64,000 nucleotides of DNA from Oscillospiraceae bacterium (GCA_015063985.1 SVTC01000010.1:1-64000), one strand, 5' to 3'; positions 1-64,000 are shown, counted from the stretch's first letter. Notes: generated by a model from the sequence alone, not told the origin. A program made the numbers and translations.

Positions 1-188
1 GCGGCAACGATGAAATCTTCACTTCGTTCAGATGAAATCCAAGGACAAGTCCTCGGATGAAATCAAATCCGTCTAAATACAACCCTGCGAAGCGGGATTT
101 CATCGCAAACGCGATTTCATCCACCGGCGGTGGATTTCACCCGTCGAAGACGGATTTGACTGCGTGTTCTCCGTTAAGGATAACACGC
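1..188. repeat. Hairpin array built on the word GATGAAATC
   Basis: A series of small hairpins is spaced by GATGAAATC on the left (9-17, 31-39, 56-64) and its complement GATTTCATC on the right (96-104, 113-121). Visible stems are CCTGC/GCGGG (84-96), CCACC/GGTGG (121-133) and CCGTC/GACGG (141-153). An outer 11-bp inverted repeat, TCAAATCCGTC (63-73) and GACGGATTTGA (149-159), could close the set into one branched structure. A further hairpin, GCGTGTT/AACACGC, lies at 162-188. No coding sequence is supported here. The array at 39912-40114 has the same design with a different core word. Confidence 0.75.
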
Positions 189-208
189 TAAGCCGTCGGC
201 TCTTTTTC

Positions 209-237
209 TTGACAAAATCCTCCATTGGTTGTAAAAT
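209..237 (+). promoter_or_regulatory. Sigma-A type promoter for the THUMP methyltransferase
   Basis: TTGACA at 209-214 and TAAAAT at 232-237 are separated by exactly 17 bases, and the predicted start codon follows 30 bases downstream. This is a near-consensus vegetative promoter. Confidence 0.7.
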
Positions 238-266
238 ATACCCAGCTTAAATTTTTAGGAGATATT

Positions 267-1388
267 ATGGAGCTTGTTGCGACCTGTCTTTTCGGACTTG
301 AGAAATTAGTGGGCGAGCAAATAGATGCCCTGGGATACAAACGTCTTTCCACCATCGACGGAAGAGTGTGCTTTGAGGGCGACGCCTTGGCTGTTGCCAG
401 ATGCAATATCAATTTCAGATACGCCGAAAGGCTTTTTATAAAGCTTGGGGAATTTAAGGCTACCACCTTTACCGAGCTTTTCGACGGCGTTTACGCCTTA
501 CCCTGGGAAAGCTTTATCGGCGCAAGAGATGCCTTTCCCGTCAGCGGTCATTCCGTAAAAAGCCGTCTTTTCAGCATACCCGATTGCCAAAAAATTGTTA
601 AAAAGGCTATCGTAAAAAGGCTGGGGGACAAGTACGGGATAAAATGGTTTGAGGAAACGGGTGTTTGCTACAGCGTTGAGTTCTTTATCCTTAACGACCT
701 TGCCTGGCTTATGATAGATACCTCCGGCGTTGCATTGCACAAAAGAGGCTACCGTCTGAAGGCAGGCGGAGCGCCCTTGAGGGAAACTCTTGCCGCCGCC
801 CTTGCCGCAATGAGCCGCCCCAGAGATAACGTTTTGTTCTGCGATCCCTTCTGCGGCTCGGGCACTATTCCCATCGAGGCAGCAATGCTTATGAAAAATA
901 TTGCCCCGGGGCTTAAGCGCGACTTTGTTTCCAAGGGCTTTCCCTTGGTGGATAAGAGGCTTTGGGATATGGCAAGAGATGAAGCCAAAAGCCTTATTAA
1001 AGCAGATTGTGATTTTCGTGCAAGCGCTTCGGATATCGATCCTGATTGCGTTGAATTGGCACGTCAGAACGCCCTTCGCGCAGGGGTGTCGGAGGTAGTT
1101 TCGTTATCCTGCCGCGATGCTCTTACCCTAAGGACCGAGGGCAAAAGAGGCAGTATAATCACCAATCCCCCCTACGGCGAAAGGCTTGGCACGATAAATG
1201 AGGCAGAGGAGCTTTATAAAAAAATGGGCAGACATTTTGCCACCCTGGATTCCTGGCAGATCTACGTTATCACCTCCTGCGAGGACTTCCAAAGGCTTTA
1301 CGGCAGGCGCGCCGATAAGGTCAGAAAGCTTTACAACGGAATGATCAAATGTAATTTTTATCAGTATTTTAAAAAATTTGATAAATGA
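267..1388 (+). CDS. THUMP-domain class I SAM-dependent rRNA guanine-N2 methyltransferase (RlmL/YpsC-like)
   Basis: A 373-residue protein of the RlmL N-terminal / YpsC family, which methylates guanine in 23S rRNA with S-adenosylmethionine. The N-terminal part is ferredoxin-like/THUMP; the C-terminal half is a Rossmann methyltransferase with an FCGSGT SAM loop near residue 195 and the catalytic NPPYGERLG motif near residue 305. Length is normal for the Gram-positive single-domain version. The ATG at 267 is chosen because TTAGGAGAT precedes it at the right distance; the longer open frame from 225 begins inside the promoter. The stop is followed within a few bases by the first copy of the hairpin repeat, which probably serves as its terminator. 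Confidence 0.88.
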   Translation: MELVATCLFGLEKLVGEQIDALGYKRLSTIDGRVCFEGDALAVARCNINFRYAERLFIKLGEFKATTFTELFDGVYALPWESFIGARDAFPVSGHSVKSRLFSIPDCQKIVKKAIVKRLGDKYGIKWFEETGVCYSVEFFILNDLAWLMIDTSGVALHKRGYRLKAGGAPLRETLAAALAAMSRPRDNVLFCDPFCGSGTIPIEAAMLMKNIAPGLKRDFVSKGFPLVDKRLWDMARDEAKSLIKADCDFRASASDIDPDCVELARQNALRAGVSEVVSLSCRDALTLRTEGKRGSIITNPPYGERLGTINEAEELYKKMGRHFATLDSWQIYVITSCEDFQRLYGRRADKVRKLYNGMIKCNFYQYFKKFDK

Positions 1389-1850
1389 TTTCCACCTTTT
1401 TGAAAAAAGGTGGAGCCAACTTACTTTTTTGAAAAAAAGTAAGCAAAAAACTTTTGATGTCGATAGATTTTGCAATACACAGTGCTCGATGCCCTACTTA
1501 TTTTAAAATTTCAACGTTTAACCCTTTTGAAAAAAAGTAGGCAAAAAACTTTTAATGTCGATGAAGTAAGCACTGACAAAGCGGACGATGCTTTACTTTG
1601 TACAAAACTCAGACTTATTTTTGAAAAAAAGTAAGCAAAAAACTTTTAATGTCGATAGATTTTGCAATACACAGTGCTCGATGCCCTACTTATTTTAAAA
1701 TTTCAACGTTTAACCCTTTTGAAAAAAAGTAGGCAAAAAACTTTTGATGTCGATGAAGTAAGCACTGACAAAGCGGACGATGCTTTACTTTGTACAAAAC
1801 TCAGACTTATTTTTGAAAAAAGTAAGCAAAAAACTTTTAATGTCGATTAA
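1389..1850. repeat. Covarying hairpin repeats with a 192-bp tandem duplication
   Basis: The stretch opens with two hairpins in a row: CCACC-TTTTTGAAAAAA-GGTGG (about 1393-1414) and CTTAC-TTTTTTGAAAAAAA-GTAAG (about 1420-1443). CAAAAAACTTTTGATGTCGAT follows. A unit containing GTCGATAGATTTTGC, a GTCGATGAAGTAAGC segment and one more hairpin is then repeated: the word CGATAGAT occurs at 1461 and 1653, a 192-base period, and a diverged third start is near 1844. Related elements lie at 1905-2140, 7380-7556, 30715-30850 and 47127-47400. Open frames across this stretch are repeat translations and not genes. Confidence 0.85.
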
Positions 1851-1904
1851 GTGCGTGCAAACACAGCGGTCGATGCGTTACTTGGTTTTATGGGGCGCCG
1901 CGCC

Positions 1905-2140
1905 AAACCCCGTCCACCTTTTTGAAAAAAGGCAGAGCCAAAAACTTTCAATTTCGACCGAGCTCGGTATATCATAGCGGTCGAAGATGTGTTTAGTTAA
2001 ATCACAGATTTTCTTTTTGAAAAAAGGCAGAGCCAAAAACTTTCAATTTCGACCGAGCTCAATTTATCATAGCGGTCGAAGATGTGTTCAGCTAAATCAC
2101 AGATTTTCTTTTTGAAAAAAGGCAGAGCCAAAAAGCTCAG
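1905..2140. repeat. 95-bp tandem repeats of the same hairpin family
   Basis: The word GGCAGAGCCAAAAA occurs at 1931, 2026 and 2121, an exact 95-base period. Each copy carries a CTTTTTGAAAAAAGG half-hairpin followed by CTTTCAATTTCGACCGAGCTC and a GGTCGAAGATGTGTT segment. A GC-rich palindromic word (GGGGCGCCGCGCCAAACCCC, near 1889) precedes the array; similar GGGGC/GCCCC words accompany the family at 7420, 30694 and 47390. Confidence 0.85.
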
Positions 2141-2150
2141 TTTAAACTAA

Positions 2151-2180
2151 AAGGGTCGGAGATATACTCCGACCTTTTTT
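2151..2180. terminator. Intrinsic terminator hairpin (left edge of cassette)
   Basis: GGTCGGAG (2154-2161) and CTCCGACC (2167-2174) form an 8-bp stem with a 5-base loop followed by six T on the plus strand; the minus strand has AAA/TTT flanks too, so it may act both ways between the convergent units. Confidence 0.75.
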
Positions 2181-2182
2181 GG

Positions 2183-2490
2183 GTTCTCGAAAACCACCAG
2201 CTAAGCTGGTGGTTCCAAAGAGGCTTTTGCCGTTGAGCAATCCCGCAGTAGCGGTAGGCTCCCCTGTGTAAGGGGAGCTGTCAGCGAAGCTGACTGAGGG
2301 GTTGTTTGAGAAATTTTTTACAATCCCTCCGTCACGGCAAGCCGTGCCACCTCCCTTTGCACAAGGGAGGCGAAATAGTAGCCACATCTGTGGCGGTAGG
2401 GTGAGTTTGCAAGTGTCAAATGTCTCAGTGGGCTTTCCACGCCGGTAACATGCCCTTATAGGGCTGAGCAAGCCACCGGCAAAGCCTGTG
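2183..2490 (-). repeat. Multi-hairpin dispersed element, left copy (inverted relative to the 6981-7262 copy)
   Basis: About 280 bases that are nearly the reverse complement of 6981-7262. Both contain, in mirrored order, a CCACCAGC/GCTGGTGG-type hairpin, GCAATCCCGC, GGCTCCCCTGTGTAAGGGGAG, TCAGCGAAGCTGA, ACAATCCCTCC, a variable short hairpin (CACGGCAAGCCGTG here, CTCGCGCAAGCGAG in the other), CCTCCCTTTGCACAAGGGAGG, a GCCACA/TGTGGC hairpin, CACTTGCAAACTC and CCTATAAGGGC. The weakly protein-like translation shared by both copies follows from the repeat and is not a gene. The element holds no transposase, so if mobile it would be non-autonomous. Confidence 0.85.
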
Positions 2491-2497
2491 GTTATGA

Positions 2498-3319
2498 CTA
2501 TACCTTGCTTTTTTTCTTGTATTCCTTAGGCGTCATTTTGTAATGCCTTGTAAAAAGGGTTATGAAATAGGAATTATCCTGATATCCCGCGCCCAAGCCC
2601 GCATTCAACACCGATTCTCCCTTCCTTAAAAGGCTTGCCGCATAATTCAGCTTCGCCTTTTGGATAAATTCCATGGGTTTTGTGTCAAAATATTCCTTAA
2701 ACCTTCTTTCCACCGTGCTTTGGCTTAAGAAGAAATGCTCTGCGATGCTTTTTATGCTTATCCTCTCCGAGATGTTTTGGTATAGGTAATCAAGTATTCC
2801 GTTGAGATCGTCGGGGAGATTTTGTCTTGGGGCATTGCTTGAGCCGACGCTTTGCTTTATAAGGTGAAAAAGCCTTACCGTCTCAAAAAAGCCCTCCTCC
2901 TTTTCCAGAAGCTCTTGGCAGATGGCTTTTATCTCATCCTTTACTGCCGATGGGGGAGATACGAAATTTACCTTCTTGTTTTCACTGAAAAAGTATTCTA
3001 CCATTGGATTGTCTTCATCGCACTCCAAGAGTATCCAATAAAAGGAATGTAAGGCATCGGAGCGGTATATGCAGTGGTGATATTCTCCCGGTCGGGCAAT
3101 TATCAGATCTCCCGAGCTCAGGGAATAAAGCTCGTTATTCACAAGAAAGGATATATCCCCCGTGAGGTTTATATATATCTCAAGCTCGCGGTGAACGTGA
3201 TCGTCTGTTTCGAAAACGTGGGAGCCTCTGTCGGTTATGGTGCGCCTTATCTTTAATTTGAATTTTCCCGATTCCGATATGCTTATTCTTCTTTCTCTTG
3301 ACTCTCTGATAGCTCTCAC
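2498..3319 (-). CDS. AraC family transcriptional regulator with cupin sensor domain
   Basis: A 273-residue regulator. Residues about 20-110 form a cupin-like ligand domain (HVHRELEIYINLTGD, then SGDLIIARPGEYHHC); residues about 170-273 hold two AraC-type helix-turn-helix motifs (ISIKSIAEHFFLSQSTVERRF and the GYQDNSYFITLFTRHY...MTPKEYK signature). It is divergent from the EamA transporter gene with a 107-base shared control region. By context it probably controls the transporter, hydrolase and glycosidase in response to a sugar. The GTG start at 3319 is the best available; no clean ribosome-binding site is seen, so a slightly shorter form is possible. The 3' end lies beside the left multi-hairpin element. 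Confidence 0.87.
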   Translation of the reverse strand: MRAIRESRERRISISESGKFKLKIRRTITDRGSHVFETDDHVHRELEIYINLTGDISFLVNNELYSLSSGDLIIARPGEYHHCIYRSDALHSFYWILLECDEDNPMVEYFFSENKKVNFVSPPSAVKDEIKAICQELLEKEEGFFETVRLFHLIKQSVGSSNAPRQNLPDDLNGILDYLYQNISERISIKSIAEHFFLSQSTVERRFKEYFDTKPMEFIQKAKLNYAASLLRKGESVLNAGLGAGYQDNSYFITLFTRHYKMTPKEYKKKSKV

Positions 3320-3336
3320 CTCACTTGGTTGTGACG

Positions 3337-3366
3337 ATTATACCATATTTTATGCTTAAAGGTCAA
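3337..3366 (-). promoter_or_regulatory. Promoter for the AraC regulator gene
   Basis: Read on the minus strand, TTGACC (plus 3361-3366) and TATAAT (plus 3337-3342) are 18 bases apart, about 20 bases upstream of the GTG start. The same short region must hold the regulator's own binding site and the transporter promoter, for which no clear -35 box was seen. Confidence 0.6.
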
Positions 3367-3426
3367 TAGAAATCCCGATAATAATGTGGTATATTTATCA
3401 ATGCAAGGTTTGGAGAGGAGAAAAAT

Positions 3427-4275
3427 ATGATCGGACTTATTATAGCATCCCTTACAAGCATGGTCACACAGAACTGTGTTTTTAACAAGGTATGCAAGAA
3501 AAATCTTAAAAACTCGATACAGATAGATTCCTATAACGTTATACCCTATACGGTATGCTCTATTGTGTTCGGGGTAATGCTTTTGGGAGGAAAAATATCT
3601 CTTTTTACCGTTCTTTTGGGACTTGTGTTCGGAATAGTCACTGCCATCGGTACCTTTTACAGATTGATGGCGCTCACGGTAGGCCCGATGCACGTGACTC
3701 TTCTTATAACCACCTCATCTATGATAATACCCGCGCTTTCGGGAGTGTTTTTCGGCGAGGGCTTCAGCTTTCCCAAGCTTATTGCCATATTCGTGCTTCT
3801 TTTCTTTATTTATCTTTCCCTTGAAAAAAGCGGCGGTAAGAGAGTAAACCTAAGGTGGTTTTTGTATTGCCTTTTGGCGTTTTTAAATCAGGGTCTTGTG
3901 GGAGTGCTGCAAAAGATCCATCAAAGCTCTCCTCATAAGCAGGAGGTTGCGGGCTTTCTTTTCGTATCCTTTTTGTGCGCCGTTTTGTTCTGCTTTGTCA
4001 GGACGAGAGGAAGCCTGGACAAGAGTGTATATAACGGTAAAAATATGATGCTGGGTGTCATCTGCGGTGCGTGTATCTTCGGCGCAAACTTTATAAATCT
4101 TCAGCTTTCGGGAATGCTGCCCTCTCAGCTCTTTTTCCCGATGATAAACGGCAGCTCTATTGTTATAACCTCTCTTATTTCCGTTATCTTCTTTAAGGAG
4201 CGCCTCAGCAAAAGACAGACGGTGGGTCTTATAGGCGGTATCCTTTCGTTGATAGCTATCTGCTTTATAAACTGA
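3427..4275 (+). CDS. EamA/DMT family multidrug-metabolite transporter-like permease
   Basis: A 282-residue hydrophobic protein with about ten predicted membrane helices arranged as two similar halves, the layout of the drug/metabolite transporter superfamily. The second half ends with PMINGSSIVITSLISVIFF and a final helix GLIGGILSLIAICFI, typical of EamA domains. The ATG at 3427 has a good ribosome-binding site (GGAGAGGAG). It is the first gene of a plus-strand run (EamA, MBL hydrolase, GH36), each separated by only a few bases. Substrate cannot be read from sequence; context suggests import or export of a sugar or sugar derivative. Confidence 0.85.
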   Translation: MIGLIIASLTSMVTQNCVFNKVCKKNLKNSIQIDSYNVIPYTVCSIVFGVMLLGGKISLFTVLLGLVFGIVTAIGTFYRLMALTVGPMHVTLLITTSSMIIPALSGVFFGEGFSFPKLIAIFVLLFFIYLSLEKSGGKRVNLRWFLYCLLAFLNQGLVGVLQKIHQSSPHKQEVAGFLFVSFLCAVLFCFVRTRGSLDKSVYNGKNMMLGVICGACIFGANFINLQLSGMLPSQLFFPMINGSSIVITSLISVIFFKERLSKRQTVGLIGGILSLIAICFIN

Positions 4276-4290
4276 TCTCAGGAGGCAAAA

Positions 4291-5112
4291 ATGGCAAAAT
4301 TCGTAAAGCATTGGGAAGGGCTTTTTCCTCCCTTCAGGATCCTTTCGGATCTGTATTTCGTGGGCACTCAGCCCGCATCAAGTCATATCGTGAAGACCTC
4401 AAGGGGGCTTATTATGCTGGACTCGGGATATCAGCACTCCCTTTATGCGGTGATAGACAATATCTACCGTGTGGGACTTGATCCTCACGACGTAAAGTAC
4501 CTTTTTATTACCCACGGACATATAGATCACTTCGGCTCTGCCCGTGCCATAAGGGAGCTGACGGGAGCAAGGATCGTGATCGGCAGAAGGGATCTTGACG
4601 CCTGCACGGGAAAGAGAGAGCTTTCCTTTGCAAGGGAGCTGGATATGGAGTTTAACGAGACCTTCGAGCCCGATATATTGCTGGACGACGGTGACGTTGT
4701 GACTCTCGGAGACGTCAGCATCAGGGCGGTGGCAACACCCGGTCATACCGAGGGTGCGATGAGCTACTTTTTCAATATCTGCCATATGGATAAGAGCTAC
4801 CGAGTGGCGCTTCACGGCGGTATGGGAGTGAATACCCTGACCGAGGAGTATCTGACAAGGTATGGCTTGAGCTTTGGCTTGAGGGAGGATTTCAGAGCCT
4901 CTATGCTGAGGCTGGCTAAGGAGAAGGTGGACGTTTTTTTGGGAAATCATATGCAGCATAATAATACGCCTCAGCGATATGAAAGGCTTATGGCGGGGGA
5001 TGAGCTTGCCTTTTACGACGATAAGGCTTGGGGGGAGTATAACCTTGGCGTGATAGGAAATCTTGATAAGCTTATTGAAAAAGAGAGGATCGGAAAAGGG
5101 GGAGCAAAGTGA
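4291..5112 (+). CDS. MBL-fold metallo-hydrolase
   Basis: A 273-residue metallo-beta-lactamase-fold hydrolase. The metal site shows as THGHIDHFG near residue 74, then ATPGHTEGAMSYF near residue 150 (third histidine) and a histidine in LGNHMQHN near residue 230. The spacing of these histidines and the N-terminal SSHIVKTSRGLIMLDSGY strand resemble the B3-like/glyoxalase-II-like branch. The ribosome-binding site is AGGAGG at 4280-4285. The gene overlaps the next one by four bases (GTGA at 5109-5112), so the two are translationally coupled. Substrate is unknown; a lactone or ester of the sugar released by the neighbouring glycosidase is a plausible guess. Confidence 0.85.
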   Translation: MAKFVKHWEGLFPPFRILSDLYFVGTQPASSHIVKTSRGLIMLDSGYQHSLYAVIDNIYRVGLDPHDVKYLFITHGHIDHFGSARAIRELTGARIVIGRRDLDACTGKRELSFARELDMEFNETFEPDILLDDGDVVTLGDVSIRAVATPGHTEGAMSYFFNICHMDKSYRVALHGGMGVNTLTEEYLTRYGLSFGLREDFRASMLRLAKEKVDVFLGNHMQHNNTPQRYERLMAGDELAFYDDKAWGEYNLGVIGNLDKLIEKERIGKGGAK

Positions 5113-6980
5113 GAGCCGCATTCAGCTTTAACTACGGGGACACACACTTTAGCTTAAAGGATGGCGCTGTATTTGAAATGGGCGGCGTAAGAGTGGAGGC
5201 AAGGGAAAAAAGCTACGGCGATTTCGACGCCGCGGAGTGGGTGTTGAATTTTGAGAACCGCAGCAATGCCGATTCCCTTGTGTTTTCCGATATTTTCGAT
5301 TGTGATATCGAGCTTCCTTTAAGGCTTAAGGAGCCAAAGGGACCGGGATATATGCCCAAGGACGGAGATCTGTGCGTAAACGTCAGAAAGGGCATTCAGG
5401 AGGGAAGATATTATCACGATGACGATATAGCCTCAGCTACCGAGTTTACCCTTTGCAAGGAATATCTTGATAAGGTAAAGAACAAGGTAAAATCCTTTTC
5501 CTCCAAAAGCGGCAGATCGAGCCATGGATATCTGCCCTTTTTCGATATCACCTCCTCGGGGGAGGGATATATGCTGGCGATCGGCTGGACGGGCGGCTGG
5601 AGAGCGAGCTTTAGCCGTGGGGAAAAGGGCGCCGTTGTAAGAACGGGGCTTAATAAGGCAAGGTTTTACCTTGAGGCGGGGGAGAAGCTGAGAACTACCT
5701 CGGTGGTGATAATGAAATATGATGAATCGGAGGATAAATACAATAAATTCCGCCGATTTTTGAAAAAGTATTTTACTCCCGAGCTTAAGGAGCCTCTTAT
5801 GGCATTTGAGCTTTGGGGCGGTCTTGATTCCGTTGAGATGAAAAAGCGCCTCGGGGAATTGAAGGATAACAAAATAGCCTTCGATCAGATCTGGATAGAT
5901 GCGGCATGGTACGGTCAGTGCGACGACTGTGTGAGCGCGTATAAGGGTGATTGGAGTAAATTTACGGGGCAGTGGGAGGTAAACAGGCGCATACATCCCG
6001 AGCTTTTGCAGGACGTATCCCGCGCCGCCCGTGATATGGGAGCGGGGCTTATGCTTTGGCTTGAGCCGGAAAGAGCCTACGATTTCGCACCGATCTGCAA
6101 GGAGCATCCCGATTGGTTTATTAAAAAAGAGGGCAGTCAGGCAATGATGCTTTACTACGGTAACCGCGATGCCCTGGAGTACATCTTTAAGCTTATCGAC
6201 GGTTACGTAAAGAGGCTGAAGCTTTCCTGCTACAGACAGGACTGTAACTTCGATCTTGATAAGTATTTTGAGATAGTCGACACTCCCGATAGGGTCGGTA
6301 TTGCCGAGATTAAGCATATTACGGGTATGTACGAGCTTTGGGAAAGGCTTTGTGAGGCAAATCCCGGGCTTATGATCGATAACTGTGCCTCGGGCGGAAG
6401 AAGGATAGATATAGAAAGCATTCGCAGAACTCAAATTTTCTTCAGAAGTGACTATCAGTGTAACTTCAACGAGGAGGCGGAGGTCTTGCAGGTGCATAAC
6501 TCCAATCTTTCCTTGCTGTTGCCGTATAACGGCTGCACCACAAAGACCAAGCGTGATGCTTATTCCGTGAGAAGCTCTTACTCGTCCTGCTGGGGCGGCG
6601 CCTTTTACAATGCCGTTTTCCAGAGCTGTGATGGGGAGGATCTTAAGTGGATAAAAAAATATACCGACGAATACAGAAGCATCCGCAGGTATATGAGCTG
6701 CGATTTCTATAATCATTGCTCGGCGGTATTTGATCCTACCTCCTGGTGTCTGTGGCAGTATCACGATCCCGAAAAGAACAGTGGCGTGATATTGGCATTC
6801 AGAAGAAAGGAAAGCCCCTTTGAGTATATGAATATGACTCTGAAGGGTGTAAAGGACTTCGATATTATTTCTTACGAGGACGCCGATGACGGCACGAGCT
6901 TTGAGGGAGACGGTAATCTGAGTATTATCCTCCCCGAGAAAAGAAGCTGTAAATTAATAAGATATAAGGTGAAGTCATAA
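5109..6980 (+). CDS. GH36 (clan GH-D) alpha-galactosidase-like glycoside hydrolase
   Basis: A 623-residue enzyme with the alpha-galactosidase layout: N-terminal beta-sandwich (residues about 1-210), a TIM barrel (about 215-520) and a C-terminal beta domain. Barrel motifs include FDQIWIDAAWYG (near 258), GLMLWLEPERA (near 317), CYRQDCNFDLDKYF (near 375, with the expected nucleophile Asp), NCASGGRRIDIES (near 425) and FFRSDYQCN (near 442, candidate acid/base Asp). The barrel is complete and the length is normal for GH36. The GTG start overlaps the MBL stop, so it is the last gene of the EamA-MBL-GH36 unit. No signal peptide is visible: it is cytoplasmic and acts on imported oligosaccharide. Alpha-galactoside versus other alpha-glycoside specificity cannot be decided by eye. 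Confidence 0.87.
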   Translation: MRAAFSFNYGDTHFSLKDGAVFEMGGVRVEAREKSYGDFDAAEWVLNFENRSNADSLVFSDIFDCDIELPLRLKEPKGPGYMPKDGDLCVNVRKGIQEGRYYHDDDIASATEFTLCKEYLDKVKNKVKSFSSKSGRSSHGYLPFFDITSSGEGYMLAIGWTGGWRASFSRGEKGAVVRTGLNKARFYLEAGEKLRTTSVVIMKYDESEDKYNKFRRFLKKYFTPELKEPLMAFELWGGLDSVEMKKRLGELKDNKIAFDQIWIDAAWYGQCDDCVSAYKGDWSKFTGQWEVNRRIHPELLQDVSRAARDMGAGLMLWLEPERAYDFAPICKEHPDWFIKKEGSQAMMLYYGNRDALEYIFKLIDGYVKRLKLSCYRQDCNFDLDKYFEIVDTPDRVGIAEIKHITGMYELWERLCEANPGLMIDNCASGGRRIDIESIRRTQIFFRSDYQCNFNEEAEVLQVHNSNLSLLLPYNGCTTKTKRDAYSVRSSYSSCWGGAFYNAVFQSCDGEDLKWIKKYTDEYRSIRRYMSCDFYNHCSAVFDPTSWCLWQYHDPEKNSGVILAFRRKESPFEYMNMTLKGVKDFDIISYEDADDGTSFEGDGNLSIILPEKRSCKLIRYKVKS

Positions 6981-7262
6981 CCACCGGCTAAGCCGGTGGC
7001 TTGCCCAGCCCTATAAGGGCGTGTTGCCGGCGGGGCTGAAAGCCCACCGAAACATTTGACACTTGCAAACTCACCCTATCGCCACAAATGTGGCTGTTAT
7101 TTCAGCCTCCCTTGTGTAAAGGGAGGTGGCTCGCGCAAGCGAGACGGAGGGATTGTAAAAATTTTCTCAAACAACCCCTCAGTCAGCTTCGCTGACAGCT
7201 CCCCTTACACAGGGGAGCCTACCGCTGCGGCGGGATTGCTCAACGGCAAAAGCCTATACAGA
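6981..7262 (+). repeat. Multi-hairpin dispersed element, right copy
   Basis: Starts immediately after the GH36 stop with CCACCGGCTAAGCCGGTGG and runs through CCTATAAGGGC, CACTTGCAAACTC, the CCTCCCTTGTGTAAAGGGAGG hairpin, CTCGCGCAAGCGAG, ACGGAGGGATTGTA, TCAGCTTCGCTGA and CTCCCCTTACACAGGGGAG to GGGATTGCTCAACGGCAAA. It is in inverted orientation to the copy at 2183-2490; together they bracket the four-gene cassette. Single-base differences, including a swapped internal hairpin word, show that the copies have diverged. Confidence 0.85.
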
Positions 7263-7270
7263 ACCAATAA

Positions 7271-7300
7271 AAGGCTCGGGAGGGTGATCCTCCCGAGCTT
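7271..7300. terminator. Terminator-like hairpin (right edge of cassette)
   Basis: CTCGGGAGG (7275-7283) pairs with CCTCCCGAG (7289-7297), with AAGG/CTTT flanks. It occupies the place that mirrors the hairpin at 2151-2180. Confidence 0.6.
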
Positions 7301-7317
7301 TGCCGTTGTTTTAAAGG

Positions 7318-7560
7318 ATAAGTATGGGTCCGAGCTAAATAAAGCATCGAGCACTGTGTTTGTGTTGACTTGATCGACATTAAAAGTTTTTTGCCCCACT
7401 TTTTTTCAAAAAAGTGGGCGGGGCTTGGGGCGGCGCCCATACAGCCCAATACCCCATCGAGCACTGTGTTTGTGCTGACTTGATCGACATTAAAAGTTTT
7501 TTGCCTACTTTTTTTCAAAAAAGTAGGTTGGCTCCATCTTTTTTCAAAAAGGTGGAAGAT
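7318..7560 (-). repeat. Covarying hairpin repeats, mirror of the 1389-2140 block
   Basis: Two copies of GTTGACTTGATCGACATTAA/GCTGACTTGATCGACATTAA (near 7362 and 7472) are each followed by AAGTTTTTTGCC and a hairpin. The stems are CCCAC/GTGGG (about 7395-7419) and CCTAC/GTAGG (about 7504-7528), with a partial third hairpin at about 7533-7556. A GGGCTTGGGGCGGCGCCC word lies between them. Orientation is opposite to the left block. The last hairpins overlap the 3' end of the flavoprotein gene at 7515. Confidence 0.85.
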
Positions 7561-8777
7561 TCGGCAGCGACGGCTGCGGTGGAGAAGGCGATCTGTAGGT
7601 TGTAGCCTCCGGTGTAGGCGTCTGCGTCGATAACCTCGCCTGCGAAGAATAAGCCGGGACAGAGCTTGCTTTCCATGGTCTTCGGATCGATCTCCTTGAG
7701 ACTCACACCGCCTGCGGTGATAACAGCCTCGTCGATGGGGCGGGTGGCGACCACGGTGAGCTTAAGGTCCTTCAAGAGCTCGGAGAGAGTCGCTCTTTCG
7801 GCTTTTGTAATTAAGTTAACCTTTTTTGTGGGTGGGATGGCGCTGAGGGCGATGATAACGGGGATGAGCTTTTTGGGAAGGAGGTCTCCGAGAGCATTGG
7901 AGAAGTCCTTGTTTTGGTATTTTGCAAAATCCGAAAGTAAACGCTTGTCCAAGGCGGATCTGTCAAGGGCGGGCTTGAGGTCAATGGAGACGGAGTAGGA
8001 GCATTTTTCAAGATCTCTTGTGTGAGCGGAGGCGCTGAGGACCAGGGGCCCGGATATTCCGTCGGCGGTGAAGAGCATTTCGCCCATATCCTTGTAGACG
8101 GTCTTTTTTCCGTTGGAAAGAGAGAGGGTAACGTTTTTCAGCGAGAGCCCCTCCAGCTCCTTTATGAAGCGCTCCTTGCAGACTAAGGGCACAAGGCTTG
8201 CCTTGGGGGGCTTTACCGTGTGTCCGAAGGCCTTGGCAAAGCAGTAGCCGTCGCCGTCGGAGCCTGTTTTGGGATAGCTTTTTCCGCCGGTGGCTATTAT
8301 AACGCGATCAAAGGAATAGGGGGTTGAGGCGGCTTTTACGGTGAAGATACCGTCTTTTTTGCTTATGGACGTGACCTTTTGGTAAAGCACGGTAAGGTTT
8401 GACCTTTTCAGGAGCTCTTTTTCAAGAGCATCCTTTACGTCAAGAGCTCTGTCGCTGGCGGGGAATACTCTTCTGCCGCGCTCGGTCTTGAGCTCAACGC
8501 CCAAGGACGTGAAGTATTCCATTGTATTTTCGGGCGTGAAGCGGTTGAGAGCGGAATAGAGGAATTTTCCGCCGCTGACTACGTTGGGGATGAACTCCTC
8601 CACCGAGCAGTTGTTGGTGAGGTTGCAGCGCCCCTTTCCCGTAATGAGAAGCTTTCTGGCTATGCGTTTGTTTTTTTCAAATAGCGTTATTTGGGCATCG
8701 GCACATTGGCTTGCCTTTAATGCCGCAACACAGCCTGCGGCGCCTGCGCCTATTATTGCAATTCTTAATTTTTCCAT
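7515..8777 (-). CDS. BaiN/YhiN (HI0933) family NAD(P)/FAD-dependent oxidoreductase
   Basis: A 420-residue flavoprotein. The FAD dinucleotide fold is at the N terminus (IAIIGAGAAGCVAAL), followed by the family signature KLLITGKGRCNLTNN near residue 46, VIIATGGKSYPKTGSDGDGY near 160 and the C-terminal TGGYNLQIAFSTAAVAA, which closes the FAD site. Length and order match the family, whose function is mostly undefined; one Clostridial member acts in bile-acid dehydroxylation. The start has GGAGATATATG and a 17-spaced promoter upstream. The last ~13 residues (STFLKKDGANLLF) are encoded by the hairpin repeat, which also supplies the stop codon, so the native C terminus was probably replaced. Convergent with the cassette. 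Confidence 0.88.
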   Translation of the reverse strand: MEKLRIAIIGAGAAGCVAALKASQCADAQITLFEKNKRIARKLLITGKGRCNLTNNCSVEEFIPNVVSGGKFLYSALNRFTPENTMEYFTSLGVELKTERGRRVFPASDRALDVKDALEKELLKRSNLTVLYQKVTSISKKDGIFTVKAASTPYSFDRVIIATGGKSYPKTGSDGDGYCFAKAFGHTVKPPKASLVPLVCKERFIKELEGLSLKNVTLSLSNGKKTVYKDMGEMLFTADGISGPLVLSASAHTRDLEKCSYSVSIDLKPALDRSALDKRLLSDFAKYQNKDFSNALGDLLPKKLIPVIIALSAIPPTKKVNLITKAERATLSELLKDLKLTVVATRPIDEAVITAGGVSLKEIDPKTMESKLCPGLFFAGEVIDADAYTGGYNLQIAFSTAAVAAESSTFLKKDGANLLF

Positions 8778-8806
8778 ATATCTCCGAAATTAATATCTTT
8801 TTTGTT

Positions 8807-8835
8807 ATTTTACTTTATTTTTGAAGATAAATCAA
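8807..8835 (-). promoter_or_regulatory. Promoter for the BaiN-like gene
   Basis: On the minus strand TTGATT (plus 8830-8835) and TAAAAT (plus 8807-8812) are 17 bases apart, about 30 bases upstream of the start codon. Confidence 0.55.
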
Positions 8836-8861
8836 TAGATTTTCACAAAGAAAAATATGTG

Positions 8862-8890
8862 TTGCAATATTTTGGGAAAAATGATATAAT
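8862..8890 (+). promoter_or_regulatory. Plus-strand promoter, antisense to spoVM and probably serving rimM-trmD
   Basis: TTGCAA (8862-8867) and a perfect TATAAT (8885-8890) are 17 bases apart. The next sense-oriented gene is rimM at 9229, and no better promoter lies closer. The implied transcript would start near 8897 and run through the complement of spoVM and of the 48-residue membrane protein gene. Confidence 0.6.
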
Positions 8891-8899
8891 GAAATAAGG

Positions 8900-8974
8900 C
8901 TACTCTGACATTTTGAAAATTTTTTTCAGTAAGGCTCTTAAAAATTTCGGAGAGCGCAGTATCACTATCTTCAT
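8900..8974 (-). CDS. spoVM: Stage V sporulation protein M (SpoVM), 24 residues
   Basis: A 24-codon gene whose product reads MKIVILRSPKFL... then RALLKKIFKMSE. It matches SpoVM, the amphipathic peptide that recognises the convex forespore membrane and anchors the SpoIVA coat basement layer. The family hallmarks are present: an MK start, Pro at position 9 followed by KFL, a basic/hydrophobic helix after the proline, and a total length of 24-26. The ribosome-binding site AGGGAGGT lies 8 bases before the ATG and directly after the stop of the upstream 48-residue protein, so the two form a small operon. Identification rests on the short sequence alone, but length, Pro9 and KFL together are distinctive. 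Confidence 0.8.
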   Translation of the reverse strand: MKIVILRSPKFLRALLKKIFKMSE

Positions 8975-8990
8975 TGGTTCCGACCTCCCT

Positions 8991-9137
8991 TTAGTGTTTG
9001 ATAAAAATAAAGCCTGCGGTGACGATCACCACTGCTTCCATTACCGCAAGCACTCCGTCGGGAAGGAAAAATGCCAGCAGTATGCCAAGACCGAAGGTGG
9101 ATACGGCAATACCCACCGTTTTTTCCAAGTCTTTCAT
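8991..9137 (-). CDS. 48-residue small membrane protein, co-transcribed with spoVM
   Basis: A 48-residue product beginning MKDLEKTVGIAVSTFG with two hydrophobic segments (about 8-24 and 29-46) separated by a short FLPDG turn: a helical hairpin membrane protein. The ATG at 9137 is preceded by AAGGAG at ideal spacing; the longer open frame upstream lacks a site. Seventeen bases separate its stop from the spoVM start, and that gap is the spoVM ribosome-binding site, so a role in the forespore or mother-cell membrane during sporulation is a reasonable inference. I do not recognise a named family. A TATAAT-like box (plus ATTATA 9172-9177) lies upstream without a clear -35; a sporulation sigma factor may be used. 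Confidence 0.65.
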   Translation of the reverse strand: MKDLEKTVGIAVSTFGLGILLAFFLPDGVLAVMEAVVIVTAGFIFIKH

Positions 9138-9228
9138 CGGTCGCTCCTTAAAAACGGTTTTCTCATTTATCATTATATTCGTGCTGATGGCAAAACGTGA
9201 CAAAAATAATTTTCCAAAGGAAATAAAA

Positions 9229-9741
9229 ATGAAAAAAGCATTTCTTGAAGCGGGCAGGATAATAAACGTACACGGAATAGCGGGAGAGGTAAAGTTTGAG
9301 CATTGGTGCGACGGCTTCGACTCTCTTAAGAGGGTAAAATGCTTTTATCTTGACAGTGAAGGCAAAAGCCCCGTTGCACTCTGTTCAAAGAGGATACACG
9401 GCAAATTCCTGCTTTTGAAGCTGGAGGGCATAAACGATCCCGAGAGCGCAAGAAGGATGAAGAATAAGATCCTCTACGTCGCCCGTGAGGACGTTTTTAA
9501 GGATCCCGACAGTGTGTTTATCTGCGATATAATAGGGCTTGACCTTATAGACGTTGATGAGAATAAGGCGATAGGAAAAATCACCGACGTTGTTAACCGC
9601 GGCGCAAGCGATCTGTACCTTGTGGATATGGGCGGCAGGGAGGAGTATTTTCCCGCCGTTAAGGAATTTATAGTTAAGATAGATACCGAGTCGGGAGTAT
9701 ACGTGAAGGTTCCCGCGGGACTTTTTGATAAGGCGGAGTGA
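9229..9741 (+). CDS. rimM: Ribosome maturation factor RimM
   Basis: A 170-residue protein with the RimM two-barrel layout: N-terminal LEAGRIINVHGIAGEVKF (typical GRI-x(3)-HGI/L-GEVK signature), and a C-terminal PRC barrel with DIIGLDLID, GKITDVVNRGASDLYLV and EEYFPAVKEFIVKID. It binds S19 and assists 30S head assembly. The start at 9229 is set by AAAGGAAAT; the frame extends far upstream, but that part is antisense to spoVM and the small membrane gene. It runs directly into trmD (2 bases between stop and ATG). Unusually, rpsP is not upstream and rplS is not downstream. Confidence 0.95.
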   Translation: MKKAFLEAGRIINVHGIAGEVKFEHWCDGFDSLKRVKCFYLDSEGKSPVALCSKRIHGKFLLLKLEGINDPESARRMKNKILYVAREDVFKDPDSVFICDIIGLDLIDVDENKAIGKITDVVNRGASDLYLVDMGGREEYFPAVKEFIVKIDTESGVYVKVPAGLFDKAE

Positions 9742-9743
9742 TA

Positions 9744-10427
9744 ATGATTTTTGATATAATGACCCTTTTCCCCGAAATGATGGAGGCTTGCCTCGGCGAG
9801 AGCATAATCGGCAGAGCCAGACGGGCGGGGAAGGTAACTGTGAATTTTCATAATATCCGCGATCATTCCCTTGATAAGCACAGAAGGGTGGACGATACTC
9901 CCTACGGCGGCGGAATGGGGATGCTTATGGGTCCCGAGCCCATTTATAACTGTTATAAGGCGATAACCGAGGGGCTCGAGTATAAGCCCTTTACCGTGTA
10001 TCTTTCTCCCAAGGGTGATACCTTTTGCCAGAAGACCGCCTATGAATTCAGAGAAAAGGGGCATATAGTTATGCTTTGCGGTCATTATGAGGGCGTGGAT
10101 CAGAGAATTATAGATCTTATTGTCGATAGAGAGATCAGCATAGGGGATTTCGTTCTTACGGGAGGCGAGCTTGCCGCTGCCTGTGTGGTGGACAGCGTTG
10201 CGAGGCTTTGCGACGGCGTGCTCTCTGACGAGAGCTGCTTTACCGAGGAAAGCTTTTCCGATGGGCTTTTGGAGTACCCTCAGTATACCAGACCGGTGGA
10301 GTTTTGCGGTATGAGGGTGCCCGAGGTGCTTTTAAGCGGCAACCACGGCAAGATAAAGCAGTGGCGCAGGGAAAAGGCGTTGGAGATCACCGTTGAAAAG
10401 CGCCCCGATCTATTGGATAAGAAATGA
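9744..10427 (+). CDS. trmD: tRNA (guanine37-N1)-methyltransferase TrmD
   Basis: A 227-residue SPOUT-class enzyme making m1G37 in tRNA. Signatures: FDIMTLFPEMMEA at the start, VDDTPYGGGMGMLMGPEP near residue 50, the knotted SAM site LCGHYEGVDQRIID near 113 and IGDFVLTGGELAA near 133, and SGNHGKIKQWRREKAL near the C terminus. Length and order are normal. The ATG at 9744 follows AAGGCGGAG; an overlapping GTG at 9738 is the alternative start. Coupled to rimM. Confidence 0.96.
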   Translation: MIFDIMTLFPEMMEACLGESIIGRARRAGKVTVNFHNIRDHSLDKHRRVDDTPYGGGMGMLMGPEPIYNCYKAITEGLEYKPFTVYLSPKGDTFCQKTAYEFREKGHIVMLCGHYEGVDQRIIDLIVDREISIGDFVLTGGELAAACVVDSVARLCDGVLSDESCFTEESFSDGLLEYPQYTRPVEFCGMRVPEVLLSGNHGKIKQWRREKALEITVEKRPDLLDKK

Positions 10428-10436
10428 GGTGTCTTG

Positions 10437-12161
10437 GTGAAATATAACATAGCATCTGTGGGATTCAAGGTTCAAAAAAGAGCCGTTGACCCCGGCAGCT
10501 CGGACAGACTAAGGCTTTCCGAGGGCTTTTTCGGCCGCTTTTTTAAAAGGCTCAGCCCGGGTGTGAATTCCAAAATGAAGGCGAAGATGGCGATCTCCGC
10601 CTTTACCGAAGGCTTTTTTTTAGTGAAATTCTTTAAGCGCTTTGCCGATAATTTCCTTAAGACCCGTGTGAGAAGCACCTGTGCGGGAATACTGTGCTTT
10701 GGATTTTTGTCATCTGCCTTCTCGTTGATGGATATCATTCTCGGAGATTGCACCGAGGCAAAGCTTATGCAGCTTGCCCTTTGCTTTGCCATCAGTCTCG
10801 GAGCGGCGCTGCTTTGCCTTTCGGGAAAGCTTTGGTGGGAGGTATTGAGCACGGGAGTCTTCGGCAGGATGTGGCTGGTGGGACTGGGCTGCTACAGAAC
10901 CGAGGAATTAAGGCGCAAGGGCGAGCATCAAAGCTCGGGCTTTGCGGTGTTTATAGGCGTAATACTGGGAATACTCAGCTTTTTCGTAAGTCCCGTTTTT
11001 ATAGTCAAGACGGTTTTTATCATGGTAACCGTCCTGCAGATATTTTTCAGACCCGAGCTGGGCTTGTCCCTTGCGGCATTGACCCTTTGCTTTTTGGATA
11101 CCCTCTCTCTTGCGGCTTTGACCGCCTGCGTGCTTATTGCATATATTTTTAAGGCGGCGAGGGGAAAGAGAGTGATAAAATTCGGCCCCGAGGATATTTT
11201 TGTACTGCTTTTGTTCCTTCTGTGGCTGACGGGGGCATTTTTCGGCTTTGCCGACCCTGTCAGTGTGTATCTTGGCTTTGGCTTTTATATTATTTTTGCA
11301 AAGCTTATCGGCGGCAAGGAGCAGATAAGAAGGCTTTCGGGGATATTCATCATTTCCCTTATTGTTTTTTGTCTGGTGGCGTTGGTGTGGGGCGATACAG
11401 TCATTTTGAAAAACACCATTACCGATGCCTTTTTCAGATATGCCGGCGCGGTATCAAAGCCCTTTGAGGTGTCTCTTGACGTTATTATGATGCTCCTTCC
11501 CGTGGTGGCGGTCTCCCTGACAAAAAGTGCCATTTCAAGGGTCGCCGCCTTTGTTGCCTTGGCTGCGGGGCTCTTTACCTTGCTTTTCTGTGTTTCTCCC
11601 GGAGCACTGTTTTGCTTTGCCATATCCGTTTTGGTTTTGGCGGTGCTCTTAAAGAAAAGGCTTTTACCCTTGCTTTTTGCCTTGGTGCTTTCTGCGGGAA
11701 TAGGAGTCTTGTTCTACCCCGGTATCTTTTCCGAGCTCCTTTCGGGCTTTGTGCCTCTTGTGGAGGCTTCTCTTGTCCAAATAGGCGAGGGTATCGGATA
11801 TATCTTCTCGGGTGATATCGTTTCGGTGCTTTTCGGATCGACAACCGCTCCCGAGATCCAACTTGATTTCTGGGCGGATATGCTCTACCGCTTCGGTGTA
11901 CTTGGCTTGGCGGTCTTTGTTGCGGCGGCGGTGGTATTATTGAGGAAAACCGCGGGCGCGCTGAGGCTTACAAGGGATAAAAGACTTTCCGCCTTTATTA
12001 TCGGCTCTCTTATAAGCCTTTTGATCCTTATGGTAAGAGGCATAACCGCCGATATTGCCGACGATCGGGGCGTGTTCTGCTTTTTCTGGATGATCACGGG
12101 TACACTTTGCGGAGCCTGCAATGCGGCGGTCTCTGACGCTGACCAAGCTCAAATCATATAA
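10437..12161 (+). CDS. Polytopic membrane protein resembling O-antigen ligase family
   Basis: About 574 residues. A cytoplasmic-looking N-terminal ~60 residues with many basic residues is followed by roughly 12 hydrophobic segments. Several tightly packed pairs and a longer extracytoplasmic loop near residues 430-490 recall the WzyC/O-antigen-ligase layout, but I find no diagnostic motif. Start is uncertain: GTG at 10437 with AGGTG upstream, or TTG at 10434. It follows trmD by nine bases and precedes the DUF4330-like gene by 14, so it is part of the same transcript. Role could be in cell-surface polymer assembly. Confidence 0.6.
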   Translation: MKYNIASVGFKVQKRAVDPGSSDRLRLSEGFFGRFFKRLSPGVNSKMKAKMAISAFTEGFFLVKFFKRFADNFLKTRVRSTCAGILCFGFLSSAFSLMDIILGDCTEAKLMQLALCFAISLGAALLCLSGKLWWEVLSTGVFGRMWLVGLGCYRTEELRRKGEHQSSGFAVFIGVILGILSFFVSPVFIVKTVFIMVTVLQIFFRPELGLSLAALTLCFLDTLSLAALTACVLIAYIFKAARGKRVIKFGPEDIFVLLLFLLWLTGAFFGFADPVSVYLGFGFYIIFAKLIGGKEQIRRLSGIFIISLIVFCLVALVWGDTVILKNTITDAFFRYAGAVSKPFEVSLDVIMMLLPVVAVSLTKSAISRVAAFVALAAGLFTLLFCVSPGALFCFAISVLVLAVLLKKRLLPLLFALVLSAGIGVLFYPGIFSELLSGFVPLVEASLVQIGEGIGYIFSGDIVSVLFGSTTAPEIQLDFWADMLYRFGVLGLAVFVAAAVVLLRKTAGALRLTRDKRLSAFIIGSLISLLILMVRGITADIADDRGVFCFFWMITGTLCGACNAAVSDADQAQII

Positions 12162-12175
12162 GGAGGGATAAGGCC

Positions 12176-12604
12176 ATGACAAAATCCCGTAATACAAAAT
12201 TTAATATTATGGATCTTGCTATCCTTGTTGTTATAATTATCGTTGTCGGCTCTTTTTTGGTCAAGGGGGCGGTTTCGGGGCTTTTCAATAAGCTTCAGGA
12301 TAGGGTGGACGTGGAGATCGTACTGACCTACGACTCCCAAAAGCGCCCCGATATCTCCGAGGGCGATAGGATCATCTACGGCGGAGATCTTGTTCTCGGC
12401 ACGGTTGAGAGCCTTGAGGTAAAGGAGTCGCCTGATGCCTCGGGTGTGTTTTCTGTGGTGATAGATCTTGCTTCAATGGGCAAAAGCACCGACAGCGGCT
12501 TTCTTTTCGGGCAGGATCTTGTTCTTAACAGCGGTAACACTCTGCTTGTGACCGTTAACGGAGTGGATATAACAGTGGCAGTGCTGGATATCGCTCTAAA
12601 ATAA
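12176..12604 (+). CDS. DUF4330-like single-pass membrane protein
   Basis: A 142-residue protein with a short basic N terminus, one membrane helix (residues about 12-33, DLAILVVIIIVVGSFLV) and an extracytoplasmic beta-rich domain. This layout and the DLAILVV start fit the DUF4330 family of uncharacterised Clostridial proteins. Ribosome-binding site AAGGAGGGAT is excellent. It directly follows the O-antigen-ligase-like gene; in this order the two may act together in envelope assembly. Confidence 0.7.
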   Translation: MTKSRNTKFNIMDLAILVVIIIVVGSFLVKGAVSGLFNKLQDRVDVEIVLTYDSQKRPDISEGDRIIYGGDLVLGTVESLEVKESPDASGVFSVVIDLASMGKSTDSGFLFGQDLVLNSGNTLLVTVNGVDITVAVLDIALK

Positions 12605-12697
12605 TTGTGAAAATTTACTAAAAAATCCGTAAATAATTGTAAAAAGTGTGAAAAGGGACGAAAAAAATCTTCTCCGACAAAAAAACACTTTATCCTA

Positions 12698-12726
12698 TTG
12701 CAATTTTTTAAGCGAATTGGTATAAT
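12698..12726 (+). promoter_or_regulatory. Promoter for the HPr gene
   Basis: TTGCAA (12698-12703) and TATAAT (12721-12726) are 17 bases apart, with a second TATAAT just downstream at 12731-12736. The 12605-12781 gap is otherwise AT-rich with no gene. Confidence 0.65.
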
Positions 12727-12781
12727 ATTATATAATATATCGTGATTTTATTTATCTACAAATAGAAATGGGAGCGAAATA

Positions 12782-13045
12782 ATGATTTCCAAGAAGATCA
12801 CAGTTACAAACAGTGTCGGATTGCATGCACGTCCTGCCACTTATTTTATTCAAAAGGCAAATACCTATAAGAGCTTCCTCTGGATCGAGTGCGAGGACAG
12901 ACGTGCTAATGCAAAGAGCCTTCTGGGTGTTCTTTCTCTGGGTATTGCAAAGGGAACACAGGTAACCATCATTGCTGACGGTGCCGACGAGACCGATGCA
13001 TTGGAGGGTCTGGCAAATCTTATCATAACCGGCTTCGGTGAATGA
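12782..13045 (+). CDS. ptsH: HPr family phosphocarrier protein
   Basis: An 87-residue protein with the HPr fold signatures: GLHARPATYF placing the phosphorylated histidine at exactly position 15, and ANAKSLLGVLSLGI placing the regulatory serine at exactly position 46. Both residues are kept, so it can accept phosphate from enzyme I and be phosphorylated by HPr kinase for CcpA-dependent carbon control. It is a single-gene unit with its own promoter and terminator. No enzyme I is adjacent. Confidence 0.9.
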   Translation: MISKKITVTNSVGLHARPATYFIQKANTYKSFLWIECEDRRANAKSLLGVLSLGIAKGTQVTIIADGADETDALEGLANLIITGFGE

Positions 13046-13089
13046 TCCGCGGGGTAGAGTTGTCCTGCAAAGCTTAATTAACGAAAATT

Positions 13090-13118
13090 CCGTGGTGTTT
13101 ATATCATCACGGTTTTTT
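13090..13118 (+). terminator. Intrinsic terminator after HPr
   Basis: CCGTGGTG (13090-13097) pairs with CATCACGG (13105-13112) with one G-T pair, a 7-base loop, followed by six T. Confidence 0.8.
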
Positions 13119-13143
13119 GCGTTTATTTCGGAGGTGAAGGGAA

Positions 13144-15000
13144 ACGGAAAGCTCATATGAGGATATAAGAGCCTCGCTTTTGGAAAAGGCGAGACTGTTG
13201 CCCCTTTGCCCCGGAAGCTATCTTATGCGCGACGGAGGCGGTAAGGTAATATACGTGGGTAAATCCAAGGCGCTTAAAAACCGCGTGTCAAGCTATTTTA
13301 AAAATTACCATCAGCACAACGTCAAAACCAAGCGCCTCGTGGACGCCATAAGGGATTTTGAATGTATATTCACCTCCACCGAGTCGGAGGCACTGATACT
13401 TGAAAACGAGCTTATAAAGCTTCATCAGCCTAAGTATAATATAAGGCTTAAGGACGATAAGAGCTACCCTTACGTCCGCCTTTCGGTAAAGGAGAGCTTT
13501 CCTCGTCTCAGCGCCGTGAGGCAGAGAAGGTCGGACGGGGCGAGGTATTTCGGGCCCTACAGCTCTCTTAAGGCGGCGCAGACGGTGATCGATACCGCCA
13601 ATGGGATCTTTTCTCTGCCGGTCTGCAGGAAGAGATTTCCGCAGGATATAAATAAGGAGCGACCCTGCCTTTACTATCACATGGGCAGATGTATGGGCGT
13701 CTGCACGGGAAGCGTAACGGAGGAGGAATACGCCCTCACGGTGGATAAGGTATCGGATTTTTTAAGAGAGGATCATAAGACTCTGGCGTCAAGACTTACC
13801 GAGGAGATGAACAAGGCGGGGGAGAAGCTGGAGTTTGAAAGAGCCGCAAAGCTCAGAGACTGTATAAGGGCGCTTGAAAAGGTATCTAAAAAGCAGCAGA
13901 TAGTAAGGGACGTTGATTTCGATGCCGACGTTTTCGGCTATTATTCCGACGAGCTTGGCAGTGCCGTGGCACGGCTTATAGTCCGTGGCGGCAGACTTAT
14001 TGATTCCCACGTGTATCACTTCGGTGCCGATGAGATACTGTCATCGGAAAGCTTTACCTCCATCCTGGTGGGGCTTTACAGGGAGGGGGATCACGTTCCC
14101 TTCAGGATATATATTTCACCCGGGCTTTATAACGGTGAGGATGAGGAGCTTATACTGTCCTTTATTGAGAAAAAAGCGGGGCACAAGGTAAAGATCTCAG
14201 TTCCCGAAAGAGCCGATCCCAAGCGCCTTGTGGAGCTCGGGGATTCCAACGCCAGGGAGGCGGCGCTCTTTAAGAGGGCTGTGGGAGAAAAAAACGATTC
14301 GGTGCTCGTCCTTTTGCAAAAGGCCCTCTCGCTGGAGAAGCCTCCCGTAAGGATAGAGGCGATCGATATCTCCAACAGCGGCGATGAAAATATCACTGCC
14401 GGTATAATAACTGTTCTTGACGGCAAATTCTCAAAAAAGGATTATAAGTATTTTAACGTTTCTCTGTCCTGCCGAGACGACGTGGGCTCTATGGAGGAGG
14501 CGTATTACCGCCGAATGAAAAGAGCAAGGGATAAGGACGAGGCATTCAGCGCCCTTCCAGATCTTATCCTTGCCGACGGCGCGGCAAATCAGGTAAATGC
14601 CGTGAAAAGGGCTCTTGAAAAAACAAGCTACGATATTCCCGTTTTCGGAATGGTGAAGGATCTTTTCCACAAGACCCGTTGTCTTACCGACGGTGTAAAG
14701 GAGATCTCCATTGCCAAGGATCAGACTCTTTACGGCTTTATCTACCGCATTCAGGAGGAGGTGCACCGCTTTGCCTTCTCGGGAATGGACAGAAAGCGGC
14801 AAAAAAGCGTCAGGGAATCCACCCTTGAAACGATCTCGGGAATAGGTCCCGCAAAGGCAAAGGCTCTTATGAGGCACTTTAAATCCCTTAAGGGAGTGTA
14901 CTCGGCAAGTCTTGAGGAGCTTTGCGCTGTGGAGGGCATCTCGAAAAGGGACGGAGAGAATATAATAGCCTTTGCTCAAACAAAAAAAGCTCCGCAATAA
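13144..15000 (+). CDS. uvrC: UvrABC system protein C (excinuclease), probable ACG start
   Basis: Nucleotide-excision-repair endonuclease that makes both incisions with UvrB. Domains: GIY-YIG nuclease (CPGSYLMRDGGGKVIYVGK, then LKNRVSSYF), cysteine-rich segment (CLYYHMGRCMGVCTG near residue 170), UvrB-interacting UVR motif (FERAAKLRD near 232), the RNase H-like C-terminal nuclease (EAIDISNSGDENITAG, LILADGAANQVN), and helix-hairpin-helix repeats at the end (ISGIGPAKAKAL). The first legal start in frame is TTG 13180, which has no ribosome-binding site. An ACG at 13144 lies 6 bases after a strong GGAGGTGA (13130-13137), and the intervening codons read like a normal UvrC N terminus (ESSYEDIRASLLEKARLLPL). 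I take 13144 as the likely start. Confidence 0.93.
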   Translation, partial: TESSYEDIRASLLEKARLLPLCPGSYLMRDGGGKVIYVGKSKALKNRVSSYFKNYHQHNVKTKRLVDAIRDFECIFTSTESEALILENELIKLHQPKYNIRLKDDKSYPYVRLSVKESFPRLSAVRQRRSDGARYFGPYSSLKAAQTVIDTANGIFSLPVCRKRFPQDINKERPCLYYHMGRCMGVCTGSVTEEEYALTVDKVSDFLREDHKTLASRLTEEMNKAGEKLEFERAAKLRDCIRALEKVSKKQQIVRDVDFDADVFGYYSDELGSAVARLIVRGGRLIDSHVYHFGADEILSSESFTSILVGLYREGDHVPFRIYISPGLYNGEDEELILSFIEKKAGHKVKISVPERADPKRLVELGDSNAREAALFKRAVGEKNDSVLVLLQKALSLEKPPVRIEAIDISNSGDENITAGIITVLDGKFSKKDYKYFNVSLSCRDDVGSMEEAYYRRMKRARDKDEAFSALPDLILADGAANQVNAVKRALEKTSYDIPVFGMVKDLFHKTRCLTDGVKEISIAKDQTLYGFIYRIQEEVHRFAFSGMDRKRQKSVRESTLETISGIGPAKAKALMRHFKSLKGVYSASLEELCAVEGISKRDGENIIAFAQTKKAPQ

Positions 15001-15015
15001 TGCAGAGCCCTTGAG

Positions 15016-15201
15016 TTATTTGTTGCTTTCGCTTATCTCTATCTCACCCTCGGTGCTTTCAAAGGCCTTTATAGCCTGCCGTATGAGAAAGAGTATCTGC
15101 CCGTTGGCGGACCTTCCGTAGTATTTTGAAATGTAGTGAAGCTTATAGTGAAGCTCGGGGTCTATTTCTATCCCGAGATGCTTGTTTTGCTTGTTTCTCA
15201 T
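15016..15201 (-). CDS. Small ribbon-helix-helix DNA-binding protein
   Basis: A 61-residue protein beginning MRNKQNKHLGIEIDPELHY: an N-terminal strand followed by two helices (ELHYKLHYISKYYGRSANGQ, ILFLIRQAIKAFE), the Arc/CopG-type ribbon-helix-helix pattern. The ATG at 15201 has GGAGA seven bases upstream. It is divergent from the SLOG gene, and the space between them carries two inverted repeats that are likely operators for this dimeric repressor. The acidic, polar C-terminal tail (ESTEGEIEISESNK) is unstructured-looking. Confidence 0.75.
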   Translation of the reverse strand: MRNKQNKHLGIEIDPELHYKLHYISKYYGRSANGQILFLIRQAIKAFESTEGEIEISESNK

Positions 15202-15212
15202 AAAAATCTCCA

Positions 15213-15246
15213 AATAATCTTGATTTAAGTATATTTTAAGATTATT
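15213..15246. promoter_or_regulatory. Inverted repeat upstream of the SLOG promoter (possible operator)
   Basis: AATAATCTT (15213-15221) and AAGATTATT (15238-15246) form a perfect 9-base inverted repeat around TTAAGTATATTTTAA, in the space between the RHH and SLOG genes. Confidence 0.5.
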
Positions 15247-15264
15247 TTGTGCTATAATGTGGAG

Positions 15265-15287
15265 GGTATACTTAAAGTAAGTATACC
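15265..15287. promoter_or_regulatory. Perfect palindrome overlapping the transcription start (likely operator)
   Basis: GGTATACTTA-aag-TAAGTATACC is a perfect 10-base inverted repeat. It begins 6 bases after a TATAAT (15253-15258), so a protein bound there would block the plus-strand promoter. The adjacent RHH protein is the obvious candidate. Confidence 0.65.
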
Positions 15288-15311
15288 AAAAAACAAAAGA
15301 GAGGGAAAAAT

Positions 15312-15641
15312 ATGAAAATTGCAGTGATCGGATCAAGAGGTATATATAACGTTGACCTTAGTGCATATATCGGCGAGGATGACGAGATAGTTTCAGGCGG
15401 TGCCGTAGGGGTTGACAGATGTGCTGAGCGCTATGCAAGGGAGAACGGCTTGAAGCTTACGGTGTTTTTTCCCAATTATAAGCGCTACGGCAGACCCGCG
15501 CCTCTTTACAGAAATCAGCTTATAGTAGATTACGCCGATAAGGTCATAGCCTTTTGGGACGGTCAGTCCAGAGGAACGATGTATACCGTTGAATATGCCC
15601 GCAAGGTAAATAAGCCCTGCGAGGTAATAACCTTAAAATAA
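15312..15641 (+). CDS. SLOG superfamily protein (YspA/cpYpsA-like, DUF2493-type)
   Basis: A 109-residue Rossmann-like protein: N-terminal MKIAVIGSRG loop, IVSGGAVGVDRCAERYA (the GGA-x-GVD nucleotide-binding signature), LYRNQLIVDYADKVIAFWDG and SRGT near the end. These are the hallmarks of the SLOG nucleotide-sensing/processing superfamily, which includes the DprA- and LOG-related proteins. Ribosome-binding site GAGAGGGA. Its promoter carries a palindrome, and the small RHH gene is divergent. Function is unknown; some SLOG proteins act in conflict or signalling systems, but nothing adjacent shows an effector. Confidence 0.82.
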   Translation: MKIAVIGSRGIYNVDLSAYIGEDDEIVSGGAVGVDRCAERYARENGLKLTVFFPNYKRYGRPAPLYRNQLIVDYADKVIAFWDGQSRGTMYTVEYARKVNKPCEVITLK

Positions 15642-15645
15642 TTTT

Positions 15646-15680
15646 ATCCCGCAGAGCTTTTTTCTGCGGGGATATTTTTT
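15646..15680 (+). terminator. Intrinsic terminator after the SLOG gene
   Basis: CCCGCAGA (15648-15655) pairs with TCTGCGGG (15663-15670), followed by ATATTTTTTAT. Confidence 0.8.
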
Positions 15681-15776
15681 ATAATGGCAATATTTTATAT
15701 AAAAAAAGCAATTTAGGTTATATACTTATTCCGTTTTTTGTGTTACAATCAAGTAAGCACGACAAGGAGTGATAAA

Positions 15777-17267
15777 ATGAAACGAAAAACAGTTCTTCAT
15801 CAGATAAAGACCAAGGGCATTACTCTTGACGGTATGAGCTACGTTATTCAAGCCGAGGACGGCTCCTTAATAGTTATTGACGGCGGTATGAACGAGGATG
15901 CGGATGATCTTTTTGCTTACCTTCAGAGGCTTTGCGGCGGCGATAAGGTGACGGTGGATCTTTGGATCATCACCCACGCTCACGCCGATCATTACAATTG
16001 CTTTATGCAGATGGCGGAAAGCTACTGTGAAAAGCTCAAGGTTAAAAAGCTGATGTACGATTTTCAGCCCAAGAGCTTTTTCGAGATCGTTCAGCCAAAG
16101 GTGCTTCCCGAGCTTGAGCGTCTTGAAAGAGTAAAGGAGCTTTTGAAGGGTATGGAGGTGGTCACTCCCCGCCGCGGTGAGAAATACAGCTTCGGAGAAA
16201 GCAGTATCCATATCCTTTTCACGGCATCCGATCTTCCGCCGCTGGATACCGCGCCCATCCCTCAGGAAACAAACGACGGCTCTCTTGTGTTCCGTCTTAA
16301 TGCCGAGGGTCAGACGGTCTTGTTTTTGGGCGACGTTATGGAGGCAGGAGATGCAGTGCTTACAGAGCTTTACGGCGATAAATTAAAGAGCGACCTTTGC
16401 CAGATCGCCCATCACGGCGCCAGAGCATCCACCTGCGAGTTTTACGATCTTGTGGATCCCGATATCCTTCTTTGGCCCGTGGGACTGAAAAAGTTTGATT
16501 TTTGCGCAAGGTATATCAAGGCATCCCACTATCTTCTTTCCGAGCTTCACGTAAAGGACGTTATCCTTGCAGGCCACGGCACAAGAAGGCTCGAGCTCCC
16601 CGTCAGACCGAGCGTTGCGCCCTTTTTGCCCGAGGTGCCCCCTGCGATCCGCAGTGAAAAGGTTCAGCTCACCGTAAATGAAGCATCCCGTCGCCCCGAT
16701 ATTTCGGATCCCTCCGACGGGGTATGGCTTGAAGCCGAGGAGGTTAGCCTAAGCCCTGCGGAAAGCTATGATAAGGGTATCGGAAGGGTGAGGCTCCTGT
16801 GGCGGGAGGATGCTCTTTACTTTAATTTTTCTGTTAAATGCAGTCTTTACCCATCCGATCCCGACTGCATTAAGACCGCAAGCACCAATAACCTTCGCCT
16901 TGCCATGTCGGAGGGGCTTTTCTTTCAACGCTTTATGCCGTGGAAGGACTGCCCGAAAGAGCGGATCATTGATAATTTAAAATTCTTTGCCGAGAAAAAG
17001 AGCGCCCTTTCGGGAGACGGATTTTGCTCCGATGATAAAAGATGTCGGTACAAGGTGCTCAGGGATGGCGAGAGCTTCTCGGTCTGTGCCGAGATCCCCT
17101 TTAATTTTCCACGAAAAAGGGGAGATATGATAGGCTTGAATCTTGAATTCAACGCAGTCGGAGAGGACAAAAAAACAAGGCGCATCCGAGAGGAGCTTCA
17201 AAGAGGAGAGCTTGCACTCCGCTGTGAGGGCTATCCCGCCGCGCTTTGCTACGTGAAATTGAATTAA
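15777..17267 (+). CDS. MBL-fold hydrolase fused to a CBM9/DOMON-like domain
   Basis: A 496-residue two-domain protein. Residues about 1-290 are a ComEC-like metallo-beta-lactamase fold with IDGGMNEDADDL, the THAHADHYNC metal site near residue 66, FLGDVMEAGD near 185 and AHHGA near 210. Residues about 300-496 (EVSLSPAESYDKGIGRVRLLWREDALYFNFSV split over two strands, later EIPFNFP and LEFNAVG) resemble family 9 carbohydrate-binding or DOMON-like sandwiches. No signal peptide, so it is cytoplasmic. The ATG at 15777 has AAGGAG. First gene of a four-gene operon. The fusion suggests a hydrolase acting on a sugar-linked substrate. Confidence 0.75.
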   Translation: MKRKTVLHQIKTKGITLDGMSYVIQAEDGSLIVIDGGMNEDADDLFAYLQRLCGGDKVTVDLWIITHAHADHYNCFMQMAESYCEKLKVKKLMYDFQPKSFFEIVQPKVLPELERLERVKELLKGMEVVTPRRGEKYSFGESSIHILFTASDLPPLDTAPIPQETNDGSLVFRLNAEGQTVLFLGDVMEAGDAVLTELYGDKLKSDLCQIAHHGARASTCEFYDLVDPDILLWPVGLKKFDFCARYIKASHYLLSELHVKDVILAGHGTRRLELPVRPSVAPFLPEVPPAIRSEKVQLTVNEASRRPDISDPSDGVWLEAEEVSLSPAESYDKGIGRVRLLWREDALYFNFSVKCSLYPSDPDCIKTASTNNLRLAMSEGLFFQRFMPWKDCPKERIIDNLKFFAEKKSALSGDGFCSDDKRCRYKVLRDGESFSVCAEIPFNFPRKRGDMIGLNLEFNAVGEDKKTRRIREELQRGELALRCEGYPAALCYVKLN

Positions 17268-17287
17268 GACCGAAGGGGAAATGAAAA

Positions 17288-18037
17288 ATGAAATTCAGCC
17301 TCGGACTTTGCTCCGTATCCTTCAGAAAAAGCTCTGCGGAGGAAATAATAAAGGCCGCGAGCGGTGCAGGGCTTGACTTTATCGAGTGGGGGAGCGACGT
17401 TCACGCACCCTGCGGCGACGGTGAAAAAATAAAAGAGATCATCACCCTGCAAGAGGGGTACGGCATCCGAAGCTCATCCTACGGCACCTACTTTCGCCTC
17501 GGTGTAAATAATATTGCCGAGCTTCCGAGGTATATTGAGTCCGCCCTGCTTCTGGGCACGGATACCCTAAGGCTTTGGTGCGGTGATAAAAGCGGGGAGG
17601 AAATGACTTCCTCCGAAAAGGAGGCTCTCTTTTTGGAATGTCATCGTGCAAGGGAAGTTGCGGAGGAGTATAAGGTAAAGCTTTGCCTTGAACGTCACAA
17701 AAAAACTCTTACCGAGGACCTTGACAGTACCTTGGAGCTTATGAATAAGCTATGTTCACGGCGCTTTTTAACCTATTGGCAGCCCTTTCAGTGGCAATGC
17801 TTTGAGAAAAATCTTCAAAGCGCCAAAAGGCTTTCGCCCTACACCGAGAATATCCACGTTTTCAATTGGAACGGTGAGGATAAGCTTCCCTTAAGGGATG
17901 CCGAAGGGGAGTGGAGAGACTATCTTCAGTGCTTTTCACCCTGCAAGCTTTTGCTTGAATTTATGCCCAAGGGCGGTATAAGCGAGCTTGTTGATGAGGC
18001 GGCGGCGCTGAGAGTTATATGCGGAGGTGTGAAATGA
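17288..18037 (+). CDS. Sugar phosphate isomerase/epimerase (xylose-isomerase-like TIM barrel)
   Basis: A 249-residue TIM-barrel protein of the AP-endonuclease-2 superfamily. It starts MKFSLGLCSVSFR, and has SGAGLDFIEWGSDVH, LRLWCGDKSG, KLCLERHKKT, and a C-terminal NIHVFNW and LLLEFMPKGG: strand ends carrying the acidic and histidine ligands used for a divalent metal in this family. Ribosome-binding site AGGGGAAA. Overlaps the next gene by four bases. The exact substrate is not readable; context suggests conversion of a sugar acid or inositol-like compound. Confidence 0.8.
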   Translation: MKFSLGLCSVSFRKSSAEEIIKAASGAGLDFIEWGSDVHAPCGDGEKIKEIITLQEGYGIRSSSYGTYFRLGVNNIAELPRYIESALLLGTDTLRLWCGDKSGEEMTSSEKEALFLECHRAREVAEEYKVKLCLERHKKTLTEDLDSTLELMNKLCSRRFLTYWQPFQWQCFEKNLQSAKRLSPYTENIHVFNWNGEDKLPLRDAEGEWRDYLQCFSPCKLLLEFMPKGGISELVDEAAALRVICGGVK

Positions 18038-19035
18038 AGGGAGCTTTTCTTTGTGAAAGCACATCTAAGATCTTTAAGGTCTACGACGATAATTGCGTAA
18101 AGGCTCTGAACGGGCTTTGCGGCATTGAAAAAAAAGTTTTATCAAGGGCTGAGGTTGTTGCGGAGCCCGAGGCCTTTAAGGATACGGAATATATCTTCTC
18201 CACCTGGGGAATGCCGAGATTTTCCGTTGAGGAGATAAAGAGATATTTTCCCTCTCTTCAATGTGTTTTCTACGGTGCGGGCTCGGTACAGAGCTTTGCA
18301 AGAGAATTTCTCAGGGCGGGAGTCAGGGTCTTTTCCGCTTGGGCGGCAAACGCAGTTCCCGTGGCGGAATTTACCGTGGCTCAGATCGTCCTTTCAAACA
18401 AGGGGTATTTTCTCACTAACCGCCTTTACCGCTCCAAGGGTAATAAGGCGGCAAAGAGTGCTTTTTCGGCTTGCAAGGGGAATTTCGGCGAGACGGTGGG
18501 CATTATCGGTGCGGGAATGGTGGGAAGGCTGGTTATAAAAATGCTTAAGCAATATAAGCTTAAGGTGATAGTGTTTGATCCCTTTTTGTCCGAAGAGAGT
18601 GCAAGGGAGCTGGGCGTGGAAAAATGCGGGCTGGAGGAGCTTTTTTCCCGTGCCTTCGTTATATCAAATCATCTTGCCGATAACGAAAAGACTAAAGGAA
18701 TGCTGGGGTACGATTTGTTTTCCCGTATGAGAGAGAATGCGGTCTTCATAAATACGGGCAGAGGTGCTCAGGTGGTGGAGGAGGAGCTGGTGCGCATTTT
18801 AAAGGAGAGGGAGGATATCTCTGCCCTCCTTGACGTTACCTATCCCGAGCCGCCCGTTGAGGGACATCCCTTCTACACCTTGCCCAATTGCCTTCTCACG
18901 CCTCACATCGCAGGCAGTGGGGGGGATGAGGTTGCGCGGATGGGCGATTATATGCTGGATGAGTTTTGCGCCTATATAAACTCCGCACCCACAAGCTACG
19001 AGGTCACGGAAAAAATGCTTGAGACTATGGCTTAA
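18034..19035 (+). CDS. D-isomer-specific 2-hydroxyacid dehydrogenase family protein
   Basis: A 333-residue NAD(P)-dependent dehydrogenase. The central Rossmann fold shows VGIIGAGMVGR near residue 155 and the acidic strand end VIVFDP near 178. The catalytic triad is visible as Arg in INTGRGAQ, Glu in TYPEPP and His in LTPHIAGSGG. The ATG at 18034 (site GGAGGTG) is used; it overlaps the upstream stop as ATGA. With the isomerase and toroid proteins it could act on a sugar-derived 2-keto or 2-hydroxy acid. Confidence 0.88.
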   Translation: MKGAFLCESTSKIFKVYDDNCVKALNGLCGIEKKVLSRAEVVAEPEAFKDTEYIFSTWGMPRFSVEEIKRYFPSLQCVFYGAGSVQSFAREFLRAGVRVFSAWAANAVPVAEFTVAQIVLSNKGYFLTNRLYRSKGNKAAKSAFSACKGNFGETVGIIGAGMVGRLVIKMLKQYKLKVIVFDPFLSEESARELGVEKCGLEELFSRAFVISNHLADNEKTKGMLGYDLFSRMRENAVFINTGRGAQVVEEELVRILKEREDISALLDVTYPEPPVEGHPFYTLPNCLLTPHIAGSGGDEVARMGDYMLDEFCAYINSAPTSYEVTEKMLETMA

Positions 19036-19045
19036 AGGGGGATAT

Positions 19046-20722
19046 ATGAAAACACGCTATATAGATCTGATGGAAAAGACTCTGTCGGCGTATTCCGTCG
19101 AGCATATAACCGAATACCTCGACAAGGTAAAAAGAGAGGGGCTTACCGAGCACGGCTTTCCGAGGCTTACCGCCAATATGGGCGTGCTTATTTCCCACGG
19201 CAGAAGAAGAGAGCTTCTGAGTCTGTTTAAGGAAATGATGGAGCTTTGCTGCGATATGCTTCTCAGAGTGGGAGTAAAGGCGGCAAACGAGTTTTCCGTA
19301 AGGGAGATCGTCTGCTGCATAAAGGCGCTGGAGAGCTCTGGAGCGGTGGAGAAGGAGCTTCTTTTGAGCTGGAAAAAAAAGATCTCCCTGATAAAAGCAC
19401 CGGAATGCTACGACGTCGTGGTGGAAAGCGAGAATGATAAAATTACAAATTGGGCGATATTCGGCGCGGTAAGCGAGTTTTCAAGGCTTCGCTTCGGAAT
19501 GGGCGGAGACTTGGATTTTGTAGAGCGTCAGCTTTCCTGCCAATTTCAGTGGATAGATGAAAATTCAATGTATTGCGACTATCCAAAGACCCGAGAGCAT
19601 CAGCCTATGGTCTACGATATCGTCTCCCGCGGGCTTTTTGCGACCCTTTTAAGCTTTGGCTACGACGGTGTGTATCGGGACAGATTGGACCGTATCCTTG
19701 AAAGCTCCGCACCCTTTACGCTGATGATGCAATCTCCCAACGGAGAGATAGCCTTCGGCGGCAGGAGCAATCAGTTTTTGCATAACGAGCCCTGGCTTAT
19801 GACCTTGTTTGAGTACGAGGCAAGGCGATATCTTAAAAGGGGCGATATCAAAAGGGCGGGAGAGTATAAGGCGGCTGTGGAAAGAGCTCTTCGGGTAACC
19901 GGGGATTGGCTCGCTAAAGAGCCGATCAGACATATAAAGAACCGCTTTCCCACCGAAACAAAATACGGTTGTGAGAAATACGCGTATTTTGATAAATATA
20001 TGATCACCGCCGCCTCCTTTTTGTACACGGCTTACCTTGTCTGCGACGATTCTCTTCCCTCGGTTTACCGAGAGGATCTCGCTCCCACCGCCTTTGCCAC
20101 CTCTGACCGCTTTCATAAGGTCTTTTTAAAGAGCGGCGGATATATGGCGGAGCTTGATCTTAATGCCGACAAGCGCTACGATGCCTGCGGCTTGGGAAGA
20201 GTGCACAGACAGGATGCGCCCTCTGCGCTGTGTCTTAGCTGTCCCTGTCCCGCCGAGCCCGTTTACACCGTGGATATCCCCGAGCCCAAGGCCTTTTCCT
20301 TAAGCTCTGCGGCTATGGGTGATAAGGGTGAATGGATCCTCGGCTTTGATAAGCCCTTGGAGCTTAAGGAGCTGAAAACCGACTCCGACTCCGCCTTTGC
20401 AAGCTTTGATCATAGCCTTTCGGAGGGATGCGGCATTTTTGAAGGCTATAGGGTCAACAAGGAGGGCGTTACCGTTAAGATCCGCGGCAAGGGCAAAATA
20501 GGCTACACTCTGCCCGCTCTTTCCTTTGACGGCGAGAGGAAAAGTGAGATATCGGCAGATGAGAGCACTCTTTCGGTGAGCTATTGCGGTAGTTTGGTAA
20601 GATATACCACCGACGGCAGTATATCGGAGCTGGGAGGGATCTGTGCCAACAGAAACGGTCATTACCGCCGCTTTATCGCCAAGGGAGAGGACTCACTTTG
20701 GGTCAGGATAGAGATATTATAA
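19046..20722 (+). CDS. Uncharacterised alpha/alpha-toroid-like protein (polysaccharide lyase/DUF2264-like)
   Basis: A 558-residue protein. The N-terminal ~330 residues are helical with regularly spaced aromatic motifs (NWAIFGAVSEFSRL, QFQWIDENSMYCDYP, QPMVYDIVSRGLFATLL, GEIAFGGRSNQFLHNEPW) that look like an (alpha/alpha)n toroid, as in many polysaccharide lyases and DUF2264 proteins. The C-terminal ~200 residues look like an all-beta sandwich. No signal peptide. ATG at 19046 with AAAGGGGGA. Last gene of the operon beginning at 15777. I do not recognise the exact family; a glycan lyase or hydrolase is an inference from fold-like appearance and neighbours. Confidence 0.6.
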   Translation: MKTRYIDLMEKTLSAYSVEHITEYLDKVKREGLTEHGFPRLTANMGVLISHGRRRELLSLFKEMMELCCDMLLRVGVKAANEFSVREIVCCIKALESSGAVEKELLLSWKKKISLIKAPECYDVVVESENDKITNWAIFGAVSEFSRLRFGMGGDLDFVERQLSCQFQWIDENSMYCDYPKTREHQPMVYDIVSRGLFATLLSFGYDGVYRDRLDRILESSAPFTLMMQSPNGEIAFGGRSNQFLHNEPWLMTLFEYEARRYLKRGDIKRAGEYKAAVERALRVTGDWLAKEPIRHIKNRFPTETKYGCEKYAYFDKYMITAASFLYTAYLVCDDSLPSVYREDLAPTAFATSDRFHKVFLKSGGYMAELDLNADKRYDACGLGRVHRQDAPSALCLSCPCPAEPVYTVDIPEPKAFSLSSAAMGDKGEWILGFDKPLELKELKTDSDSAFASFDHSLSEGCGIFEGYRVNKEGVTVKIRGKGKIGYTLPALSFDGERKSEISADESTLSVSYCGSLVRYTTDGSISELGGICANRNGHYRRFIAKGEDSLWVRIEIL

Positions 20723-20802
20723 AATAAATCTTTTGGGGAAGCACAACCAACAAAGTGGAATGGCAAGGGCGGAGCAGCTGACAAAAAAGAATAGTTATAA
20801 TT

Positions 20803-20840
20803 AACCTACAAATTTTCAATTAATTGTTGATTTGTAGGTT
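20803..20840. promoter_or_regulatory. Inverted repeat overlapping the Fic operon promoter
   Basis: AACCTACAAAT (20803-20813) and ATTTGTAGGTT (20830-20840) form a perfect 11-base inverted repeat with the palindromic CAATTAATTG between. The promoter -35 box TTGATT (20827-20832) lies in the right arm and TATACT (20850-20855) follows at 17 bases. The arrangement fits autoregulation of a toxin-antitoxin-like pair; a terminator for the preceding operon is the alternative. Confidence 0.6.
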
Positions 20841-20878
20841 ATTTTATGGTATACTATTAGTAGCCGGGAGGTAATAGT

Positions 20879-21400
20879 ATGACTGATATTATTTTTGAGT
20901 ATAAAGAATTACTTGCATCAAAACTTGAAATTGAGCAAAAGCTTAGTATTTTGCCCAAAGGATATATTTCTAAAAAGAAGATTGGCGGTAAGCAGTATTT
21001 ATACTTGCAAACCCGTAACGGCGATACTGTTGAGAGCAAATACATCAAGGCTGAAGAAGCAGATGAAATATCAAATCAAATTTCTTTAAGGAAAGAATAC
21101 GAGGCACAATTACCCGAAGTTATATTAAGACTTGCCGACATTGAGACCGCCGCAGAGTTGTTGGATAAAGCGTTACTTCGCAAATTAAAAATGTTAAAGC
21201 TCATAAACGGTATGGATAGTATATCTGCTGACGAAAAAGAAAAACGAATTTCCTTTTCAGATGCTATGACTTCAATCGAGGGTGTTCCCGTAAGTGACAA
21301 GGTGAAAAACGACCTTGCAAATTGGAAAAACGGCAATATTACATTCTTATCTGTTTTTGAACAAACACTCAGAAGATACGGCTTTGAAACGGAGGTATAA
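20879..21400 (+). CDS. Probable Fic-associated antitoxin-like protein
   Basis: A 173-residue protein directly upstream of fic (3-base gap). The N-terminal half is a coiled-coil and strand mix (SILPKGYISKKKIGGKQYLY, YIKAEEADEISNQISLRKEY). The C-terminal 45 residues (DAMTSIEGVPVSDKVKND, then GNITFLSVFEQTLRRYGF) resemble the VbhA-type antitoxin domain, whose inhibitory helix contains Ser/Thr-x3-Glu-Gly. Here the Glu-Gly is present but the Thr and Ser sit at -3 and -2, so the match is imperfect. Ribosome-binding site GGGAGGT. AT-rich codon use unlike its neighbours suggests transfer. Antitoxin role is inferred from position and this motif. Confidence 0.55.
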   Translation: MTDIIFEYKELLASKLEIEQKLSILPKGYISKKKIGGKQYLYLQTRNGDTVESKYIKAEEADEISNQISLRKEYEAQLPEVILRLADIETAAELLDKALLRKLKMLKLINGMDSISADEKEKRISFSDAMTSIEGVPVSDKVKNDLANWKNGNITFLSVFEQTLRRYGFETEV

Positions 21401-21403
21401 CAA

Positions 21404-22117
21404 ATGCGTGACCCTTATTTATATGATGACGTAAACGTGCTTAAAAATTTAGCAGATATTAAAGATTCAGAATTACTACGTAAAGCAGAAGCCGATATTA
21501 CCGGTCTTGCTATGGCAGCGATTTATGATTATAAATATGATAAGTTTAACACCGAAACCTTGCAGGATATTCACCGCAATATCTTTGGTCAAATATTTGA
21601 TTGGGCGGGAGAATTCCGCACCATTCAAATGGTGAAATACGAAGATGTTCTCGGCGGGGATACTGTTCGTTATGCTTATCCGAAGGAAATTAAAAAGCAG
21701 TTAAACGAAGCAACGAAAGAAATCGCCAAGCTCAAAAGAACCGTCGACAATGATAAGGATATAGTTTTCAAACTTGTTCGAATAATCGCAAGTATTTGGC
21801 AAACACACCCCTTCCGTGAAGGTAATACGAGAACGGTTATAGTGTTTGCTGTTCTGCTCGCAAAATCAATGGGATTTGAAGTTGAACACGAACTCTTTAA
21901 AACAAACTCTGCCTACGTGCGTAACGCTCTTGTTTGGGCATCACAAGGTATTTATTCCAAATATGAATACCTTGAGCGTATATTCTTCGATGCAATCCTC
22001 GGCGAAGATAACGAAACCAACAACCCCACCCAAACCAAATCAAGCAAATACGAGACCATCGGCGAATATAAAGTTAAAGACTACAAGGAACGCCCGCATG
22101 AGTATACGGAAGAATAA
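21404..22117 (+). CDS. Fic domain protein (AMPylase-type toxin or enzyme)
   Basis: A 237-residue Fic/DOC protein. It has the segment IHRNIFGQIFDWAGEFR near residue 65 and the active loop HPFREGNTRTVIVF near residue 136. The catalytic His, the anion-binding GN and the first Arg are kept; the final position that is Arg in HxFx(D/E)GNxRxxR is Ile. Fic proteins transfer AMP or other nucleotides to target hydroxyls. The C-terminal ~45 residues are polar and probably disordered. It forms a two-gene unit with the preceding protein and shares its AT-rich composition. Toxin versus housekeeping modifier cannot be decided from sequence. Confidence 0.85.
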   Translation: MRDPYLYDDVNVLKNLADIKDSELLRKAEADITGLAMAAIYDYKYDKFNTETLQDIHRNIFGQIFDWAGEFRTIQMVKYEDVLGGDTVRYAYPKEIKKQLNEATKEIAKLKRTVDNDKDIVFKLVRIIASIWQTHPFREGNTRTVIVFAVLLAKSMGFEVEHELFKTNSAYVRNALVWASQGIYSKYEYLERIFFDAILGEDNETNNPTQTKSSKYETIGEYKVKDYKERPHEYTEE

Positions 22118-22129
22118 AAGGTGTTTTAT

Positions 22130-22268
22130 ATGAGTAATTTTTTTTGAATTTACTGCAGCCGAAAAGAAATACTTAGAGTCCATAAATTCGGCTAATGATG
22201 AAAAACTGTCTAAATATGCTTCCAAAAGTAGTGATGCAGTTAGATTAGTCTTTGCTTTTTCTGTATAA
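22130..22268 (+). pseudogene. Frameshifted 5' fragment of a dGTPase-like HD-domain gene
   Basis: An ATG at 22130 is followed by a run of eight T. In that frame translation stops soon, but after shifting one base the next codons read EFTAAEKKYLESINSAND, KLSKYASKSSDAVRLVFAF and a stop. This resembles the N terminus of Clostridial deoxyguanosinetriphosphate triphosphohydrolase-like HD proteins (a KxxL...YA-x-KSS-x-AVRL segment just before the HD domain). The rest of the gene, including all metal ligands, is absent. It follows fic by 13 bases and shares the AT-rich style, so it looks like a remnant of the same transferred block. Confidence 0.45.
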
Positions 22269-22275
22269 AGAGAAA

Positions 22276-22304
22276 ATGACACTTTCGGTTTTTGAAAGTG
22301 TCAT
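22276..22304 (+). terminator. Hairpin after the Fic module
   Basis: ATGACACTTTC (22276-22286) pairs perfectly with GAAAGTGTCAT (22294-22304), 7-base loop. The T-tract is weak. Confidence 0.55.
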
Positions 22305-22417
22305 AGTTGGTTATTTACTTTGCCGCAGGCATATATCAGAGCTCATAGAGCTATATCACGGTATATCACCCGTTTTGCAGAGGAATGGGTATCCTTGAGG
22401 CAGGCGTTTAGTACGGA

Positions 22418-24019
22418 TCATTTTCTGTAATATTGGTCGCCCGGTCTTTGCGTGGGCGGTGGAGCCGAGGGGGTATCCTGCGGTCCCGGCCGGGGATTGC
22501 GCTTTGCTTGCGGAGGTCTTGAGGACTGAGGGGAGGCTTTGCTTTGCCTTTTTACCTCAAGCCTTTTTTCGTTTTCCTTATCGAGCTTGTATTTATGATA
22601 GTTTTGCTTTATCCTTATAAAATTGGCTTTTCTTCTTTTCCGCTTTTCCTTTCGGGTGCGGCGGTACTCCCTTTGATCCTCCTTAAAGCGCTTCCTGTCC
22701 TGCTTAAGGTATTCCTTTACCGCCTGCCTCTGGGCTGCATTTTGTTTTCTTGCCCTGAGGTAATTTACAGTTATTGCGCCTATTACCGCCAATATAAGAA
22801 GCACTGCGGCTACCTTGAGAAAGGTTTGCACGGTGGGTCTTAAAAAGAATTGCTCAAGCTCGTATAAAAAGCTGTCCCAGGTGCTTTTTGCTATGGCTCT
22901 CTGGGTTATTATTTCGCAGCTTCCCAGGTATTCGTCCTTATAAAATACCTTTACCGTACCCACCATCATACCCGCTTCAACGGGCGCCTCCAGAAGATCC
23001 GCGCTGAAAACGCACTGGGTTCTGATAAAGCTTCTGTCGTGATCGGTGGGCAAAAGAGCCTGGATCTGATCTGCGGATACCGTCATTACTCCGTCGGCGT
23101 TTTCTCCCAGGTGGACGGGCAGCTCGGAAAGGGCGGTGTCCTTGGCAAGAACGGTGGAGAGAATAAAATCGTTCAGGGCGTGATCCACAAGCACTCTTGC
23201 ATCGCTCAGGGCAGTGTAGGTGTCGTTGACGTATCCCCCGCCGGAAATGAGTATTACGTAGCTCAGTCCGCTTTTTTCCACGGTGGTGGCTACACAGTAG
23301 CCTGCCTTTGCGGTGCTTCCGAAGCTCATTCCCATAACCTCGGGGGTGTGGTATCCCGTGTAGGGGTTGGGATCTACCAGAAGGTTTTTGGTTTTCAGCT
23401 TTCTTGCCTTGGAAAGATTGGTGGCGGGCACCGTGTGGTTAACGGTGTTTGTCATAAGCATATAATCGTTTATCTTGTAAGCGTAGGCGCAGAGCCTTGC
23501 CATATCTGAAAGGGTGGTGTACATTGCGGAATTGTCCATACCCGTGGGATTGGCAAAGTAGGTATTCTCCATACCCAGCTCCCTTGCCTTGGAATTCATC
23601 ATCCCCACGAATTCCGCTTCGCTTTTTCCCACCGCTATGGCGATGGCAAGAGCCGCATCGTTGGCACTGCCCACCGTCATACAGTATAAAAGCTCCTCTA
23701 AGCTTATCTCTTCGCCTTGTTTTAGTCCCACCTTGGTTCCCGTTGCCTTAGTCACGGTGTAGGAGTCTACAGTCACCACCGTGTCGGGATGGTCCTTGAG
23801 ATATTCAAAGCCCAGAACCGCCGTCATTATCTTTGTAAGGGATGCGGGTGCGATCTTCTCATCCTTGCCCTCGCTATATAAAAAGCGCTGATATTCAATG
23901 TTGTAGATCAAGCCCTTTTCGCCGTCAAAGCTGAGCTTTACCTCGTTTTCATCGGCAAAGACCGTGGGGGAAGCAATGATCGCTATTAAAAGTAATATCG
24001 CCAATATCCTTATCTTCAA
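22418..24019 (-). CDS. D-alanyl-D-alanine carboxypeptidase (PBP5/DacF family) with long basic cytoplasmic tail
   Basis: A 533-residue serine peptidase trimming peptidoglycan pentapeptides. Signal peptide at 1-22; SLTK with catalytic Ser60; SAND motif at 118-121; the third motif appears as KAG (in STAKAGYC) rather than KTG. A PBP5 C-terminal beta domain follows, then a membrane helix (about 400-420, VAAVLLILAVIGAITVNYL). Unusually, about 110 more residues follow it, very rich in Arg/Lys, then Pro/Gln (RRTRKEKRKRRK, later PSAPPPTQRP). Most family members end at an amphipathic helix, so this cytoplasmic tail is an oddity and might bind nucleic acid or a partner. The TTG start overlaps the end of ribF by 71 bases. 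Confidence 0.88.
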   Translation of the reverse strand: MKIRILAILLLIAIIASPTVFADENEVKLSFDGEKGLIYNIEYQRFLYSEGKDEKIAPASLTKIMTAVLGFEYLKDHPDTVVTVDSYTVTKATGTKVGLKQGEEISLEELLYCMTVGSANDAALAIAIAVGKSEAEFVGMMNSKARELGMENTYFANPTGMDNSAMYTTLSDMARLCAYAYKINDYMLMTNTVNHTVPATNLSKARKLKTKNLLVDPNPYTGYHTPEVMGMSFGSTAKAGYCVATTVEKSGLSYVILISGGGYVNDTYTALSDARVLVDHALNDFILSTVLAKDTALSELPVHLGENADGVMTVSADQIQALLPTDHDRSFIRTQCVFSADLLEAPVEAGMMVGTVKVFYKDEYLGSCEIITQRAIAKSTWDSFLYELEQFFLRPTVQTFLKVAAVLLILAVIGAITVNYLRARKQNAAQRQAVKEYLKQDRKRFKEDQREYRRTRKEKRKRRKANFIRIKQNYHKYKLDKENEKRLEVKRQSKASPQSSRPPQAKRNPRPGPQDTPSAPPPTQRPGDQYYRK

Positions 24020-24926
24020 AATACTCTCTGACCTCTCTTAAGTCCTTTTCTATCTGCTCCCTCAGCTCCTCGGTGGAGCTGAATTTTTTTTCTTCTCTTA
24101 TGAATTTCAAAAGCTCGGTCCTTATTTTGCAGCCGTAAAGCTCGCCGTTAAAGCCGAGAATAAAGCTCTCGCAGTTGTATTGCCCGTTATCCTCCACGGT
24201 GGGGCGCTCCCCTAAATTGGATATGGCGGCGTAGACTCTGCCGTTGTAGCTGACCGTGCTGGCGTAAACTCCCTTCCTGGGCTTAAGCCTTACGGGATCA
24301 AGCCTTTGATTTGCGGTGGGGAAGCCCAGAGTCCTGCCCAGCCTTTTTCCCGCCGTGACGGGAGAGTCTATGCAAAAGCTTCCTCCCAGAAGCCTTGCGG
24401 CAAGCTCGCAATCGCCGTTTTTCAAAAGCTCTCTTATCGCCGTTGAGCTTACTCTTTGCCCGGAAAGCCTGACCTCGTCAACTATCTCGGTCTTGACTCC
24501 TTTTGATTTTAACAGCTCCCTTAAAAGCGCGGCATCTCCCGATGCCCTCTTGCCGAAGCTGTAGTTGAAGCCGCATATAACGAAGGCGGCGCTCAGCCTT
24601 TTTATGAGGATCTTATCCACGTAGTCCTCGCAGGACATATCCCTTATGGAGGAAAAATCGGAAAGAACGAAGTAATCGACTCCCATTGAGGAAAGTATAC
24701 GCTCCTTTTCCTCAAAGCTTATTAAAAGCTCCGGACTCTTGCTTGAAAGATACACGGCGGGGTGGACCTCAAAGCTTAAGACCGCGCATTTCAAGCCCTC
24801 CCTTTTCGCTATCTCCACGCCTCTTTTTATAAGCTCTCTGTGTCCGATGTGAAGGCCGTCGAAGTTCCCGAGGCATACCGCACAGTCTTGCGGTGGAAAA
24901 AAGCTTGTCTCTTTTACGGTAAGCAT
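23949..24926 (-). CDS. ribF: Bifunctional riboflavin kinase / FAD synthetase
   Basis: A 325-residue enzyme that phosphorylates riboflavin to FMN and adenylylates it to FAD. N-terminal nucleotidyltransferase: GNFDGLHIGHRELI near residue 20, ICGFNYSFGKRASG near 116, RVSSTAIRELL near 158. C-terminal riboflavin kinase: GRTLGFPTAN near 196, KGVYAS and ESFILGFNGELYG. The usual family end is near EYF at about residue 300; here ~25 extra residues read through the start and signal-peptide region of the carboxypeptidase gene. Promoter: TTGCAA (24977-24982) and TATAAT (complement of 24954-24959), 17 bases apart. Confidence 0.94.
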   Translation of the reverse strand: MLTVKETSFFPPQDCAVCLGNFDGLHIGHRELIKRGVEIAKREGLKCAVLSFEVHPAVYLSSKSPELLISFEEKERILSSMGVDYFVLSDFSSIRDMSCEDYVDKILIKRLSAAFVICGFNYSFGKRASGDAALLRELLKSKGVKTEIVDEVRLSGQRVSSTAIRELLKNGDCELAARLLGGSFCIDSPVTAGKRLGRTLGFPTANQRLDPVRLKPRKGVYASTVSYNGRVYAAISNLGERPTVEDNGQYNCESFILGFNGELYGCKIRTELLKFIREEKKFSSTEELREQIEKDLREVREYFEDKDIGDITFNSDHCFPHGLCR

Positions 24927-24953
24927 ACCCTCACATCCTTTCTTTTTCCTTTT

Positions 24954-24982
24954 ATTATACCATTATTACTTTGCTTTTGCAA
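24954..24982 (-). promoter_or_regulatory. Promoter for ribF-dacF
   Basis: On the minus strand TTGCAA (palindromic, 24977-24982) and TATAAT (plus ATTATA 24954-24959) are spaced by 17 bases. No FMN riboswitch fits in the 28-base leader. Confidence 0.65.
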
Positions 24983-25039
24983 CCGAATTTGATAAAGCTT
25001 GAAAAAAATTTGTTTTTTTGCTTTTTTTGTAAAAAAATC

Positions 25040-25068
25040 TTGAAAAAACGGTTAACATGAGATATAAT
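25040..25068 (+). promoter_or_regulatory. Promoter for xpt
   Basis: TTGAAA (25040-25045) and TATAAT (25063-25068), spacer 17. The leader is too short (about 35 bases) to hold a purine riboswitch. Confidence 0.75.
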
Positions 25069-25106
25069 GTATATATTAATTAAAAAGTGAGGTAGTATAT
25101 CCAGTT

Positions 25107-25679
25107 ATGAAGCTTCTTGAAGATAGGATCAGACTCGAGGGAAGAGTCTTGCCGGGCAACGTCCTTAAGGTGGACGGCTTTTTGAATCACAGACTGGATA
25201 TAGCCCTGCTGGATAAGCTTGGCGAGGAGTTTTATCACCTCTTTTCCGAGGCAGGTGTAACGAAGATCCTCACCGTGGAGGCATCGGGCATCGCTCTTGC
25301 CTCTCTTGCGGCGCGCTACTTCAAGGTGCCCGTGGTTTTTGCAAAAAAGCACAAGACCAGCAATATGTCCCGCGAGGTATACTCCGCCGAGGTCTTCAGC
25401 TTTACCCATAACTGTGTTTATAACGTGGCTATCTCCTCTCATTTTATGGATCAAGGGGACAGAGTCCTTATTATTGACGATTTTTTGGCTGACGGCAACG
25501 CCATCAAGGGTCTTGCCTCCATCTGTAAGCAGGCGGGTGCCGAGGTGGTGGGCGCAGGCATCGCGGTGGAAAAGGGCTTCCAGGGCGGGGGAGACCGTCT
25601 GAGAGAAGCGGGCTTAAGAGTGGAAAGCCTTGCCGTGGTCGAGAGCATGGATCCCGAAAAGGGCATCCTGTTCAGATAA
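25107..25679 (+). CDS. xpt: Xanthine phosphoribosyltransferase
   Basis: A 190-residue salvage enzyme converting xanthine and PRPP to XMP. Full family length with TVEASGIALASLAARYF near residue 60, FAKKHKTSNMS near 78 and the PRPP-binding VLIIDDFLADGNAIKG near 127. The start has a GTGAGGTAG site 12 bases upstream. Followed 53 bases later by the BMP-type nucleoside transporter, so uptake and salvage are likely co-expressed, with only a weak 4-bp hairpin (25693-25704) between. Confidence 0.95.
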   Translation: MKLLEDRIRLEGRVLPGNVLKVDGFLNHRLDIALLDKLGEEFYHLFSEAGVTKILTVEASGIALASLAARYFKVPVVFAKKHKTSNMSREVYSAEVFSFTHNCVYNVAISSHFMDQGDRVLIIDDFLADGNAIKGLASICKQAGAEVVGAGIAVEKGFQGGGDRLREAGLRVESLAVVESMDPEKGILFR

Positions 25680-25732
25680 TTCCGGATTAATTGAGCCTCG
25701 GCTCTTTTAATAAAATTTTTTAGGAGGAAATC

Positions 25733-26944
25733 ATGAAAAAACTCTTATCCATCGTTCTTGCGGCTCTCATGCTGGTTGGATGCATCGCAACCTTTGCTTC
25801 CTGCTCCGAGACTCCCGCAACAGGTGCACCTTCCGATTTTAAGGTTGGCGCTATCTACATCACCGGTAAAAACGATACCGCGGGCTACACCTTTGCTCAT
25901 GCAAACGGTATCAACAAGGCTGTTAAGGCTCTCGGTCTCCCCGAAGAGAATCTTATCGTTATCGATAACATTCCCGAGGATACCACTCAGGTCACCACCG
26001 CAATCGACACTCTTGCAAACCAGGGCTGCAACATCATCTTCGGTATCAGCTTCGGCTATATCGATGCCTTTGATGCAGCTGCAAAGAACGAGAAGTATTC
26101 CGATATCATCTTCTCCCACGCAACAGGCTACCTCTCCAGCCTTCCCGGCGAGAGCGCGGGCTACAAGGCGCAGTTCAACAACTACTTCGGCAGGATCTAC
26201 CAGGCAAGATATCTTGCAGGTATTGCCGCAGGTCTTAAGACTCTCGAAGTCAAGAACAACAACGTTGGTTACGTTGCCGCATACGGCACTCAGTACGCCG
26301 AGACCTGCAGCGGTATCAACGGCTTTACCCTCGGTGTTCTCTCCGTAAACCCCGATGCTAAGGTTTACGTTCAGGAGATCGGCAACTGGGCAGACGAGAC
26401 TCTGGAGGCTCAGATCGCTCAGAACCTTATCGACACCTATGATTGCTGCGTTATCGCTCAGCACTGCGACAGCGCTCAGCCTCAGATCGTTGCTGCCAAG
26501 AACGGCGCTTTCGGCTGCGGCTACAACTCCGATATGTCCGACAAGTCCGCTACACATCTTACCGCTCCTATCTGGAACTGGGAGGTTTACTACACCGCAG
26601 CTATAAAGTGCGCAATGGAGACTCCCGACAAGTTTATGGATGAGATCGGCATCTACTACGGCGGCCTCAAGGAAGGCTTTATCGACATTTCTCCCCTTAC
26701 AGACAACTGCGCCGAGAACACCAAGGAGATCGTTGAAGCTGTTAAGAAGCTTATGATCGACGGCGAGTGGGACGTATTCAGCGGCGTTGAGCTCAGCTAC
26801 AAGGTTGAGGACGGCAAGGTTGAGATCATCAAGACCGAAACTCCTCTTCTTAAGAACGACGGCACTCCCGCAGGCGCGGTTGATGACGGCGTTATCAAGG
26901 GATCCATGGCATACTTCGTCAAGGGCGTTGTAGAAGCAAAATAA
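25733..26944 (+). CDS. BMP/PnrA-family nucleoside-binding lipoprotein
   Basis: A 403-residue extracellular solute-binding lipoprotein. Signal peptide with lipobox ending at Cys24 (TFASC; Cys17 in LVGC is the alternative). The mature part has the BMP family pattern: VGAIYITGKNDTAGYTFAHA near residue 43, NIIFGISFGYIDAF, NNYFGRIYQARYLAGIAAG and VGYVAAYGTQYAETCSGINGF (each a family landmark). Binds purine nucleosides for the ABC permeases downstream. Strong AGGAGG site. Codon choice is markedly biased toward C-ending codons, as in highly expressed genes. Confidence 0.9.
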   Translation: MKKLLSIVLAALMLVGCIATFASCSETPATGAPSDFKVGAIYITGKNDTAGYTFAHANGINKAVKALGLPEENLIVIDNIPEDTTQVTTAIDTLANQGCNIIFGISFGYIDAFDAAAKNEKYSDIIFSHATGYLSSLPGESAGYKAQFNNYFGRIYQARYLAGIAAGLKTLEVKNNNVGYVAAYGTQYAETCSGINGFTLGVLSVNPDAKVYVQEIGNWADETLEAQIAQNLIDTYDCCVIAQHCDSAQPQIVAAKNGAFGCGYNSDMSDKSATHLTAPIWNWEVYYTAAIKCAMETPDKFMDEIGIYYGGLKEGFIDISPLTDNCAENTKEIVEAVKKLMIDGEWDVFSGVELSYKVEDGKVEIIKTETPLLKNDGTPAGAVDDGVIKGSMAYFVKGVVEAK

Positions 26945-26961
26945 TTTAAAGGGGTAAAACT

Positions 26962-28545
26962 ATGGCTGCTGCCAACTATGCTATTGAACTGAGAAATATC
27001 AGAAAAACCTTTGGCTCGGTAGTGGCCAATGATAATATCAACCTTAACGTCAAGCAGGGCGAGATCCTCGCCCTGCTTGGTGAAAACGGTTCGGGAAAGA
27101 CTACTCTTATGAATATGCTTTCCGGAATCTACAAGCCCGACAGCGGTGAGATCCTCATTGACGGCAAGCCTTGCGTCATAAATTCTCCCGAGGATTCCAA
27201 GCGCTTCGGTATAGGAATGGTCCATCAGCACTTCAAGCTGGTGGATGTTTTCAGCGCCGCCGACAACATCCTTATGGGTGATAACAACGGCGGTTTTTTA
27301 CTTAAAAAGGACAGATTCAAGAGGATCACCGACGTTGCCGAAAGGTTCGGCTTCGAGATCGATTCCAAAAAGCTTGTGAAAAATATGTCTGTCAGCGAGA
27401 AGCAGACTCTTGAGATCGTCAAGGTGCTCTACTACGGCGCCAAGGTGATCATTCTCGACGAGCCCACCGCCGTTCTCACCGTCCAGGAGATCAGAAAGCT
27501 CTTTGACGTTTTGAGAAAAATGAAGGAGCAGGGCCACAGCATCATCATTATCACTCACAAGCTCAACGAGGTAATGGAGATATCCGACCGAGTTGCAATA
27601 TTAAGAAAGGGAGTGTACATCGACACCGTCGAGACCGCTTCCGCCACCGAGCAATCCCTTACCGAGATGATGATGGGACGCAAGGTGGACATCAACATTG
27701 AAAGACCCGTTATGGAAAAGACGGCGCCCTTACTTGAGATCAGAGATCTCACCGTCAAGGGAGACGAGGGAAGCGTTGCGGTGGATAAGCTCAGCTTCTA
27801 TATCAGAGGCGGAGAGATCCTCGGCGTTGCGGGCATCGCGGGCTCGGGCCAGAAGGAGCTTTGCGAGGCTATCGCGGGACTCAGAAAAATAGAGTCCGGT
27901 ATGATAAACTACAAGGGTGAAAACCTTGTGGGGCTTCCTCCCAAGGAGATAATCCAAAAGGGAATCGCCATGAGCTTCGTTCCCGAGGACAGACTGGGAA
28001 TGGGCCTTGCACCCTCGCTGTCAATTACAGATAACGTTATTTTAAAGAAATATTCCGAAGGCGCCTCTCCCTTTGTGGACAGAAAAAAGGGAAGGGAGCT
28101 TGCGGAAAAGGTCATAGAAGAGCTGGAGGTAGTTACTCCCTCCACCGAGACTCCCGTCAGACTTTTATCGGGCGGTAACGTGCAGAAGGTGCTCCTCGGC
28201 AGGGAGATCAAGGCAGAGCCCAACGTTATTGTCACCGCTTACCCCGTCAGAGGTCTTGACATTAACTCATCCTACGCCATTTACGATATCCTCAACCGCG
28301 AAAAGCTCAAGGGAACGGGTATCCTCTTTGTCGGCGAGGATCTTGACGTTATGCTGGCATTGTGCGACAAGATAATGGTCATCTGCGCAGGCAAGCTTAT
28401 GGGCGTCGTATTCAGCGAAAAGACCACCAAGGAGCAGCTTGGTCTTATGATGACCGGCTCTCTTGATATCTCCGATAAAAACGGTAAGATCGCAGGTATC
28501 GCAAAGGATTCCAACATTACCGAAGATTGCCTGAGGGAGGAATAA
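26962..28545 (+). CDS. nupO: Nucleoside ABC transporter ATP-binding protein (tandem ABC domains)
   Basis: A 527-residue ATPase with two ABC modules. Module 1: Walker A GENGSGKTTLM near residue 39, signature MSVSEKQTLEI near 143, Walker B VIILDEPTAVLT near 163. Module 2: degenerate Walker A GIAGSGQKEL near 296, signature LLSGGNVQKVLLGRE near 400 and a degenerate Walker B NVIVTAYPVRGLD. This asymmetry is typical of sugar/nucleoside-type (RbsA/NupO) ATPases. Lies between the binding protein and two permeases; short spacings show one operon. Confidence 0.93.
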   Translation: MAAANYAIELRNIRKTFGSVVANDNINLNVKQGEILALLGENGSGKTTLMNMLSGIYKPDSGEILIDGKPCVINSPEDSKRFGIGMVHQHFKLVDVFSAADNILMGDNNGGFLLKKDRFKRITDVAERFGFEIDSKKLVKNMSVSEKQTLEIVKVLYYGAKVIILDEPTAVLTVQEIRKLFDVLRKMKEQGHSIIIITHKLNEVMEISDRVAILRKGVYIDTVETASATEQSLTEMMMGRKVDINIERPVMEKTAPLLEIRDLTVKGDEGSVAVDKLSFYIRGGEILGVAGIAGSGQKELCEAIAGLRKIESGMINYKGENLVGLPPKEIIQKGIAMSFVPEDRLGMGLAPSLSITDNVILKKYSEGASPFVDRKKGRELAEKVIEELEVVTPSTETPVRLLSGGNVQKVLLGREIKAEPNVIVTAYPVRGLDINSSYAIYDILNREKLKGTGILFVGEDLDVMLALCDKIMVICAGKLMGVVFSEKTTKEQLGLMMTGSLDISDKNGKIAGIAKDSNITEDCLREE

Positions 28546-28547
28546 GA

Positions 28548-29657
28548 ATGGCAAAGCAAAAGCTTTTTCATATCGTCAAGCGCGATCATTTGGGCTTCGG
28601 CTACAAGCTTTTAGTCTATGTGGGCGCGGTTCTCCTCGCTCTCGCCGTTGGTGCGGTGCTTCTGGCTATCCTGGGCGTGGATCCGATAAAATACTACAGC
28701 TCTATGATAACCATCGGTCTTCCCAAATCAAAATTCCCCGAAAGCAATATCGAATCCCTTATAAAGATATTCGTTCCTCTTTTGATGACCTCCACCGCTC
28801 TCGCTCTCGCCTTTAAAATGAAGTTCTGGAACATCGGCGGCGAGGGACAGTTTATAGCGGGCACCATCGCCGCAGGCTTCGTGGCTCTGAAATTCGGACC
28901 GGAAATGGATTTCGGTCTGTGTCTTGTGCTTATGATGCTCTCCGCAATGATCTGTGCGGGACTTCTCGGTGTATTCGTTGCCTTCTTAAAGGTGAAATTC
29001 AACACCAACGAGACCCTTCTCACTCTTATGCTCAACTACGTTGTGCTCTACGTTTTAAAATTCTTTGCCGAGACAAAGGCTGATTGGAACCTCTTTCTTT
29101 CCACCACCAGTCAAAGACCGATGTTTGCAAATCTCAATATGAAGATGCCCACCATCCAGCTTGGCAGATTCCATCTTGACATCTCTCTTATCATAGCCGT
29201 GGTTATAACCGTTCTCATCTTCATCTATATGAAGTACACCAAGCAGGGCTATGAGATCAACGTAGTGGGAGACAGCTCCGCCACCGCATCCTATGCGGGA
29301 ATGAAGGTCGGAAGGATCATTATCCGCACCACCTTTATCTCTGCTGCCATTATCGGTCTTGCGGGTGCGTGCTCCGTATCCACCGCCAACATTATGTCCA
29401 CCTCCATCACCAACGACGTCGGCTGGACGGGTATTATAGTAGCCTGGCTTGCCAAGCTCAACATCTGGGGCGTTACCGTTGTCAGCCTTCTCATAAGCGT
29501 TTTGCAGTACGGCTGTCAGTTTGCGGGCAGCAGCTTCAGCCAGGTGGATGCACACTTTGCCGATATCCTTCAGGGTATCATTCTTTTCTTCGTCCTTGCG
29601 GCGGATTTCCTCGTCAGATTTAAAATTATGTTCCACAAAAAAGGAGGTAACGATTGA
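28548..29657 (+). CDS. nupP: Nucleoside ABC transporter permease (NupP-like)
   Basis: A 369-residue permease of the BPD_transp_2 family with about ten hydrophobic segments and the conserved KMKFWNIGGEGQFIAGTIAA loop, NTNETLLTLMLNYV, and YEINVVGDSSATASYAGMKV (EAA-like coupling region). ATG at 28548 follows GGGAGGAAT two bases after the ATPase stop. Its stop overlaps the next start (TGATG). Confidence 0.92.
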   Translation: MAKQKLFHIVKRDHLGFGYKLLVYVGAVLLALAVGAVLLAILGVDPIKYYSSMITIGLPKSKFPESNIESLIKIFVPLLMTSTALALAFKMKFWNIGGEGQFIAGTIAAGFVALKFGPEMDFGLCLVLMMLSAMICAGLLGVFVAFLKVKFNTNETLLTLMLNYVVLYVLKFFAETKADWNLFLSTTSQRPMFANLNMKMPTIQLGRFHLDISLIIAVVITVLIFIYMKYTKQGYEINVVGDSSATASYAGMKVGRIIIRTTFISAAIIGLAGACSVSTANIMSTSITNDVGWTGIIVAWLAKLNIWGVTVVSLLISVLQYGCQFAGSSFSQVDAHFADILQGIILFFVLAADFLVRFKIMFHKKGGND

Positions 29658-30640
29658 TGATAACAACTCTTGCTACCTTTCTTTACAACATAATCTTCAA
29701 TAACATCCCCCTTCTCTATGGCACCGTGGGCGAGATAGTTACCGAAAAGTCGGGAAGCCTCAATCTGGGTGTGGAGGGCACTATGGCTATCGGTGCGGTA
29801 TTCGGCTATATCATCGGATGCTGGACAAACAGTCTCCTTCTCGGTGTTCTCGCCGCCTTCGTTTTCGGCTCTCTCTGCGGCGCACTCTTTGCCTTCCTAA
29901 CCGTTACTCTCCAGGCAAATCAGAACGTTACGGGTCTTACCATCACCACCTTTGGCGTCGGCTTCTATTTCTTCGTCGGTAACGGTCTTGGCTCCGATTG
30001 GCCCGTTTTCTTTGAAAGCGAGGCTGTGGTCAAGGCCTTTGAGCCCATTCACATTCCCTTTTTAAGCGACATTCCCTTCATCGGCAAGGGCCTTTTCAGC
30101 CACAATATTCTCGTCTATCTGGGTATTGCCATCGCCGTTTTGATGTGGTGGTATCTTAAGTACACCAAGGTTGGCTTGAAGCTCAGAGCTATCGGTGAAA
30201 ATCCCGCTGCTGCCGACTCCGTCGGTATCAACATCACTCTCTACAAGTATCTCAACAATATGCTTGGCTCGGGTATTATGGGCATCGGCGGCTACTATAT
30301 GGGTCTCAAGCTCTCGGGCAGCTTCGAGGGCACCTGCTGGATCAACGGCTACGGCTGGATCTCGGTCGCTCTTGTTATTTTCGCCAACTGGAACACCGCC
30401 AAGGCGATCCTGGGAACTCTTGTCTTTGGCTTCTTCAATGCCCTCCAGGTCTCCAAGGGCGCTCTTGCTTACACCTTCCCCAACGTGCTCGGCTGGCTTG
30501 CCGATATCCCCATCCAGCTCTTCCAGGCGCTACCCTTTATTATCACCGCTATTGTCCTTATCGCAAGCTCGGTTAAGAAAAATTCCAAGTCGGGCGAACC
30601 TGCCGCCAAAGGCCTCAACTACTTCAGAGAGGACCGATAA
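29657..30640 (+). CDS. nupQ: Nucleoside ABC transporter permease (NupQ-like)
   Basis: A 327-residue second permease of the same family: GSLNLGVEGTMAIGAVFGY near residue 35, LTITTFGVGFYFFVG, KLRAIGENPAAADSVGI (coupling loop) and a C-terminal cluster of helices. ATG at 29657 overlaps the upstream stop and has AAGGAGG. It closes the transporter operon; a strong terminator follows. Confidence 0.92.
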   Translation: MITTLATFLYNIIFNNIPLLYGTVGEIVTEKSGSLNLGVEGTMAIGAVFGYIIGCWTNSLLLGVLAAFVFGSLCGALFAFLTVTLQANQNVTGLTITTFGVGFYFFVGNGLGSDWPVFFESEAVVKAFEPIHIPFLSDIPFIGKGLFSHNILVYLGIAIAVLMWWYLKYTKVGLKLRAIGENPAAADSVGINITLYKYLNNMLGSGIMGIGGYYMGLKLSGSFEGTCWINGYGWISVALVIFANWNTAKAILGTLVFGFFNALQVSKGALAYTFPNVLGWLADIPIQLFQALPFIITAIVLIASSVKKNSKSGEPAAKGLNYFREDR

Positions 30641-30647
30641 TTCTTCG

Positions 30648-30676
30648 GATGCATCCTTCGGGGTGCATCTTTTTTG
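30648..30676 (+). terminator. Intrinsic terminator of the nucleoside transporter operon
   Basis: GATGCATCC (30648-30656) and GGGTGCATC (30661-30669) form a 9-bp stem closed by a TTCG tetraloop, followed by a run of T. Confidence 0.9.
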
Positions 30677-30687
30677 TATGATTTGAC

Positions 30688-30850
30688 TTGTATGGGGCGC
30701 TGCCCCATGCCCCGTCCACCTTTTTGAAAAAAGGTGGAGCCAAAAACTTTCATTGTCGATGAAGTCAGCAATAACAAAATGCTCGATGCTTTATTTAGCT
30801 CGGACCCTGATTTCTTTTTGAAAAAAGGTGGGTCCAAAAACTTTTATTGC
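30688..30850 (+). repeat. Covarying hairpin repeats (GTCGAT family)
   Basis: GGGGCGCTGCCCC (30694-30706) precedes CCACC-TTTTTGAAAAAA-GGTGG (about 30717-30738), then AGCCAAAAACTTTCATTGTCGATG, a short segment ending CTCGGACC, and a second CTTTTTGAAAAAAGG half-hairpin with CCAAAAACTTTTATTG. Same family as at 1389-2140, plus orientation. Confidence 0.85.
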
Positions 30851-30859
30851 AATTATTTT

Positions 30860-30993
30860 TGTAGGGACCGGCGTCCCCGACGGTCCGAGCAAACAGAAAA
30901 ATTTTTGATAATCCTATACGTTGAACTTCCTATGGATTATACATCGAATGATTTTCTATGGTACACGGACCGTCGGGGACGCCGGTCCCTACA
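30860..30993. mobile_element. 134-bp MITE-like element with 28-bp terminal inverted repeats
   Basis: The left end 30860-30887 (TGTAGGGACCGGCGTCCCCG then ACGGTCCG) is the exact reverse complement of the right end 30966-30993. The 78-base AT-rich core has no open frame of note. A solo copy of the right-end sequence is at 47214-47242. No target-site duplication is obvious. The ends themselves are internally palindromic. Non-autonomous transposable element is the likely nature; no transposase is in the window. The rest of 30994-31200 holds nothing recognisable. Confidence 0.7.
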
Positions 30994-31213
30994 GGTAATG
31001 ATGTAGAGGAGGTGTTTTATCTCCTATTTGTTGTGATCATCAAAAGATTAGCTCTGTAAAAAATGCCCTCTCACCTTTTACGAAGGATGCCTCCGGATCA
31101 GGTTGAATGCCGGCACCGCAGGTGACGGAGGGGGATCTTTCTGCCGACAATGGTACATAAAATGTAAAATATAACGGACATTTTGTATTATATTACATTT
31201 GTGTTTTTTAGTA

Positions 31214-31242
31214 TTGACATTTTCATTTAAATGGGTTAAAGT
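31214..31242 (+). promoter_or_regulatory. Promoter for the deacetylase-like operon
   Basis: TTGACA (31214-31219) and TAAAGT (31237-31242), spacer 17, about 30 bases before the first start codon. Confidence 0.65.
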
Positions 31243-31272
31243 GAATACACAATACTTCGGGAGGTACCCAAA

Positions 31273-32622
31273 ATGACCAAGATCATCATTGCCTTTGACG
31301 TAGAGGATTACGTTCATCCTCACGGCGCAGACGGCATTCTCTACTCCGCAAGGATCCTCAGGGAAAACGGTGTTGTCGGCTGCTTTAAAATAGTAGGCCG
31401 CCTGGCACAAGCCCTTGTTAAATGGGGAAGGCAGGACGTTATCGACGAGCTGAAATACCACGAGATCGACCTTCATTCCCTTGCTCATTCCTATCACCCC
31501 ACCATCAACGAGTATACCGACAGAGCCGACTATAATGCGGCTTTGAAGGAGTTTTTAAAGCAGGAGACCGAGGGGGTTGAGATAATCGACGGTATTCTGG
31601 GAAAAAGGGAGCATATCGCCGCCGCCCCTCCCGGAAACAGCGTGTCTTACGTTGCTCACTACGGCTACGCTCAAATGGGCTGCAAGGTCTATGCGGGCGA
31701 CCTTGTATTCGACAAGCTTTGCTGCAGACCTATGCACTACTGCAATCTTCTCAGCACGGATTACAATATATGTCTCGACTCTTTTCTTAGAGATAATACC
31801 CTCGATGAAATGAAAAAGTATTTCGATGGTGTTGCCGAGACTAAGGAGGTATTTACGATCTATCATCACCCCGCAATGGGAATAGTGAAAAATTTCTGGG
31901 ACATTGTGAACTTCTACTACGGCAAGAACACTCCCGAATCGGAATATAAATACGCCGATAGCTTCAGCGCCGAGGAGGTAAAGGAATTCTATTCAAGATT
32001 CGATCAGCTTGTTAAATTCCTTAAGTCCGATCCCCGCTTTGAGATCATCACTCAAAAGCAGTTGGCGGATGAGTACTACGATGCCGACAGAACCGTAAGC
32101 CTCTCTATGATCCCTGAGATCAATAAAGCCATCAAGGAAGCTCTTTTCCCCGTGACTCTGCCTTTGTCACTCTCTCTTTGTGATATCTTCCGAGCCTGCA
32201 GATCTCTTCTCCTTGGCGAGACGGAGCATAAGTGCGGGGATTCCCACGGATTCTTGGGCGAGCCCTTCGCTATAAACACTCCGTTAGAGTTCAGCGCAGA
32301 GCAGATAAGGAAAAGTGCCGAGAATATAGCCGAGGATGGCTTTTTGCCCCAATTTGTCTTTGTGGACGGAAAAAAATTGGGACCCGCCGATTGGCTCAGA
32401 GCGGCTCTTGAGGTGCTCAGCGGAGCCGAGACCGTAAGGATCAAGCCTGCACCGTGGCAGATAGAGCTTTGGAAGGTCGGGGGTCTGAGAAGTCTTTGGA
32501 AGAATATTCGCGGATGGGTGAATAATACCAACGATTACACCGATAATTATCTTTCCAAGCGCGGCGTATTGCAAAGCTGGACTATCCGTTTCCCCAAGGG
32601 AAGCCAAAGAATGATGGACTAA
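31273..32622 (+). CDS. Polysaccharide-deacetylase-like protein with C-terminal repeat-like domain (paralog 1)
   Basis: A 449-residue cytoplasmic protein. The N-terminal ~270 residues have NodB-type features: KIIIAFDVEDYVHPHGADG at the start (Asp/Glu metal ligands), LHSLAHSYHP near residue 67 (His-x3-His) and FTIYHHPAMG near 195. The C-terminal ~150 residues include SLSLCDIFRACRSLLLGE and SAENIAEDGFLPQFVFVDGK then LGPADWLRAALEVLSG, which recalls pseudomurein-binding-type repeats. No signal peptide, unlike secreted chitin or peptidoglycan deacetylases. Start has GGGAGGT. Ten bases separate it from its paralog. Likely removes an acyl or amide group from a small carbohydrate; not proven. Confidence 0.7.
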   Translation: MTKIIIAFDVEDYVHPHGADGILYSARILRENGVVGCFKIVGRLAQALVKWGRQDVIDELKYHEIDLHSLAHSYHPTINEYTDRADYNAALKEFLKQETEGVEIIDGILGKREHIAAAPPGNSVSYVAHYGYAQMGCKVYAGDLVFDKLCCRPMHYCNLLSTDYNICLDSFLRDNTLDEMKKYFDGVAETKEVFTIYHHPAMGIVKNFWDIVNFYYGKNTPESEYKYADSFSAEEVKEFYSRFDQLVKFLKSDPRFEIITQKQLADEYYDADRTVSLSMIPEINKAIKEALFPVTLPLSLSLCDIFRACRSLLLGETEHKCGDSHGFLGEPFAINTPLEFSAEQIRKSAENIAEDGFLPQFVFVDGKKLGPADWLRAALEVLSGAETVRIKPAPWQIELWKVGGLRSLWKNIRGWVNNTNDYTDNYLSKRGVLQSWTIRFPKGSQRMMD

Positions 32623-32632
32623 GGAGAAGAAT

Positions 32633-33982
32633 ATGAAAAAGACTAAGATCGTTTTTTCCTTTGATACAGAGGATCTTGTCCACGAGGGCGGAGCAGACGG
32701 AATACTTTATTGTGTCAAGGCTCTTGACGAGGTGGGAATAAAGGGCTGCTTTAACATTGTGGGGCTTCTGGCTGATAAATTAAAAAAGTGGGGAAGGCAG
32801 GACGTTATCGACGGCTTGAAAAACCACGAATTGGATCTCCACTCCCTTGATCATTCCTTTCACCCCGCTATAAACGAATATACCGATACCGAGGATTTTG
32901 ATATGGCTCTCAATGAGTTTTTAAAAAGAGAGAGTCTGGCTATTGAAAAGATAGACAGAGTCTTCGGAAAGGCTCCCCACGTTGCCGCCTGTCCTCCCGG
33001 TGTAAACGTTTCCTACGTGGCGCATTACGGCTATGAGAAGCTTGGCTGCAAGGTCTACTGCGGCGATCAGATCTACGATTGGGTCTGCGGTTCTCCCTTT
33101 CATTTTTGCAATCTCTTGACAACGGAATACGATCTGTGTTTTGATTGGTATCTTTTGCAGGATCTCTCCGAAGACGATATGAAAGCAAAGCTTGATGAGA
33201 TCGTTGCCTCGGGTAAGGCTCTCTACACCTTCTGCCACCATCCCGACAGAGGTATATACGACGAGCATTGGGATCTGTTGAACTTTGTCGGTAAAAACAC
33301 TCCCGAGGGCGAATACCGTTTTGCAAACCGCTATTCCGATGAGCAGATCGAAGCCTTCTACAAAAGAATGAAGCGCCTTATGGAATTGGTAAGAGATGAC
33401 GAGCGCTTTGAAATTGTGACGTATCAGGATCTTGCCGATGAGTATTGCTCTGAAAAAAGAGTGATAAGCCGCGATATGCTCCCCGATATAAAGTCTCAGC
33501 TTGAAGAAAAGATCTTCCCGCTGACCTCTCCCGACTCCCTCTCCCTTTGCGATATCTTCCTTGCCTGCAGAGCACTTCTCTTGGGAGAAAAGGAATTTAT
33601 CTGCGGCAGCTCCCGAGGCTTTCTGGGCGAGCCCTTCAAGATGAGAAAGCCCAACGTATTTACAAAGGAGCAGATGGTAAAGAGCGCCGAGACTATCTAT
33701 GACGAAGGCTTTTTGCCCGAGTTTATATACATTGACGGAGTTAAGATCGGACCTGCGGATTGGATGATGGGTGCGCTGGAGATACTTTGCGGAGCTGACA
33801 AGGTCCGCATCACACCTCAGCAGTGGCAGATAGATCTTTGGAGGATCAAGGCCTTCAGGGCACTTCCCCAGGCGCTTCTTTCTTCAATGGGCAGTGAAAG
33901 ATTTAATCATCTTTACGAGAAGGCCGCTCTTCAGACCTGGACTATACGTTTCCCCAAGGGTCATGATAGAATGTATAAATAA
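32633..33982 (+). CDS. Polysaccharide-deacetylase-like protein (paralog 2)
   Basis: Also 449 residues and co-linear with the preceding gene from end to end: KIVFSFDTEDLVHEGGADG, LHSLDHSFHPAINEYTDT, FCHHPDRG, SLSLCDIFLACRALLLGE, GFLPEFIYIDGVKIGPAD and a nearly identical C terminus (TWTIRFPKGHDRMYK against SWTIRFPKGSQRMMD). By eye about half of residues match. A tandem duplication whose copies have been kept intact suggests different substrates or a heteromer. Ribosome-binding site AAGGAGAAG. Confidence 0.7.
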   Translation: MKKTKIVFSFDTEDLVHEGGADGILYCVKALDEVGIKGCFNIVGLLADKLKKWGRQDVIDGLKNHELDLHSLDHSFHPAINEYTDTEDFDMALNEFLKRESLAIEKIDRVFGKAPHVAACPPGVNVSYVAHYGYEKLGCKVYCGDQIYDWVCGSPFHFCNLLTTEYDLCFDWYLLQDLSEDDMKAKLDEIVASGKALYTFCHHPDRGIYDEHWDLLNFVGKNTPEGEYRFANRYSDEQIEAFYKRMKRLMELVRDDERFEIVTYQDLADEYCSEKRVISRDMLPDIKSQLEEKIFPLTSPDSLSLCDIFLACRALLLGEKEFICGSSRGFLGEPFKMRKPNVFTKEQMVKSAETIYDEGFLPEFIYIDGVKIGPADWMMGALEILCGADKVRITPQQWQIDLWRIKAFRALPQALLSSMGSERFNHLYEKAALQTWTIRFPKGHDRMYK

Positions 33983-33992
33983 GGAGAAGGTT

Positions 33993-34760
33993 ATGACAGA
34001 CAGATTTTCTTGGAAAAAGGGTATGGCGTACGGCGTCATTGACTCGGAGAAGGTTCTTGAGGAATGTGCCGAGGGCGGTATGGACGCAGTTGAGTTTCAC
34101 CACTTCGGCGAAAAAAGGGATCTTGCGACCTGGAGTAAAAACACTGGTGTTGAGATCTGGTCAAGACACCTTATCTTCGGACACGAAAACATTGCTCACC
34201 GCACTCAGGAAAGAGTGGACGAGACCGTGGTCCTTTACAAGCAGCTTATCGAGGAAGCCGCAGAGGTGGGTGCGAAAAACGTTGTTATCCATCCCAGCGG
34301 AGAGCCCAATGAGGACGAGGTAAGAGAAGAAAGAATACTCAGAAGCATCGATGCCTTTTCAAAGCTTGTGGAGCACGCAAAGCAGTTTGGTATCACCGTT
34401 TGCTGCGAGAATCTTCCCAGAACCTGCCTTTGCAGAGATTCCGACGAGTGTCTGAGGTTTGTGGAAAGCGTCGCCGGCTTGAAGCTTTGCTTTGATACCA
34501 ACCATCTGCTCAAGGAGCCTCACAAGGACTTCATCCAAAGGGTTGGTAAATATATCCAAACTACACACGTCAGCGATTATCATTTCATCGACGAGGAGCA
34601 TCTGTGGCCCTTTGATGGCTTGATAGATTGGAAAACCGTGTTGCAGGAGCTGGAAAAGGCGGATTATAACGGTCCGCTGATCTTTGAAACGGGATATCCC
34701 GGAAATAAGACCTGCGCAGACGTTACAAAAACAGTTGAACGTATGTGCCGTTTATATTAA
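33993..34760 (+). CDS. Sugar phosphate isomerase/epimerase (TIM barrel)
   Basis: A 255-residue AP-endonuclease-2/xylose-isomerase-like barrel with GMDAVEFHHFGEK near residue 29, AKNVVIHPSGEPN, VCCENLPRT, LKLCFDTNHLLKEPH, IQTTHVSDYHF and PLIFETGYPG: the strand-end Glu/Asp/His residues that bind metal in the family. ATG at 33993 with AAGGAGAAGG. Third gene of the deacetylase operon, ended by a strong terminator; likely acts on the product of the paralogs. Confidence 0.82.
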   Translation: MTDRFSWKKGMAYGVIDSEKVLEECAEGGMDAVEFHHFGEKRDLATWSKNTGVEIWSRHLIFGHENIAHRTQERVDETVVLYKQLIEEAAEVGAKNVVIHPSGEPNEDEVREERILRSIDAFSKLVEHAKQFGITVCCENLPRTCLCRDSDECLRFVESVAGLKLCFDTNHLLKEPHKDFIQRVGKYIQTTHVSDYHFIDEEHLWPFDGLIDWKTVLQELEKADYNGPLIFETGYPGNKTCADVTKTVERMCRLY

Positions 34761-34765
34761 AGCTT

Positions 34766-34800
34766 AGGCTTTCCGCAAATTTTGCGGAAAGCCTTTACTT
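34766..34800 (+). terminator. Intrinsic terminator of the deacetylase operon
   Basis: AGGCTTTCCGC (34766-34776) and GCGGAAAGCCT (34784-34794), 11-bp stem, 7-base loop, then TTTACTTT. Confidence 0.88.
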
Positions 34801-34842
34801 TGCACAGGGCAGTCAGGAAATCGCGATTGGTCGTAAATTGAT

Positions 34843-34897
34843 CGGCAGTATTTAAGTAAAAGCTTCCATGTGTAGGGCTTTTCGATTTTTACTGCCG
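34843..34897. other. Inverted repeat downstream of the QueG-like operon
   Basis: CGGCAGTA (34843-34850) and TACTGCCG (34890-34897) can pair across a 39-base loop. It may mark the 3' end of the minus-strand operon; without a T-tract the assignment is weak. Confidence 0.3.
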
Positions 34898-34925
34898 GTT
34901 TTACAGAGACTCGGGGCTTCCTTTT

Positions 34926-35873
34926 TTATTCTTCTTCCTTTTGAAAGAAATCAAGATCCAGCTTCCATTCGGGGCGCTTGCGGAAGGGGGACTTAAAGCG
35001 CTTTTTCAGCACGCCGCGTTCCTCCAGATGGACGTAGCAGGCCACGTCGCAGGCTCTGCCGCACAGGGAGCTTTCGTAGGAATGGCTTACGTGGGGATAG
35101 GCATTGGGCTCCTCAAGGATCTCCTTGGCGCTTTGCGGGCTGAGGCGGGCCTCTCCTGCCAGCAGGGCAAGGCGATCCTCGCGGGTTGCGAAGGCATCCT
35201 TGGGGAGAAATGGGTTTCTCGTGCCGTTGGCGCCCTTGTAATACACGGCGCATTGCCACGGATCCACCCTTCCCGTAGCGTCAATGGCCTTTCCCGGGCA
35301 GGCGGCAACGCATTTTCCGCAGCGGTCGCAGAGTGAGGTAGGGGGGATTTCATCGGGAGAGAGTGCAGCGTTGGTGAGAAGAAAGCAATAGCGCACCATA
35401 GGGCCGAAGTCCTCGGTCAAAAGAGCGTTGTGAAGCCCTCGTTCTCCCAGCCCGCAGGTCACGGCTGCGGCCAAAAAGTCCATTTGTACTTCTTTCTTTT
35501 TTCCGCGGTAGATCCGTTGGTGAACCATTTCGGGACTGGTGTCCTCCTCGCCCGACACGATCTGTTGGTGGCGTCGCTGGGGCAGGGCAACGAAGCCCTC
35601 CTCCTCCAGAAGATTGGCAACCCGAAGCAGGGCCATGGGCATCACGGTTTCTTCCATATTCTCTACGCCCATGGTGGTGTACTGGTAAAAGGTGCTTCCC
35701 TCCTCAATGCCTCGGTAGGCGCCCCGTAAAACGCGAAAGGCCAGTCCGATCACCGTTTTCGTTTGGGGAAGGATGCGGAATACGGGATCGTCTTTGGCAA
35801 AGCGAGAAGCGGGAGCAAAGCCCACAACGTCAGCGCCGCAGGCCTTGGCGAGGGCGATGATTCGTTCCTTCAT
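34926..35873 (-). CDS. QueG/reductive-dehalogenase-like double 4Fe-4S protein (paralog 1)
   Basis: A 315-residue iron-sulfur protein of the epoxyqueuosine reductase superfamily. N-terminal part: ADVVGFAPASRF near residue 14, TVIGLAFRVLRGAYRGIEEG near 40, and CGLGERGLHNALLTEDFGP near 150, a loop shared with QueG and RdhA. Then the ferredoxin motif CDRCGKCVAACPGKAI near 192 and a second Cys set CGRACDVACYVHLEE near 278. No Tat or secretion signal. ATG at 35873 with AAGGAGAAG; its start overlaps the stop of the next paralog (ATGA). True QueG acts on tRNA with cobalamin; whether these paralogs bind cobalamin is not visible. Confidence 0.75.
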   Translation of the reverse strand: MKERIIALAKACGADVVGFAPASRFAKDDPVFRILPQTKTVIGLAFRVLRGAYRGIEEGSTFYQYTTMGVENMEETVMPMALLRVANLLEEEGFVALPQRRHQQIVSGEEDTSPEMVHQRIYRGKKKEVQMDFLAAAVTCGLGERGLHNALLTEDFGPMVRYCFLLTNAALSPDEIPPTSLCDRCGKCVAACPGKAIDATGRVDPWQCAVYYKGANGTRNPFLPKDAFATREDRLALLAGEARLSPQSAKEILEEPNAYPHVSHSYESSLCGRACDVACYVHLEERGVLKKRFKSPFRKRPEWKLDLDFFQKEEE

Positions 35874-36766
35874 TGTCCGTCTTCTCCTTTCAAATGGCGA
35901 TAGCATGCAAGATCGCATTTTCTTCCGCAGAGGCAGGGAGCGTAACCCCATTGTGTCTTAGGGAGAAAGTCCAGGTGGGGATAGAGAGCTCCGGCAGACT
36001 CCCGATCGAAGCGCTCCTCTCCGTTGAGAATGGCTTCCCGACGGGGATCTCCCTTCAGAAAGTCCTCGGTGACGTAGGGGTTGGAGCGATGGGCGCCCCG
36101 ATAATAAACGCTGCATTGCCAGGTGTCAAGCCCCTCAGAGGAAATGGCCTTTCCGGGGCAGGCTGCCATACATTTGCCGCAGCCGTCACACACCGATTCC
36201 GTCAAGGGAGGATCCGTTTCCAGGAGAGCATCGGTCAGAATAAAGCAAAAGCGAACGAAGGGCCCGTAACGGGGGGAGAGGATCCTTCCGCTGAGTCCCC
36301 GTTCGCCCAGACCGCAGGCCTTGGCGGCCTTGCCGAAATCCAGGATCACCTCGGGGGCAGGCTTGCCCTTGCCCACGGGCTCGGCGTGGATCAATTCGTA
36401 GGTGTCCATTACCTCGGGATTGGTGCTTCCATCTCCCTTGACGCGCAGATTGGGAACGGATTTTTGCAGGCAGGCATCGTAGCCCGCATCCTCAATGAGG
36501 GCGCCCATTCGTAACAAAAGGATTTCTGCCAGCTCCTCATCGGGATACTTTACACCGAAGTTGGTGTAGGAATAAGCTTGACCGTTTTCCATTGCCAGAT
36601 ACAAGCCCTTGGGCACGGCGAAGGCAAAGCCAACGATACTCTTGGCGTTGGGAAGGATCTGTTTCGGGTCTCTTTGGGGGTCTGCTTCCTCGTACACGGC
36701 TCCGATCCCGCAAAGGGAAGCGCCGTATTCCTTGGCTTTTTCTTTGATCAATTGAGCGTTCAGCAT
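35870..36766 (-). CDS. QueG/reductive-dehalogenase-like double 4Fe-4S protein (paralog 2)
   Basis: A 298-residue paralog with the same order: ASLCGIGAVYEEAD, SIVGFAFAVPKGLYLAMENG, CGLGERGLSGRILSPRYGP, then CDGCGKCMAACPGKAI and CLCGRKCDLACYRHLKGE. ATG at 36766 follows TAAGGAGAAATGCA. The open frame upstream of that ATG is antisense-frame sequence of paralog 3 and is not part of the protein. Translationally coupled to paralog 1. Confidence 0.75.
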   Translation of the reverse strand: MLNAQLIKEKAKEYGASLCGIGAVYEEADPQRDPKQILPNAKSIVGFAFAVPKGLYLAMENGQAYSYTNFGVKYPDEELAEILLLRMGALIEDAGYDACLQKSVPNLRVKGDGSTNPEVMDTYELIHAEPVGKGKPAPEVILDFGKAAKACGLGERGLSGRILSPRYGPFVRFCFILTDALLETDPPLTESVCDGCGKCMAACPGKAISSEGLDTWQCSVYYRGAHRSNPYVTEDFLKGDPRREAILNGEERFDRESAGALYPHLDFLPKTQWGYAPCLCGRKCDLACYRHLKGEDGQ

Positions 36767-36777
36767 TGCATTTCTCC

Positions 36778-37848
36778 TTACCGATCCATTTTCCACGGCT
36801 TCTTCGTTCGCAAGGGGGAATGGAAGCGGCCTTCCATACAGCCACCCTTCTTTTCCAGCATAGATACGCATCCGCGGATACAGCCGCCGCACTTGGCCAT
36901 ATTGTAGCCGACCCAGCTGGGAAAGTATTTGGCAAGAGCCTTGTAGATCTTCACGTTCACGTCGCCGTCGGCAAAATCGGATTTTCCCTCCAACAGATCC
37001 AGCTCGCCGTTTTCGTTTTTGTCCCAGATCTCCTTGGGGACGAAGGGGTTGTAGTGTCGGCCGGCGTGGGTATAGAAGGCAAAGCAGCGCCACATATCCA
37101 CGTCGGCCCATTGGATCTTTTTGCCTTCCATTTCGATTTCCACGGTCTTTCCCGAGTCGATGGCGGGAATACAGCCGCCGGGGCATTCTCTTACACAGGC
37201 GCCGCATTTTCGGCACAGAGGCTCACCGTCGTAGATCGGATCGTACTCATCAAACTCGCCGTCGGTAAAGAGAAAGGCAAGCCGTTGCAGAGGGCCGAAT
37301 TCGGGGGTGAGAAGCATCTTGCTCCAGCCGATCTCTCCCAGACCGCAGGCCACGGCGGCAATGCGGAATTGAAACTGCAGGTCGGGAGCAGGGAGATCCT
37401 CGCGGACGGGACGGGTGAACTGCACACAGCGATGGCGTTTTTTCGTTCCCTCGGTTTCGATCTTTTCCTCGGGAGAAACGGTGTTTCCCTCGGAGCCGTC
37501 CATATCGGATACCGCACCTCTTGCTCCCGTGTTGCGGTAGGGAAAGGCCTCGTAGCCCTCGTCCTCGATCACCTTTCCCAGATGGTAAAGCACGTATGGG
37601 GCAAAAATCTCGTTGATGCCGCCGTAGGCCATAGAGGGATATTGGAAAAACTGGGTTCCCTCCTCAATGCCCCGCTGTACTCCGCGGGGAATGCGGAATA
37701 CCAACCCGATCACGGATTTCACCTCGGGAAAGAGATAATTCACGTTCATTTCCTTGGGAGCGCCCCGCAGACGGCTGACGGGGGCGATGCCGCATTTGTC
37801 CGCTCCTGCCGCCAGAGCGGCTTCTTTGATTTTTCGGTTGTTTAACAT
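36778..37848 (-). CDS. QueG/reductive-dehalogenase-like double 4Fe-4S protein (paralog 3)
   Basis: A 356-residue, longer paralog: GADKCGIAPVSRLRGAPKEM, SVIGLVFRIPRGVQRGIEEG, CGLGEIGWSKMLLTPEFGP, CRKCGACVRECPGGCIPAI and a different second cluster (MAKCGGCIRGCVSMLEKKGG, with a further Cys). An insertion at about 235-290 (EIEMEGKKIQWADVDMWRCF) separates the clusters more widely than in paralogs 1 and 2. Eight-base overlap with the upstream U32-like gene. Three non-identical copies in one operon suggest a multi-subunit or multi-step enzyme. Confidence 0.75.
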   Translation of the reverse strand: MLNNRKIKEAALAAGADKCGIAPVSRLRGAPKEMNVNYLFPEVKSVIGLVFRIPRGVQRGIEEGTQFFQYPSMAYGGINEIFAPYVLYHLGKVIEDEGYEAFPYRNTGARGAVSDMDGSEGNTVSPEEKIETEGTKKRHRCVQFTRPVREDLPAPDLQFQFRIAAVACGLGEIGWSKMLLTPEFGPLQRLAFLFTDGEFDEYDPIYDGEPLCRKCGACVRECPGGCIPAIDSGKTVEIEMEGKKIQWADVDMWRCFAFYTHAGRHYNPFVPKEIWDKNENGELDLLEGKSDFADGDVNVKIYKALAKYFPSWVGYNMAKCGGCIRGCVSMLEKKGGCMEGRFHSPLRTKKPWKMDR

Positions 37849-38783
37849 TGTCCGTCCTCCTTCAGACAGATCAGCTTTACGGGATCTGCATTTTCCAGTG
37901 CGTAGGGATAAATGCTGTGGGTCGGCTCCAAAAGGCGAAGCAGATCTCCCTCATATCTGCCGCGAAGATAACTGTCCAGCACCAGGGTGGGACAGGGATG
38001 AACTCGCGTAGCCAGCTTCATGGATTCCACCAGCCCCTCGTAGAGAGAAACCTCCTCGGGGCGAAGAAAATTCATATTTTGGTAAAGTTGAGGATAGTTT
38101 TCCTTCCGTTTCAGATAATCGCGGCAAAGCCCCGTAAAATCAAAGGCGTTGTCCCGCGTGGAAATCTCTGCTTCGTGAGATACCAGATTATCGTGAAAGG
38201 TACGGGCAGAGCAAAAGTTCAGGCATCCGCTGTTGGCTAACAAATAGAGCTTTTTTCCCTTTTTGTCGCAATAGGCCTTCAGCTTACGGATACGCTCAAA
38301 ATCGCGGTTGAACTCCCGTTTGAGATAGAAGCCGTCGAACAGCTCGTGAAGGTAGTCCATTCCCAATGCGGTGCCGATCTCCATATTCACCGAGGCACGC
38401 AGAGGAAGATCGGGAAAGTTGGCCTTCAGGAATTTGGCAATGACGGGAGAGGTTGTGGTGATCCCCTTCAAGCCGAAACGGCTTCGGATGAGCTCCACTG
38501 TATCACCGATCCTCTCAAAGAGGCGGCGGGAGAGGCTGTCCCCTCCGTAGCAATTGCCGTTGAGCAGCAGCTGCAGGCCAATGCCGACTTTTCTCACCTT
38601 TGTCAAGGCTTCTGCCAGAGCGTTCTGTGCTTCCCAAAGGGTGGCCTCGCGTTGGGGACTTTGCCCCCGTCCGTTGGGAAGCTCTCCCCAGGAAAAGTAG
38701 ACCTCGCAGATATTCTCCTTTTCTTCAAGGATCCTTTGCAAAAAGAGAGGATCCCCCGTTTGCATACCCACCGAAAACTTCAT
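37842..38783 (-). CDS. Peptidase U32-like (collagenase-like) protein
   Basis: A 313-residue barrel-like protein. KFSVGMQTGDPLFLQRI at the start, EVYFSWGELPNGRG near residue 30, LPLRASVNMEIGTALGMDYL near 135 and YLLANSGCLNFCSARTFHDN near 190 fit the U32 family; the NSGCLNFC cysteines and nearby His match the region that holds Fe-S ligands in UbiU/TrhP/RlhA-type members. U32 proteins are mostly oxygen-independent hydroxylases of ubiquinone or RNA rather than proteases. ATG at 38783 with AAGGAGAAG. First gene of the minus-strand operon with the three QueG-like proteins. Family assignment is by motif appearance. Confidence 0.6.
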   Translation of the reverse strand: MKFSVGMQTGDPLFLQRILEEKENICEVYFSWGELPNGRGQSPQREATLWEAQNALAEALTKVRKVGIGLQLLLNGNCYGGDSLSRRLFERIGDTVELIRSRFGLKGITTTSPVIAKFLKANFPDLPLRASVNMEIGTALGMDYLHELFDGFYLKREFNRDFERIRKLKAYCDKKGKKLYLLANSGCLNFCSARTFHDNLVSHEAEISTRDNAFDFTGLCRDYLKRKENYPQLYQNMNFLRPEEVSLYEGLVESMKLATRVHPCPTLVLDSYLRGRYEGDLLRLLEPTHSIYPYALENADPVKLICLKEDGQC

Positions 38784-38808
38784 TTGTCTTCTCCTTGCTT
38801 TTTTATCC

Positions 38809-38837
38809 ATTATATCGAGAGCCACGAGAGGAGACAA
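38809..38837 (-). promoter_or_regulatory. Promoter of the U32-QueG-like operon
   Basis: Minus strand TTGTCT (plus 38832-38837) and TATAAT (plus 38809-38814), spacer 17. It lies back to back with the AraC promoter at 38880-38908, leaving about 40 bases between the two -35 boxes for regulator binding. Confidence 0.7.
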
Positions 38838-38879
38838 GATTCAAAGCAAATCAAAATCACACGAAAACAAAACTATTCC

Positions 38880-38908
38880 TTGCTTTCGTCTCGATGGTGT
38901 GATATAAT
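38880..38908 (+). promoter_or_regulatory. Promoter of the AraC regulator gene
   Basis: TTGCTT (38880-38885) and TATAAT (38903-38908), spacer 17, about 30 bases before the start codon. Confidence 0.7.
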
Positions 38909-38938
38909 AATAAAACAAGTAAAAAAACGAGGTACTTT

Positions 38939-39766
38939 ATGGAGATCTTTCTTCGATATCTTGCCGTAACCGATTATCTTCCCAATCGATTTCCCACGAA
39001 AGCCTACGATTGCAGGATCCTCTTCGTGCTGGAGGGAAGGGGAGAGCTTCGTCTCAGTGACCGTACGGTGGCTCTTTCCCGATCGAGCTTTTGCTATTAT
39101 CCTGCGGGCTTTGAATATTACCCCGTATCCTCTCGGGAGGAGCCGCTGCGGTTTATCGTGATCAATTTTGATTTCTCTCTTTCCCATAGCCATAAGACCT
39201 CCACCTTTGGCCCCGTAGCGGTGGAACGGTTTTGTCCGGAGCTGGCCATCGAATCCCACAAGGGGTGCGGTGTGGAGCTGTTTCAAAAGCCCTTGGTGAT
39301 CTCCAATGCGTTCTTTTTGAAGGAGCTGATGGAAACAGTGGCGGAGGAATATAAGAAAACCACGGTATATGCCCGCGAGATCGCCGCCTCTTATCTCAAG
39401 TGCGCCTTGTTGAAGCTGGCGGGCTTTCGGGGATCCAAGGAGCATCGCGTCTATCAGCAGATCGTTGACTACGTGGCAGAGCATTATTCCGAGATAGCCC
39501 ACAACGCGCAGGTGGGAAAAGCCTTGAATTATCACCCCTATTATCTCAGTCGGATCCTGGAGCAGCACACGGGGCTTTCTCTTCACAAGTACGTCAATGC
39601 CGTCCGCCTTGCCAAAGCGGCGGAGCTGTTGGCATCTACCCGTCTTTCGGTTTCGGAGGTGGCAGGTAGGGTTGGTATTGAGAATCCCAACCATTTCTAT
39701 AATCTCTTTTCCCGGGTGTACGGCGTTTCTCCCTCGGCTTACCGAAAATCCATCGGCGCCCTATAA
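38939..39766 (+). CDS. AraC family transcriptional regulator
   Basis: A 275-residue regulator. The N-terminal ~140 residues are a cupin-like sensor (RILFVLEGRGELRLSDRTV, FCYYPAGFEYYPVS); residues about 180-275 are the two-helix-turn-helix DNA-binding domain (YHPYYLSRILEQHTGLSLHK, VSEVAGRVGIENPNHFYNLF). Divergent from the U32-QueG-like operon with facing promoters, so it is the likely activator of that operon and the locus is ligand-controlled, not constitutive. ATG at 38939 with CGAGGT. Confidence 0.88.
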   Translation: MEIFLRYLAVTDYLPNRFPTKAYDCRILFVLEGRGELRLSDRTVALSRSSFCYYPAGFEYYPVSSREEPLRFIVINFDFSLSHSHKTSTFGPVAVERFCPELAIESHKGCGVELFQKPLVISNAFFLKELMETVAEEYKKTTVYAREIAASYLKCALLKLAGFRGSKEHRVYQQIVDYVAEHYSEIAHNAQVGKALNYHPYYLSRILEQHTGLSLHKYVNAVRLAKAAELLASTRLSVSEVAGRVGIENPNHFYNLFSRVYGVSPSAYRKSIGAL

Positions 39767-39820
39767 ACGAAAAGAGCCCCTTGGGGCACCTTCCGTAAAG
39801 CAGTTTTATATCAAAACACA

Positions 39821-39849
39821 AAAGGGACGAGGTTTTCTCGTCCCTTTTG
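39821..39849 (+). terminator. Intrinsic terminator after the AraC gene
   Basis: AAAGGGACGAG (39821-39831) pairs with CTCGTCCCTTT (39837-39847), followed by T. Confidence 0.85.
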
Positions 39850-39911
39850 CACATGACCTTGCCTGCAAGGTATAGTGTGTTATACCATGTTTTGTTTTCG
39901 GGTGGTAAAGG

Positions 39912-40114
39912 AATGATGTTTTTGCTTACGCAAAAGTGATGTTACTCACTTCGTTCGTAATGATGTTGCACCCGTTGGTCGCAATGATGTGATGTTTGCC
40001 CACTGTGCCGTAGGCACTACATCATTGCCGAAGGCTACATCATTAGGCGAAGCCGACATCACTTGCACGCAAGGGCAAACATCGTTCGGCGACCTGCTTT
40101 ATCGCAGGTCGCCG
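39912..40114. repeat. Hairpin array built on the word (G/A)TGATGT
   Basis: Small hairpins are spaced by TGATGT on the left and ACATCA on the right: TTTTGC/GCAAAA (39920-39935), GTGCC/GGCAC (40005-40017), GCCgaaGGC, GGCgaaGCC, and others. An outer 11-base inverted repeat GATGTTTGCCC (39991-40001) / GGGCAAACATC (40073-40083) closes the right-hand part. It ends with the strong hairpin CGGCGACCTGC/GCAGGTCGCCG (40087-40114), which probably terminates the cotJ operon from the other side. The 39767-40133 gap holds no gene. Confidence 0.75.
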
Positions 40115-40133
40115 TTCGGGGCTCTTTTCTTCT

Positions 40134-40748
40134 TCAGTTACCGCAGCCGCAGCCCTTGTCGTAGGAAGGGTTGTAAGCATAGTAATTCTTGCAGTCAAGC
40201 TTGTCCTGCAGGCGTCTCAAGCCCTCACCGAAGCGCTGGAAGTGCACTACCTCTCTCGCTCTGAGAAAACGTATAGGTGCAATAACGTCGGGATCGTCTA
40301 TGAGTCTGAGGATGTTGTCATAGGTCAGCCTTGCCTTTTGCTCTGCTGCAAGATCCTCGAAAAGATCCGCCAAGGGATCGCCGGTGCACTGCAGACTTGC
40401 GCTTGAAAAAGGCATACCGCTTGCCGCCTGAGGCCAGATACCCGCGGTGTGATCTACAAAATAGCTGTCAAGCCCCTGATTTTTGATCTGCTCGGGGCTT
40501 AAGTTTTTGGTGAGCTGGTAAAGTATTGCTCCGATTATCTCCTGATGCGCAAGCTCCTCAGTGCCCACGTCTGTCAAAAGTCCCTTGTTTAGGTCGTCGG
40601 GCATTGTAAAGCGCTGATTGAGATAGCGCATAGACGCTCCCACCTCGCCGTCGGGGCCGCCCAGCTGACTCATAATGATCTTGGCGTATGAGGCGTTTGG
40701 TGTTTTTATCTTAACGGGGAACTGCAGCTTCTTTTCGTATACCCACAT
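40134..40748 (-). CDS. cotJC: Spore coat protein CotJC (manganese-catalase-like)
   Basis: A 204-residue protein of the Mn-catalase superfamily found in the inner spore coat. It starts MWVYEKKLQFPVKI and has GGPDGEVGASMRYLNQRF near residue 30, VGTEELAHQEIIGAI near 62 (Glu and Glu-x2-His metal ligands) and a second helix pair with DLAAEQKARLTYDNIL and AREVVHFQRFGEGL (Glu-x2-His). The carboxylate/His ligands of the dimanganese site appear intact. The C terminus ends GCGCGN. Last gene of the cotJ operon. Confidence 0.95.
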   Translation of the reverse strand: MWVYEKKLQFPVKIKTPNASYAKIIMSQLGGPDGEVGASMRYLNQRFTMPDDLNKGLLTDVGTEELAHQEIIGAILYQLTKNLSPEQIKNQGLDSYFVDHTAGIWPQAASGMPFSSASLQCTGDPLADLFEDLAAEQKARLTYDNILRLIDDPDVIAPIRFLRAREVVHFQRFGEGLRRLQDKLDCKNYYAYNPSYDKGCGCGN

Positions 40749-40749
40749 A

Positions 40750-41007
40750 TCAATACTCTCCTTCCCAGGGCCAGGGGCCGCTTATCCAATCCCAACAGCC
40801 GCAGCCTTGGGTCTTTGTTGCTCTTAAGGGGAATGAGGATTCGTTTATCTGCCTTTCAAGACTTTGCTCCAAGGCCTTGAGGCTTTCAAGGCACTGCATT
40901 GCCTCGGTGCAATCGGGATGGGTGTCCAAAAAAAGATTCACGTCATCGCAGGAAAAGCTTACACAGTAAAGCTGATCCATAAGGCATCTGAGCTTGTTGC
41001 AGTCCAT
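40750..41007 (-). CDS. cotJB: Spore coat protein CotJB
   Basis: An 85-residue protein with LRCLMDQLYCVSFSCDDVNL (typical LxxL-x-ExxF-x2-D-x3-YLDTHP-like pattern, here LFLDTHPDCTEA) and an aromatic C terminus (WDWISGPWPWEGEY) characteristic of CotJB. ATG at 41007 with GGAGGAGAGG; one-base overlap with cotJA and one base before cotJC, so translation is coupled through the operon. Confidence 0.92.
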   Translation of the reverse strand: MDCNKLRCLMDQLYCVSFSCDDVNLFLDTHPDCTEAMQCLESLKALEQSLERQINESSFPLRATKTQGCGCWDWISGPWPWEGEY

Positions 41008-41282
41008 CACAATCCTCTCCTCCTTCCGGCGCATAAAAAGGGCTTGACCAAAGAGGGAAATACGGTGCCGTTATAAAGGGAATCCTCGCAGTCGGTTATG
41101 CCCTCCCACTTTTGCACGGGGACGTATCCCATTGCAAGGGCAAAGCTTTCCTCAAAAAGGGGAGTACCCTTGCAGGAGCAGGTGCCGAAATTGATAGGGC
41201 AGGCGCTGTTCTCGCGGCATTGGCACTGATCCGACCTTTGGGGTACCCTGCACTGACATTGCATTTTGTTACAGTTATTCAA
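41007..41282 (-). CDS. cotJA: Spore coat associated protein CotJA
   Basis: A 91-residue, cysteine-rich version: the N-terminal CNKMQCQCRVPQRSDQCQC is an extension, followed by the CotJA core (LFEESFALAMGYVPVQKW then LYNGTVFPSLVKPF). First gene of cotJABC. The gene presence, with spoVM, indicates an endospore former. A CATACCAT word on the minus strand (near plus 41329) could belong to a sporulation sigma-E-type promoter, but the -35 match is poor. Confidence 0.9.
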   Translation of the reverse strand: MNNCNKMQCQCRVPQRSDQCQCRENSACPINFGTCSCKGTPLFEESFALAMGYVPVQKWEGITDCEDSLYNGTVFPSLVKPFLCAGRRRGL

Positions 41283-41373
41283 GATGCTTTTCTCCTTCGT
41301 TGTATTAGCGTGCTTCGCTTGCTGATATGGTATGCCAAAATCAAAAATGAGTTAAAAAAGAAGAAAAAGAAAA

Positions 41374-41402
41374 CTCCGACAAAAGTAAAAACTCTGTCGG
41401 AG
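41374..41402 (-). terminator. Intrinsic terminator of the quinone oxidoreductase gene
   Basis: CTCCGACA (41374-41381) and TGTCGGAG (41395-41402); read on the minus strand it is followed by TTTTCTTTTTCTTC. Confidence 0.78.
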
Positions 41403-41446
41403 CGGGCTTAAAGCCTCGATTTTTTTCTTTCTTTGATGAATAAATT

Positions 41447-42430
41447 TTATTCCACCGTGAGAACTACCTTGCCTACGTTCTCGCCGCGGTAAAGTATATC
41501 CTGCGCCTCCTCGGCCCTTGTTATGGGCAGAGTTTTGTAGATGGTTGGGCATACCTTGCCGCTTTCCGCCAGTGGCCAGACGTTTTTGCAAAGCTCTGCT
41601 AAAAGCTGTGCCTTTACCTCGGGCTTTCGGGATCTTAAGGTGGAGCCGATTATGCGGATATTCTTCACAAACACCGTCCTTAAATTGATCTCGGTGAGCG
41701 CTCCCGCAAGAGAGGCTATCATTATCCATCTTGCGCCGTGGCTCAGATAGGGCAGGCACTGTCCCATAAGGCTTCCGCCCACACAGTCTATGGCTACGTC
41801 CACTGTCCTGCCGTCTTCCGCTTCCGCCTTTAAAAACTCGGGAAGGGGAGTGATGCGGGTGTTAAGCACCGCGTCTGCACCCAGATGAGCTATCGCCGCC
41901 TTGTCCTCCTCGCTTCTTACCGTGGTTATAACACGCATACCAAAGGCCTTTGCCATGGGGATGACTACGCTTGCCAAGCCGCTGGCGCCCGCCTGCATAA
42001 GGAGAGTTTCTCCCGCCTTTGCCTTTGCCTCCCAGAAGAGATTTAGGTATGCGGTGGCGTAGGCCTCCGGCATTGCCGCCGCTTGCACCACGGAAAAGCC
42101 CTTGGGGATGGGCATAAGCATATCGTATTTCACCGCTACCGCCTCGGCGTATCCGCCTCCGCCCAAAAGAGCGCAGACCTTGTCGCCTATTTTCCAGGAG
42201 GAGTATTTTTTCGCATTCTCTCCCATTGAAGCAACGGTGCCCGCTATCTCAAGCCCCATCCATTGGGGACAGCCTGGAGGGGGAGGATAGTTGCCCTCCC
42301 TTTGCATAAGATCCGCCCTGTTAAGGGCTGCGGCTTCTATTTTAACAAGGACCTCGTCGGAGGTAATGACGGGGTCCGGTACGTCCGTCCAGCTGAGGCT
42401 TTTATCTTCGTTTACAAGAATCGCTTTCAT
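41447..42430 (-). CDS. NAD(P)H quinone oxidoreductase, MDR family (PIG3-type)
   Basis: A 327-residue medium-chain dehydrogenase/reductase without the catalytic zinc cysteines, as in quinone reductases. Motifs: NRADLMQREGNYPPPPGCP near residue 37, GLEIAGTVASMGENA, GDKVCALLGGGGYAE, the cofactor loop QAGASGLASVVIPMAKAFG near 145 and DCVGGSLM near 215. Length normal for the family. Single-gene unit between the cotJ operon and the phage-derived block. Physiological substrate unknown. Confidence 0.9.
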   Translation of the reverse strand: MKAILVNEDKSLSWTDVPDPVITSDEVLVKIEAAALNRADLMQREGNYPPPPGCPQWMGLEIAGTVASMGENAKKYSSWKIGDKVCALLGGGGYAEAVAVKYDMLMPIPKGFSVVQAAAMPEAYATAYLNLFWEAKAKAGETLLMQAGASGLASVVIPMAKAFGMRVITTVRSEEDKAAIAHLGADAVLNTRITPLPEFLKAEAEDGRTVDVAIDCVGGSLMGQCLPYLSHGARWIMIASLAGALTEINLRTVFVKNIRIIGSTLRSRKPEVKAQLLAELCKNVWPLAESGKVCPTIYKTLPITRAEEAQDILYRGENVGKVVLTVE

Positions 42431-42648
42431 CGGCTTCTCCTTTTTGTTTTTATTTAAATATTATACCTAAAAAATTTTTTTCTTTCAATATAAATTCCGA
42501 TTTTTTTTTGATGATTTTGATTTTTTTTTGATCGGAAATTTTTTTATTTTTTTATTGTCATTGGATGTCACCGCCCTTGTATGGTAGTATATCAACGGAG
42601 AAGGACGAGGGCTTTACGGCCCTTTAAAGAAAGTGAGGCGACGAGGTT

Positions 42649-43428
42649 ATAGCAGAGGTAAAGTGGATAAAGATAGACATTGATCTTATGGAAAATCCAA
42701 AGATCTGCCATATATTACGCCTGGAGGACGGAAGGCTTATGGTCTATCTGTGGCTGAGATTACTGCTGCTGGCAGGTAAATGTAACGACGACGGGCATAT
42801 ATACGTTACTAAAAAGCTTCCTTATACTATAGAAGCACTATCGGAAAAGCTGGGAATCGGGCAAGAGCTTTGTAAAAAGACCCTGAAGGTATTTAAGGAG
42901 CTTGATATGATAAAGATCAATAAAACGAGTATTCTTATAAAGGGCTGGCTTCACCATCAGAATACCGTCGGGCTTTGTGAGATAAGAGAGTATAACAGAC
43001 TTGCCAAGCGAAGATCAAGGGCTAAGCAAAGGCTTGAAAAAAGTGTCATTGACATGTCAAGGACAAGTCAAGAATGTCAAGGCACAGATATAGATATAGA
43101 AAAAGATATAGATAAAGAAAGAGAAAAAGAAATGTATAAAGAAAAAGACGCAAGCGTCAAGCCGTCGCCTTCGGCTCCGAAAAAACACAGATACGGCGCA
43201 TATGCCAACGTGCTTTTGAGTGACGATGAATATAATGAGCTCAGGCTTCGCTTCCCCGACAGCTTCAGCGAAAGGATAGAGCGCTTCTCCGAGGCAGTGG
43301 AGCGCAAGGGCTACAGGTACAGATCCCACTACCTTGCCATCATCGACTGGGCGAGACGGGAGGATGGCGAGCCGAGCCCTCAGTGTGCCGCCGAGGACTC
43401 CTTTCTCGGGCTTTTAAGGGAGCTTTAA
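42649..43428 (+). CDS. Phage replisome organizer-like protein (DnaD-like N-terminal domain), probable ATA start
   Basis: A ~260-residue protein whose N terminus (AEVKWIKIDIDLMENPK, then LEDGRLMVYLWLRLLLLAGK) is the phage replisome organizer domain: a winged helix with LPYTIEALSEKLGI. A highly charged linker follows (DIEKDIDKEREKEMYKEKD), then a C-terminal helical segment typical of phage DnaD/primosome proteins. The first ATG in frame (42688) would delete the conserved first 13 residues and has no ribosome-binding site. The ATA at 42649 sits where homologs have Met, with GTGAGG 11 bases upstream (42633-42638). Such proteins load helicase at phage origins. First of three phage-derived genes. 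Confidence 0.75.
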   Translation: MAEVKWIKIDIDLMENPKICHILRLEDGRLMVYLWLRLLLLAGKCNDDGHIYVTKKLPYTIEALSEKLGIGQELCKKTLKVFKELDMIKINKTSILIKGWLHHQNTVGLCEIREYNRLAKRRSRAKQRLEKSVIDMSRTSQECQGTDIDIEKDIDKEREKEMYKEKDASVKPSPSAPKKHRYGAYANVLLSDDEYNELRLRFPDSFSERIERFSEAVERKGYRYRSHYLAIIDWARREDGEPSPQCAAEDSFLGLLREL

Positions 43429-43860
43429 ATGAACCGCGAGGAAACGGTAAAGCTTTTGATGCTTATAAAGCTCGCCTATCCCTTTGCCTACAAGGACTTC
43501 GATAAGGAGGCTAAGCTTTTGTGTGTGGAGCTGTGGCAGAGAGTGTTTAAAAAAACTCCCTTTTCTCTTGTGCGACTGGCTCTTGAGAATTTTATCAGAG
43601 CTTCCAAGAACCCTCCCACCTTGGCTGAGATCTGTGAGGAGCTTGATAAGATACACTGCGAGGCAAGGCTTAAGTGTATAGCTTATCCCAAGGCGGAGGG
43701 ATACGGAATGTATCGCAGTATTATGGAAAAGACCGAGGGCTACGGAGGTCGCGACGGGGAAAGCTTGAGGCTCGGCGGCTCAGAGCTTGCGTTGACGGGT
43801 GTATATCCCGAAATTTCAAAGGAAAAAGGAGAAGAAAATGATAAAGGAGATTTTAGTTGA
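43429..43860 (+). CDS. Phage replicative helicase loader/inhibitor-like protein (G39P family)
   Basis: A 143-residue helical protein beginning MNREETVKLLMLIKLAYPFA, followed by LLCVELWQRVFKKTPFSLVR and NPPTLAEICEELDKI, the pattern of SPP1 G39P-type loaders (a helical bundle that samples sites across the phage genome and ends in a PPT-x-AEI motif). The C-terminal tail is polar, probably disordered as in G39P. It starts directly after the replisome organizer stop (GGAG upstream) and its end overlaps the next gene by 23 bases. Confidence 0.65.
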   Translation: MNREETVKLLMLIKLAYPFAYKDFDKEAKLLCVELWQRVFKKTPFSLVRLALENFIRASKNPPTLAEICEELDKIHCEARLKCIAYPKAEGYGMYRSIMEKTEGYGGRDGESLRLGGSELALTGVYPEISKEKGEENDKGDFS

Positions 43861-44827
43861 TTTTACAGATTGCGGGAAGGTAATATGCTCGGAAAATGAG
43901 CTTGTGTACAGAGGTGAGAGTCTTTCGACCTGCCTTGTTATCAGACTTCCGGAAAAGCTGAGGGGCTATAGGCTTTACCTTGATTTTGAGAAGCCCGACT
44001 CCTCGAAGATGAGAAGTGCCGTGCTTGAAACGGAGGAAGGCTGCGCCCGATATCTTATCCCCACGGCTCTTCTGGATCAAAGCGGGGAGCTTATCATTCA
44101 GCCCGTGCTATGCGGCGGCGACGGCTTTGTAAGAAAGCTGGAGAGCCTGAGGCTGACTGTCAAGGAGGCGGTCTGCGCACAAGCAGACGTGGCGCAAGCG
44201 GAGGATTTCTTCAGCGAGGCGCAAAAGGCTCTGGATAGGCTTATGAACGTACCGCCCGCCCGCGACGGCGTTACCTTTACCCCCTTTGTATCCTCGGATG
44301 GGATATTAAGCTGGAGTAACGACGGAGGACTTGAAAATCCTTCCTCGGTGAGGATAAGGGGCGAGGACGGCGCCGCGCCTCAAAGGGGCGTTGATTACTT
44401 CACCGAGGAGGACGTTTCGGCTATGGTGGATTCGGTTGTGAATGTGCTTGGCGGTTATCCCGTTTACGGTGTGGTGAGCTCCGATAATAAGGTCCTTTTG
44501 AAGGGAGCCTTGGACAACGGAAGCTATAGCGTTAGTTACGAAAGGGTCTGCGATAACGGTGTGAGTGTCCCGTTGAGGGTGGGAAATCTGACCATCGATG
44601 ACACAGTGTATCATTCGGTTACCTTCGAGCTTACCAATTGCAGTGCGGATATTACCACCCCCTATGTTAAGCACGGCGAGTACTACAACACGATCATCAC
44701 AGCAAACGAGGGGTATGAGCTTGAATCCGTGAGGGTCACTGTGGGCGGAGCGGAGGAAGAGACGGCCCTTGGCTTTATCGACGTTGTTGCTACGGGCGAT
44801 ATTGTTATTACCGCAGTTGCGCGTTAA
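43838..44827 (+). CDS. Phage tail/baseplate-like protein with C-terminal repeat domain
   Basis: A 329-residue protein. The N-terminal ~130 residues are beta-rich (BppU-like: RGESLSTCLVIRLPEKLRGY, LDFEKPDSSKMRSAVLETEE) with a short coiled coil (AQAEDFFSEAQKALDRL). The linker SWSNDGGLENPSSVRIRGED is the phrase commonly preceding collagen-like repeats in Clostridial tail fibres; here only a stub remains. The last ~60 residues (HGEYYNTIITANEGYELESV) look like a bacterial repeat/immunoglobulin-like cap. ATG at 43838 with AAAAGGAGAAG. A late structural gene abutting early replication genes is unusual and points to a deleted prophage. Confidence 0.6.
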   Translation: MIKEILVDFTDCGKVICSENELVYRGESLSTCLVIRLPEKLRGYRLYLDFEKPDSSKMRSAVLETEEGCARYLIPTALLDQSGELIIQPVLCGGDGFVRKLESLRLTVKEAVCAQADVAQAEDFFSEAQKALDRLMNVPPARDGVTFTPFVSSDGILSWSNDGGLENPSSVRIRGEDGAAPQRGVDYFTEEDVSAMVDSVVNVLGGYPVYGVVSSDNKVLLKGALDNGSYSVSYERVCDNGVSVPLRVGNLTIDDTVYHSVTFELTNCSADITTPYVKHGEYYNTIITANEGYELESVRVTVGGAEEETALGFIDVVATGDIVITAVAR

Positions 44828-44849
44828 GGAATATAATCGTCAATATTAC

Positions 44850-44878
44850 TTGCCTTGAGGAAAAATCTGTGATATAAT
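44850..44878 (+). promoter_or_regulatory. Promoter for the PHP-GRE activase pair
   Basis: TTGCCT (44850-44855) and TATAAT (44873-44878), spacer 17, about 30 bases before the start codon. Confidence 0.72.
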
Positions 44879-44907
44879 ACTGCCAAAGTGTTTTGAGGAG
44901 TGAAAAA

Positions 44908-45591
44908 ATGTTCAGATACGAGACACATCTTCATACGGCGCCTGTTTCAAAATGTGCTAAGGCAGACGTGGAAAGCAGTCTTGAGTTTTATAAGTCTCTG
45001 AGCTATAAGGGAGTATTTATCACGGATCATTTTCTTAACGGTAATATTAATATATCCCGTGATGAGCCGATGGAAAAAAGGCTTGACTTTTACTTTTCCT
45101 CATACGAGGAGGCAAAGAAGCTCAGCTTGGCCGTGGGAATAGACGTTTTCAGCGGTATAGAGCTTACTTATAAGGGCACCGATTTTTTGGTGTACGGCTT
45201 GGATAAGAGCTGGTTTATGGCAAGACCCGACTGGGAGACGCTTAAAATGAGCGAGCTTTTGAAGCTTATTATGGATAGCGACGCTCTTGTGATCCAGGCT
45301 CATCCCTTCAGAACGGCAAGCTATATAGACCATATAAGGCTCTTTCCTCAGCAGATCCACGGTGTGGAGACGGTAAATGCCAACAGAGAGACTCTTACCA
45401 ACGAGATGGCGGCGATCTTTGCCGAGAAGTATTCTCTTCTTGAGATAGCGGGAAGTGATAACCATCAGGGCCCCTTGCAGAAGAGGCTTGCAGGTATGGA
45501 GTTTGAAACACCTCTTAAGGATGAGAGAGATTTTATCCAAAGGATAAAGAATAAAGAGGGCAATATATTTCATTTTAAGATCGGTGGGTAA
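44908..45591 (+). CDS. PHP-domain metal-dependent phosphoesterase
   Basis: A 227-residue PHP-fold enzyme: YETHLHTAPVS at the start (His-x-His), GVFITDHF near residue 33 (Asp-His), SGIELTYKG near 75, VIQAHPFR near 122 and AGSDNHQ near 190 (Asp-x-His), giving the full set of trinuclear metal ligands. ATG at 44908 with TGAGGAG. Two bases separate its stop from the activase start, so the pair is one transcript. Likely a small phosphoesterase (histidinol-phosphatase-like or nucleotide-directed); substrate unknown. Confidence 0.85.
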   Translation: MFRYETHLHTAPVSKCAKADVESSLEFYKSLSYKGVFITDHFLNGNINISRDEPMEKRLDFYFSSYEEAKKLSLAVGIDVFSGIELTYKGTDFLVYGLDKSWFMARPDWETLKMSELLKLIMDSDALVIQAHPFRTASYIDHIRLFPQQIHGVETVNANRETLTNEMAAIFAEKYSLLEIAGSDNHQGPLQKRLAGMEFETPLKDERDFIQRIKNKEGNIFHFKIGG

Positions 45592-45593
45592 AA

Positions 45594-46496
45594 ATGGAAG
45601 GCTTGGTTTTTAATCTGCAGAAGTTTTGCGTGAACGACGGCCCGGGGATAAGGACTACCGTGTTTTTAAAGGGCTGCCCTTTGAACTGCCTTTGGTGTCA
45701 TAACCCCGAGAGCAAAAGCTCAAAGAGAGAGCTTATGTTTAATCCGCGGCTTTGCACCTTGTGCGGAAAATGCGCCTATTCCTGCAAAAATAAGTGCCAC
45801 AGCTTTTCTGAAAAAGGGCATATTTTAAAAAGGGATAATTGCAGTGTGTGCTTTCAGTGCGCAGAGCGTTGTCTGACCGGAGCCTTGGAGATCAGCGGAG
45901 AATACCGCAGCGCCGAGGAGGTGGTCGCCGAGGCGGAGAAGGACAGAGTCTTTTATGAAAACTCCGGGGGAGGCATAACCCTTTCGGGAGGAGAGCCCCT
46001 TTATCAGTTTGACTTTGCTATTGAGATACTGTCCTTGGCAAAAAATAAAGGGCTTCATACCTGCATAGAGACCTGCGGCTTTGTGAAAAGGGAGAGGATC
46101 AAGGCGGCGGCAGAGCTTGTGGATATATTTTTGTACGATATTAAGCTTTGCGACAGTGAAGAGCACAAAAAATATACGGGTGTTGATAATGCTCTTATCC
46201 TGGATAATCTTCATTATCTTGATTCTGTGGGGAAAAGCATTGTTTTAAGATGCCCCGTAATTCCGGGTATCAACGATACGAAGGAGCATTTTGAGGGCAT
46301 TGGGGAGATAGCCCGCTCGCTGAAGAATCTTTTGGAGGTGCACGTCGAGCCGTACCATCCCTTGGGAGCGGGTAAGGCGAAGCTTTTGGGAAAGGAGTAC
46401 CCCTTGGAGGAGCTTTCCTTCCCCGAGAACAGCACCGTTGAAGGATGGATATCCCAACTTCAAGCCCTTTGCCCGGTGAAGGTGAAAAAAGCATAG
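45594..46496 (+). CDS. Glycyl-radical enzyme activating protein (radical SAM)
   Basis: A 300-residue radical SAM activase. Radical SAM motif CPLNCLWCHNPE near residue 28 (Cys-x3-Cys-x2-Cys), preceded by NDGPGIRTTVFLKG. A ferredoxin-like insert carries two further clusters (CTLCGKCAYSCKNKC and CSVCFQCAERC). The SAM-binding GGE motif is ITLSGGEPLYQ near 130. This insert is typical of choline-trimethylamine-lyase, glycerol dehydratase and related activases, not PFL-AE. No glycyl-radical enzyme is in the window, so the partner must be elsewhere. Weak terminator hairpin CACCCCGACGG/CCGTTGGGGTG at 46502-46530. Confidence 0.9.
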   Translation: MEGLVFNLQKFCVNDGPGIRTTVFLKGCPLNCLWCHNPESKSSKRELMFNPRLCTLCGKCAYSCKNKCHSFSEKGHILKRDNCSVCFQCAERCLTGALEISGEYRSAEEVVAEAEKDRVFYENSGGGITLSGGEPLYQFDFAIEILSLAKNKGLHTCIETCGFVKRERIKAAAELVDIFLYDIKLCDSEEHKKYTGVDNALILDNLHYLDSVGKSIVLRCPVIPGINDTKEHFEGIGEIARSLKNLLEVHVEPYHPLGAGKAKLLGKEYPLEELSFPENSTVEGWISQLQALCPVKVKKA

Positions 46497-46501
46497 AAAA
46501 A

Positions 46502-46530
46502 CACCCCGACGGATATTTTCCGTTGGGGTG
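46502..46530 (+). terminator. Hairpin after the activase gene
   Basis: CACCCCGACGG (46502-46512) pairs with CCGTTGGGGTG (46520-46530), 7-base loop, weak T-tract. Confidence 0.5.
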
Positions 46531-46579
46531 AAGTGCTTTATAAATGGGGAAGACTCCTGTGTCATCGGGTGGAGGGAGC

Positions 46580-46675
46580 GATCATCACCCTCTCCGTCAC
46601 CCTCTCCGTTACCCTCTCCGTCGCCCTCTCCGTCGCCCTCTCCGTTACCCTCTCCGTCAGCCTTCGGCTGACACC
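46580..46675. repeat. 12-bp satellite (CCTCTCCGTnnC)
   Basis: Seven successive 12-base units of CCTCTCCGT followed by CAC, TAC, CGC, CGC, TAC or CAG run from about 46588, ending in TCAGCCTTCGGCTGA. It appears to be an expansion of the CCCTCTCCGTCACC motif that starts the dispersed element at 46908. The in-frame Thr/Arg/Val/Glu repeat translation on the minus strand is not a gene. Confidence 0.85.
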
Positions 46676-47090
46676 TCTCCCGTAGGGCGAGGCTTTAGTT
46701 AGTTGATATCTGGAGTTATTTGAAGTTGGTAAAAACTTTTGAAGAAGATAATCATAGCTCGCGTTGAACCCACAAAGAGGCTCGCCCTTGGGGAGAGCTC
46801 CTGCGTTAGCAGGTGAGAGGGTAAATTCAAACAAGGATGATTACAAATACAAAATTTAATCGATAAATGTAAAAGTCAACTAATTACCTTTCTCAAACAA
46901 CCCTCTCCGTCACCTGCGGTGCCACCTCCCCCTAAGGTGGAGGCTTTAGTTAGTTGATATCTGGAGTTATTTGAAGTTGGAAAAAACTTTTGAAGAAGAT
47001 AATCATAGCTCGCGTTGAACCCACAAAGAGGCTCGCCCTTGGGGAGAGCTCCTGCGTTAGCAGGTGAGAGGGTAAATTCAAACAACAAAT
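46676..47090. repeat. Two direct copies of a ~145-bp repeat with flanking hairpins
   Basis: GGCTTTAGTTAGTTGATATC at 46691 and 46942 starts two nearly identical stretches of about 145 bases, offset 251, that end in CTCCTGCGTTAGCAGGTGAG and GGGTAAATTCAAACAA. They contain GAAGAAGATAATCATAGCTC and GAACCCACAAAGAGGCTCGC. Upstream of the second copy lies CCGTCACCTGCGGTGCCACC, which recalls the multi-hairpin element at 2183-2490. No gene is supported here. Confidence 0.85.
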
Positions 47091-47117
47091 TTTTTTAAAA
47101 TAACCCATCGATCGCTG

Positions 47118-47440
47118 TGTTAAACTAAACCCGATCGACATTGAAAGTTTTTTGCTTACTTTTTTTCAAAAAAGTAAGTTGTCTCCAGCTTTTTTCAAAA
47201 AGGTATTGTTTACTCGGACCGTCGGGGACGCCGGTCCCTACAAAATTGATTGAATGTTTCCCCATTTAACAAAATAAACCATCGTGTGGTGTGTTAAACT
47301 AAACCCGATCGACATTGAAAGTTTTTTGCTTACTTTTTTTCAAAAAAGTAAGTTGTCTCCACTTTTTTCAAAAAGGTGGACGGGGATAGGGGCAGAGCCC
47401 CATATAAGTCAAGCAAATGGGGTATGGGGCGGCGCTCTAT
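47118..47440 (-). repeat. Covarying hairpin repeats, two units, and a solo MITE end
   Basis: AAACTAAACCCGATCGACAT followed by TGAAAGTTTTTTGC and the CTTAC/GTAAG hairpin occurs twice (starting near 47114 and 47298, offset about 184). Each is followed by a CTCC...TTTTTTCAAAAAGGT partial hairpin. Between them, 47214-47242 is a copy of the right end of the 30860-30993 element. GGGGCAGAGCCCC and GGGGCGGCGC words close the block. Orientation matches the 7318-7560 block. Confidence 0.85.
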
Positions 47441-47445
47441 AAAAC

Positions 47446-48114
47446 CTAAACGCTCATATCGATGCCCACGGCTTCCATTGCGTTAATGATGGCTTTGGGA
47501 TCGTCGAAAAGCTCTGCGGTCAGCAGACTGCATATAGAGCTGTTGGGAGTTATCAGCCATTTGCCGTCGGTCTTTATAAACTCGAGGCTGACTATAAGCT
47601 CCGCCTTTGATTGGGAGTCTGTGTGGATAGCGGAAAGGATGTGCTCGTCGATAAATTTTTTCATATCGGGAGGCTCCTTGCCGTTAAGCTCAGAGGTCAC
47701 GAAGGCATTCTTCAAGGCTCCGAAGGCCTCGGCAATGATAGTGGAGCCGTCCTTTATGCTGACGTACATATTTACGGTCGCCTTATCGGAGCCGATGCTT
47801 GAGGTGGTGAATTTATATTCCGCATCTCTTACGGCGTATTGCATATACAGAGGTACGTTTTCGGTGTATATTCCCACCATCGAGTAAAGGTAGAAGCCCT
47901 CATCGTCCAAGCCGAGAAAATAACCGCTTTCCTCCTTGGAAAGATCCATCATTGCTTCAACGGTGTCGATATCGTATTTTTTTACGGCGGCTATAAATTC
48001 ATCCGCCATTTTTTCAAACTCGTTTTGAAATTCCTTTGTTTTGGTGCCTTGCTCGGTGACGGTGCAGGAGCACAGCATCAAAAGGCACAGAGTAAGGATA
48101 ATGATCTTTTTCAT
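47446..48114 (-). CDS. Lipoprotein of unknown function, coupled to the Rnf-like genes
   Basis: A 222-residue lipoprotein: signal peptide [14 protein letters not shown] with lipobox LCSC (Cys17), then an alpha/beta domain ([20 protein letters not shown], ...) resembling small cystatin/NTF2-like extracytoplasmic domains, though I do not recognise the family. ATG at 48114 overlaps the stop of the RnfD-RnfB fusion (ATGA), so the two are translationally coupled and the lipoprotein probably belongs to the complex or to its extracytoplasmic side. Confidence 0.7.
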
Positions 48115-49670
48115 TTTAACTCCCAGATACAGTTTCTCGGACATTCATTTACGCAGCTTCCGCAGTGACAGCAGAGGCTCTGATCTATGCGGGCGATGTT
48201 TGAATCCACCTTTATTGCCTCGGTGGGGCAGACTTTCTCGCATCTGCGGCAGCCGATACATCCGGCACTGCAGTTTTTTCTTGTGGAAACGGGATCATCG
48301 GGGGACATACATCCCACAACGTACACGCTTTCTTCTCCGATGAGGCTTATAAGTCTCTTGGGGCAGGCGTCGACGCAGTCTCCGCAGCCGTCGCAGCTTT
48401 TTGCATCTATGGCGGCAATTCCCGATACTATGCGGATGGCGCCCTTCTTGCAGGCGCTGACACAGTCGCCCAAGCCCTCGCAGGCATTGAAGCAGCTTTT
48501 GCTTCCGCCGCCGACAAGTGCCACGCTGGCGCAGTTTTTGGCGCCGTCATAGCTATGCCTTGCCTGACAGTGGGGATCGCTTCCCAGGCACAGCAACACT
48601 GCCTTCATTTTCTTTTCATTGGCTGCGGGGGAGCGTTTTTGTCGGTTTACCAGCATAAGAAAGTCGGTGACGTAGTCCTTATGCCTTTTTGCGGTCTTTT
48701 TGCCCTTTGCTCGCTTTATTCCCGTTCCGAAGGGCACAGGCAGGGTCAGAGCCTCAATAACGGGGCTCAGAAGGTTGCAGATGCAGATGGCAAGGTACAT
48801 TCCCGCAATGCCGCCGGTAAGTCTCACGCAGGCAAAGCACATAAGTCCCGCAAGAGAGCCGAATACTATTCTGCCTTTTTTTGTGGCGGGGGTGGTCACG
48901 GGATCGGTTACCATAAACGCTGCGGCAAACATTACTCCCGAGCTTAAAAGGTAGCCGAGGGTATATTCAAGGGAGTTGGCAACGGGAACGGAAAAAAAGC
49001 AGGGCAGAGCATTGAAAACAAGAAAGCTGATGCTGAGGCGTGCATCCGCGGTATGTCTTATGCAAAGATACAAAAGACAAAGAGCGGTAAGAATGGCGGG
49101 TGAAAAGAAGAGTATTCCTTGTTGAGAGCCTAAAAGCAGGTCTTCAAGCTTTTGCGGCGGTATCGAGCCTTGGCTGAAAATGCTCATGGGAAGCTCGCTT
49201 CCGGGCAAAAGGTCAAAGCTTGGGGTAAGGGGATCGGGCTTATCGCTTACAAGAGTCATTGAAATGGGAAAGATAAGATTTACCGCAAGCAATGCCGCGG
49301 CGGCGGGGTTTAAAAGATTTTTCCCCAAGCCTCCGAAAAGCGCTTTGAATATCACTATTGCCAAAAATGATGCCACCGGGCACATCCACAGCGGGACGGA
49401 GTTTGGCATACAGCCTGCCAGGATAAGCGCGGTAACGGCAAAGGAAAGGTCCTTTACCGTTAAGCCCGCCTTGAAAAACAGACCGCAGACAAGCTCGAAT
49501 ATAAAGCAGAAAACGAGGCACAGAAGGCAGACTGTGAGGGCGCGCGGGCCGTTGGTGAATACGCTCCACGCAGTAAGGGCAAGGAGCATAAATATAACGT
49601 CTGCCATTATGCTTTTGGTGCTGTCGGCGTGGCGAAGATAGGGGGCGGAATCCATATGAAGCTTATTCAT
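48111..49670 (-). CDS. Fused RnfD-RnfB-like electron transport protein
   Basis: A 519-residue fusion. Residues about 1-310 are RnfD/NqrB-like: about nine hydrophobic segments, [20 protein letters not shown] near residue 105 and [16 protein letters not shown] near 250. I see no SGAT-type motif for covalent FMN in the expected loop. Residues about 340-519 are RnfB-like: cysteine cluster region ([20 protein letters not shown]), then three 4Fe-4S sets ([36 protein letters not shown]), without the usual RnfB membrane anchor, which the fusion supplies. Eight-base overlap with rnfC. In complete Rnf operons D and B are separate and flank G, E and A, none of which is present here. Confidence 0.85.
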
Positions 49671-50955
49671 CGGTCAGCCTCCTTTTCTTGGCTATTTTTA
49701 TAAGGTAGTTCAAGGGCACGTTGGCAGGGCAAACGTAGGTGCAAAGCCCGCATTCGGAGCAGAGGGATACGTCGTTGAGGTTTTTATAAAAGTCTTTGAA
49801 TCTGGCTTTGGCTGCTCTTTCGAAGTAGAAGGGGACCAGCTTCATAGGGCATACCTTTATGCATCTTCCGCAGTGGATGCAGTTCCCTCCTGCTTTTTTG
49901 TTTCTCTCCTTGAAGGCTATCACGGCGGAGGTGTATTTTGCCACCACCGCACTGTCGTTGGAGACACTGTAGCCCAGCATGGGACCTCCGCAGACCAGCA
50001 TATAGGGCTTTTGCTTCAAGCCTCCGCAGTTTTTAATAAGATCTCTCAATGAGGTGCCTAAGGGCACTCTTTTGTTCTGAGGCTCGCCCATACAGTCTCC
50101 CGCGGCGGTCACTATTCTTTCTATTACCGGGACTCCGGTTTTCATTGTCTTATCCGCCATAGAGCAGGTGGCGATGTTGAAAACACCGCAGCCCGCGGCG
50201 GCGGGAATGCTGTCGGCTGAGATCTCCTTGCCCAGCACCTCTTTGATTATCTGTCTTTCGTCGCCGATGGGATATCTGTCGCTTACCGTCTTCAGGCTCA
50301 GCTCGCCCGCGGAGAGGGCGCAAAGCTTTCTGCCGATGATCTCGTGGCGCTTTTCTATTACAAGAAAGGCGTTTTGCGGCTTCAGGATCTTTTTCAGCAT
50401 CAGCGCTCCGTCGATGCAGTGGCGGGGATTTTCGCTTATCTCTCTGAAGGTGGAGGAGCACATGGGCTCGCATTCCGTGGCATTGATGATAAGAGTGTCG
50501 GTTATGCTTCTCAAGCTCTTGAGCTTGGCGTAAAGAGGATATCCGCCTCCGCCCATTCCCACAACACCCTTATCCTTGAGAAATGCGACAATAGCGTCAA
50601 AGTCCTCGGGATCGCCGCCGTAGGGAATATTGGTTTGGCAGGGCGCGGAGGAGAAATCGTTTTCGATAAGGACGAAAATATCGTTTTTGCCTCGGCTGTT
50701 TATTCTTACCTCCAGGGAGCGGACCTTTCCCGATATGGGGGAATGAACGGGCACGGAAAGTCCGTTCTGAGCCGCCTCGCCGATAAGCTGACCCTTTTTG
50801 ACCTCGTCGGAGGGCTTGACGACCGCGGTTGCGGCTATGCCCACGTGCTGACTCATTGGAAGGCTTATGAGCTCGGGGGGAGCTATGGGCTTTGATCTGA
50901 GCTTATCGGTCTTGTCGAAAAGCTCCATATCTACGTAATAGTTTGATCCTGCCAT
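49663..50955 (-). CDS. rnfC: RnfC-like electron transport complex subunit
   Basis: A 430-residue NADH/flavin-binding subunit: [20 protein letters not shown] near residue 54 (lipoyl-like), [16 protein letters not shown] near 130 (FMN/NADH loop; typical GMGGA-G/T-FP), the SLBB region [15 protein letters not shown], and two ferredoxin sets [12 protein letters not shown] and [12 protein letters not shown]. Length normal. ATG directly abuts the stop of the GH95 gene. It would deliver electrons from NADH or accept them from ferredoxin with the fused membrane subunit. Confidence 0.9.
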
Positions 50956-53250
50956 TTATACTTCCTCTTTGTAAGTGAAGGTTTCGTTCTTTTTAAGATC
51001 CACCTTGAGGCTTTTGCCCTCAAAGCAGAGCTTTACCTTGCGATCTCGGGGTGAAACAAGGCTGAAGGATGAGAGCTTTCCGTCAGAAAAGCTTATGTCG
51101 GTCTTTATTCCGCCCTTGGCAAGAAGACCTCTTATTCTTCCCTTGCCCAGCTTTTCGGGCAGTGCGGGAAGTATACTTATGCAGTCCCCGTCGGATTGCA
51201 GAAACATTGAGGCGATACCGCTCGTTGCGCCGAGGTTTCCGTCTATCTGGAAGGGAGGATGGGCGCAGAGCAGATTGGGATAGCTTCCGCCGCTGAACAT
51301 ATTCAACGGCGACGAGGGGCTCACGGGGGAAAGCTGACGCTTCAGGATCTCAAAGGCCTTTTCACCATTGCCGAGGTAAGCGTAAAAATTCACCTTCCAG
51401 GCAAGGCTCCAGCCGGTGCCGTCGTCGCCTCTGACCTCAAGGGTCCTTTTGCAGGCATTAAGGGTTTTTTCATCGTTGCCGAAAAGCTCGCCGGGATAAA
51501 GTCCCCAAAGATGGGACACGTGTCGATGGTGTGGGACCGGCTGAGTGTAGTCACTGTCCCATTCGATAAGAGTGCCGTCGGCGGCTATATCGGAGAGCTT
51601 GATAAGGGGAAGAAGGTCGGAAAGCTCTTTTTCCAATTCTCTGTCCACGTTCAGCTCCTTTTGACAAGCTACACAGATGCCAAAGAGCTTTTTTATGATC
51701 TGCTGGGTCATTGCGCTCCATTTTGAAACGGAGTTGTTTTGACCGTCGGGAAGAGTGAAGGAGTTTTCGGGGCTCGTCGAGGGGCTGAACACCAATTTTC
51801 CGTCGACGTCATCGGTTAAAAGATGCTTGTAAAATCTGGTTGCGCCCAAGATTATGGGATAGAGCTTTTTTAGCTTTTCGGGGCTTGGAGAGTATTGATA
51901 CAGATCGTAAAGCTGGCATACGAGCCAACCGGAGCCCATTGGCCAGAAGGAGAATATGGCACAGCCGTCTTCTCCCGCTCCCACGGGCTCGGTGTGCGCC
52001 CAAAGATCACTGTTGTGGTGGCAGACAAAGCCCGGAGCGCCGTAGAAATCCAGAGCGGTCTTTTCTCCGTGGCGACTTATGCCTTCAACAAGGGTTCCAA
52101 GGCTTTCGGCGCAGGGCAAAAGATCGCAGATGCCCGCGGGCCAATAGTTCATCTCGGTGTTGATATTTACCGTGTAGTTGGCGCACCAGGGCGCGAAGGA
52201 ATCCTTATTGAAAAGCCCTTGAAGGTTAATTGCAGAGCTTTCCTTTCTGGAGGAGCAGATCATCAAATATCTGCCGAAATCAAAGAGCAGCTTTGTGAGA
52301 GCGGGATAGTCGGGGGAGTCGGAAAAAAAGCTTTCGTTGGAGCCGTCCTTGCCGTCAAGTTCAAGGCTGACTCCGGAATAAAGGCTTGAAAAATCCTCAA
52401 GATGCTCCTCAAAAAGCCGATCAAAGCCTTTTTTGGCGGCGTCCTCCACCGCTTTTAAGCAGGGAGCCTCGTGCTCCTTTTCGGGGAGAGTGTCGAAGGC
52501 CTTAAAGCCCGTAAAGCAAGAAACGTAGAGCTCGAGAAAGCTTGCGTCCTCCACAAAAAAGCAATAGCCGTTGTCGATAAGCCTTCCGTCGGTAACGGGT
52601 TTTATCGCCAGGGTGAAGGGAATGCCTCTGTCGGGGGCGTAATAGGAATTCTTTTCGTTGTGGTTCACGTAGTAATGGGGGTGCTGGAGATAGGGGCATC
52701 TTCCGCGAGCGATGAGGATGTTATTTTCAAAGCTGAGACGGGATCTGATCTTGGGGTTGAAATATACTTCAAAATCGTTTTTCTTTTCGAGTACGTAGCG
52801 AATGACGATCGCCTTTGCGGGATAGGAAGCAAAGTAGCTGTGATAAACGCCTTTTGGCGGGGTTCCGCCGTGGATGACGTTTACAAGACCGGAGGAAAGA
52901 TCAAGAGCTCTTGAATAGTTTGCGCGAGCGGAGCCCGGAAGCTTGATCCTCAGATCTCCCAAAGCCAAAAAGCTTTCCGACCAATTGGAGCTATGCTCCT
53001 TTTCCAGAAGCCTTTGAGCCTCGCAGAGTTTGGATTCCTTTGCCAAGTCCCTTGCCTTCAGATAGGCTTCTTTTGCTTTTGGGTTTTCGTGGCTGTGAGG
53101 CTCTCCGGACCAAAGATGAGTGTGGGTGAGACTGAGGGTGTCCTCGTTAAAACCGCCGTATACCATCGCACCCATGAGACCGTTTCCTATGGGGAAGGCT
53201 TCCTCAAAATGTATTGCGGGTTTATTGAAGGTCAATTTTGAGCTATTCAT
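50956..53250 (-). CDS. GH95 family alpha-L-fucosidase/alpha-L-galactosidase-like glycoside hydrolase
   Basis: A 764-residue enzyme: N-terminal beta domain (FPIGNGLMGAMVYGG, THTHLWSGEP), a helical (alpha/alpha)6 catalytic barrel with INLQGLFNK, NYTVNINTEMNYWPAG near residue 372, CHHNSDLWAHTEPVG near 415 and PVPHHRHVSHLWGLYPGELF near 575, and a C-terminal beta domain. The order and the Asn-x-Asn and HRHxSHL motifs are those of GH95. No signal peptide: cytoplasmic. ATG at 53250 with AAGGAG. It is the first gene of the minus-strand operon continuing into rnfC, an unusual pairing of glycosidase and Rnf genes. Confidence 0.9.
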   Translation of the reverse strand: MNSSKLTFNKPAIHFEEAFPIGNGLMGAMVYGGFNEDTLSLTHTHLWSGEPHSHENPKAKEAYLKARDLAKESKLCEAQRLLEKEHSSNWSESFLALGDLRIKLPGSARANYSRALDLSSGLVNVIHGGTPPKGVYHSYFASYPAKAIVIRYVLEKKNDFEVYFNPKIRSRLSFENNILIARGRCPYLQHPHYYVNHNEKNSYYAPDRGIPFTLAIKPVTDGRLIDNGYCFFVEDASFLELYVSCFTGFKAFDTLPEKEHEAPCLKAVEDAAKKGFDRLFEEHLEDFSSLYSGVSLELDGKDGSNESFFSDSPDYPALTKLLFDFGRYLMICSSRKESSAINLQGLFNKDSFAPWCANYTVNINTEMNYWPAGICDLLPCAESLGTLVEGISRHGEKTALDFYGAPGFVCHHNSDLWAHTEPVGAGEDGCAIFSFWPMGSGWLVCQLYDLYQYSPSPEKLKKLYPIILGATRFYKHLLTDDVDGKLVFSPSTSPENSFTLPDGQNNSVSKWSAMTQQIIKKLFGICVACQKELNVDRELEKELSDLLPLIKLSDIAADGTLIEWDSDYTQPVPHHRHVSHLWGLYPGELFGNDEKTLNACKRTLEVRGDDGTGWSLAWKVNFYAYLGNGEKAFEILKRQLSPVSPSSPLNMFSGGSYPNLLCAHPPFQIDGNLGATSGIASMFLQSDGDCISILPALPEKLGKGRIRGLLAKGGIKTDISFSDGKLSSFSLVSPRDRKVKLCFEGKSLKVDLKKNETFTYKEEV

Positions 53251-53300
53251 AAAATACTCCTTTGAGGCTTTAAGGTTTTCGGGAAAAGGACCACAGCATA

Positions 53301-53329
53301 AGTATAACACATCACAGAGGATTTTTGAA
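53301..53329 (-). promoter_or_regulatory. Promoter of the GH95-Rnf operon
   Basis: Minus strand TTCAAA (plus 53324-53329) and TATACT (plus 53301-53306), spacer 17. Confidence 0.55.
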
Positions 53330-53389
53330 GCGTTTTTTTAAGATTATTTAAATTTATAAGAAAAAAGAAAAATATTTATGCGATAGGTA

Positions 53390-53418
53390 TTTACAAAAAA
53401 GAAAAATAAATGTAAAAT
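53390..53418 (+). promoter_or_regulatory. Promoter of the pyrH-polC operon
   Basis: TTTACA (53390-53395) and TAAAAT (53413-53418), spacer 17; a second TATAAT box is at 53427-53432. Confidence 0.6.
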
Positions 53419-53456
53419 AGTATATGTATAATGTTAGTTAAGAAAGGTATGGATTT

Positions 53457-54185
53457 ATGGGAGCTAAATACAAAAGAGTTCTTATCAAACTCAGTGGAGA
53501 AGCGTTGGTACAGGGCGTCAGCGTCCAGGAAGGCGAAAAGAAGCCGATAATCAATTATGACTTTTTGAGTACCGTTTGCGAAAAGATCAAAAAGTGTGTG
53601 GATCTGGGCGTGGAGGTTGCCATAGTCGTCGGTGCCGGAAACATTTGGCGCGGCAAGGAGGGCAAGAATTTCCAGAGAGTCCGTGCGGATCATATGGGAA
53701 TGCTGGCGACGGTCATAAACTGCCTTGCCATTCAGGACGTGCTTGAAAGCGTAGACGTTCCCACAAGAGTAATGACCGCCATCGAGATGAAGCAGTTTGC
53801 CGAGCCTTATATCAGAAATAAGGCGGTAAGCCATCTTACAAAGAAGCGTGTTGTGATCTTCGGATGCGGACTGGGCACTCCCTACGTTTCCACCGATACC
53901 GCCGCGGTAATGCGAGCAAAGGAGATAGATGCCGATATAGTTCTCCTTGCAAAGAACGTTGATGCGGTCTACACCGCAGACCCCAAGAAGGATCCCGCCG
54001 CAGTCAAGCTCAGCGACATCGATTATATGGACGTGCTCAGTAAGAACCTGCAGGTAATGGATTCCACTGCCACCAGCTTTTCCATGGAAAACAAGCTTCC
54101 CATTCTGGTCTTCGGTCTGGACGACCCCGAGAATATTTGCAGAGCCGTCTCCGGCGAGAAGATCGGAACTATAGTTCACGCTTAA
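53457..54185 (+). CDS. pyrH: UMP kinase
   Basis: A 242-residue amino-acid-kinase-fold enzyme phosphorylating [14 protein letters not shown] at the start, [19 protein letters not shown] near residue 56 (UMP/ATP loop), [19 protein letters not shown] near 78 and [15 protein letters not shown] near 165. Full length. It opens the conserved Firmicutes run pyrH-frr-uppS-cdsA-dxr-rseP-ispG-polC. Confidence 0.97.
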
Positions 54186-54227
54186 GATAACAAAATCAAC
54201 AAAAAAACCGAAAGGATTTAAATTACA

Positions 54228-54782
54228 ATGAAAGCAGATCTGAAAGTATACGAAGAGAAAATGAAAAAGACCGTTGCAAATCTTGAAAGCGAGTACTCCG
54301 CGGTCCGCGCGGGCAGAGCAAATGCTCAGGTGCTTGACAAGATCAACGTTGATTATTACGGCTCAGCCACTCCCATTCCTCAGCTGGCAAGCGTTTCCAG
54401 CCCCGAGGCAAGAAGCCTGGTCATCCAGCCCTGGGACCAGAAGGCTCTCAAGGATATTGAAAAGGCTATTCTCGCTTCCGATCTGGGTATCAACCCCCAG
54501 AACGACGGCAGATGCATCCGCCTTACCTTCCCCCAGCTTACCGAGGACAGAAGAAAAGAGCTTACAAAGCAGGTCTCCAAGATGGGTGAGGATGCCAAGG
54601 TCGCAATCAGAAACGTAAGAAGAGACGGCAACGACGCCATCAAGGCTGCAAAGAAGAAGGGTGAAATGACAGAGGACGAGCAGAAGAGCTCCGAGGAGGA
54701 TCTTCAGAAGCTCACCGACCGCTACGTCAAGATCATTGACGAGGCCGTCAGCGCAAAGAACAAGGAAGTAATGGCTATCTGA
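54228..54782 (+). CDS. frr: Ribosome recycling factor
   Basis: A 184-residue two-domain factor: a long helical bundle with VRAGRANAQVLDKINVDYYG near residue 25 and RVGR-type core, domain II with TPIPQLASVSSPEARSLVIQ, and a C-terminal helix (LQKLTDRYVKIIDEAVSAK). With EF-G it splits post-termination ribosomes. AAAGGATTTA site upstream. C-ending codon bias suggests high expression. Stop overlaps the uppS start by one base. Confidence 0.97.
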   Translation: MKADLKVYEEKMKKTVANLESEYSAVRAGRANAQVLDKINVDYYGSATPIPQLASVSSPEARSLVIQPWDQKALKDIEKAILASDLGINPQNDGRCIRLTFPQLTEDRRKELTKQVSKMGEDAKVAIRNVRRDGNDAIKAAKKKGEMTEDEQKSSEEDLQKLTDRYVKIIDEAVSAKNKEVMAI

Positions 54783-55498
54783 TGGGACTTTTCAAAAAAA
54801 AGTCGAAAAAAATACCCCTTGAGGAGCTTGTGCTTCCCCGTCATATCGGCATCGTTATGGACGGAAACGGAAGATGGGCAAAAAAAAGGGGACTGCCGAG
54901 AATGGCAGGACACAGCTTCGGCGCGGAAAAATTCAAAAAGATCAACGAATACTGTCTTGACAGAAACATTGAGGTCGTCACCTTCTACGCCTTTTCCACG
55001 GAGAATTGGAAGAGGAGCAAGGAGGAGGTCTCCAATATAATGGATCTTTTTGTGGATTATCTGCACCAATGGCTGGATATGGACGATTCAAAGAATATGA
55101 AGGTGAGATTCTTGGGGGACAGATCGGTTCTTTCCCCCAAGGCTCAGGAGCTTATGGCAGAGGTGGAAAAAAAGAGCCAAAGGTTCAAGAATCAGCTCAA
55201 CATCGCCATAAACTACGGAGCCAGAAGCGAGATCTTGCGGGCCTTCGAGCTTTTAAAGGGCAAGGAAAGCATAACCGAGCAGGATATATCGGATTCTCTC
55301 TACACCTACGGTCAGCCCGACGTGGATCTTATCATCCGCACGGGGGGAGAAAAGAGGCTTTCCAATTTCCTTTTGTGGCAGGCCGCCTACGCGGAGATAT
55401 ATTTTACCGACGTTCTTTGGCCCGACATCAGCTTTGATGACATAGACGATGCACTGAGATTTTATTCCTCCCGTCAGAGACGCTTCGGAGGAGTTTGA
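54782..55498 (+). CDS. uppS: Isoprenyl (undecaprenyl diphosphate) synthase
   Basis: A 238-residue cis-prenyltransferase: HIGIVMDGNGRWAKKRGLPR near residue 20 (catalytic Asp and IPP loop), FYAFSTENWKRSKEEV near 72, NIAINYGARSEI near 138, IIRTGGEKRLSNFLLWQAAY near 185 (RxG-x-RLSNFL). Makes the lipid carrier for wall polymers. Translationally coupled to frr. Confidence 0.96.
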   Translation: MGLFKKKSKKIPLEELVLPRHIGIVMDGNGRWAKKRGLPRMAGHSFGAEKFKKINEYCLDRNIEVVTFYAFSTENWKRSKEEVSNIMDLFVDYLHQWLDMDDSKNMKVRFLGDRSVLSPKAQELMAEVEKKSQRFKNQLNIAINYGARSEILRAFELLKGKESITEQDISDSLYTYGQPDVDLIIRTGGEKRLSNFLLWQAAYAEIYFTDVLWPDISFDDIDDALRFYSSRQRRFGGV

Positions 55499-55523
55499 TT
55501 AAAAACTGTAAGAGGAAAATAAA

Positions 55524-56330
55524 TTGAAGCAAAGACTGATAACGGCAGCAGTTGGAATATGCATTGCCGTACCGTTTTTCATTTTTTCACATACCTATGC
55601 GTGGGAGATCTTTGTTGCCATAATCAGCTTTCTGGGAGTATTTGAGCTTCTCAGAGCCTTAAAGCTGATGCCTAAATGGGAGATCTCCGCGGTAAGCTTA
55701 TTGTTTGCTGCCATATGCCCTCTGTTTTGTATGGGCAATACCGCGCTTATATACGATATGACCGTGCTTTACGTTTGCGTTGCACTGTTTTTGGGATTTA
55801 TCGCAATAAGGAGGATCCTTCCCGAAAAGCTTTGCTATGCGGGCTTTTTCACCGTCTACGTGATCTGCGCCTTTACCTCCCTTGTGGTGTTGAGAAGGCT
55901 TCCGAGCGGTGAGTGTCTGATCTGGCTGGTCTTCGTGGGAGCGTGGTCTACGGATTCCTTTGCTTACTTTGTGGGAAGATTTTTTGGCAGGACCAAGCTT
56001 TGTCCCAGACTCAGCCCCAAAAAGACCGTTGAGGGAGCTTTGGGCGGACTTGTAGGCTGTATTGTGTTTTGCGTGATATACGGCGCAATAGTTGACGGAG
56101 TCACCGACTACAAGCTCAACTACTTTACTATGATAGTCACAGGTGCCATACTCGGTCTTGTAAGTCAGTTTGGCGATCTGTTGATGAGTGCCCTTAAGCG
56201 CAACGTGGGAATTAAGGACTATTCCAACATTCTTCCCGGTCACGGCGGAATACTTGACCGCTTCGACAGTGTAATGGCGGTAAGCCTTTTCGTGCTGTTC
56301 GTCGTGGAAAGAGCGCCTATTTTTGTCTGA
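55524..56330 (+). CDS. cdsA: Phosphatidate cytidylyltransferase
   Basis: A 268-residue integral membrane enzyme making CDP-diacylglycerol, with seven to eight hydrophobic segments and the family signature at the C terminus: STDSFAYFVGRFFGRTKL near residue 144, SPKKTVEGALGGL near 166 and LVSQFGDLLMSALKRNVGIK...SNILPGHGGILDRFDS near 215-245. The start is TTG at 55524 with AAGAGGAAAA upstream; no ATG is available at the right place. Confidence 0.96.
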   Translation: MKQRLITAAVGICIAVPFFIFSHTYAWEIFVAIISFLGVFELLRALKLMPKWEISAVSLLFAAICPLFCMGNTALIYDMTVLYVCVALFLGFIAIRRILPEKLCYAGFFTVYVICAFTSLVVLRRLPSGECLIWLVFVGAWSTDSFAYFVGRFFGRTKLCPRLSPKKTVEGALGGLVGCIVFCVIYGAIVDGVTDYKLNYFTMIVTGAILGLVSQFGDLLMSALKRNVGIKDYSNILPGHGGILDRFDSVMAVSLFVLFVVERAPIFV

Positions 56331-56343
56331 GGTATAATAATTG

Positions 56344-57513
56344 ATGCAGGATAGAAAAATATGTATTCTCGGCTCCACCGGCTCTGTGGGAACCCAGGCT
56401 ATTCAGGTTATAAGGCGATTTGGCTTTAAGCTTGACGCCATAGCTGCGGGCTCGGATATAAGGACTCTTGAGGAGCAGATAAGAGAATTTTCTCCCGCCC
56501 TTTGTGGGGTGTGCGATGAAAAAGCCGCCGCCGAGCTTAAGCTGAGGGTGGCTGATACCTCCACGAGAGTTATCGGCGGGGCGGATGCAGCCGAGACTGT
56601 TGCCTTTGAGAGCAGTGCCGATACGGTGGTAAATTCAATTATGGGTTCAAAGGGAATATTGCCTACCGTTGCCGCCATAAATTCAAAGAAGGACATTGCC
56701 ATGGCAAACAAGGAGCCCATTGTTGCCGCAGGCGAGGTGATATTGGCTCTTGCAAGGGAGAAGGGTGTAAGGATCCTTCCCGTTGACAGCGAGCACAGTG
56801 CCATTTTCCAGTGTCTTTCGGGTGCCTTTAATTCTCACGGTTACATAAAGCGACTTATCCTTACTGCCAGCGGCGGTCCCTTTTACGGCAAGACCCGTGA
56901 TGAGCTTACCAATATTACTCCCGCACAGGCGACGGATCATCCCGTGTGGAAGATGGGTAAGAAGATCAGCGTGGATTCTGCCACCTTGATGAACAAGGGG
57001 CTGGAGCTTATCGAAGCGGTAAGGCTTTTTGATGTGGAAGCCCAAAACGTAGACGTCACCGTTCACAGACAGAGCATAGTTCACTCTATGGTGGAATTCG
57101 TGGACGGCGCGGTGATGGCGCAGATGGGAAAGCCCGATATGCGTCATTGCATACAGTTTGCCCTTTGCTATCCCCAAAGATGCGAGGGGCTTTGTGAGAG
57201 CCTTGATTTTACAAAGCTTTTTGAATTGAGCTTTGCTCCCGTCGACGAAGAAACCTTTACTCTGATAGGTCTTGCAAGGGAGGCGGCGGCAAGGGGAGGA
57301 GTGTATCCCGCGGTTATGAATGCCGCAAACGAAGCGGCGGTGGATCTGTTTTTAAGAGAAAAAATAGCCTTTCTTGATATTTTCAGCCTTGTTAAGACCG
57401 CTCTTTTCGCCAAGGAATACCATAATTTGAAAAAGGTTGAGGAAATTCTTGAGCTTGATGCCAAGGTAAAGGAATACGTATATACTTTGGCGGGTACAAA
57501 TAATAACATATAA
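56344..57513 (+). CDS. dxr: 1-deoxy-D-xylulose-5-phosphate reductoisomerase
   Basis: A 389-residue MEP-pathway enzyme: CILGSTGSVGTQAIQVI (NADPH loop), MANKEPIVAAGEVI near residue 120, LPVDSEHSAIFQCL near 147 (metal ligands), LTASGGPFYG, HPVWKMGKKISVDSATLMNK near 204 and the NAANEAAVDLFL C-terminal helix. The usual NKES appears as NKEP. ATG at 56344 with GAGGT upstream (TTG at 56341 is the alternative). Confidence 0.97.
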   Translation: MQDRKICILGSTGSVGTQAIQVIRRFGFKLDAIAAGSDIRTLEEQIREFSPALCGVCDEKAAAELKLRVADTSTRVIGGADAAETVAFESSADTVVNSIMGSKGILPTVAAINSKKDIAMANKEPIVAAGEVILALAREKGVRILPVDSEHSAIFQCLSGAFNSHGYIKRLILTASGGPFYGKTRDELTNITPAQATDHPVWKMGKKISVDSATLMNKGLELIEAVRLFDVEAQNVDVTVHRQSIVHSMVEFVDGAVMAQMGKPDMRHCIQFALCYPQRCEGLCESLDFTKLFELSFAPVDEETFTLIGLAREAAARGGVYPAVMNAANEAAVDLFLREKIAFLDIFSLVKTALFAKEYHNLKKVEEILELDAKVKEYVYTLAGTNNNI

Positions 57514-57532
57514 CTGACAGGGGGAGATAGAA

Positions 57533-58666
57533 ATAAGCACCTTTATCGGCATACTCGTTGCGATATTTCTTTTTGGAATAATGATATTTGTCCACGAGCT
57601 GGGACATTTTCTTGCGGCTCGCGCCTGCGGAGTGCAGGTATTGGAATTTGCCATAGGAATGGGACCTGCCATATTTAAGCATAAGAGCAAAAGGTCGGGT
57701 ACGGTTTATTCTCTCAGAATATTTCCTCTTGGCGGCTTTAACTCCCTTTTGGGTGAGGACGAAGAGGTCGAGCTGGAAAAGTCCGAGGAGGAAGGACCGG
57801 GCGCCGAGGCATCGGAGAAGAGGCTTGATCCCAGAGCTTTGACCAGCCGTCCCCGTTGGCAAAGGCTCATAATACTTCTTGCGGGCTCTTTTATGAACGT
57901 GCTCACCGGAATGCTTGCGATGTTCGTGGTGGTATGTATGCAGCCCGGATATAACAACAGCACCGTATATGCTTTCCAGTATCAGGATAAGTATTACTAC
58001 GAATGCGATCAGAACGCTTCCTATGCCGCAGGCTTAAGAGGCGGAGACCGTATTACCCACATTAATAACCAGGCAGTCAACGGCTGGACGGATATAGTCA
58101 ATACCATAAGCCTTGACGGCACCGCTCCTCTTAATATTACCGTTATCAGAGACGGTAACAAGCTTGTCATCGAGGACGTAAAGTTTCCCGTGGAAAAGGA
58201 GAGCGGAGTCAGCTTCGGCGTGGTGGACTTTGTTACGGAATATAACGAGTTCGGCTTTTTTGACAGAGTGGGACAGACGGTGGAAAGATCCTTTGCCACT
58301 GTAAAGACCATATATAAGTCGCTGGTGAAGATGATCTCCGGCGCATACGGACTTGAGGGGGTATCGGGCCCCGTTGGAACCGTGGGTACAATAGGCGAGG
58401 CAGTCAGCTCCCAGGAGGTGGAGGGCTTCAGGCTTACCTACGTTTTCTACCTTTTCAGCTTTGTAAGCATAAATCTGGGCGTAATGAATCTTTTGCCCAT
58501 CCCCGCTCTTGACGGCGGAAGGATACTCTTTGTTCTTATCGAGATGATAAGAAGAAAGCCGATAGATAAAAAATACGAGGGAATGATCCATTTGGTGGGA
58601 ATGGCACTGCTTCTTGCGTTTATGGTCATAATCACCGTTTCGGACGTAAGCAAATTTTTCCGATAG
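57533..58666 (+). CDS. rseP: RIP site-2 metalloprotease RseP, probable ATA start
   Basis: About 377 residues. First membrane helix STFIGILVAIFLFGIMIFV then the zinc motif HELGHF, FPLGGFNSLLGEDEEVE, a PDZ domain (about 150-225: YAAGLRGGDRITHINNQAVN) and the C-terminal NLLPIPALDGGRILF carrying the third zinc ligand. Cleaves membrane-bound anti-sigma factors or remnant signal peptides. The first ATG in frame (57581) would remove most of helix 1 and has no ribosome-binding site. An ATA at 57533 lies 6 bases after GGGGGAG and aligns with the usual MST start of homologs, so I take it as the start. Confidence 0.93.
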   Translation: MSTFIGILVAIFLFGIMIFVHELGHFLAARACGVQVLEFAIGMGPAIFKHKSKRSGTVYSLRIFPLGGFNSLLGEDEEVELEKSEEEGPGAEASEKRLDPRALTSRPRWQRLIILLAGSFMNVLTGMLAMFVVVCMQPGYNNSTVYAFQYQDKYYYECDQNASYAAGLRGGDRITHINNQAVNGWTDIVNTISLDGTAPLNITVIRDGNKLVIEDVKFPVEKESGVSFGVVDFVTEYNEFGFFDRVGQTVERSFATVKTIYKSLVKMISGAYGLEGVSGPVGTVGTIGEAVSSQEVEGFRLTYVFYLFSFVSINLGVMNLLPIPALDGGRILFVLIEMIRRKPIDKKYEGMIHLVGMALLLAFMVIITVSDVSKFFR

Positions 58667-58675
58667 GAGAATGAA

Positions 58676-59743
58676 ATGGAAAGAAGGCAAACGAGAAAAA
58701 TAGCTGTGGGAGAGCTCTTTATGGGCGGCGGGGAGAGGATACTCATTCAGTCTATGACCAACGCCCCCGCTCACGACAGAGAAAACACTCTTTCTCAGAT
58801 AAAGGCTCTTGAAAGGGCGGGCTGCGACGTTGTCCGCTTTACCGTGCCTGATATGGAAACGGTGAGAAACATAGCCTATTATAAGGAGAATTCCTCCGTT
58901 GCTCTTGTTGCCGATATCCATTTCGATCACAGACTCGCCGTTGAAAGCGTTGCGGCGGGTATAGATAAGGTAAGGATAAATCCCGGAAATATCGGCTCTG
59001 CGGACAAGGTCAAAAAGGTTGCTCTTGCCTGCCTTGAAAGGAAGGTTCCCATAAGGATCGGTGTGAATTCGGGCTCGGTGGAGAAGAGGCTACTGGAAAA
59101 ATACCAAGGTCCCACCGCCGAGGCTCTTGCCCAAAGCGGTATAGAGCAGGCGCAGATCCTGGAGGGCTTTGGCTTTTCCGATATAGTTATAAGCGTAAAA
59201 TCCTCCTCCGTGGCTACTATGATAAAGGCAAACAGACTTCTTGCCCAAAAAACGGACTATCCGCTTCATCTGGGAGTGACCGAGGCGGGCGGAAAGGAAA
59301 TGGGCACGGTAAAAAGCGCCGTTGGGATCGGAAGCCTTCTTATCGACGGAATAGGCGACACGGTGAGGGTATCTCTTACCGATGACGTCACCCAAGAGGT
59401 AGATGCCGCGAAAAAGATACTCCTTGCCTGCGGATTGCAGGAGGGCGGGATAGATCTTGTAAGCTGTCCCACCTGCGGAAGAACGAAGATAGATCTTATA
59501 TCTATTGTAAAACAAATGGAAAATAAGCTTGCCGAGCTTAAGCTTTCCCCGAAAAAGACCGTCAAGGCGGCGGTGATGGGCTGCGCGGTAAACGGTCCGG
59601 GAGAGGCAAGAGAGGCGGACGTCGGTATTGCCGGCGGAGACGGATATGCTCTGCTTTTCAAAAAGGGGCAGATAATAGAAAAAATACCCGAGGATAAGAT
59701 AGTTGAGGTGCTTACCTCGGAGATAGTAAAGCTTTGCGAATAA
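58676..59743 (+). CDS. ispG: (E)-4-hydroxy-3-methylbut-2-enyl-diphosphate synthase (flavodoxin)
   Basis: A 355-residue 4Fe-4S enzyme of the MEP pathway. TIM barrel with ILIQSMTNAPAHD near residue 22, VALVADIHFDHRLA near 76, DKVRINPGNIGS near 98, GVTEAGGKEMGTVKSAVGIG near 200; C-terminal cluster domain with CPTCGRTKIDL near 262 and MGCAVNGPGEAREADVGIAG near 298 (Cys ligands). ATG at 58676 with AGGAGA. Confidence 0.97.
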   Translation: MERRQTRKIAVGELFMGGGERILIQSMTNAPAHDRENTLSQIKALERAGCDVVRFTVPDMETVRNIAYYKENSSVALVADIHFDHRLAVESVAAGIDKVRINPGNIGSADKVKKVALACLERKVPIRIGVNSGSVEKRLLEKYQGPTAEALAQSGIEQAQILEGFGFSDIVISVKSSSVATMIKANRLLAQKTDYPLHLGVTEAGGKEMGTVKSAVGIGSLLIDGIGDTVRVSLTDDVTQEVDAAKKILLACGLQEGGIDLVSCPTCGRTKIDLISIVKQMENKLAELKLSPKKTVKAAVMGCAVNGPGEAREADVGIAGGDGYALLFKKGQIIEKIPEDKIVEVLTSEIVKLCE

Positions 59744-59753
59744 GGAAAAGATA

Positions 59754-62700
59754 ATGGCTAAAACTTTTACAGAGCTGTTTAATAAATGGACACCGGATAA
59801 CGACGCTTTGAGAATACTTTCAAAGCTTACGGACTATACATACAAAATAAATAAAGAAGAAAGACAGATGCATATTGATATGCATTTTTCTTCTCTTATA
59901 TCAAAGCAAAGGCTCTACACCTTGGAAAGACAGCTTAAGGATGCCTACGAGCTTAAGTGTCTTTATATTTTTCCTCACTACTCTGCCGAGCTTTTGACCA
60001 ACGGCTATCTTGATGAGCTTGTGTGTGAGCTGGGGCGCTCCACTGCCTTTGCAAGAGGCTTTTTTGAAGGCGCCTCTATGAATATCGAAGAAAAAAGAAT
60101 AGTGGTCAGGATGCGTCCCGGAATGGGAGAGCTTCCCGAGGAGGCTCAGTGCCGGGAGATGCTCAGAAGGATCTGCAATAACGAGTTTGGCGTTGACAAG
60201 CCCTTTGAGTTCGAGTATGAAAAATTCGATATGGACAGCTATCTTGTCAGCCACGAATTCAAGCAGGTCTGGGATGCACCTCCCCCCGAGCCCAAGCCCG
60301 TGGCTATGCCCGAATCGGGCAGAGGCGGCTTTTTCAGGAATCGCGAGGCGGCTCCTCACGTCACCGCTCCCAATTCCCTTTACGGCGAAGAGCCCTTTAT
60401 AGAAAGAAGCGGAGAGGGAGATAAGCGGATAAGGGTGGGCCATATGAGCTTTGATCTTGATGGCGCGGAGCTTATCTACGGCTCTGCCGAGGACGAAGCC
60501 GATTTTGAGATCATCACTCCCATAGGCGCGGTAAAGGACGAATGCAAGGATATCTGCGTTGTGGGAAGCGTGTTTTCTTTGGAATCAAAGGAGATAAAAA
60601 ACGGAGAAAAAATCAGAGTAAATATAGAGATAACCGATAAGACCGCAAGCCTTGCCATAAAAAAGACGGAGCCTGCGGAGCTGATATCGGCTATCGCGGG
60701 AATGAAGCCGGGCTTTTCCGTGGCGGTTTGGGGAAGCTGTGAATACGACCGCTTTGACGGCGAGCTTATGCTGGTTCCCGAAAGAATATATAAGATAAAA
60801 AAGCTCTCTCGCAGGGACGATCATCCCCAAAAACGTGTAGAGCTGCATCTTCATACTCAAATGAGCCAGATGGATGCCACCACGCCCACCAAGGACGTTA
60901 TAAAGCTTGCGGCAAGCTGGGGGCATAAGGCGATAGCCATTACCGACCACGGAAATCTGCAGGCATATCCCGATGCCATGGAGACCGCTGAGAAGGAGGG
61001 CATCAAGGTCATCTACGGAATGGAGGGCTACTTTGTCGACGATACTGCCAGAGCTCTTTTCGGAGAGGCTGACGGCGAGCTTGACGGCACAGAATTTTGC
61101 GTGTTTGATATAGAGACCACGGGACTTTCCGTAACAAGCTGTGCAATTACGGAGATAGGTGCGGTGATATTAAAGGGCAACGAGATAGTCAGCAGCTTTA
61201 ATACCTTTGTGGATCCCGGTCAGCCCATTCCCGAGGAGATAACCCGTCTTACGGGAATAGACGACAGTATGGTAAAGGGTGCTCCCACTCCCGTTGAGGC
61301 AGTAACAAGCTTTTTGGAATATGCCGGCTCAAGGGTGCTTGTCGCCCACAATGCAAGCTTTGATACAAGCTTTATAAAAAAGGTCTGCGACGATAATGCC
61401 ATTCCCTTTACCAATCCCTATCTTGATACCCTGCCCCTTTCCAGATATCTTAATACGGATCTGAAAAAGCATACTCTTGATTCCCTTGCAAAATATTTTG
61501 CTCTTGAGGATTTCAACCATCACAGAGCCTGCGACGATGCCTTGATGCTTGCGAAGATCTGTATGAAGATGTGGGAAAAGCTCAAGGGCGAGGGAATAAG
61601 CACCTTGGGAGAAATGATCTCTGCTATGAGTCAGAACAGTGATCCCAAGAAGATCAAGGACGTTTACCACGTTATTTTGCTTGTTAAGGATCTTACGGGT
61701 CTTAAAAACCTTTATAAGCTCGTTTCAATGAGCTATCTTGATTATTTTTACCGTAAGCCGAGAATACCCAAGACCGTTCTCAATGCCCACAGAGAGGGAC
61801 TTTTGATAGGCTCCGCCTGCGAAAACAGCGAGCTTTACCGTGCGGTTATGTCGGGCAAGAACCAAAGCGAGCTTAAGAGCATAGCATCATTTTACGATTT
61901 TCTTGAGATCCAGCCTCTCGGAAACAACGAGTTTATGGTGAAAAAGGGGCTTGTCAAGAGTATTGACGAGATCAAGGGCTTCAACAAAAGGATCGTTGAG
62001 CTCAGCCACGAGATCAATAAGCCCTGCGTTGCCACGGGCGACGTTCATTTTCTCGACAAAGAGGACGAGGTATACAGAAAGATACTTACCGTTAATATGA
62101 GCGACGGTGAGGATGATGGCTCTACGCCCCTTTATATGCGTACCACCGAGGAGATGCTTCGGGAATTCGATTATCTCGGCGAGGAGCTTGCCAACGAGGT
62201 GGTAATAGAAAATCCCAACAAGATAGCCGATATGGTTTCGGAGGACGTGCGTCCCATTCCCAAGGGAAACTATCCTCCTTTTATCGAGGGCTCCAAGGAG
62301 GAGCTTTACAACACCTGCTTTGAGAGGGCAAAAAAAACCTACGGCGATCCCGTGCCCGAAAAGGTCGAGGCGAGGCTGACAAGAGAGCTGGATGCCATTA
62401 TAGAAAACGGCTATGCGGTGCTTTACATTATCGCAAAGCGACTGGTGGAAAACAGCGAGAAGAACGGCTATCTGGTAGGCTCCAGAGGAAGCGTTGGAAG
62501 CAGCTTTGTTGCCACTATGGCGGGAATAAGCGAGGTAAATCCGCTGCCGCCTTATTATCTTTGCCCAAAATGTAAGTTTTTGGAGTTTATCGAGGACGGA
62601 AGCGTCGGAAGCGGCTTTGACCTTCCGCGCCGTGCCTGTCCCAACTGCGGAGAGGAGCTTACAAGAGACGGTCACGATATTCCCTTTGAGACCTTCCTGG

Positions 62701-64000
62701 GCTTTGCGGGGGATAAGGCGCCGGATATAGACCTTAACTTCTCGGGCTACGTTCAGGCCCAGGCACATAAATACACAGAGGAGCTTTTCGGAAAGGAAAA
62801 CACCTTCCGTGCCGGAACCATTTCGGCTCTTGCCTCGAAAACCGCGTACGGCTACGTTAAAAAGTTTCTTGAGCAAAACGGCAGGGACGTAAACAGAGCC
62901 GAGGCGGACAGACTGGTGGCGGGTTGTGTGGGCACGAAAAAGACCACGGGTCAGCATCCCGGAGGAATCGTTGTTATACCAAGAGATAAATCGGTCTACG
63001 ATTTTACACCCGTGCAGCATCCCGCGGACGATGCCACCTCTACGGTTATTACCACCCACTTTGATTATAACTGTCTGCACGATACTATCTATAAGCTTGA
63101 TATTCTCGGCCATGATGTACCCACTAAGTACAAAATGCTTGAGAAGTATTCGGGTATCAGCGTTTTAAGCGTTCCGATGGACGATCCCAAGGTGCTGGGA
63201 CTGCTGACGTCCCCCGAGCCCCTGGGAGTTACCGAGGAGCAGATAGGCTCAAAAACGGGAACCTACGGTCTTCCCGAGTTGGGAACGAAATTTGTAAGAC
63301 AGATGCTTGTGGAGACTCAGCCCAAGCACTTTGCCGACATTTTGCAGATTTCGGGTCTCAGCCACGGCACCGACGTTTGGATCGGAAATGCGCAGGATCT
63401 TATCAAGGACGGAGTTTGTACCATCAGTGAGGTTATCGGAACCCGTGACGATATTATGACCTATCTTATCCGTTGCGGTCTTGATAAAAAGCTTAGCTTT
63501 GATATTATGGAGAACGTAAGAAAGAAAAACAAGAACCTTACTCCTCCCATGGAAGCGGCAATGAGGGAGAAGAACGTTCCCGAGTGGTACATAGATTCCT
63601 GCAAAAAGATAAAATATATGTTCCCCAAGGCACACGCGGTGGCTTACGTTATCTCGGCTATCCGTCTTGCCTGGTTCAAGGTGTACCATCCCTTGGCCTT
63701 TTATTGCGCTTATTTTTCCGCCGCACCCGAGGGCTTTGACGTTGCGGTGGCAAGAAAGGGCGAAAATGCCGTTAGAGAATACATCAAGGAGCTGGAGGAC
63801 AAGGGCGCCGAGGCCAATGCCAAGGATCAGAGGACTATAGGCGCAATGCAGCTTGTTTTGGAGATGCTTTGCAGAAAGATACCTATTTGGGGAGTTGATC
63901 TGAGAAAGAGCGATGCGTACAACTATCTGCCCGAGGACGGGGGAATGAGACCGCCTCTGGCAAGTCTTCCCAAGCTCGGCGACACTGCGGCTGAAAAGAT
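59754..64000 (+). CDS. polC: DNA polymerase III PolC-type alpha subunit (3' end beyond window)
   Basis: An open frame of 1,415 codons running off the window edge; PolC is usually about 1,430-1,460 residues, so only the last part is missing. Order: N-terminal domains I/II, OB fold, PHP domain (VELHLHTQMSQMDATTPT near 362), DEDD 3'-5' exonuclease inserted in PHP (FCVFDIETTGLSVTS near 446, VAHNASFDTSFI near 530, HHRACDDALMLAKI near 586), polymerase core with zinc-knuckle cysteines (CPKCKF and CPNCGEEL near 938-962), PDIDLNFSG (catalytic Asp pair) near 978. ATG at 59754 with AAGGAAAAG. Replicative polymerase of low-GC Gram-positives. Confidence 0.97.
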   Translation, partial: MAKTFTELFNKWTPDNDALRILSKLTDYTYKINKEERQMHIDMHFSSLISKQRLYTLERQLKDAYELKCLYIFPHYSAELLTNGYLDELVCELGRSTAFARGFFEGASMNIEEKRIVVRMRPGMGELPEEAQCREMLRRICNNEFGVDKPFEFEYEKFDMDSYLVSHEFKQVWDAPPPEPKPVAMPESGRGGFFRNREAAPHVTAPNSLYGEEPFIERSGEGDKRIRVGHMSFDLDGAELIYGSAEDEADFEIITPIGAVKDECKDICVVGSVFSLESKEIKNGEKIRVNIEITDKTASLAIKKTEPAELISAIAGMKPGFSVAVWGSCEYDRFDGELMLVPERIYKIKKLSRRDDHPQKRVELHLHTQMSQMDATTPTKDVIKLAASWGHKAIAITDHGNLQAYPDAMETAEKEGIKVIYGMEGYFVDDTARALFGEADGELDGTEFCVFDIETTGLSVTSCAITEIGAVILKGNEIVSSFNTFVDPGQPIPEEITRLTGIDDSMVKGAPTPVEAVTSFLEYAGSRVLVAHNASFDTSFIKKVCDDNAIPFTNPYLDTLPLSRYLNTDLKKHTLDSLAKYFALEDFNHHRACDDALMLAKICMKMWEKLKGEGISTLGEMISAMSQNSDPKKIKDVYHVILLVKDLTGLKNLYKLVSMSYLDYFYRKPRIPKTVLNAHREGLLIGSACENSELYRAVMSGKNQSELKSIASFYDFLEIQPLGNNEFMVKKGLVKSIDEIKGFNKRIVELSHEINKPCVATGDVHFLDKEDEVYRKILTVNMSDGEDDGSTPLYMRTTEEMLREFDYLGEELANEVVIENPNKIADMVSEDVRPIPKGNYPPFIEGSKEELYNTCFERAKKTYGDPVPEKVEARLTRELDAIIENGYAVLYIIAKRLVENSEKNGYLVGSRGSVGSSFVATMAGISEVNPLPPYYLCPKCKFLEFIEDGSVGSGFDLPRRACPNCGEELTRDGHDIPFETFLGFAGDKAPDIDLNFSGYVQAQAHKYTEELFGKENTFRAGTISALASKTAYGYVKKFLEQNGRDVNRAEADRLVAGCVGTKKTTGQHPGGIVVIPRDKSVYDFTPVQHPADDATSTVITTHFDYNCLHDTIYKLDILGHDVPTKYKMLEKYSGISVLSVPMDDPKVLGLLTSPEPLGVTEEQIGSKTGTYGLPELGTKFVRQMLVETQPKHFADILQISGLSHGTDVWIGNAQDLIKDGVCTISEVIGTRDDIMTYLIRCGLDKKLSFDIMENVRKKNKNLTPPMEAAMREKNVPEWYIDSCKKIKYMFPKAHAVAYVISAIRLAWFKVYHPLAFYCAYFSAAPEGFDVAVARKGENAVREYIKELEDKGAEANAKDQRTIGAMQLVLEMLCRKIPIWGVDLRKSDAYNYLPEDGGMRPPLASLPKLGDTAAEK

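Follow-up and report, generated by a model that had tools for sequence, protein, structure and literature searches.

An AraC-linked operon of three QueG/RdhA-like iron-sulfur proteins and a U32-like protein: a candidate redox system of anaerobic gut bacteria

We analyzed a 64,000-nucleotide stretch of DNA from an Oscillospiraceae bacterium (GCA_015063985.1, SVTC01000010.1:1-64000; "the window"), in which a gene for an AraC-family regulator faces an operon of four genes. One of the four encodes a distant relative of the U32 family (U), and the others encode three different relatives of QueG and RdhA (Q1, Q2, and Q3). We are nearly certain that U-Q1-Q2-Q3 makes up a four-protein redox system that is conserved and co-regulated. 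Our best explanation is that the operon is one functional unit and that it encodes an inducible, probably corrinoid-dependent reductive system for a sugar-derived substrate (we put the probability of this at roughly 40%).

To our knowledge, the B12-dependent redox chemistry of the class III fold has just two established uses, the reduction of epoxyqueuosine in tRNA and dehalogenation, and the only substrates of the characterized U32 oxidases are RNA and ubiquinone. The four-protein set joins both families, across several anaerobic phyla, which points to a missing reaction in the anaerobic metabolism of carbohydrates. A search of the open-access literature found no description of the four-gene system and no paper on QueG-like paralogs together with U32 or AraC proteins.

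Results

The operon and its surroundings

The genes of the operon and the regulator are:

38939..39766, plus strand: AraC-family regulator, divergent from the operon, with an N-terminal cupin domain (HTH_18, E = 1.2e-22; Cupin_2, E = 4.9e-5)
37842..38783, minus strand: U, U32-like protein, 313 amino acids; invariant cysteines 78, 187, 191, and 220
36778..37848, minus strand: Q1, class III B12-type (QueG/RdhA-like) Fe-S protein, 356 amino acids, with an insertion; cysteines 212/215/218/222, 255, and 320/323/327
35870..36766, minus strand: Q2, QueG/RdhA-like Fe-S protein, 298 amino acids; cysteines 193/196/199/203, 218, and 278/280/284/288
34926..35873, minus strand: Q3, QueG/RdhA-like Fe-S protein, 315 amino acids; cysteines 182/185/188/192, 208, and 271/275/279

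A sequence-only reading of the window had recognized a U32-like gene, three QueG-like genes, and a divergent AraC gene, and all five are where it had placed them. The operon runs in the order U, Q1, Q2, Q3 on the minus strand, opposite to the AraC gene on the plus strand. The four genes had been described as overlapping, which is true of U and Q1 (by 7 nt) and of Q2 and Q3 (by 4 nt, ATGA), but between Q1 and Q2 there are 11 nt, which include a ribosome-binding site. The high GC content of the locus had been taken to suggest transfer. The Q genes are indeed GC-rich (56-58%, versus 48.6% for the whole window), but this does not demonstrate transfer: because their GC3 (0.64-0.68) is level with or slightly above the highest values among the other genes in the window (range 0.47-0.66), composition alone is a weak sign of horizontal transfer. 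In the plasmid, phage, and viral collections that we searched, there was no copy of the four-gene system.

Several other features of the window caught our attention. Two tandem 449-amino-acid proteins (31273-33982) resemble polysaccharide deacetylases, without a clear match in Pfam or NCBIfam. A manganese-catalase-like protein, together with two short ORFs upstream of it (40134-41282), resembles the spore-coat CotJ cluster, which suggests, by similarity, that the host forms spores. A glycyl radical enzyme activase (45594-46496) is preceded by an ORF for a PHP-like phosphoesterase (44893-45591), and we saw no gene for a glycyl radical enzyme beside it. A 519-amino-acid ORF (48111-49670) matches RnfD at its N-terminus and a ferredoxin region of the RnfB type at its C-terminus, so it is possibly an RnfD-RnfB fusion; it is followed by RnfC (49663-50955). 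There is also a Gut-1 RNA at 92-162 on the minus strand (52.7 bits).

Conservation and distribution of the four genes

We scanned the species genomes of GTDB with the U family, which gave 339 relatives, and we retrieved the best 80 of the 339 for a comparison of loci. About 65 loci have U, Q1, Q2, and Q3 in the same order. Where the contig covers the whole locus, the four genes are all co-directional, or else U is divergent (L058 and L068). The exceptions are contig ends and two loci with U only, in which U adjoins genes for DUF5696 and/or acetyl xylan esterase and there is no Q gene (L028:7929-12834 and L075). Since these two loci carry U alone, U can apparently function apart from the Q proteins. 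An independent search of whole genomes, seeded with Q1, found Q2 and Q3 at 22 of 22 loci and U at 20 of 22. This kind of neighborhood survey had been suggested in advance, and it shows that the Q and U genes travel together rather than being scattered in other genomes, the outcome that would have counted as a refutation of the sequence-only reading.

A tree of 214 Q proteins has three clades (support of at least 0.999) that match the positions of the genes exactly: 77 proteins are Q1, 70 are Q2, and 67 are Q3. For example, members of the Q2 clade are at the second position in 70 of 70 loci, and members of the Q3 clade are at the third position in 67 of 67. The conserved synteny and the position-specific clades bear out the proposal, made from the sequence alone, of a multi-protein system. 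The distance matrices covary as well (r = 0.90 for Q2 and Q3; r = 0.74 for U and Q3). Across the 67 loci in common, Q1 has a median pairwise identity of 83%, Q2 of 63%, Q3 of 61%, and U of 53%. Because U, Q2, and Q3 at the same loci have diverged far more, we infer that constraint, not recency, accounts for the high identity of Q1. The AraC proteins have a median pairwise identity of just 28% (53 loci).

The carriers are chiefly Clostridia of herbivore guts, along with Victivallales/Lentisphaerae, Opitutales, one genome from the Planctomycetia, and others; nearly all of the loci come from metagenome-assembled genomes. The system is sporadic. It was found in 16 of 394 genomes from the window's order (at E ≤ 1e-60; this count is less strict and takes in a few relatives at about 43% identity), in 19 of 391 genomes from the class (with a profile for Q1), and in 1 of 398 genomes drawn evenly from the phylum.

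The Q proteins form a third clade of class III B12-type proteins

We are very confident that Q1, Q2, and Q3 have the class III B12 fold. When we compared a predicted structure of Q1 (pLDDT 81.9; the insertion, at 109-145, is of low confidence) to known structures with Foldseek, all 46 matches with E ≤ 1e-3 were class III B12 enzymes (PceA, QueG, and NpRdhA), and the next matches were the B12 chaperones CblD and CblC. The model combines a B12-binding module with a two-cluster ferredoxin fold, as in class III enzymes, at modest TM-scores to these matches (about 0.39-0.44). PceA-type enzymes rank first for Q1 both by sequence and by fold. Each of the three proteins has eight conserved cysteines in the two-cluster pattern of QueG and RdhA; in QueG, these ligate two [4Fe-4S] clusters (PMC4646009). 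A changed spacing of the second cluster had been noticed, and it holds for Q2 and Q3 (CxxxCxxxC), while Q1 has CxxCxxxC, as QueG does. The insertion that had been noticed in one paralog is present as well, in Q1 (which had been numbered as the third paralog).

The sequence-only reading's description of the three paralogs as QueG/RdhA-like is upheld by the fold matches of Q1 and by the scores against NCBIfam models, although all of these scores are far below the cut-offs for membership. Q1-Q3 score 42.8-51.9 bits against RdhA (TIGR02486; cut-off 160) and 21.8-40.9 bits against QueG (TIGR00276; cut-off 200), and Q1 scores higher against RdhA (43.7 bits) than against QueG (21.8 bits). We also ran the phylogeny that had been proposed, taking as references the QueG of E. 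coli together with sequences of RdhA and QueG-like proteins that other genomes encode. The tree has three groups, which are RdhA, QueG (support 0.995), and the Q superfamily (0.965). The Q proteins fall outside of the RdhA clade and nearer to QueG, and they are separate from both.

The residues aligned with the catalytic motif differ as well. The catalytic motif of QueG is DYH (PMC4646009). This motif is absent from Q1-Q3, where the aligned residues are I-N-E (Q1), x-D-E (Q2), and M-E-E (Q3). In an alignment that spans large distances, the tyrosine that QueG and RdhA have in common appears to align with N79-E80 in Q1, D76-E77 in Q2, and E74-E75 in Q3; these residues are nearly invariant within each class. 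Candidates for the equivalent of Asp130 of QueG are the acidic residues D156, D/E139, and E128, and this mapping is ambiguous because the insertion precedes the GLG motif. C-terminal HEAT repeats are absent: little sequence remains beyond the second cluster motif in Q1-Q3. Elsewhere in its genome, at C6, the host carries a separate gene for a QueG-like protein.

U is a distant member of the U32 fold family

The AlphaFold2 model of U (pLDDT 92.6) has a U32 protein as its best fold match in the PDB (5d88, E = 7.7e-12), and the next match is seven orders of magnitude worse (E = 7.6e-5). The fold thus vindicates the earlier assignment of U as U32-like. By sequence, the relationship is marginal: U from the window scores 12.2 bits against Pfam's U32 family (PF01136), below the gathering score of 22.4, and that model matches just 10 of 43 members of the U family at E ≤ 0.1 (the best at E = 6.6e-4). 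C78, C187, C191, and C220 are invariant and would suit one [4Fe-4S] cluster.

A conserved operator upstream of U

The predicted regulatory sites are:

38847..38871, minus strand: predicted AraC operator, with direct half-sites TTTGTTTT (38871-38864) and TTTG (38850-38847), 21 bp apart
38809..38837, minus strand: predicted operon promoter, TTGTCT-17-TATAAT, 10/12 match to the consensus
38880..38908, plus strand: candidate AraC promoter, TTGCTT-17-TATAAT, found by eye; 9/12 match, with just 3/6 in the -35 box; below the scan threshold

We found TTTGTTTT in 43 of 51 homologous spacers between AraC and U, versus a mean of 3.8 and a maximum of 11 in 200 dinucleotide shuffles. It occurs once on the other strand of these 51 spacers. 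The distance to the next TTTG downstream is most often 21 bp, and that from the start of the operator to a -10 box is most often 56-57 nt. In the window, the -35 box is at 38837 and the -10 box is at 38814, or 57 nt from the start of the operator, as in the homologous loci. Half-sites that adjoin the -35 box are the layout expected of an AraC-type activator.

Control by AraC, as proposed, is supported by this conserved operator. The proposal of back-to-back promoters with 17-nt spacers fared less well: the operon promoter is a good match, but the AraC promoter is under the scan threshold, and promoter-like sites in the region do not exceed the level of shuffled sequences (3 found versus 2.6 expected). 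Because that count is at the level of chance, the promoters stand only through the conserved operator. Since the AraC proteins are just 28% identical across loci, those at different loci may respond to different inducers.

Sugar-related neighbors

Of 39 genes directly after Q3, 18 encode a Gfo/Idh oxidoreductase and 8 encode a protein with DUF5696 (GH101/GH129-like). Elsewhere on those contigs, just 13 of 312 genes are Gfo/Idh. Both enrichments directly after Q3 are significant (P = 9e-12 for Gfo/Idh and P = 4e-7 for DUF5696, Fisher exact test). The Gfo proteins that adjoin the operon are about 72% identical to each other. In 26 of 65 loci, there is a cupin gene, or a gap of that size, between Q1 and Q2. 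Other neighbors at homologous loci include GH43, aldose epimerase, and acetyl xylan esterase.

The window itself has no sugar gene after Q3; a xylose-isomerase-like TIM barrel lies beyond Q3 at 33894-34760, on the strand opposite to the operon. Because sugar genes are common in the carriers' genomes, the sugar neighborhood may be partly background. We rate a carbohydrate-derived substrate as an even bet. Two loci have a glycyl radical enzyme (about 740 amino acids) and its activase directly beside the operon (L041:4020-6993 and L043:3990-6975), and the enzyme at L041 falls far short of the cut-offs of all named equivalogs in NCBIfam.

Relatives of the Q proteins also occur in loci with other arrangements. 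Most of the related Q-only loci face AraC genes, and some are near GH20, NAGLU, or GH2 genes. In the host genome, an AraC gene faces a Q (341 amino acids) and a U (342 amino acids) at G000:C7:547-3562 (L011); this U carries a C-terminal CNKxCxxCxYC motif, which the window's U does not. Also in the host, at G000:C20 (L010:4249-7404), an AraC gene faces a 738-amino-acid fusion of two Q proteins. Fused double-Q proteins have 738-777 amino acids (C20, L152, and L153), mostly face an AraC gene, and are near GH2, GH20, sugar isomerase, or Gfo/Idh genes. Q-Q pairs without U (L152, L154, L157, and L158) have lengths of about 311 and 373-408 amino acids and mostly face AraC-like genes, and two of the pair loci adjoin GH20 or NAGLU-type genes.

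Is a corrinoid involved?

A link to a cobalamin riboswitch, which had been suggested as a check, did not materialize: the window has none, ahead of the operon or elsewhere, and a search of ten homologous loci found none either. The host has two cobalamin-riboswitch-like elements that score just under the gathering threshold, one ahead of an ECF-type transporter (recognized from its sequence and not by a family search) and the other ahead of a second putative uptake locus. Because of these elements at uptake loci, and because the host has three B12-binding proteins, a corrinoid is probably available to it by import. We saw no direct sign that the Q proteins bind it: the TM-scores of the Q1 model to QueG and PceA are just about 0.40-0.44, and the tyrosine of QueG and RdhA is absent in the alignment. 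Still, we consider it likely that at least one of Q1-Q3 binds a corrinoid.

Discussion

A proposed mechanism

The conservation of the unit, its folds, the cluster ligands, the operator motif, and the neighboring sugar genes are observations; for the corrinoid, the substrate, the reaction, and the division of labor, we infer the following. The AraC protein would switch this low-potential reductive system on when a carbohydrate-derived compound is present. Electrons from reduced ferredoxin would reach the pair of [4Fe-4S] clusters in the Q proteins and from there reduce a base-off corrinoid in the nitroreductase-like domain to Co(I). Co(I) would then cleave a C-O bond (or a similar bond) of the sugar-derived substrate, much as QueG acts on an epoxide, with a proton from the conserved acidic/amide residues in place of the usual tyrosine. 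We propose reductive C-O cleavage only tentatively. Q1, as the most constrained protein, would probably be the main catalytic subunit, and Q2 and Q3 might be its partners in one complex or might catalyze linked steps. U, as a U32-type [4Fe-4S] TIM barrel, might take care of oxygen transfer or dehydration on the same substrate. Where a sugar oxidoreductase or glycosidase-like protein is encoded downstream, it might prepare the substrate or consume the product. A bolder version, which we would not bet on, is that the system adds a third branch to the catalytic repertoire of the class III B12 enzymes, beside the reduction of the tRNA epoxide and dehalogenation: a heteromeric, AraC-inducible U32-Q1-Q2-Q3 system for the Co(I)-driven deoxygenation of carbohydrates, or the cleavage of ethers or epoxides, during anaerobic use of glycans, with sister Q-Q pairs and fusions that act on other sugars.

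Alternative explanations

U might instead be the catalyst, as a U32-type hydroxylase or dehydroxylase that works without oxygen, with Q1-Q3 as dedicated partners for electron transfer or cofactor handling rather than corrinoid reductases. The four invariant cysteines of U, as in UbiU/UbiV-type proteins, the two loci where U occurs without Q genes (L028 and L075), and the missing tyrosine in Q1-Q3 would all fit. However, none of the other proteins comes close to Q1 in conservation (83%, versus 53% for U), and Q-type pairs and fusions occur without U, so we think that this is unlikely. Another idea is the reductive removal of a halogen, methoxyl, or hydroxyl group from a plant aromatic or a xenobiotic, as by a catabolic reductive dehalogenase. 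Most of the loci are from herbivore guts, and RdhA outranks QueG for Q1 (43.7 versus 21.8 bits), with PceA-type enzymes at the top by sequence and fold. This seems improbable, as Q1 is well under the RdhA cut-off of 160 bits, the tree places the Q proteins outside of RdhA and nearer to QueG, and the neighbors are sugar genes and not aromatic pathways.

The sequence-only reading had left open whether the substrate was a small molecule or RNA. The glycoside and sugar neighborhood favors a small molecule, and we found no evidence or context to support RNA, so we set RNA aside. Both founding families include RNA-modifying enzymes, and the system might modify a queuosine-like base, for instance, as with QueG, RlhA, or TrhP. 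This is very unlikely given that the unit is AraC-linked and sporadic (16/394 genomes in the order and 19/391 in the class), that the Q proteins lack the HEAT repeats and the DYH motif, and that the host has its separate QueG-like gene at C6. Finally, we give hardly any weight to the idea that the Q and U proteins serve in the handling or remodeling of corrinoids, as CblC/CblD or CbiR do. After the class III enzymes, the best fold matches are CblD and CblC, and the TIM-barrel gene beside the operon is weakly similar to CbiR (40.9 bits, versus a cut-off of 105), but that family recurs in just 3 loci, the ten homologous loci that we searched have zero cobalamin riboswitches, and B12 genes were not seen at the homologous loci that we read.

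Implications for annotation

The Q and U proteins are likely to be mislabeled as epoxyqueuosine reductase and as peptidase, and "queG" annotations in gut genomes should be read with caution before they are taken as a capacity for queuosine. The four-protein system offers concrete targets: one operon, one operator, and one highly conserved protein.

Comparison with known systems

The Gfo/Idh neighbor of many homologous operons is reminiscent of the Gfo/Idh/MocA pathways of gut bacteria (glycoside 3-dehydrogenase and inositol dehydrogenase). We know of no such pathway that includes QueG/RdhA-like or U32 proteins. With the U32 oxidases UbiU/UbiV, RlhA, and TrhP, and with Mk0906 (PDB 5d88), U shares the TIM barrel and four invariant cysteines. 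U differs in its marginal similarity to the Pfam family, in its tie to Q genes in most loci, and in the order of its cysteines: CX108CX3CX28C, unlike the CX6CX15CX3C of U32 families or the CXnCX12CX3C of UbiV (PMC6747719, PMC11574389).

With RdhA/PceA (TIGR02486; PDB 4uqu, 4ras, and 8q4h), the Q proteins share the GLGxxG...TPEFGPxxR...TD region, the two clusters, and the fold class, but the Q operon is without a gene for a leader or a membrane anchor, and the position of the catalytic tyrosine is N, D, or E. With QueG (TIGR00276; PDB 5d08 and 5d6s), they share the fold of the N-terminal, B12-binding, nitroreductase-like module and the two-cluster ferredoxin pattern CxxCxxCxxxC ... C ... CxxCxxxC, which is exact in Q1. 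In contrast to QueG, the Q proteins are without DYH and the HEAT repeats, have an insertion before the GLG motif, and are three co-transcribed paralogs under AraC control.
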